A stretch of 21,139 nt of DNA, from IMG/VR virus record IMGVR_UViG_3300025030_000454, positions 1 to 21,139 of that record, one strand, 5' to 3'. Positions 1 through 21,139 of the stretch are shown piece after piece. Each line of letters begins with the position of its first letter. The stretch's first letter is position 1. This DNA is from a virus. The notes beneath the pieces were generated by a model. It saw only the letters and a program-made list of their open reading frames with translations. It did no database searches and was not told the DNA's origin. Position numbers and translations under genes: made by a program.

Positions 1-323
1 TCTTTATTTTCTTCAACTCTAAAAAATGTTAATTCTTCATTAGTTGGTACAAAATTAAGTACTGGATAATAATTTTTTAAATAATTTGGCTCATTCTTTA
101 GGTGAAATGTTCCATCTTTGTCTTTTTTTAGTACTACTCTAAAAGGATTTATCTGTGACAAAAATCTTTTTGCTATATTCCTTGAAGCATTTATATCAGC
201 CTGCACAATGTGGAGTTTGCCATCTTTTATTGATGCAAATAATTCGCCTCCTCTCAAAGGTAGAATATCATTTATTTTTATAGATTTATTTTTTACATTC
301 TCTTTATCTATTTCTATCAAATC
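1..323 (-). pseudogene. cas12b: C-terminal fragment of a Cas12b-like (type V-B) CRISPR effector, split by the prophage
   Basis: Reading the minus strand from 323 to the window edge gives 107 codons with no stop. The sequence includes NDILPLRGGELFAS, then LHIVQADINASRNIAKRF, then NYYPVLNFVPTNEELTFF. The D-I-N-A-S block fits the RuvC-III motif of Cas12/TnpB nucleases, whose Asp is catalytic. From memory of Alicyclobacillus Cas12b, GEIFVS, HADLNAAQNLQQRL and SNKVFYTNTGVTYYERE occur in the same order and at similar spacing, so Cas12b fits better than TnpB. At least 60 residues follow the motif, whereas TnpB usually ends soon after it. Upstream the frame enters phage terminal DNA and meets a TAA at 357-359, with no plausible start. 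The RuvC-I, RuvC-II and recognition lobes are absent here. The C terminus continues left of base 1. Family assignment is by eye. Confidence 0.72.
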
Positions 324-325
324 TG
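319..325. other. Prophage-host junction (predicted)
   Basis: The junction is placed between 323 and 324. Phage DNA would begin with TGTAACA, matching the terminal TG dinucleotide of Mu-type elements. The core of the first 22-bp repeat begins at nucleotide 21 counted from that TG, as in the Mu right end as I remember it. If transposition made a 5-bp target duplication, it would be AAATC (319-323). The other copy should flank the far end of the prophage, outside this window. Confidence 0.6.
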
Positions 326-407
326 TAACAGTGCTTTTATTTTGCAAAAAAAATGCTTATAGTTTGCAAAATAAAACTTTAGAAAAAGCGTTTAATTTGC
401 AAACTAA
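324..407. repeat. Prophage right end with three 22-bp transposase-site-like repeats
   Basis: Three 22-bp units lie at 331-352, 353-374 and 386-407. Fifteen of 22 positions are identical in all three. Each has GC at unit positions 3-4 and TTTGCAAA at positions 11-18, followed by an A-rich end. The first two abut exactly and the third is 33 bp from the second. Mu attR likewise has abutting 22-bp R1 and R2 and a separated R3. The terminal TG at 324-325 puts the core GC of the first unit at nucleotides 21-22, as in Mu. I infer that these are binding sites for the phage's own MuA-like transposase. The 408-442 remainder up to the last gene is AT-rich and shows nothing else clear. Confidence 0.7.
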
Positions 408-442
408 TTAGCGCAAAATCATAAACTAATCAACAAAAAAAA

Positions 443-838
443 TCAACCATCAATAGCGCCTGCAAAAGACCCACTTTTCAATAGTGTGTATAAAAATGTA
501 AGAAGTATATCATGAATAGAATTCAAGACAACATTATTTTCTGCTTCAGAAATTTGGTAATTTAACTTGTCGATTTTTATATTCTTTTCACCTTTTATAT
601 TACTATATAAAATCTCTACTGTCTCAAAAATACTTGTAATTTCATTTTCTTCTAAAGAAAAGGAAATATTTTTGGTATCTAAAGATTCTCCTTTATCTCT
701 TATCTCTTTGTCTTTATATCCAGAGATAGTTAGAAAAATATTTTTATTATCTGTATTTTTAACAAGATGAAATTTTTCTATAACCCAATAACCAGCATTA
801 TAACCTTTATTGGTCATTTTTTCTAAAATTAAAGCCAT
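443..838 (-). CDS. Hypothetical phage protein next to the right end
   Basis: A 131-residue product that I do not recognise. It begins MALILEKMTNKGYNAGYWVI and ends LLKSGSFAGAIDG. The first half alternates charged and hydrophobic residues in a way that suggests beta strands, and the C-terminal third (residues about 105-122) looks helical and hydrophobic. An AAGGGG ribosome-binding site precedes the ATG, 15 bases after the tail fibre stop. It is the last gene before the phage end, where Mu carries accessory genes such as mom. Nothing here resembles Mom, an invertase or a fibre-assembly protein. A small virion or baseplate accessory protein is possible because it is cotranscribed with the tail genes, but no function can be assigned. 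Confidence 0.75.
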   Translation of the reverse strand: MALILEKMTNKGYNAGYWVIEKFHLVKNTDNKNIFLTISGYKDKEIRDKGESLDTKNISFSLEENEITSIFETVEILYSNIKGEKNIKIDKLNYQISEAENNVVLNSIHDILLTFLYTLLKSGSFAGAIDG

Positions 839-853
839 ATTAACCCCTTTTTT

Positions 854-3391
854 TTAAAAACTTTTAGCACAAATATATAGATACGCTGAAAAAAAAGCCC
901 CTGTCGATTCACCATGAGATAATATTGTTATAGCAGAATTACCAGAAGAATAATCAGAAAAATTACGTGTTTGTTGAACAGAAACGCCTGTCTTACTTCC
1001 TTCCTTATTTCCTATAATTCCTGCATTGTAAGTAACTCCATTAAGAACTTGAGAGCCAACAACTCTCGTAGTTAAACCTTGCGTATGCGGTAATCGAAAC
1101 TGTGTGTAATCAATATTATTTCCATACGTAAATTTAATTCTATCATACAATTCAGGGTAATCATTTATTGGAAGATATCTACCATCACAAAGCAAAAATT
1201 TTCCTTCAGGCAATAAACAAGCTGAATATTTTAATTCCCCAACGAAACAAGTTAGATTTAACAAATCTTTCGAATATTTTTGAGTTGCCAAAACATCCCA
1301 AATGTTCCAAGTCATTATATTATCTTTTGAAAGTGCACCAGTCCTAATAAAAGTATTGCCAGCACTGTCTTTGACTTCTTGGCGAAAATACTTTGTGCCA
1401 TCACTCGTGATCCAACCGAAATGCAAAAATTTTCCGTACCACCAAAACGGGAATTGTGTACTAAAAGTAGTTGTTGCATTATACTTTGCGTTTGGATGTA
1501 CCCAAAACGAAAAAAATCCTGCTTCTGTTACTGTATCAGGATTCCACACAATTAAAAGATTTTCAGCACCAATTGTTCCTAAATTAATACCAGAGAAAAC
1601 GTTTTGTAAAATATTTTGGCGACTAGTTTCAATAGATGTTGCCATTTCAGTGTTTGATGGAGCATTTAAATTTGATAATGCTGTAGTTGGATTATCAAAT
1701 GTATTATTACATTTTCTGCTATCTGATAATCTACTATCATTACCTCGACAGACATCATCTACACCTGTACCAAAATTTCTATTGAAAGCAGTGTTTGGGG
1801 TGATTTTATCTTGCTTTGTTGTTATGACATTTAATATTTCTGCTTTTAGGGTATTTATTGCATTTTGTACATATGTTGTTGTTGTGTAGCTATTCCAACC
1901 ATAACCAAAATCGCCATCAAGTGCATTATTTGAAAAAACACCAGAATAATTACTTTGTCTTGTAAAGATTGAACCATCGTCAAAAATTATCAGTTGTACG
2001 AAAAAATCATTATTATCTCGTTTACTATTATAAAAAACAAAAATGAAAAAATTATAAAATTTTGGTGTATGAGAAATACTTCTATTATCACTGAATCCAT
2101 TATATTTACCAGGTGTTTTTAAATTGTTCAAATCATAATTTTTCACTAAATATACACCTGTTTGAGCATATTCTTTTGTTAAAATTGCTTCGTTATTTAT
2201 TAATATTGCAATCTCATCATCTGTCAATGTCTCAGTTTTCAAATAATATAAAGAGTTGTGATTATGAGTGTTTAGTTGATTCTGAATATTAGAAATTTGA
2301 CTTAGAACATTATTCGCAAAATTTGCGTCATTGTTTAATGCTTTTGCTAATTCTTGCAAAGTATCTAAATTCGCCGTAGCACCATTTAAAAGTGCGTCAA
2401 TTTTAGTATTTGTATAGTTTTTGGAATCTAATAGAGTTGTCGCAAGTTTATTATCTGTTTCAACTCTTGAATAAACTTCATTTTTTGCATAATAATTCGC
2501 TAATGTCTCTAAAAAATAATTTTCTAACTGAGTTTTCAAACTGCTTGTTTTTGTGTTTAGGTCTTCGGAATCGATGATTTTCACAAAATTAACCCAATTA
2601 TAATCCTCTAATAGATAATTATTTGCTTCTTTATAAACTTTTGAGTGTACTTTTCTTATGTACATTTTCCCACTATTTGAAAAAAAGACTTGAGTAATAT
2701 GTGAACCATCGTTCAAATCTTGACGAAATACCATTAAAAAATAGGAAAATGCTTCGGGTGCATTCATTGATAAATACTCAGTATCCTTATAATAACCAAA
2801 ATTATTTCCTTGTTTTATCACATTGTTTAATGGATAATTAATTTTGATGTTTTCACCACTGATAAATATATTTAAATCAACTATTTTTTTTACTCTTTCA
2901 TAAAAAAGAGTAAATTGTCCAGAAGATTCTAATAAAATATCTGCTATTAATAATGAATCATTTGGTATTATAGGTCTAGCAGGTTTTTCTCCTTCGAGAC
3001 TTTGAATTATAGCTAATTCAAAAGAATCAATTTTTTTTATACTAACTAAATTTCTTTTCAAGTCCAATGATTTTGAGTTTGGATCATCAATTTTTAAATG
3101 TCTCAAAACTAAAGAAATCCATTTTTTATTGTTATTTAAAGGAAGAGCATTATCATCAATGTTGTAGATTTGATTGTTACTATAATAAATATATTTGCCA
3201 TCGTTCGTGTAACCAAGTCCAGCACCGACAACAACACTTCTTCCTTGAGAAAAAGCCTCAAAACCTCGAATTATGCCTAAATTTTTTAACGATTCACGAC
3301 TAAAATTAATTTCTTGTTCAACTTTATTAAATAAATCATTAAAAAAAGTATTTGTCATTAGAAATCCTGTAAAAATATTCGGTGTAACCAT
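854..3391 (-). CDS. Tail fibre / receptor-binding protein with C-terminal tail collar domain
   Basis: The 845-residue product is the likely host-receptor-binding fibre. Residues about 717-845 form a phage tail collar domain: GELKYSACLLPEGKFLLCDG, then a YGN turn and FRLPHTQG. Around residues 344-364 is LDTLQELAKALNNDANF, a segment typical of fibre shafts, followed by NTHNHNSLYYLK. Three segments (about 218-255, 427-500 and 607-700) share a pattern of hydrophobic strands, a G-x-x-Y/F-x-R turn and aromatic residues, and look like pyocin-knob modules. The ATG at 3391 follows AGGAGA and sits beside the preceding stop. A second in-frame ATG at codon 12 (MTNTFF) also has a weak AGGA site, so the start is not certain. 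No fibre-assembly chaperone gene follows. Confidence 0.9.
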   Translation of the reverse strand: MVTPNIFTGFLMTNTFFNDLFNKVEQEINFSRESLKNLGIIRGFEAFSQGRSVVVGAGLGYTNDGKYIYYSNNQIYNIDDNALPLNNNKKWISLVLRHLKIDDPNSKSLDLKRNLVSIKKIDSFELAIIQSLEGEKPARPIIPNDSLLIADILLESSGQFTLFYERVKKIVDLNIFISGENIKINYPLNNVIKQGNNFGYYKDTEYLSMNAPEAFSYFLMVFRQDLNDGSHITQVFFSNSGKMYIRKVHSKVYKEANNYLLEDYNWVNFVKIIDSEDLNTKTSSLKTQLENYFLETLANYYAKNEVYSRVETDNKLATTLLDSKNYTNTKIDALLNGATANLDTLQELAKALNNDANFANNVLSQISNIQNQLNTHNHNSLYYLKTETLTDDEIAILINNEAILTKEYAQTGVYLVKNYDLNNLKTPGKYNGFSDNRSISHTPKFYNFFIFVFYNSKRDNNDFFVQLIIFDDGSIFTRQSNYSGVFSNNALDGDFGYGWNSYTTTTYVQNAINTLKAEILNVITTKQDKITPNTAFNRNFGTGVDDVCRGNDSRLSDSRKCNNTFDNPTTALSNLNAPSNTEMATSIETSRQNILQNVFSGINLGTIGAENLLIVWNPDTVTEAGFFSFWVHPNAKYNATTTFSTQFPFWWYGKFLHFGWITSDGTKYFRQEVKDSAGNTFIRTGALSKDNIMTWNIWDVLATQKYSKDLLNLTCFVGELKYSACLLPEGKFLLCDGRYLPINDYPELYDRIKFTYGNNIDYTQFRLPHTQGLTTRVVGSQVLNGVTYNAGIIGNKEGSKTGVSVQQTRNFSDYSSGNSAITILSHGESTGAFFSAYLYICAKSF

Positions 3392-3392
3392 A

Positions 3393-3902
3393 TCATTCTC
3401 CTATGATCGAAAAAATTATATCAGGGTCAAGGAAGTTATCTAAAAAATCGTATATCTGCTGATATTCTTCTATTGTTAAATTTTTAATGTACAAATAAAT
3501 ACTTGCTACATCACCAAAAATCGAATCAATCCCAATTTGATTAAAATCTATTCGCCAAATTTGGCGTGGGAATTCGATATATCTATATCTATCTTTAAAA
3601 AAAATATCAAGAAAAACATCAAGCGATTTTTTTTCTCCTATCCTTTCAAGATAAAAGAAAGGCATAGATACTCTATCTCGAATAGATTTCTCTGTATCTA
3701 TGTTGTATTGAGGTATGAAAAAAGAAACCCTATGTTTTTCCAAAGATTCTTTATCAGATAAAAAAGGAAAAAAATTAAAAATTGTTTGAATACAATCATT
3801 TTTAAATATTTCAAATACTCTGGCAATAAATTTGAAAAGCTTTAAATGATTAGGTTTTTTAAATCTATCAGGTTTAATCACTGATTCAATATAATCAAAC
3901 AT
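3393..3902 (-). CDS. Tail protein I / gp48-like baseplate protein
   Basis: The 169-residue product starts MFDYIESVIKPDRFKKPNHL. It sits between baseplate J and the tail fibre, the slot of P2 gpI and Mu gp48, which link the baseplate to the fibres. The sequence is diverged, so the call rests mainly on position and size. I chose the ATG at 3902 over an earlier one at 3941 because it overlaps the gpJ stop as TAATG and has AAGGTGG at good distance; the earlier ATG lies inside gpJ without such a site. The C-terminal half (EEYQQIYDFLDNFLDPD) ends in acidic and aromatic residues, as seen in several tail I proteins. Confidence 0.75.
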   Translation of the reverse strand: MFDYIESVIKPDRFKKPNHLKLFKFIARVFEIFKNDCIQTIFNFFPFLSDKESLEKHRVSFFIPQYNIDTEKSIRDRVSMPFFYLERIGEKKSLDVFLDIFFKDRYRYIEFPRQIWRIDFNQIGIDSIFGDVASIYLYIKNLTIEEYQQIYDFLDNFLDPDIIFSIIGE

Positions 3903-4954
3903 TATATACCCACCTTTGTTATCGTTGGCTTTATGAAACAAGTCGAATAATCTGAAATTTCAATATCATTTGATGGCGATATAACTAATGATTGAAAGGA
4001 AAAAGAAGAATAAAGAGCATGATAAATCTTTGCTATCACAAATTTTTCACCAATCAAGAATGAATTATTCATCGCATCAATTTTATTTTGAATTTCTGCT
4101 GATGTACAATCTCCAATAAAAGATATGGTTATTAAAACATCTTTTTTTGATGCAACCCAAACTAACAAGTCTCTACAAATTGCACCCCTATCTATAATTG
4201 TATTCTTGACATTATTAACAATAAAATTAGTGTTTTCACCAACAACCGTAGAAATGACAACGTCTGTTGTACCAGCCCCTCTTGGTGTGCGTATTACTTT
4301 GACATCTTGAACGCCTAAAACACTTTTGGCTATATAAATATATTTTGATTTTGGAAATTGTTCAGAAAAAGAATTCCATTTTGCTTTGATTTTTTGACGC
4401 AGAGATTCATCTTTTTCATCATCTAATCCAGCAATCGCTATGTAGTTATTTTGAGGAATAATTATTTTATCTAAGCCATCAACAACTTTAGTTGAGCGTA
4501 TAGTTAGATTTGATGAGGTAAGATTGTATTTTATTCCTTCAAATTCAGATTCGCAAGGAATTTGAAAGTTGATTTGATTTTCTTCAAATGATATATCTGA
4601 AAGAACTTTAAATCTCAATACAGTGCCCTCAACGACAAACCATGTTCCAGCAGAAATTTTACCAGAAGCATAACTACTTCCTAAAAAAATGATTTGCGTT
4701 TTTCTTCCAGAAGATCTTGTCACTCCAATAAGCATTCCCCATAGATCTAAAAAATTTCCTGAAGCTGTTGAATAATTTGTTTGTACCAACAATTCGATAA
4801 GTCCAGAATATAAAAAGTTTATTATTTTCACGATGGTATTGATAAAACCTAACATTGTGCCATTTTCATTAAAATTTGTTATTCCAGTTTCTTCTTTTGC
4901 TATATTTGAAATTTCATCTTTTCTTTCTTCATCAGTTTTATAGAGCCAACTCAT
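3902..4954 (-). CDS. Baseplate J-like protein (Mu gp47 family)
   Basis: The 350-residue product matches the baseplate J wedge family in length and motifs. The N terminus (residues about 1-60) is helical, with DEERKDEISNIAKEE and a small aromatic-hydrophobic segment. NFLDLWGMLIGVTRSSG gives the conserved 'LD.wG..LGv.R' block. G-T-W-F-V-V-E-G-T and the GLDDEKDESLRQKIKAKW motif (about 176-193) are characteristic. J proteins form the wedges around the central hub in contractile tails. The ATG overlaps the preceding stop as ATGA and has an AGGAGG site. Mu, P2 and many phage-tail-like particles have this gene directly before tail protein I, as here. Confidence 0.92.
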   Translation of the reverse strand: MSWLYKTDEERKDEISNIAKEETGITNFNENGTMLGFINTIVKIINFLYSGLIELLVQTNYSTASGNFLDLWGMLIGVTRSSGRKTQIIFLGSSYASGKISAGTWFVVEGTVLRFKVLSDISFEENQINFQIPCESEFEGIKYNLTSSNLTIRSTKVVDGLDKIIIPQNNYIAIAGLDDEKDESLRQKIKAKWNSFSEQFPKSKYIYIAKSVLGVQDVKVIRTPRGAGTTDVVISTVVGENTNFIVNNVKNTIIDRGAICRDLLVWVASKKDVLITISFIGDCTSAEIQNKIDAMNNSFLIGEKFVIAKIYHALYSSFSFQSLVISPSNDIEISDYSTCFIKPTITKVGI

Positions 4955-5310
4955 ACATTTCCTCCTATAACTTCCTCGTTTGTGAATACTAAATTTTGAG
5001 TAGTATCATAGTTAAGACATTGAAATTCAATTTTGTATTCAATAGTCTTAGAATAAATCTCAACTTTCACATTAACAGAGTCAAAGTCAATTCTTGGTTC
5101 TTTGAAAGCAGTATCTTTCATTATAGATTTGATTTCATCAATTGTAATATCTTCATTATTAATACAAGGAAAAAGTGCTTTTGCAAGAGCTACTTTCAAA
5201 TCTTGAGCTACGCATTCACCAGCAAAAACATGCTCTAGATTTCCATCAGGAGTTATTACAATATCGTAATTATCATTAAGTTTAATATCTATGCCTAAAA
5301 AATCACTCAT
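4951..5310 (-). CDS. Baseplate wedge protein, Mu gp46 / GPW-gp25-like
   Basis: The 119-residue product (MSDFLGIDIKLNDNYDIV...) has a short acidic beta-rich start, ITPDGNLEHVFAGE, and then a helix ECVAQDLKVALAKALFP. This is the layout of Mu gp46 and of the gpW/gp25 baseplate family, where an 'ai.qdl...L.t..GE' segment is usual. It lies between spike V and baseplate J, as in Mu, and would sit at the tail end of the sheath in the wedge. The ATG at 5310 was chosen over an upstream in-frame ATG at 5361 because it overlaps the gpV stop as TAATG and has GGGAAGG upstream. The end overlaps the J start by four bases. Confidence 0.82.
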   Translation of the reverse strand: MSDFLGIDIKLNDNYDIVITPDGNLEHVFAGECVAQDLKVALAKALFPCINNEDITIDEIKSIMKDTAFKEPRIDFDSVNVKVEIYSKTIEYKIEFQCLNYDTTQNLVFTNEEVIGGNV

Positions 5311-5963
5311 TATTTTACCTTCCCATATTTGGATAAAGAAGTTGCTACTGGGTTTTGACAACTTGCCAAAGATGTACTTGGTGTTGTAGTGCCTACCCCA
5401 GACGGCATCCCAGTGTAGTCATGTGTATGGGTTTTAAATTGAGTCAAAAGAGTTTCAAATTTCTTTTCAAAAGTATCTCCTAAAATTAAAAAGTCAGTAG
5501 CTTCATCTCCCCCAATAGCAAAACTAGAAGAAGATAGAGTCAAATTGCTGTTTTCTCCATTCAACAAATAAATTTTACCTTCTTTAAAAATAAATTTTAA
5601 ACTTTTACCATCTGTAATTAAAAAACTTTGTTTCTCAAAATTAGCGCAGTTGTATTTATCTGCATAAATAGATTGAATATATGGATATGCTTTATTAGCT
5701 CTTATAAAACCAACAACAACTAATACACCAATTTGTGGCAAACAATATATACCTTCACCTGAGTTGCCAGCCCAAATCATGTTTAATGGAACTTCAGAAA
5801 TAATGTCTTGCGTTTCTTCAAAACTACCTGGAGTTATAATTTTTACATCACAACAATATTTACCTCTACCCTTACCCTCGTACACTTTGATTACTTTTGC
5901 TATTTCTGGAAATTGACGATGAGGTAAAAGCGAATTAATTAGATTTTCAATCATTTGTTTCAT
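5310..5963 (-). CDS. Baseplate assembly protein V / tail spike (Mu gp45-like)
   Basis: The 217-residue product has the layout of gpV-type spikes. An N-terminal OB-like domain contains AKVIKVYEGKGRGKYCCDV, then EVPLNMIWAGNSGEGIYCLP, the 'v.v...g...G....P..G..Vlv.f' core. A beta-helix-like stretch follows (about 118-165: SLKFIFKEGKIYLLNGENSN). The C-terminal part has FKTHTHDYTGMPSGVGTTTP; histidine pairs near the tip bind iron in P2-like spikes, though only HTH is seen here. The spike punctures the outer envelope during tail contraction. The ATG at 5963 is preferred over an upstream TTG at 6002, but its GGAAGG lies 13 bases away. An ATG at 5954 is another candidate. Confidence 0.82.
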   Translation of the reverse strand: MKQMIENLINSLLPHRQFPEIAKVIKVYEGKGRGKYCCDVKIITPGSFEETQDIISEVPLNMIWAGNSGEGIYCLPQIGVLVVVGFIRANKAYPYIQSIYADKYNCANFEKQSFLITDGKSLKFIFKEGKIYLLNGENSNLTLSSSSFAIGGDEATDFLILGDTFEKKFETLLTQFKTHTHDYTGMPSGVGTTTPSTSLASCQNPVATSLSKYGKVK

Positions 5964-6678
5964 AATAAATTTTAGACCTTCCTTTACCATCAATAAACTC
6001 AAAAAAAGTTTGAATAGAAGTATAATTTTTAAAATTAATTAATATTGAATTATTTGCCCTTATGTTTGTTGGTAAGCATTCAATAATACCCACAGAATCA
6101 TTAGTTATATTTTTTTTTGTTAAAAAACTGATTGTTTTTGTTTTTAATATATACTTCTCTTTTTCAACAAAATGAAATACGCCTTTTTTATCAAAAAAAC
6201 TTAAAATCTCTTGATTTGTATAATCTTTAATGATCTGCTTTAATCTTTGTATAATCAACAGAGCATTTTCTTTGTATATAGGAAATCTATCTATTTCACA
6301 ATCTATGAAATTAATATTGAAATTATTTATATTCATTTTTTGTAAAATCTCTACAAGGATATTTTGAGCAGTTTCTCTTCTGTATGATTGTATGATTTTT
6401 TGATAGTGTAAATCTTTAGAGCCTTCTTTCAAAAAAAGAATAGACTTATCTTTGAAATTATGACAAGCATCTATAAAGCCATTGAAAATATCTTCTGTTT
6501 CATCTGTTTTGAACGAGATTTTAACAGTTTGATATTGTACTGGAACTATTTTATCAAAAATAGTTACTTTTGCAAAAGCGAAATGCGGACTTTGTGTATC
6601 CTGTAAATAAAAATCAGTGATATTTATTTTTTTACCATTTACGATTAAAGTAACAGTATAATTAAAAACATTTTCCAT
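5947..6678 (-). CDS. Baseplate hub protein, gpP / late control D-like (Mu gp44)
   Basis: The 243-residue product begins MENVFNYTVTLIVNGKKINI and contains FYLQDTQSPHFAFAKVTIFD, DETEDIFNGFIDAC and SYRRETAQNILVEILQKM. These fit the gpD/gpP hub fold, in which two beta-barrel-like domains form the ring around the spike. It is somewhat short compared with Mu gp44. The position between the gp43-slot protein and spike V agrees. The start at 6678 is supported by AAGGAG six bases upstream; an upstream ATG at 6702 lies within the previous gene and has no site. The C-terminal end overlaps the start of gpV by 17 bases. Confidence 0.8.
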   Translation of the reverse strand: MENVFNYTVTLIVNGKKINITDFYLQDTQSPHFAFAKVTIFDKIVPVQYQTVKISFKTDETEDIFNGFIDACHNFKDKSILFLKEGSKDLHYQKIIQSYRRETAQNILVEILQKMNINNFNINFIDCEIDRFPIYKENALLIIQRLKQIIKDYTNQEILSFFDKKGVFHFVEKEKYILKTKTISFLTKKNITNDSVGIIECLPTNIRANNSILINFKNYTSIQTFFEFIDGKGRSKIYYETND

Positions 6679-6688
6679 TGCATTCTCC

Positions 6689-7354
6689 TTAGCGATTGCC
6701 ATATCCGGGTATTTGTAATTTCAATTGAAGTTCTTTTATAGATGCATCATCATAATTTCCAAAACCTCTGATTTTAAGTTTAGTGTTGTTATCTTGAGTT
6801 TGTTTTGAATATTCAATTACTGGTTTCTGCTCAATCTGAGTTTGAACTTTGTTTATTGTTGGATTGTGTTCAATGAAATTCAAAGTTATTTTAAACTCAT
6901 TTACAGACTCTTTTGAACTCATAGATTTTATAAGGACATTTTCTACACCTCTAGAGTTTATGTGTTTATTAGTTATTTTATAAATCTTAACTGATTCACC
7001 TTGAAGTTTTTTAAATATCCCATTTAATTTTTCAAGTTTGTCGTATTTTGAGTTAATTATTTTACCGTTCTCATCTTTGTCATTCAAAAAAATAATTTCA
7101 ACTGTAAAACCAGAATCACTGAAACCTTTAATTAATTTTTTTGAACCTGATTCACCTGCTGTGGTAGCATCATCAAATTCGACTTCACAATCACCGTCAA
7201 TCGACAGAATTACACCTGGTAATTCAATTCCATCAAGTTTAATTACATCATTTTTCAATTCAATGGGTTTGTTTTTGATACCAGATTGATCTATTTGTCG
7301 CTTAATATTTAAGTTTTGTTGTTTTGCATATAAAATCAATTCCTTTTGTGTCAT
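6689..7354 (-). CDS. Tail/baseplate protein in the Mu gp43 slot
   Basis: The 221-residue product lies between tape measure and hub. A central region (residues about 42-160) reads IELPGVILSIDGDCEVEFDD and goes on through GESGSKKLIKGFSDSGFTVE to FKITLNFIEHNP. This looks like the beta-rich domain of tail proteins that cap the tube or connect it to the hub. The final 30 residues (KIRGFGNYDDASIKELQLKL) may be a flexible adaptor. Mu gp43 (N) is described as a DNA-circularisation or tail protein and is longer. No LysM domain is obvious. The start has AGGTG and overlaps the tape-measure stop as ATGA. Function is inferred from position, with only moderate sequence support. Confidence 0.7.
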   Translation of the reverse strand: MTQKELILYAKQQNLNIKRQIDQSGIKNKPIELKNDVIKLDGIELPGVILSIDGDCEVEFDDATTAGESGSKKLIKGFSDSGFTVEIIFLNDKDENGKIINSKYDKLEKLNGIFKKLQGESVKIYKITNKHINSRGVENVLIKSMSSKESVNEFKITLNFIEHNPTINKVQTQIEQKPVIEYSKQTQDNNTKLKIRGFGNYDDASIKELQLKLQIPGYGNR

Positions 7355-9975
7355 AATTGGACACCTGAAAGTCCAGCAATAATCTTGAGAAAATCAACAG
7401 CCTTTTCTAATTCTTCTATTTTTTCAACAAAATTTTTTACATCAAGATTAATTATTATATTTTTAGTTTCTTGCGAATTTGAATTTGTGTTTTGGATTAC
7501 AGAATTTATTATTTTTGATAGAACATTATTAGGAAATTTATTCGTCTCAAAATCAAAATTTTTGCTTATTTTTTCCTCAAAATTAAGTGGGGGAGTTTGT
7601 AAGTTTGATTTTAAATCAAATTGCTTTAAAGGATTATTTAGAGATGATTGATTAACAAAACTATCTTTGAAATTCTTATTAATTGAAGTCTTTAAAGATT
7701 TATCCGTTTCAACGCCAAAAGCGAGTGTTTTTATTATGTTTTTTCCGTGTTTTGTTAAAGTAGAAAAAGGTCCTTCTTTTGCATCTGAATTATTCAATAA
7801 AGGTTTTACTGTAGTCAAATTTTTATTAACTGAATCTTTTAGTGTTTTTTTATCTGACTGAACACCATTACTTAGGGTGACGGGTATCTTTTTCCCTGCA
7901 TTAAATATATTTTTATCAATCCAATTTGACACAGAATCAATAATTTTTGCAAAAGGAGTATTTTTCCAAGCATCTCCTATATTCCCAATAGTATCTTTCC
8001 AAAAATTTTTAAAAATACCACTAACCCAGCCCTTAAATTTTTTAAAACCCTCTTTGATTTTGTCGAGATTTGCTATAATCAATGCTGGTATTCTTACAAA
8101 AGTTAAAAATGGAAAAACAATCGCCGAACCTATAATTACAGACGACCTCACAAGACTATTGTTTTTAAACAAATCAATAAATTCAAGTGCTTTGTTTTTT
8201 ACAACGCCAAAAACTCCTGTTACTTCTTTCCAGTATGTAGCTATTAACAATGGGATTCCAACAGGCCACATAGCAATAGCAGCGTATGCTTTAGCCGCAT
8301 GAATCCAATTCGTGTATGGATTGTGTTGATTGTCTTGTCGTAAAAATTTCTGTACAGTTTCCCAATTTTTGATAACTTCATAGAGAGCAAACCCCCACGC
8401 CGCTATTCCGATGACAATCAAACCAACATAGCCAGCTGCTGCTATTGAAGAAATACCAAAAAATTTTGAAGCATCGGCAGCTTTTGACATATTGCTAACA
8501 AATCCAGGTATAGATGAAGATGCACCTCCAAGACCTTTCCCAAATTTTCCTAATCCTTCGATTGCTATCGATATGGGCGTAGTCATCATTTTGAACGAAC
8601 TTGTAAAAAGTTTCATCATTGGTTTAGTTTTGCCTGTAACGGCAGCAATAGTTAACATACTACTTGTGAAATCAAGCACTTTCCCAGAGGTTGACATTAG
8701 TCCACTACCTACATTCGCAAAGGAATACCCAAAAACAGCCATTCCTTGCCCTAAAGGATTTTGTAACATAGTTTCTTGAATATTAAGCCATGTTGATTTG
8801 ATAGAAATTCCAGCATTATCTGTAGCATTTGCTAATTCCCAAACTTTTCTTTTGAGAGAATCTTCTCTATTTTGGAGAATCTGAAGTTTGTTTGATGTTG
8901 TATCTGTGATTGTATTATACATCTCTTGAGTTGTACCTGCGTTTTTTGACGCCCCAAGAATATCATTATACCCTTTAATTAAAGCAGGATAAGTATTGAT
9001 AAGATTTGAAGCACCTTTTATTCCTTCATCACCAAAGTTTTTTTGTAACAAAGAAGCAGTACTTTGTGTACCCAAAGTAGATTGTAGAGAATCATATTTT
9101 GTTTTAAGATTTCCAATAGTTTGAATTAAATCCATTTCACCGGTTTGGTTATATACAATATTGAAACCTATATTTTTTGAAGCTTTATCTAATCTTGTCA
9201 CAAAAGCATTGAATGAAGTACCAGCCATGCTCCCACTTAAACCGGTTGTGTTCATTTGACCTATTACAGAATTTAATTGCTCAAAACTAATTTTGAAAGC
9301 ATTTGCCGTAGGTATAGAATATTTTAAACCCTGATTCAACTGATCAAGATTTTCAATTTTGAAAAGTCCTTGAGTTTTTGCAATGACATCGCTCAATCGA
9401 GTCATTTCTTCTTGAGCATTTATTACATTTCCTTGTGAATCAAAAATCTTTTTACCCATGTTGTTGTAGCTATCGGCTAGAAGATTTGTAGAATCACCTA
9501 CTGTACCTTGCGTAGCTTTTGCAAGTAAAAGAGCTTGTTTTGTTCCAAAAATTGATTCTTGAACATTAAGCCCTGCACCAACCATCACGTAAGAATTTTT
9601 TGTGAAATCAGTAGCTAAATCAGAATGTGTTTTTGTCCAAGCCTCAGCTTCGTTTTGTATTATAGACATACTTTTTGAAACATTCCCACCCAAAGCGTTT
9701 GATTCATTAACAACAGAGTTGACTATTTTGAGTGAATCTTCCATGGCTATGCCAAGTTCACGAGGCTTTTGAGCAAAAGCAGAAAAAGACTCTTGTGTTT
9801 GACGAAAATTCATTGACATCATAGAGAGTTGAGAAGCGGTTTTTGTTAGAGGGGTTTCTCTTGATAAATCATTTAGAGAGTTTTTCAAGCCAATAAAATT
9901 ACGGGTAGCTTTGTTAAAACCAACAGAAAACTGGTCCTTAAATAATAAACTTATTGAAGTAGCAAAGTTACCCAT
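7351..9975 (-). CDS. Tail tape measure protein
   Basis: The 874-residue product fits a tape measure, which sets tail length and passes through the tube at injection. Residues about 85-370 are TP901-type: SLKIVNSVVNESNALGGNVS, then ALLLAKATQGTVGDSTNLLA, then TGLSGSMAGTSFNAFVTRLD. Three hydrophobic segments, about 512-538, 561-585 and 608-635, could form membrane passages. The C-terminal 240 residues are Asn/Lys-rich and probably extended. It follows the frameshifted chaperone by five bases, with GGGGGA upstream of the ATG, and is the longest gene in the tail module. Its length predicts a tail of about 130 nm if about 1.5 angstrom of helix per residue applies. Confidence 0.93.
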   Translation of the reverse strand: MGNFATSISLLFKDQFSVGFNKATRNFIGLKNSLNDLSRETPLTKTASQLSMMSMNFRQTQESFSAFAQKPRELGIAMEDSLKIVNSVVNESNALGGNVSKSMSIIQNEAEAWTKTHSDLATDFTKNSYVMVGAGLNVQESIFGTKQALLLAKATQGTVGDSTNLLADSYNNMGKKIFDSQGNVINAQEEMTRLSDVIAKTQGLFKIENLDQLNQGLKYSIPTANAFKISFEQLNSVIGQMNTTGLSGSMAGTSFNAFVTRLDKASKNIGFNIVYNQTGEMDLIQTIGNLKTKYDSLQSTLGTQSTASLLQKNFGDEGIKGASNLINTYPALIKGYNDILGASKNAGTTQEMYNTITDTTSNKLQILQNREDSLKRKVWELANATDNAGISIKSTWLNIQETMLQNPLGQGMAVFGYSFANVGSGLMSTSGKVLDFTSSMLTIAAVTGKTKPMMKLFTSSFKMMTTPISIAIEGLGKFGKGLGGASSSIPGFVSNMSKAADASKFFGISSIAAAGYVGLIVIGIAAWGFALYEVIKNWETVQKFLRQDNQHNPYTNWIHAAKAYAAIAMWPVGIPLLIATYWKEVTGVFGVVKNKALEFIDLFKNNSLVRSSVIIGSAIVFPFLTFVRIPALIIANLDKIKEGFKKFKGWVSGIFKNFWKDTIGNIGDAWKNTPFAKIIDSVSNWIDKNIFNAGKKIPVTLSNGVQSDKKTLKDSVNKNLTTVKPLLNNSDAKEGPFSTLTKHGKNIIKTLAFGVETDKSLKTSINKNFKDSFVNQSSLNNPLKQFDLKSNLQTPPLNFEEKISKNFDFETNKFPNNVLSKIINSVIQNTNSNSQETKNIIINLDVKNFVEKIEELEKAVDFLKIIAGLSGVQL

Positions 9976-9980
9976 TTTTT

Positions 9981-10528
9981 TTATTGTCCCCCAAAAACTT
10001 TTGAAATTGCAGAAGCAAAATCTCCAATCGTCAAATCACGACAGAATTCTGCTTCTTTAAACTTTTTATTAATTTCTTCAAATGAAAGGTTATGGCATTC
10101 CTCACCTAGATATTTTTTAATAAAAAGTTTTGCTTTTTTTAAATCCGTTAAATGACTACCGGCTCTGCTACTATCGCATTCAGTCCCAAAAAAGGTGTTA
10201 ACACCCCTTGGAAAATATCATAAACACCTGTATAATCGCCTATCTCTTTTAGGCACGCAGTTGGATGTGGTACAATACATAAATCTATAAAAAGATTTTG
10301 AAAAACTTTATTTTTACCAGTGTGTAAGTTAGAAGCTACTTGATCCGCATCATCTACCGTTGGTCTTCTAAATGCAAACAAAATAGAATGTTTATTCTTT
10401 TTTTCATCTTTCCACTCAATTTTTGTTAAAAATAGTTCTTTATGAACTTTTTTTGCTTCTGCTATTTCATTAGCGTGTTTGGCTAAGAAATCTGTTTTTT
10501 CTTTGTCTGTAATTATTACTTCATTCAT
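9981..10528 (-). CDS. Tail assembly chaperone, -1 frameshift fusion product (GT-type)
   Basis: The zero-frame gene ends at 10148, but the -1 frame is open from before the slippery site to a TAA at 9981-9983, five bases before the tape measure ATG. Slipping at TTTTTTG (10187-10193) joins 114 zero-frame residues to 68 more, beginning GTECDSSRAGSHLTDLKKAK and ending SAISKVFGGQ. The extension has no good start codon of its own, which argues for fusion rather than a separate gene. The arrangement matches the lambda G/GT and Mu gp41 tail chaperones, where a small fraction of ribosomes shift to make the longer form that binds the tape measure. The 182-residue length is as expected. Confidence 0.8.
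10148..10528 (-). CDS. Tail assembly chaperone, zero-frame product (G-type)
   Basis: The 126-residue product begins MNEVIITDKEKTDFLAKHAN. It includes a substitution-tolerant core, ILFAFRRPTVDDADQVASNL, then LFIDLCIVPHPTACLKEIGD and FQGVLTPFLGLNAIVAEPVV. It lies between tail tube and tape measure, the normal slot of the tail assembly chaperone. In lambda and Mu relatives this protein coats the tape measure before tube subunits polymerise and is not in the finished virion. GAGGT precedes the ATG. The last twelve codons after the slippery heptamer would be skipped in the fusion form. No DNA-binding or enzymatic motif is seen. Confidence 0.83.
   Translation of the reverse strand: MNEVIITDKEKTDFLAKHANEIAEAKKVHKELFLTKIEWKDEKKNKHSILFAFRRPTVDDADQVASNLHTGKNKVFQNLFIDLCIVPHPTACLKEIGDYTGVYDIFQGVLTPFLGLNAIVAEPVVI
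10187..10193 (-). other. -1 programmed frameshift heptamer (T TTT TTG)
   Basis: On the minus strand the zero frame reads CCT TTT TTG GGA, so the heptamer T TTT TTG fits the X-XXY-YYZ slip rule. A -1 shift leads into the open extension of the tail chaperone. The region just after it can form some structure, but I did not find a strong stem-loop. Confidence 0.78.
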
Positions 10529-10556
10529 TTTTTTACCTCGTTTAGTTTATATTAAA

Positions 10557-11009
10557 TTAACCTGGTACATACGCAGGTACACCATTCCAATAAATGGGTC
10601 CAATGATATTACACTCTATCTCTTGTGCTATCCAAGTTTCCTTTTCTGTGACTTTTCGCCCTAACTTTTTAATCGAAACTGTAAAAGAGTCTACTGATGT
10701 AAGTTTTTGATTATTGATATATGTGGTAACCAAAGGAAACGCTGGTAATCCGTAAATGCCCCCACTTGCTGATGAAAGTGCATTCAACCTATTAAAATCA
10801 GTCAAACCAATTGTAAATTTGCAATCAGCTTTGTATTCTCCTTCATTTTCTCCAATAGGGATGCCATTCATATTATTTATTACAGTTTTATCCATAGAGT
10901 CACCGTATTCAATAGATTTCAATTCAACTTGATAGCCAGTTAGGATTGAAACTTTTACATTTTTTGACGAATAGGTTATTCCATTGACAACCAAAGATGT
11001 TCCTGTCAT
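10557..11009 (-). CDS. Tail tube protein
   Basis: The 150-residue product starts MTGTSLVVNGITYSSKNVKV. It follows the sheath gene and precedes the chaperone, as in all contractile-tailed Mu-like phages, and its predicted beta-rich composition suits the tube family: KADCKFTIGLTDFNRLNAL, then SVDSFTVSIKKLGRKVTEKE. The tube subunits stack as rings inside the sheath and carry DNA. GGAGG lies six bases before the ATG at 11009; a tandem ATG at 11012 is too close to that site. It overlaps the sheath stop. The C terminus PIYWNGVPAYVPG is Pro- and aromatic-rich. Confidence 0.83.
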   Translation of the reverse strand: MTGTSLVVNGITYSSKNVKVSILTGYQVELKSIEYGDSMDKTVINNMNGIPIGENEGEYKADCKFTIGLTDFNRLNALSSASGGIYGLPAFPLVTTYINNQKLTSVDSFTVSIKKLGRKVTEKETWIAQEIECNIIGPIYWNGVPAYVPG

Positions 11010-12454
11010 CATTCACCTCCTATATTTGGATTTGCAAATTTTATTGTTCCTTTAAGTCTGCTCGTATAACCTTTTGGTATAATTTCAATAAAATATTCTA
11101 AAGTCTTAGTCTTAAGAAGGTCTTGCCCTTCAGGAACTATAAAATTTCCCCAAGAAATTTCTTTTTCTATTTTTTGCATATCGTCGATTGCATTCTGTCC
11201 TACCTTTTTTATATATTCTATACCGGAGATGGATCCATCGCGATCGATATCATGTTCTTGGTTTAAATACACAAAAAGAGCTTTAGCTACAATAAAACAA
11301 GCTCTATTCATTACATCAACATACATCACTTCGGAAAAATCAGAAGTGTTTGAATTAAGCATTCTACCAGAAGTGAAATAGATTCCTGTTTCTTCATTAT
11401 AAGTTCTAGTAGTCACATATCCAGCCTCATCAAGTACTGTCAAATGTCCTATTGAAAAAGAGTCTTCTTTATATTTTTTAAATCCAGAAATTCCTGAAAT
11501 GGCTTTGTTTCTTGTTTTACCTGGAGACTCACTTCTTTTGTGAATTGCTATCCAAGCACAATATTTACCAATAGCACTTCTTTCATCAGTGTAACCCAAA
11601 ACAATATCATCAATTTTATTCATTGATAAAACAACTTGTACTCTATCAAGATGAGTTATACCTCTCTCATCTTCATTGTTAGACATTTTATTGACAAATT
11701 GGTCTAATGCTTCATCTTTTGATGGTTCTCTACCCATAGTGACCGCAAAAGTATATCTATTTCTACTAGTTTCCATTTCGAGTCTTGAGTTTATAACGCT
11801 CCACAAAACTTTATCAGTAATGATAGGAATAGCAATAAATCTAAAATCTCTATTTAGAGATAAAATTTTTTCTAAAGCATCTAAAAGTTCACCGTTTGTA
11901 ACTTTTGGTGCTGTTGTAGAGAAACTAAAGAAGTCGTTTATAGCAAAAGACACCTGCCCAGTTATAGGGTTACCTTCATTGAAATTGATTGTTAAACCTG
12001 TGTCACCACAGACAAAAACACCATTCAAAGGCACAGTTGAGCGTTCTAAAGGTTTATTATCAACAAATACATCAAAAGTAGATTCATTCAAACCGCCATT
12101 AGAAGCGATTTTGATATTTATATCAAATTGATTTCTTGGTTTTCCAGAAACGCTGATACTTCCAGCACCTATATTTGTTGAAGATTTTTCAACAGACGAA
12201 ACTTCACCATCAACAGTACCTTCAAGAGAAATCGCATACACAATTGGCGTAATTTTAAAACTAAAGGCATCTGCTAAGAAATCTCTTAGAGGTCCACCAC
12301 CGATTTTATTGTTTATGTCTTTAATACTTGTTATAAACATAACATCTTTACTTACTTTATCGCCAACGCCAATTGCACAAAAAACGCTCAATTGATTTGA
12401 TGGTGATACACCAAGTCCGCCATCTTGAATTGTAATATCATGAGTAGCTAACAT
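11009..12454 (-). CDS. Contractile tail sheath protein (Mu gpL-like)
   Basis: The 481-residue product begins MLATHDITIQDGGLGVSPSN and matches the Mu/DUF2586-type sheath group in size and layout. The segment around residues 190-300 is the inner alpha/beta domain, with RFIAIPIITDKVLWSVINSR and MGREPSKDEALDQF. GRMLNSNTSDFSEVMYVDV and MNRACFIVAKALF towards the C terminus are conserved in sheaths as the strand-exchange handle region. The final SRLKGTIKFANPNIGGE is the C-terminal strand. A short helical protein (12470-12631) is directly upstream. AGAGGT precedes the ATG. The sheath contracts and drives the tube through the envelope. Confidence 0.88.
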   Translation of the reverse strand: MLATHDITIQDGGLGVSPSNQLSVFCAIGVGDKVSKDVMFITSIKDINNKIGGGPLRDFLADAFSFKITPIVYAISLEGTVDGEVSSVEKSSTNIGAGSISVSGKPRNQFDINIKIASNGGLNESTFDVFVDNKPLERSTVPLNGVFVCGDTGLTINFNEGNPITGQVSFAINDFFSFSTTAPKVTNGELLDALEKILSLNRDFRFIAIPIITDKVLWSVINSRLEMETSRNRYTFAVTMGREPSKDEALDQFVNKMSNNEDERGITHLDRVQVVLSMNKIDDIVLGYTDERSAIGKYCAWIAIHKRSESPGKTRNKAISGISGFKKYKEDSFSIGHLTVLDEAGYVTTRTYNEETGIYFTSGRMLNSNTSDFSEVMYVDVMNRACFIVAKALFVYLNQEHDIDRDGSISGIEYIKKVGQNAIDDMQKIEKEISWGNFIVPEGQDLLKTKTLEYFIEIIPKGYTSRLKGTIKFANPNIGGE

Positions 12455-12469
12455 TTTTTACCTCTAACT

Positions 12470-12631
12470 TTAAATATAATCATTCATGAAAACATTATAT
12501 GCTTTCAAAAATTCTTCTTGTGTTACTTGTTTGCCTTTGCACCAATTATTTTGTAACATAATGCCTTTCGAAATATGTTCTGGCACATTATTTTCTATTG
12601 CATGTTCTTCTATATCTTTATAGTTTTCCAT
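12470..12631 (-). CDS. Small hypothetical protein upstream of the sheath
   Basis: A 53-residue gene that a length cut-off would miss. It reads MENYKDIEEHAIENNVPEH, followed by a helix ending with NNWCKGKQVTQEEFLKAYN. A strong GGAGGTGGGT precedes the ATG, which overlaps the end of the preceding gene by 14 bases. The W-x-x-GK-x-VT-x-EEF pattern is seen in short uncharacterised phage proteins near tail genes, from memory. Mu gp38 (DUF2635) occupies the same slot at similar length, but the sequences do not clearly match. The role is unknown; coexpression with the sheath suggests a tail accessory or assembly role. Confidence 0.75.
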   Translation of the reverse strand: MENYKDIEEHAIENNVPEHISKGIMLQNNWCKGKQVTQEEFLKAYNVFMNDYI

Positions 12632-13331
12632 ACCCACCTCCACTAAAAATTGAATTACTTACTATATTTTTTACACCACCAATATGTGGACTTTCTATCA
12701 CTTCTCCTGCGACATCAAGAATAAATGTTACAAAAACAAATGACACAAAATAATCTCCAATATTACTGATCCAATCAGTATTTCCAAAGCGTTCGCAATA
12801 GATTTTACCTTGCATGTTATTTGCTACAAAATCTCTTTGAAGATTACCCACGACTTTTAGAACTATTTCTTCGCATTCAATCTCTGTTCTGCAATGAACT
12901 CTAACTTCAATTGGCATTTTTGCAGCACCACGAATATTGACAATGTATCTTTTGTTATATCCGAATGTTCCTAAAATCTCTGTCGCTTTATTCTGTTGGT
13001 CTTGATTCCAACTATTTTTTAAATAAAACGCTTCAGATTCATCTAAACTAAAACAACTTTCTAAAAAATATTTTTCTGATTCTTCTAAAGTTTCCAACAT
13101 TTTTTGAAACTCATAATAAGAAATTTCATTTGGTATTACCTTACTATAAGTAACTCCTTCTTTTGCGTATCGCTCATCAAAATCCCCGTCAGCAGAAAGA
13201 AAAGAAACAAAAGGAAATGCTTCATCACTTCTATATTTATCTTCCTCTACTTTATTTCTAGCAATACGAACAATATCAGTATATTTATCCACTACTTTTT
13301 CTAAAATAGTTTTTGCTATGGATGCAATCAT
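12618..13331 (-). CDS. Putative tail terminator / connector protein (Mu gp37 slot)
   Basis: The 237-residue product starts MIASIAKTILEKVVDKYTDI. It lies after the gpS/gpG-like completion protein and before the sheath. Mu gp37 (DUF1834) and other tail terminators sit here and cap the tail tube where it joins the head. The C-terminal half has RYIVNIRGAAKMPIEVRVHC, a segment ending KVVGNLQRDFVANN, and SNIGDYFVSFVFVTFILDVA. A beta-sheet with flanking helices, as in terminators, is plausible. It is longer than usual because of the region at about 80-115 (ETLEESEKYFLESCFSLDES). Identification is positional with weak sequence support. The start overlaps the preceding stop as ATGA. Confidence 0.7.
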   Translation of the reverse strand: MIASIAKTILEKVVDKYTDIVRIARNKVEEDKYRSDEAFPFVSFLSADGDFDERYAKEGVTYSKVIPNEISYYEFQKMLETLEESEKYFLESCFSLDESEAFYLKNSWNQDQQNKATEILGTFGYNKRYIVNIRGAAKMPIEVRVHCRTEIECEEIVLKVVGNLQRDFVANNMQGKIYCERFGNTDWISNIGDYFVSFVFVTFILDVAGEVIESPHIGGVKNIVSNSIFSGGGYGKL

Positions 13332-13780
13332 CTTCTAAACATCCTTTTTATGACACTATCATTCATTACATCTTTACCAAAACTCTCAGGAACACCAAGA
13401 AACGCCCTTCGAACAACAGGTATACAGCCTATTTCTACTTCTATTTTACCTTCTTGATGTTGCTTGGCATATGTCATTGCTGAACCAATGATGACATTCC
13501 CGCCTGAAATATCTAAAGAAACATTATAAGATACGCTTTTACGCATTGTACTCGTATCAATGAGAGTTGTGTTTCCTTTATTTCTCCAAATAGAAGCCAT
13601 CGATTCTGGCCATGTTTCATTCGTTGCAGGATCAACTTTATCGCGAAAAGATCTCTCTGTATGAACAAGTGCTTCTTCTCCCATAAACGACAACAAATAT
13701 TCTTTGTCATATTCTGTGAAAGCTATCAATTGAGCAACTATATCTGGATATTCTGGTCCTAGTACAACAGTCACAGACAT
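13328..13780 (-). CDS. Tail completion / virion morphogenesis protein (gpS/Mu gpG family)
   Basis: The 150-residue product matches the Phage_tail_S/virion morphogenesis family. F-R-D-K-V-D-P-A-T-N-E-T-W corresponds to the 'r.F...GP.W..s' signature. LIDTSTMRKSVSYNVSLD is the 'L..tG.L..Si' block, and VIIGSAMTYAKQHQEG is the 'v.iGs...YA..hq.G' block. VVRRAFLGVPESFGKDV follows the 'iPaR.FLG.s' ending. These proteins act at the head-tail joint. In Mu, gpG lies near the head genes; here it is between gp36-like and terminator-like genes. The ATG overlaps the gp36 stop as TAATG. Confidence 0.88.
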   Translation of the reverse strand: MSVTVVLGPEYPDIVAQLIAFTEYDKEYLLSFMGEEALVHTERSFRDKVDPATNETWPESMASIWRNKGNTTLIDTSTMRKSVSYNVSLDISGGNVIIGSAMTYAKQHQEGKIEVEIGCIPVVRRAFLGVPESFGKDVMNDSVIKRMFRR

Positions 13781-14373
13781 TATGGAATCCTGTCGTATGC
13801 CATTTTATCAAAAATCTTCGGTGTTGTTTTAATCACTATTTCACCATCCGTCTCATAAGGCAATTTATACTTACCTTCAGCAATAAGTTTTAGTGTCGTC
13901 TTTATTTCTTTGCAGTAATCTATAAATTGCTTATCAGCTTCACTTTCATTTTTTACACCAGAATTTATTAAAATTCTATAAAGAGTAAGGTTTATAGCCC
14001 AATCACTTACAACAGAATAATTTTTTGAATCAGACTCAATAGGCGTTTCGTATCCACCAGTTGATAATGCAACATCAATGTCATTTACTGCACCTTGTAT
14101 ATGCTTTTCTAAAGACTTTTTGCCAGAGACTTCAATAAAAAGTTCAACCAAAGATATTTTATCTGTATCAGAATTTTTATTGTTTAATTTGTATTTATTT
14201 ACATCTAATATATAAAACTTGTTAAACAATGTTTTTTTAGTATCATCAATTTTAGCAATAAAATTATTTCTATCCTCAATTGACATTACATCTGGAACAT
14301 CAACACGCAAATTTTTTGCAATTTTAACTGGGTCTGATGATATTTCTAGAATATCTTTAGCAGTACAATACAT
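13780..14373 (-). CDS. Phage gp36-like (DUF1320) head-tail adaptor protein
   Basis: The 197-residue product starts MYCTAKDILEISSDPVKIAK, the 'Y.t..dl......' N terminus of the gp36 family. DIDVALSTGGYETPI follows, and this I-D-x-x-L...gGY..Pi segment is the most conserved part of the family. The rest of the family pattern appears in the helix VSDWAINLTLYRIL. It is longer than Mu gp36, with an Asn/Lys/Asp-rich insertion at about residues 55-75. AAGG precedes the ATG. A neck or adaptor role at the portal is inferred. Confidence 0.85.
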   Translation of the reverse strand: MYCTAKDILEISSDPVKIAKNLRVDVPDVMSIEDRNNFIAKIDDTKKTLFNKFYILDVNKYKLNNKNSDTDKISLVELFIEVSGKKSLEKHIQGAVNDIDVALSTGGYETPIESDSKNYSVVSDWAINLTLYRILINSGVKNESEADKQFIDYCKEIKTTLKLIAEGKYKLPYETDGEIVIKTTPKIFDKMAYDRIP

Positions 14374-14397
14374 TTTCTTACCTTAATATATTTCCTT

Positions 14398-14598
14398 CTA
14401 TTTCTTATGAAAAATTTTATAAAAAAATCCTTTTTTTTGGGGTTGTTTCTCGTCCACTAAACTTTGTTTTTCATAAAGAACTATCGCTTCATCAATTTTT
14501 CGCTTTGCTAAGTCAGTGAGTCTTGACTTGCTATTTTTTTTTGTCATTAAACTAACTCCGAATAGGATTTTAGCTAATTTTCTCCATAAGTTATCCAT
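14398..14598 (-). CDS. Small basic hypothetical protein
   Basis: The 66-residue Lys-rich product begins MDNLWRKLAKILFGVSLMTK and ends KGFFYKIFHKK. AGGAG lies six bases before the ATG. It has an amphipathic N-terminal helix and a helix TDLAKRKIDEAIVLYEKQS. It sits between the acidic-repeat protein and gp36. I do not recognise it, and it has no obvious enzyme motif. An in-frame ATG at codon 18 (MTKKNSK) lacks a good ribosome-binding site. Confidence 0.65.
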   Translation of the reverse strand: MDNLWRKLAKILFGVSLMTKKNSKSRLTDLAKRKIDEAIVLYEKQSLVDEKQPQKKGFFYKIFHKK

Positions 14599-14622
14599 CC
14601 AAAACTCCTGCCCTGTTTCTTT

Positions 14623-15030
14623 CTATAAAACACCTTTAGGTAATCCCTCATTTGTTTTTTTTAAACCTTTTTTAATTTCCTCTTTGTCAGAGTCATCTTT
14701 TGGAGGTTCTTTAGAATCCTCTTTGTCAGAGTCATCTTTTGGAGGAACTTTAGAATCCTCTTTGTCAGAGTCATCTTTTGGAGGAACTTTAGAGTCCTCT
14801 TTGTCAGAGTCATCTTTTGGAGGAACTTTAGAGTCCTCTTTGTCAGAGTCATCTTTTGGAGGAACTTTAGAGTCCTCTTTGTCAGAATCATCTTTTATAA
14901 TTTCAATTAATTTAGCACCTCCACTTTCAATTAATGAAAGTGCTTTTTTTTCTTCTATAATAAGCTCAGTTCCTTTTGAGATAGTTCCTTTTTCATTTTT
15001 AACAAAGCCTATTATTTTTATTTTATACAT
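14623..15030 (-). CDS. gp35-position protein with acidic 13-residue tandem repeats
   Basis: The 135-residue product has a compact N-terminal domain of about 46 residues (MYKIKIIGFVKNEKGTISKG, ending ESGGAKLIEI) followed by six tandem blocks around DDSDKEDSKVPPK and a basic ending (KGLKKTNEGLPKGVL). The N-terminal part resembles the small beta-rich domain with a 'G...e.....l.a...i' helix seen in Mu gp35 and FluMu relatives, which lies at this place after the capsid gene. The repeats are strongly acidic and probably disordered. Whether it is a virion component is unknown. The TAATG overlap with the capsid stop and GGAGGGGG upstream support the start. Confidence 0.8.
   Translation of the reverse strand: MYKIKIIGFVKNEKGTISKGTELIIEEKKALSLIESGGAKLIEIIKDDSDKEDSKVPPKDDSDKEDSKVPPKDDSDKEDSKVPPKDDSDKEDSKVPPKDDSDKEDSKEPPKDDSDKEEIKKGLKKTNEGLPKGVL
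14678..14896. repeat. 39-bp tandem repeat array inside the gp35-position gene
   Basis: Five full 39-bp units start at 14678, 14717, 14756, 14795 and 14834, with a partial sixth of about 24 bp from 14873. Units differ by only a few bases (for example agaatcc/agagtcc and one Val/Glu codon), so the array looks young. The period is a multiple of three, so unit gain or loss keeps the reading frame. Confidence 0.9.
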
Positions 15031-16100
15031 TAATTTACCCCCTCCAAAACTTTAGCAGTAACAACTGCACCTGGTTGATGAGGCACAGTGATCTGACTTG
15101 ATTTAGCGACTAAATATTCTATATCGCCTGGGTCGTCTGGAATATAAGTTTTTGAGAAAAATTCACTTGAAATCACTTGATTTATAGATTTATCAAAAAT
15201 TGGACCTCCGTAACGTCTAAATTTAGCCTTTGTAGCTATAAGTGATACGGAATTAGGTTCAATCATGTGCTTAGTCACCCCACCATCAGAGAAAGTTTCA
15301 ATATACTCATAAAGTTTTATTCCACCTGGAAGCGTACCAAGATAACGAGCGCCTTCGATATAGTTTTTTGTTAAATCTAAAGCACCAACAGCAATATTTC
15401 TTGAATCAAGTAGTTTTACAACATCTGTATTTTCCAAAATGCTATTTCCAACATTTGAACCAACGACCAGAACATCTGGATTGTAACCACAAGAGGTAAG
15501 AATCAATTTTGACCATTCGTTTAAGTTTTTAAATATCTTAGCTCCAGAGGAATCCCAGCAAATTGAACCTGTGTAAATTTGCTTATGCTCTTCAGGCATT
15601 CTGAAGTCAATTTCAATGGTCATTTTTTTATCTTTATATACTATTTTTCCATTTAATGTCTGAGCTGCCATCCATTCAATTCTACGTATGATACGATTTT
15701 TCATATCTAATTGTTCTTCACCTACATAAAGGTCTCTCGCATTAGAGATTATATTTGAAGAAGTATTGTTTTGAGATTGGCCAGGGACAACCATCTCATC
15801 AGTTTCAAAATCCAATTCTTTTTTCAACGCCATCATCGGTAATTTGATGAATTGTGCTTCTCTTTTGTTTTTTGCGACCATTGGAGATGAATCACCAACG
15901 GAAACGAATGGAGCCATTGTTTGACCACCATAAACAACATCTACTTTTATTCTTCTTGATGCTTTTTTAACATACCCGGAATACATAAGATAAGTTAAAA
16001 AAGTTGCTGGTGTAAAAATACTGTTTATTGATTCAGTTAAATCCCACCAATTGAATGTCAAATCATTAGGTGTTATGCCAAAATTTTTTTTACCACTCAC
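15030..16100 (-). CDS. Major capsid protein, lambda gpE family
   Basis: The 356-residue product has the size and motifs of the lambda-type capsid protein E. The N terminus contains FTPATFLTYLMYSG, and the E-loop area contains GGQTMAPFVSVGDSSPMVAK. ELDFETDEMVVPGQ, then LDMKNRIIRRIEWMAAQTL follows 'R.E.....l.tGki', a signature of the family. NPDVLVVGSNVGNSILEN, GGIKLYEYIETFSDGG and PHQPGAVVTAKVLE complete it. It forms the HK97-fold shell. It begins with GTG, which overlaps the preceding TGA as GTGA and has AAGGAGG at good spacing. Mu itself uses gpT here, so the head module differs. Confidence 0.92.
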   Translation of the reverse strand: MSGKKNFGITPNDLTFNWWDLTESINSIFTPATFLTYLMYSGYVKKASRRIKVDVVYGGQTMAPFVSVGDSSPMVAKNKREAQFIKLPMMALKKELDFETDEMVVPGQSQNNTSSNIISNARDLYVGEEQLDMKNRIIRRIEWMAAQTLNGKIVYKDKKMTIEIDFRMPEEHKQIYTGSICWDSSGAKIFKNLNEWSKLILTSCGYNPDVLVVGSNVGNSILENTDVVKLLDSRNIAVGALDLTKNYIEGARYLGTLPGGIKLYEYIETFSDGGVTKHMIEPNSVSLIATKAKFRRYGGPIFDKSINQVISSEFFSKTYIPDDPGDIEYLVAKSSQITVPHQPGAVVTAKVLEGVN

Positions 16101-16456
16101 TCTAAAACCTCCTTGAGAAAAATTCCTTTGCTTCTGAGAGATTGAATCGCATTCTCATCAATATCTACAATCATTGCTTTATTTAATTCTGCATGAAAGA
16201 AAGCAATAGAATTTTCTTCCCTTGATGTAGCATCAACATCATATTTCAAAATACAATCTGGCTCTTGATTACCGTCAATGGCATCGATATTATATTTTGT
16301 ATATTTCCCCTTGTTTGCTCCAGTAGTTATTTTTCCGAGTATTGTCAATGCGGGTAGTTTAACGCCTTGAACAATCGTCACGCCATCAGTGATAATTGGA
16401 TGATCACCAGCGATAATATTTTTTCCTTCTTTTTCTAAACTCTCAAAATATTCCAT
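16097..16456 (-). CDS. Head decoration protein, lambda gpD family
   Basis: The 119-residue product lies directly before the capsid gene, as lambda D precedes E. It has ILGKITTGANKGKYTKYN and the segment DATSREENSIAFFHAELNK, which fit the 'G.i......G.....' and 'a....v...G' beta-tulip layout of the family. The Ala-rich N-terminal segment (DHPIITDGVTIVQGVKLPA) contains 'ag.....t..v'. Such proteins trimerise on the expanded capsid and stabilise it. The start is preceded by AAGGA, one base after the upstream stop. Confidence 0.83.
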   Translation of the reverse strand: MEYFESLEKEGKNIIAGDHPIITDGVTIVQGVKLPALTILGKITTGANKGKYTKYNIDAIDGNQEPDCILKYDVDATSREENSIAFFHAELNKAMIVDIDENAIQSLRSKGIFLKEVLE

Positions 16457-16457
16457 T

Positions 16458-16883
16458 CTATATTCCTTTTTGCTTACTGAATTGATTTATTGCATCTGCA
16501 ATTCTTTGGCCTGCACCAAGTTCTTTATTCGAAGTATCTCCACTATTTTGACCAAAAACAGTAACCCCTACAACTGGTGGTAAAGAACTAAAATTATTAA
16601 AAATTTGTTCTTTAACTTCATCTGAAGTTTTTTCATCTTTCATTATTACAGAAAATTGAGTTGCTACATGAGCTGTTATTTTACCTTCCGTTACTAAAGT
16701 ATTTAATTCTTTTGAAAAATCTCTTTTGTTTTGTACCGTATTTTGAGATTCAAAATACCTGAGTAATTTATCAACTCCACTTGAAACATCAGAGAAATTT
16801 TTAGTTAAACCATTCATTTGAGTTTCCATATTGGCAAATTTTGCCTGTAAGGCTTCAAAATCTTTTTTTTCTTGTTCTGTCAT
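16458..16883 (-). CDS. Nested scaffold protein from an internal start
   Basis: An in-frame ATG at 16883 begins MTEQEKKDFEALQAKF and is preceded by GAGGGGGG about nine bases away, which is a strong ribosome-binding site for an internal position. The 141-residue product would be the scaffold domain only: a coiled coil (about 1-60), then a helical C-terminal part (SKELNTLVTEGKITAHVATQ). In Mu, gene Z starts inside gene I in the same way, and lambda C/Nu3 shares the design. The nested reading is inferred from this site and analogy. Confidence 0.65.
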   Translation of the reverse strand: MTEQEKKDFEALQAKFANMETQMNGLTKNFSDVSSGVDKLLRYFESQNTVQNKRDFSKELNTLVTEGKITAHVATQFSVIMKDEKTSDEVKEQIFNNFSSLPPVVGVTVFGQNSGDTSNKELGAGQRIADAINQFSKQKGI

Positions 16884-17366
16884 TGGTTCTTTACCCCCCT
16901 CATTATCTCTACTAAAAATAGACTTATCTAATTCAAACTGAAATAAGTAGTTAAAATTTGCTGATGTTTGCCCAAAAAGTTGGGGTAATAATGCAAAAGG
17001 ATTTTGTGGTGCAGATCTACCCAAAAGAGCTAAACCAGCAATATCTATTTTTTTAGTTCCGTCACCATAAACCTCTGGACTACAAGCAATTAATTTTCCT
17101 GTTACAATTGCCTCTTTGATATAATCATTAAAGAAATAATCAACAGCGTAAACATCCCCTTTTTGGTTGATTCGAATCTCTTTAATTTCACCTTGTGAAA
17201 ATTCATCAGCATCAGTTCTTAAATCCCACGGATACTTATGTCCTACAAAAACTGGTATTTTTATTTTTGTGGCATTAAATCTATTTACAAATTCTTCAAC
17301 TACCTCTTTTGTGTATTTACCTTGTGGCCATTCACCACAGGAAAATATAAGAAATTCCTTAGGCAT
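16458..17366 (-). CDS. Head maturation protease/scaffold, Mu gpI-like
   Basis: The 302-residue product begins MPKEFLIFSCGEWPQGKYTK. PVFVGHKYPWDLR, GEIKEIRINQKGDVYA and EAIVTGKLIACSPEVYGDG follow the gpI pattern 'P..iGHp...pa.G.i......g..l.a......a...G.y..vSp'. Conserved His43 and Ser96 are likely catalytic residues, and GLALLGRSAPQNPF is the typical 'h..alLg..P.a' block. Residues beyond 160 are Glu/Lys/Gln-rich helix, which would be the scaffold part. The start at 17366 has AGGAGG six bases upstream, better than the in-frame GTG at 17387. It overlaps the small gene upstream by eight bases. Confidence 0.85.
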   Translation of the reverse strand: MPKEFLIFSCGEWPQGKYTKEVVEEFVNRFNATKIKIPVFVGHKYPWDLRTDADEFSQGEIKEIRINQKGDVYAVDYFFNDYIKEAIVTGKLIACSPEVYGDGTKKIDIAGLALLGRSAPQNPFALLPQLFGQTSANFNYLFQFELDKSIFSRDNEGGKEPMTEQEKKDFEALQAKFANMETQMNGLTKNFSDVSSGVDKLLRYFESQNTVQNKRDFSKELNTLVTEGKITAHVATQFSVIMKDEKTSDEVKEQIFNNFSSLPPVVGVTVFGQNSGDTSNKELGAGQRIADAINQFSKQKGI

Positions 17367-17526
17367 TAGATTCCTCCTGATTACCACATTCTTTATCCAT
17401 TACATGTAATTTGTCAGAAAGTGGAATTTTTGGAACTACTCCATGTATTAAATGATTAATTCCATGAGCAATATTTACCAACCCTGTTTTTGTGTTATAA
17501 ATTAAATGTTTTAAATATTTTCTCAT
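17359..17526 (-). CDS. Small hypothetical protein between amidase and protease
   Basis: A 55-residue gene, MRKYLKHLIYNTKTGLVNIA, followed by HGINHLIHGVVPKIPLSDKL and ending CGNQEESNA. The ATG overlaps the amidase stop as ATGA, and its end overlaps the protease start by eight bases. This tight packing supports a real gene although no strong ribosome-binding site is seen. The N-terminal 35 residues are amphipathic rather than clearly membrane spanning, so a holin is doubtful. Function unknown. Confidence 0.68.
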   Translation of the reverse strand: MRKYLKHLIYNTKTGLVNIAHGINHLIHGVVPKIPLSDKLHVMDKECGNQEESNA

Positions 17527-18053
17527 GTTTTGTTATAAACCTCTTTTTTAAAGGCATCCCATTCTTTAGAGTTTTCAACAAAAAATCTGTGACAGTTTTT
17601 ACCCGTAACGTCATAATGCAAGTAAACATCTTTTTGAGCATCAAGATTGTATCTTCTGCACAAATCCGTAGTTAAAGAAACTAAAGATTCGTATGTACTT
17701 GAGTTCATGACTCCGTTATCGTTGATGTGACAACATTCTATACCTATAGTGCAATCATTTGGATATGAAGATAGATTTTTCAAAGCAATTTCTTTATATA
17801 CTTTTGCTCCAACATGATATGCCATTTCGTTTTCTGGAATACATCTTATTACTTCACCTTTTAGCCCAATGATATAATGAGCAGAGCCATAATCAGATTT
17901 TCCGTCTTTTCTGTTTTCAAAAAAATTTCTGTTTTGCGCTGCCGTTGTATTTTTATTTGCAACATAATGTATTACAAGCCCTTTGACGGCACTGAGTGGC
18001 TTTTCTGGTCTACTAAATTGGTTTGGAGTTAAAAGCATTTCTTTTATAGTCAT
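17523..18053 (-). CDS. N-acetylmuramoyl-L-alanine amidase (endolysin)
   Basis: The 176-residue product has one Amidase_2 (T7 lysozyme type) domain. His29 in VIHYVAN, His146 and Cys154 in LHYDVTGKNCHR fit the zinc ligands, and Lys152 sits between them. His146-Lys152-Cys154 has the same 6- and 8-residue spacing as T7 lysozyme H122, K128 and C130. SAHYIIGLKGEVIRC is the substrate-binding loop block, and IECCHINDNG the 'GIE......g' strand. It cleaves peptidoglycan for lysis. There is no signal peptide, so a holin or similar is needed. The start (18053) has AGGAGA upstream, but this lies in a hairpin arm; the TTG at 18092 would precede that hairpin and seems unlikely. Confidence 0.92.
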   Translation of the reverse strand: MTIKEMLLTPNQFSRPEKPLSAVKGLVIHYVANKNTTAAQNRNFFENRKDGKSDYGSAHYIIGLKGEVIRCIPENEMAYHVGAKVYKEIALKNLSSYPNDCTIGIECCHINDNGVMNSSTYESLVSLTTDLCRRYNLDAQKDVYLHYDVTGKNCHRFFVENSKEWDAFKKEVYNKT

Positions 18054-18059
18054 AAATTT

Positions 18060-18087
18060 TTGTCTCCTAAAGTTGATGAGGAGACAA
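18060..18087 (-). promoter_or_regulatory. Hairpin sequestering the amidase ribosome-binding site
   Basis: The minus strand holds a perfect 9-bp inverted repeat, TTGTCTCCT ... AGGAGACAA, with a 10-base loop. The AGGAGA Shine-Dalgarno of the amidase (complement of 18063-18068) is entirely inside the 3' arm, nine bases before the ATG. In mRNA that starts upstream of the hairpin, the site would be paired. This could hold endolysin translation low until a late event or a start inside the loop. It could alternatively be a DNA operator. Confidence 0.6.
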
Positions 18088-18221
18088 TGCAATAAAAAAA
18101 AATCACTTTCAAAAAAAGTTTTGAGAAAAAAGTTTAGGAAAAAGTTTAGGAAAGATTTTTCAAAAAAGTTTACTTGAATAAGTTTTTTAGTTTATATAAA
18201 CCGTTAAAACGGAGACTAAAC
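18088..18221. promoter_or_regulatory. Divergent promoter region between the late modules
   Basis: An AT-rich intergenic stretch separates the two divergent modules. AAGTTT recurs at 18116, 18130, 18142, 18166 and 18180, three of these as AAGTTTA(G/C) and two of them as AAGTTTAGG, at 12-24 base spacing. For the plus strand, TTTACT (18169) and TATATA (18193) are separated by 18 bases and could be -35 and -10 boxes. CCGTTAAAACGG (18201-18212) is a short palindrome near the expected start. No clear minus-strand promoter was found; phage late promoters often need an activator. The region has no gene that I can support. Confidence 0.4.
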
Positions 18222-18428
18222 ATGAAAAAAATAATAGCAATTTTAATAATTGCGTCTATTTTGATATGTGCTTTTATAGCACTTCCAAAAATTTTAAAAA
18301 GAAACGACTCAACTAAAAACAACGCAATCAAAGAGTTAGAAGAAAGGACAGATACAAATGAAGAAACTAATAATAATGATGTTACTTTTGATAGTATCAT
18401 CAATGGCAACATACTCAAAAAATATTAA
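18222..18428 (+). CDS. Small single-pass membrane protein
   Basis: The 68-residue product has an N-terminal membrane segment (about residues 4-21, IIAILIIASILICAFIAL), a basic patch KILKR and a charged tail rich in Glu, Asn and Thr. CGGAGA precedes the ATG at 18222. It lies across from the amidase and overlaps the next gene by 71 bases in another frame. A holin-like, inner-membrane spanin-like or release role is possible. The Cys near residue 16 follows a poor lipobox (ILIC), so a lipoprotein is doubtful. An earlier start at 18174 would be non-ATG and has no site. Confidence 0.7.
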   Translation: MKKIIAILIIASILICAFIALPKILKRNDSTKNNAIKELEERTDTNEETNNNDVTFDSIINGNILKKY

Positions 18429-18963
18429 AAAAATTGATTTTATTGAGTATGTCAAGAAAAGTGATGATGAAAAATATTCACTACTACTAACATACAGAAA
18501 AAATCAATTGAAGATAAGTCTTGATGAGTTTAAAAAGAAAAGTGAGCATGAAAAATATTTACTACTAGAAAAGTACATAGAAACCCCATCAAAAATAACA
18601 TTAGAAGATTTCAAAAAAAAGGGTGATTTCGAAAAATATATAATTTTACAAATAACTGTATCTGAAACTATCAAATATAGAAATCTCTTTACAAGCCAAT
18701 TAGAGATTTCAAAACTTGCATTTAAGGGATTAGAAGCAAAGAGTAAAAAGTTTGGAATCTCTTTTTCGGCTGGCTATGATTTATCGATGAAATCGAATTC
18801 AGAGATTTTTAATACTTTTAATTTTTACAATGATTATTATATTTTCTTATCAAAATATATTTTCATTATACCTGGTCTAAAAATAGATATGAATTATAAA
18901 CTATTTGATACATCTGTATTTTGGGGCGGTGGAATAAAGTTCGGTTTTGGAGTAATGTTTTAA
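18358..18963 (+). CDS. Exported protein with three helical repeats and a beta-strand C terminus
   Basis: The 201-residue product begins with a clear signal peptide, MKKLIIMMLLLIVSSMATYS. Three imperfect repeats of about 27 residues follow (about 24-105), each with a 'D/E-F-x-x-x-K-K-x-x-x-x-E-K-Y-x-x-L' core: FIEYVKKSDDEKYSLL, DEFKKKSEHEKYLLL and EDFKKKGDFEKYIIL. The last 70 residues (FGISFSAGYDLSM ... WGGGIKFGFGVMF) have alternating hydrophobic strands, Gly turns and a terminal Phe, as outer-membrane barrel proteins do. The gene starts inside the previous one, with AAGGA nine bases before the ATG. It is not a lipoprotein. A role in lysis, or in protecting the lysogen at the surface, is a guess. 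Confidence 0.75.
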   Translation: MKKLIIMMLLLIVSSMATYSKNIKKIDFIEYVKKSDDEKYSLLLTYRKNQLKISLDEFKKKSEHEKYLLLEKYIETPSKITLEDFKKKGDFEKYIILQITVSETIKYRNLFTSQLEISKLAFKGLEAKSKKFGISFSAGYDLSMKSNSEIFNTFNFYNDYYIFLSKYIFIIPGLKIDMNYKLFDTSVFWGGGIKFGFGVMF

Positions 18964-18974
18964 GGAGAATGTTA

Positions 18975-19781
18975 ATGCTGCCAGAAATCAATAATGTAAA
19001 TGCGACTATAACGTATCTTGGGCTTGGGTTAATACTTGCTAGTCTAGTTGTTTTCTTAGTAATTAAATTTACAAGTAAACTAACAAAAATACCAAAAATA
19101 AAAGCTTCTCTTGGAGGAAATGAAATAGAGATAGGAAGCGATACAGACAAAGAAAACCTTCAATCAACAGATGAAATAGTATATATCAATACTGAAGTAG
19201 TGGATGATCTTGACAAATATTCATCTCAATTGAGCAAAGTAAATAACATTGATCATCTATATCGACAGATGAGGGAGTCTGAAGAAGGAATAAATGTACT
19301 GAATTGCATTTTAAAAGAGCATTTTTCTGAAAGATTAAATAAATATATTTTAGAAAAAACCTTAGTTTTTTCTGAGTCAAAAACTCAAGCATCTGAAGAA
19401 TATTATTCATTCTTACTTGAAAAAATATCAGAAGAAAATAAGAAAAAGTTAAAAATATTTATAATAGAAAACGGATTTGATGAATATACTGAGGCTGGGT
19501 TTGAAGAATACAAAAAAAATAAACTCGAAGTTTTTATGGCGACTGTTAAAGATATAAAAAAAGCTAAATATAAAACTGAAATTCTATTAGTTCCTGAATC
19601 GTTTCAGGAGAAAGAAAATGTTGATTTTATAAATGAAGCAATGAAAAAACATACTTACAAAATTTTAGACAGGGTAAGACTAAACGCGATTGACCACAAG
19701 CGAATAAAAAATAGTCTAGAAGAAAAAATTCAACAATTAAAAACTGAAGTGAAAGAGATGATTAAGGGAAATAATAAATGA
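18975..19781 (+). CDS. Membrane-anchored protein of unknown function
   Basis: The 268-residue product has one membrane helix at about residues 12-30 (TITYLGLGLILASLVVFLVI), then a basic stretch and a long, charged, mostly helical soluble part. The end (about 225-268, DHKRIKNSLEEKIQQLKTEV) is a likely coiled coil. AAGGAG lies seven bases before the ATG at 18975. It lies between the exported protein and the small terminase, overlapping the latter by ATGA. The context and N-terminal anchor allow a holin-like or lysis regulator role, but this is larger than most holins. I do not recognise it. Confidence 0.72.
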   Translation: MLPEINNVNATITYLGLGLILASLVVFLVIKFTSKLTKIPKIKASLGGNEIEIGSDTDKENLQSTDEIVYINTEVVDDLDKYSSQLSKVNNIDHLYRQMRESEEGINVLNCILKEHFSERLNKYILEKTLVFSESKTQASEEYYSFLLEKISEENKKKLKIFIIENGFDEYTEAGFEEYKKNKLEVFMATVKDIKKAKYKTEILLVPESFQEKENVDFINEAMKKHTYKILDRVRLNAIDHKRIKNSLEEKIQQLKTEVKEMIKGNNK

Positions 19782-20275
19782 AAAAAGACATTGATAATAA
19801 TATAGATGAAAAGCGAATAAAAGCATACAGATTATACACTGAAAATAGAAAAAGAATTGAAGAGATTGCGAAAGAATTAGGTTGCTCAATATCAACTATA
19901 TACAGATACAAACAAGAAGATAAAGAAAATGATATTGATTGGGACGCAGACAGAAACTTGCTTAGTTTGTCACCAGACGAAATTAAAAATCGACTTTTTT
20001 CATCAATTGCTAAAATATTAATTGAAACTCAAAAAACAAAAAAACCCATAGACTCAAAACAAGCAGATGCGTTATCTAAATTGTATGGAATAGTAAAAAA
20101 AGTTTATCCCAAAGACATTGTTTTTGGCGTAATAATTGATGTGCTAAAAATTATTTCTGAAGATATGGAAATCTATAAAAAACTTGATCCTGATTTCTAT
20201 AAGAAATTCAAAGACAGATTACCTTCGATACAAGAAAAAATTGAAAAATCTTACGCACTGGTATTTGAAGAATGA
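19778..20275 (+). CDS. Small terminase subunit-like protein, DUF1804-type helix-turn-helix
   Basis: The 165-residue product has an N-terminal helix-turn-helix: AYRLYTENRKRIEEIAKELG and then CSISTIYRYKQED (about residues 16-48), followed by WDADRN. This is the pattern of DUF1804-type phage proteins and of small terminases that recognise packaging sites. The remainder is helical (IKNRLFSSIAKILIETQKTK, then SKQADALSKLYGIVKKVYPK), suitable for oligomerisation. It overlaps both neighbours by ATGA and lies immediately before the large terminase, which supports the call. Transposable phages package from the phage end into host DNA, so this protein would recognise a site near the other end. Confidence 0.83.
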   Translation: MKKDIDNNIDEKRIKAYRLYTENRKRIEEIAKELGCSISTIYRYKQEDKENDIDWDADRNLLSLSPDEIKNRLFSSIAKILIETQKTKKPIDSKQADALSKLYGIVKKVYPKDIVFGVIIDVLKIISEDMEIYKKLDPDFYKKFKDRLPSIQEKIEKSYALVFEE

Positions 20276-21139
20276 CAAAAAGTCGACAAAAGAAAATCAA
20301 AAATCTTACTCAATTCTATAAAGAATGGGACAGTCTCGTATCTGAAATAGAAGCCGGTTCCTGTTTTGATGACAATTCAGAAAAAGCAAAAGAAAAAAGA
20401 ATTAAAAAATCAGAAGATGATTTACTATATTTTGCAAAAACTTATTTCCCTGACTATTTTAGAAATAAATCTCCAAAATTTCATAAGGAGTGGGAAGAAC
20501 TCACAAAAAATAAAGGAATGATACAGCTGGTATTAGCTTCAAGAGGTCTTTCAAAATCAACTTTTTTCACTCTTGTATTCGCACTTCATGGAGTGCTTTT
20601 TGGTCAAAGTAAATTTACTTTGATTGGTTCTTATGTTGAAGATAAAGCGTCTGTTTTTACTGGTAGAATTTTATTGGAACTAAAATACAATCCAAGAATA
20701 TTAAATGATTTTGGTGATTTGATTAAATCATCTTTAAAAAAAAGTGTAAAACATTTTTCTATAATCTCACCAATCAAAAAAGTTGTTTGTACCATCAAAG
20801 CTATCTCTATTCTACAAGACCCAAGAGGTTTGATTTCTGGACCATTCAGACCAGATAGAGTCATTCTTGATGATGTACAAAATAGAAAACGAGCAAAAAG
20901 TGAAAAGTGGGTTGAAAATGCGCTTGAATGGATTCAGTTAGACTTGATCCCAGCTTTAGAACCAGATGTTTATGTTTGTATAGTGGTCGCAACGCCAATG
21001 CACGACAATTGCCTTGTTTGTCAGTTAGAGCGAGGAAACGAAGAAAATGAGATTGATCCAGTATTTACAAAAAAATACCCTGCGATTGATAGTGACGGGA
21101 AGTTGATGTGGCCTGAAAGATTTCCACAAGCGACATTAG
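20272..21139 (+). CDS. Large terminase subunit (ATPase part; continues beyond window)
   Basis: The first 289 residues are present. LVLASRGLSKSTFF (about 86-99) holds a Walker A of the 'asRG.sKST' type found in Mu gp28-like terminases. RVILDDVQNRKRAKS (Asp200, Asp201) is the Walker B with the following arginine-rich coupling segment. FAKTYFPDYFRNKSPKFHKE before it is the usual 'f...fFp..f..p.f...H.e' adenine-binding lead-in, and VVATPMHDNCL is motif III-like. The nuclease domain would follow right of the window. The ATG overlaps the small terminase stop as ATGA. It powers DNA packaging into the procapsid. Confidence 0.93.
   Translation, partial: MTKSRQKKIKNLTQFYKEWDSLVSEIEAGSCFDDNSEKAKEKRIKKSEDDLLYFAKTYFPDYFRNKSPKFHKEWEELTKNKGMIQLVLASRGLSKSTFFTLVFALHGVLFGQSKFTLIGSYVEDKASVFTGRILLELKYNPRILNDFGDLIKSSLKKSVKHFSIISPIKKVVCTIKAISILQDPRGLISGPFRPDRVILDDVQNRKRAKSEKWVENALEWIQLDLIPALEPDVYVCIVVATPMHDNCLVCQLERGNEENEIDPVFTKKYPAIDSDGKLMWPERFPQATL

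Follow-up and report, generated by a model that had tools for sequence, protein, structure and literature searches.

The closest described counterparts of the locus considered here are two-component spanins, whose genes are either embedded, as in lambda Rz/Rz1, or overlapped, as in P2 LysB/LysC (Kongari et al. 2018, PMC6139136). The sections of that survey drawn on here report 528 two-component systems in 677 genomes, with all catalogued outer-membrane subunits (o-spanins) found through the lipobox and with 91 phages (about 13%) having no recognisable spanin. They also allow that an outer-membrane protein (OMP) could act as an o-spanin, such topologies lying outside the search and being missed by its criteria. 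The unimolecular spanin T1 gp11 combines a lipid at the N terminus with a transmembrane helix at the C terminus in a single protein, as described in the same sections (PMC6139136).

Transposable prophages of Leptospira are of the Mu-like myophage type, with divergent arms and with lysis genes that are hard to recognise (PMC8705779). In the parts of that study used here, lysis genes were predicted by lipobox and embedded-gene criteria, a procedure that would miss a lipid-free exported subunit of the type described below, and no protein resembling it is described. Judging from titles and the beginnings of abstracts, we recognised no paper on a non-lipoprotein o-spanin.

Here, we report an analysis of an overlapping gene pair in the IMG/VR virus record IMGVR_UViG_3300025030_000454, of which the whole 21,139-nt stretch (positions 1-21,139) is referred to as the window. 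The window has a G+C content of 0.304, encodes Mu-like proteins (a DUF2586 sheath, Baseplate_J and Phage_cap_E) and is part of a Mu-like myophage. A contig of 27,103 bases (G001) overlaps it and adds Portal_Mu, Phage_Mu_F, MuA-like and MuB-like proteins and a Mor activator. Over the region common to both, identity exceeds 99.9%, apart from a 39-bp repeat of which G001 has one copy fewer. The repeat, in tandem (13 aa, DDSDKEDSKVPPK), lies in a small gene adjoining the capsid gene (14623-15030, minus strand), and its copy number varies, given that the G001 copy is 39 bp shorter. To the right of the window, the early region of this phage on G001 has a Radical_SAM protein gene (L050:1117-2031) beside a Cro/CI-like HTH gene. 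A promoter scan gave no excess of sites (13 versus 10.7 expected).

The window phage is probably a bacterial virus of spirochaetes. The diderm host originally predicted gains indirect support from the four relatives of the exported protein, all of which come from genomes that share a phylum with a Spirochaetaceae genome. A Fusobacteriota host, suggested by the best MuA match (27%), was dropped: phiRTG5 has no visible pair of this kind, and the terminase large subunit (TerL) and the exported protein point to Spirochaetota. The amidase was likewise rejected as a host marker, its relatives sitting in phages with Firmicute-like neighbour genes in the four loci read.

The pair consists of ORF A (18222..18428, plus strand; 68 aa, ATG start), a candidate inner-membrane partner in the i-spanin slot, and ORF B (18358..18963, plus strand; 201 aa, ATG start), an exported, cysteine-free product in the o-spanin slot. 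As predicted from the sequence, B starts inside A in another frame, and the pair lies opposite the endolysin, an Amidase_2 protein encoded divergently at 17523..18053 on the minus strand (family match, E 6.4e-26). Downstream on the plus strand come a protein of 268 aa that has a hydrophobic segment at the N terminus and no family match (18975..19781), possibly a holin or lysis accessory; a DUF1804, terminase small subunit-like protein (19778..20275), the downstream anchor of the slot; and TerL (20272..21139), which continues past the window end. Relatives encode another membrane protein in the position of the 268-aa protein. The A-B pair stands at the head of the terminase/portal operon.

A has a hydrophobic segment near the N terminus (about aa 4-22) followed by a hydrophilic tail, and its hydropathy predicts an inner-membrane protein anchored by an N-terminal helix; positive charges flank the segment on both sides, which leaves the topology ambiguous. 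B opens at nucleotide 137 of A and is read in the +1 frame relative to it, and the 71-nt overlap (18358..18428, plus strand) encodes the whole signal peptide of B together with the tail of A, the A frame reading hydrophilic throughout. Purine-rich, ribosome-binding-like sequences precede the starts of A (cGGAGActaaacATG) and B (aAGGAcagatacaaATG).

B contains no cysteine, has a signal peptide at about aa 1-17 judged by hydropathy and a cleavage-site-like sequence, and shows by eye no second hydrophobic helix. Three 27-aa repeats follow (aa 25-51, 52-78 and 79-105; 18430..18672, plus strand) with the motif [EDY][FY]xKK[SG]xxEKY, and a repeat HMM matched four stretches in B. The repeats noted in the original prediction are real, but they do not define the protein: the motif is single-copy in the four other family members, and the triplication is a local duplication particular to the window phage. 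The C-terminal domain (aa 131-201; 18748..18960, plus strand), rich in aromatic residues and glycine and ending in ...GGGIKFGFGVMF, has a sequence pattern that suggests about four amphipathic strands. Neither A nor B matches a Pfam or PHROG family, and a search of PDB sequences with B gave one match, at E 0.54, which was ignored.

The nature of the slot emerges from phages with related terminases. A sheath profile led to closer phages, three of them with a 42% identical TerL, and a TerL profile then delineated a clade of 12 members, comprising the window, a prophage in the Spirochaetota genome G125 (G125a) and 10 further contigs; slot counts cover 11 of these, L275 being excluded for having no DNA upstream of TerL. 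Each of these 11 has an ORF with a hydrophobic N terminus and, overlapping it in the +1 frame, an ORF for an exported product; the overlap measures 71 nt in the window, 83 nt in G125a, 203 nt in L283 and 68-98 nt in the remaining eight. The pair precedes a membrane protein, DUF1804 and TerL, with one extra gene between in G125a. Eight of the 11 encode as their second product a lipoprotein o-spanin of the classical kind, about 100 aa long, and relatives with a lipoprotein spanin pair in this exact slot have TerL proteins 40-42% identical to that of the window. Two members, the window and the spirochaete prophage G125a, have the beta type without a lipobox. The second product of L276 matches PHROG "Rz-like spanin" families (E 6.3e-6 and 0.002), its first product matches another such family (8.7e-4), and the second product of L278 matches weakly (0.011). 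A broader screen covered 125 TerL loci of greater distance, each with no fewer than 2,500 bases upstream, and a count by eye gave 17 coding-strand pairs that resemble Rz/Rz1 and have lipoprotein signals. Taken together, the clade pairs, the PHROG matches and the distant pairs identify this position as a spanin slot.

Several other loci deserve mention. In L283 (IMGVR_UViG_3300050581_000140), the spanin slot (L283:4595-5126) holds an exported, non-lipoprotein second product with a C-terminal membrane segment (phrog_38323), a second lipid-free variant in the clade, with a topology like the type I mentioned in the consulted sections of Kongari et al. (PMC6139136). In Spirochaetaceae Mu-like loci, nested ORFs lie upstream of TerL (L112:5798-6193 and L124:6229-6624); one product runs from a signal peptide through a middle part resembling a coiled coil to a membrane segment at the C terminus, and the other has its membrane segment at the N terminus. 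No recognisable lysis slot was seen upstream of TerL in the deltaproteobacterial matches, as far as these loci were listed.

We consider A and B to be, probably, a spanin-type lysis pair with an outer-membrane subunit held by beta strands. The likeness to Rz/Rz1 and the unusual outer-membrane disruption that had been proposed are borne out to the extent that relatives carry lipoprotein pairs in the same slot, one with PHROG "Rz-like spanin" matches. Homology of A and B to the lipoprotein spanins of the clade was considered and left unproven: alignments were no better than shuffles and HMM searches missed the proteins, A ranking 377th against the i-spanin HMM of the clade, with no detectable homology to the i-spanins of relatives. 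Because the products have no detectable similarity to spanins and structure prediction failed, we infer both the function of the pair and the barrel. As the lipoprotein criterion of two-component spanins fails for B, the pair is treated as a variant of the spanin kind and is not filed as a member.

In the TerL tree, the window groups with G125a (support 100/99) within the 12-member clade (100/100). Beside them, in no settled order, stand the lipoprotein-bearing L274 and L278 and a group of eight that includes the lipoprotein-bearing L276, L277 and L279-L282 together with L275 and L283. The simpler reading of this tree, although not a proof, is that the beta type would have replaced a lipoprotein o-spanin in the shared ancestor of the window phage and G125a.

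The B family comprises five members, the window protein and four relatives in three Spirochaetota genomes (G095, G099 and G125, the last with two copies). As the sole query, B retrieved nothing beyond the near-identical contig G001, and a match at E 0.23 was ignored for its internal stops. A TerL search of 392 Spirochaetota genomes yielded one related prophage, in G125 (47% identity), whose overlapping pair is of the type without a lipoprotein; B profiles then gave the second G125 copy (contig C44; G125b) plus one each in G095 and G099. A five-row B profile recovered the same four relatives and no others in 383 genomes; in 299 Pseudomonadota genomes it gave nothing at E 0.01, an empty answer that proves little. 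Matches in the AT-rich spirochaete genomes G195 and G165 (E 0.001-0.003) were rejected as small unrelated ORFs.

Window B aligns with G095 B (30% over 128 residues, E 7e-10) and G095 B with G099 B (E 2e-11), whereas the pairwise comparison of window B with G125a B is not significant (E 0.18); a profile of the three window repeats nevertheless ranked G125a B third among 18,498 ORFs, the window copy counted. G095 contains a near relative of the window phage, with a 47% identical sheath, a homologous protease and the same divergent layout. The gene that immediately follows B in G099 encodes a homologue (60% over 50 aa) of a 66-aa protein from the capsid operon of the window (14398-14598, minus strand); lysis and head genes have therefore undergone reshuffling. 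In G125a, G125b and G099, the gene adjacent to B, or the next one along, encodes a 175-176-aa protein (L270:9411-9941, L312:510-1040 and L332:6581-7108), whose L270 copy matches phrog_26752 (unknown function). It has an H...S.GC spacing that we take to be like that of L,D-transpeptidases, and it may be the endolysin of these three phages.

The claim that B is not a lipoprotein fits its sequence pattern, which recurs in relatives. A six-frame lipoprotein scan of the window and G001 gave no candidate preceded by a ribosome-binding-like site; two window matches to the lipoprotein signal lack such a site and lie opposite large late genes, in antisense orientation. Applied to the eight lipoprotein relatives, the scan recovered the o-spanin in seven, missing that of L274. 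Neither A nor B of the window has a periplasmic cysteine, which weighs against the spanin reading, as only about 4% of two-component spanins are without one in the consulted part of the survey (PMC6139136).

The alternative to a lipid is an anchor of beta strands. Outer-membrane beta-proteins are expected to follow a C-terminal pattern rule, which we formulated, after seeing B, as an aromatic last residue with hydrophobic residues at -3/-5/-7/-9 and non-hydrophobic residues at -4/-6/-8. By this rule, the window, G095 and G125b proteins score 4, G125a scores 3 and G099 scores 0; among 7231 control ORFs with lengths of 100 aa or more, none scores 4 and 30 score 3. Over the last 70-72 residues, all five proteins shift sharply in composition, becoming poor in lysine and glutamate, with 19-27% aromatic residues and 11-14% glycine. 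Only for window B is the beta-moment clearly above that of shuffles (9 of 1000); the corresponding values for the others are 30, 47, 86 and 210 of 1000.

It is possible, though unlikely, that the pair is of the spanin type with B periplasmic or peripheral, working through attachment to the outer membrane or to a protein in it. The slot and the overlap fit this arrangement as well, and AF2 predictions from single sequences contain no strands, although with mean pLDDT values of 35 and 48 they are uninformative. The G099 protein has an off-pattern C terminus that is unlike a beta-signal; it also has a cysteine near the end of the signal peptide and could be a lipoprotein. Against a periplasmic B speak the C-terminal pattern found in four of the five members and rare among controls, and the sharp compositional shift common to all five. 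Of the original description of a barrel-like C terminus ending in phenylalanine, the sequence pattern stands and recurs in relatives, but the quality of structure prediction was too low for strands to be seen.

An improbable reading takes A for a holin or antiholin and B for an unrelated exported protein whose start falls within A by chance, outer-membrane disruption being encoded elsewhere or unneeded in a spirochaete. The window amidase has no other obvious holin beside it, and the A counterparts of G125a and G125b have two hydrophobic segments (that of G099, an ORF of 46 aa, has none that is clear). However, the gene before A in G125a is a separate holin-like gene, homologous to the one preceding the L280 i-spanin (E 1e-8), the +1 overlap is kept in the B family as well as in the lipoprotein relatives, and B fills the whole o-spanin slot.

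Superinfection exclusion, also raised in the original prediction, found no positive support; that the pair serves exclusion or envelope modification during lysogeny is very unlikely. B is an exported, probably outer-membrane protein of a temperate Mu-like phage, as this function would suggest, but the pair heads the terminase/portal operon in what is the lysis slot of relatives, away from the repressor. The phage exclusion lipoproteins Cor and Llp are small, lipidated outer-membrane proteins made in lysogeny, whereas B has no lipobox.

Dual coding can be assessed in the two G125 copies. In the first 57 nt of the overlap, G125a and G125b are identical at 47 positions (82.5%), compared with 124/226 (54.9%) in the part coding for A only and 249/376 (66.2%) in that coding for B only; mismatches at third codon positions of B number 3/19 in the overlap and 66/126 outside. 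Such constraint is expected of two overlapping frames and supports dual coding. Given that B has homologues and that dual coding is supported in two related prophages, the arrangement exceeds chance. The notion that only B is a gene, overlapped by a chance ORF, appeals to the shortness and poor conservation of A, for which no alignment with its G095 counterpart was found, but it is scarcely credible in view of this constraint, of the A-like ORF that overlaps the start of B in the +1 frame in all five members and of the ribosome-binding-like site before A.

Under the preferred reading, that of a spanin-type pair with a beta-anchored subunit, the N-terminal helix of A would fix this protein in the inner membrane, and B is exported by the signal peptide encoded in the tail of A. 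The C-terminal domain of B, of 70 residues, would insert in the outer membrane as beta strands, presumably guided by the aromatic C-terminal beta-signal. Since each chain would supply only about four strands, B would have to oligomerise. Its helical N-terminal part, longer here by two extra repeats, would span the periplasm back to A; about 45 residues of A and 110 of B are available, within the reach of 62-300 residues given for spanins in the consulted part of the survey (PMC6139136). By analogy with lipoprotein spanins, removal of peptidoglycan by the amidase could allow the complex to collapse, joining or tearing the membranes. We see about an even chance that B is the first example of a third kind of spanin subunit for the outer membrane, in which an oligomeric beta-protein took the place of the lipoprotein o-spanin but kept the overlapped gene slot, in spirochaete Mu-like phages. 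If so, some phages counted as spanin-less may use subunits like B.

Trimeric autotransporter-type anchors contribute four strands per chain. With these, and with outer-membrane beta-barrel proteins that carry a C-terminal beta-signal (BAM substrates), B shares a signal peptide, a helical stalk, about four putative strands and an aromatic end; no homology to B was found in PDB sequences, Pfam or PHROGs. The window phage resembles the Leptospira transposable prophages, as far as the consulted account describes them, in its Mu-like myophage type, probable spirochaete association, divergent arms and hard-to-recognise lysis genes. T1 gp11, according to the sections cited above, has the membrane-linking role that we propose for A and B and also has predicted beta structure, but the window encodes two proteins without lipid, and B has neither a lipid nor a C-terminal helix. 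The overlapped two-component spanins are closest: the inner-membrane gene comes first; the gene for the exported partner begins within it, shifted to +1, and encodes its signal peptide in the overlap; and the neighbourhood is that of lysis. B differs from their second products in having no lipobox or N-terminal cysteine, in its length (201 aa), in its helical repeats and beta-type C-terminal domain, and in sharing no sequence similarity with them. The locus is a concrete candidate for the OMP-type o-spanin that Kongari et al., in the sections considered here, allowed but had not found. It suggests a search rule for spanin-less phages, namely an exported protein with a C-terminal beta-signal that overlaps a small membrane gene in the lysis slot, and, with lipoprotein-bearing sister phages in the same slot, it makes lipid and beta-strand anchors directly comparable.
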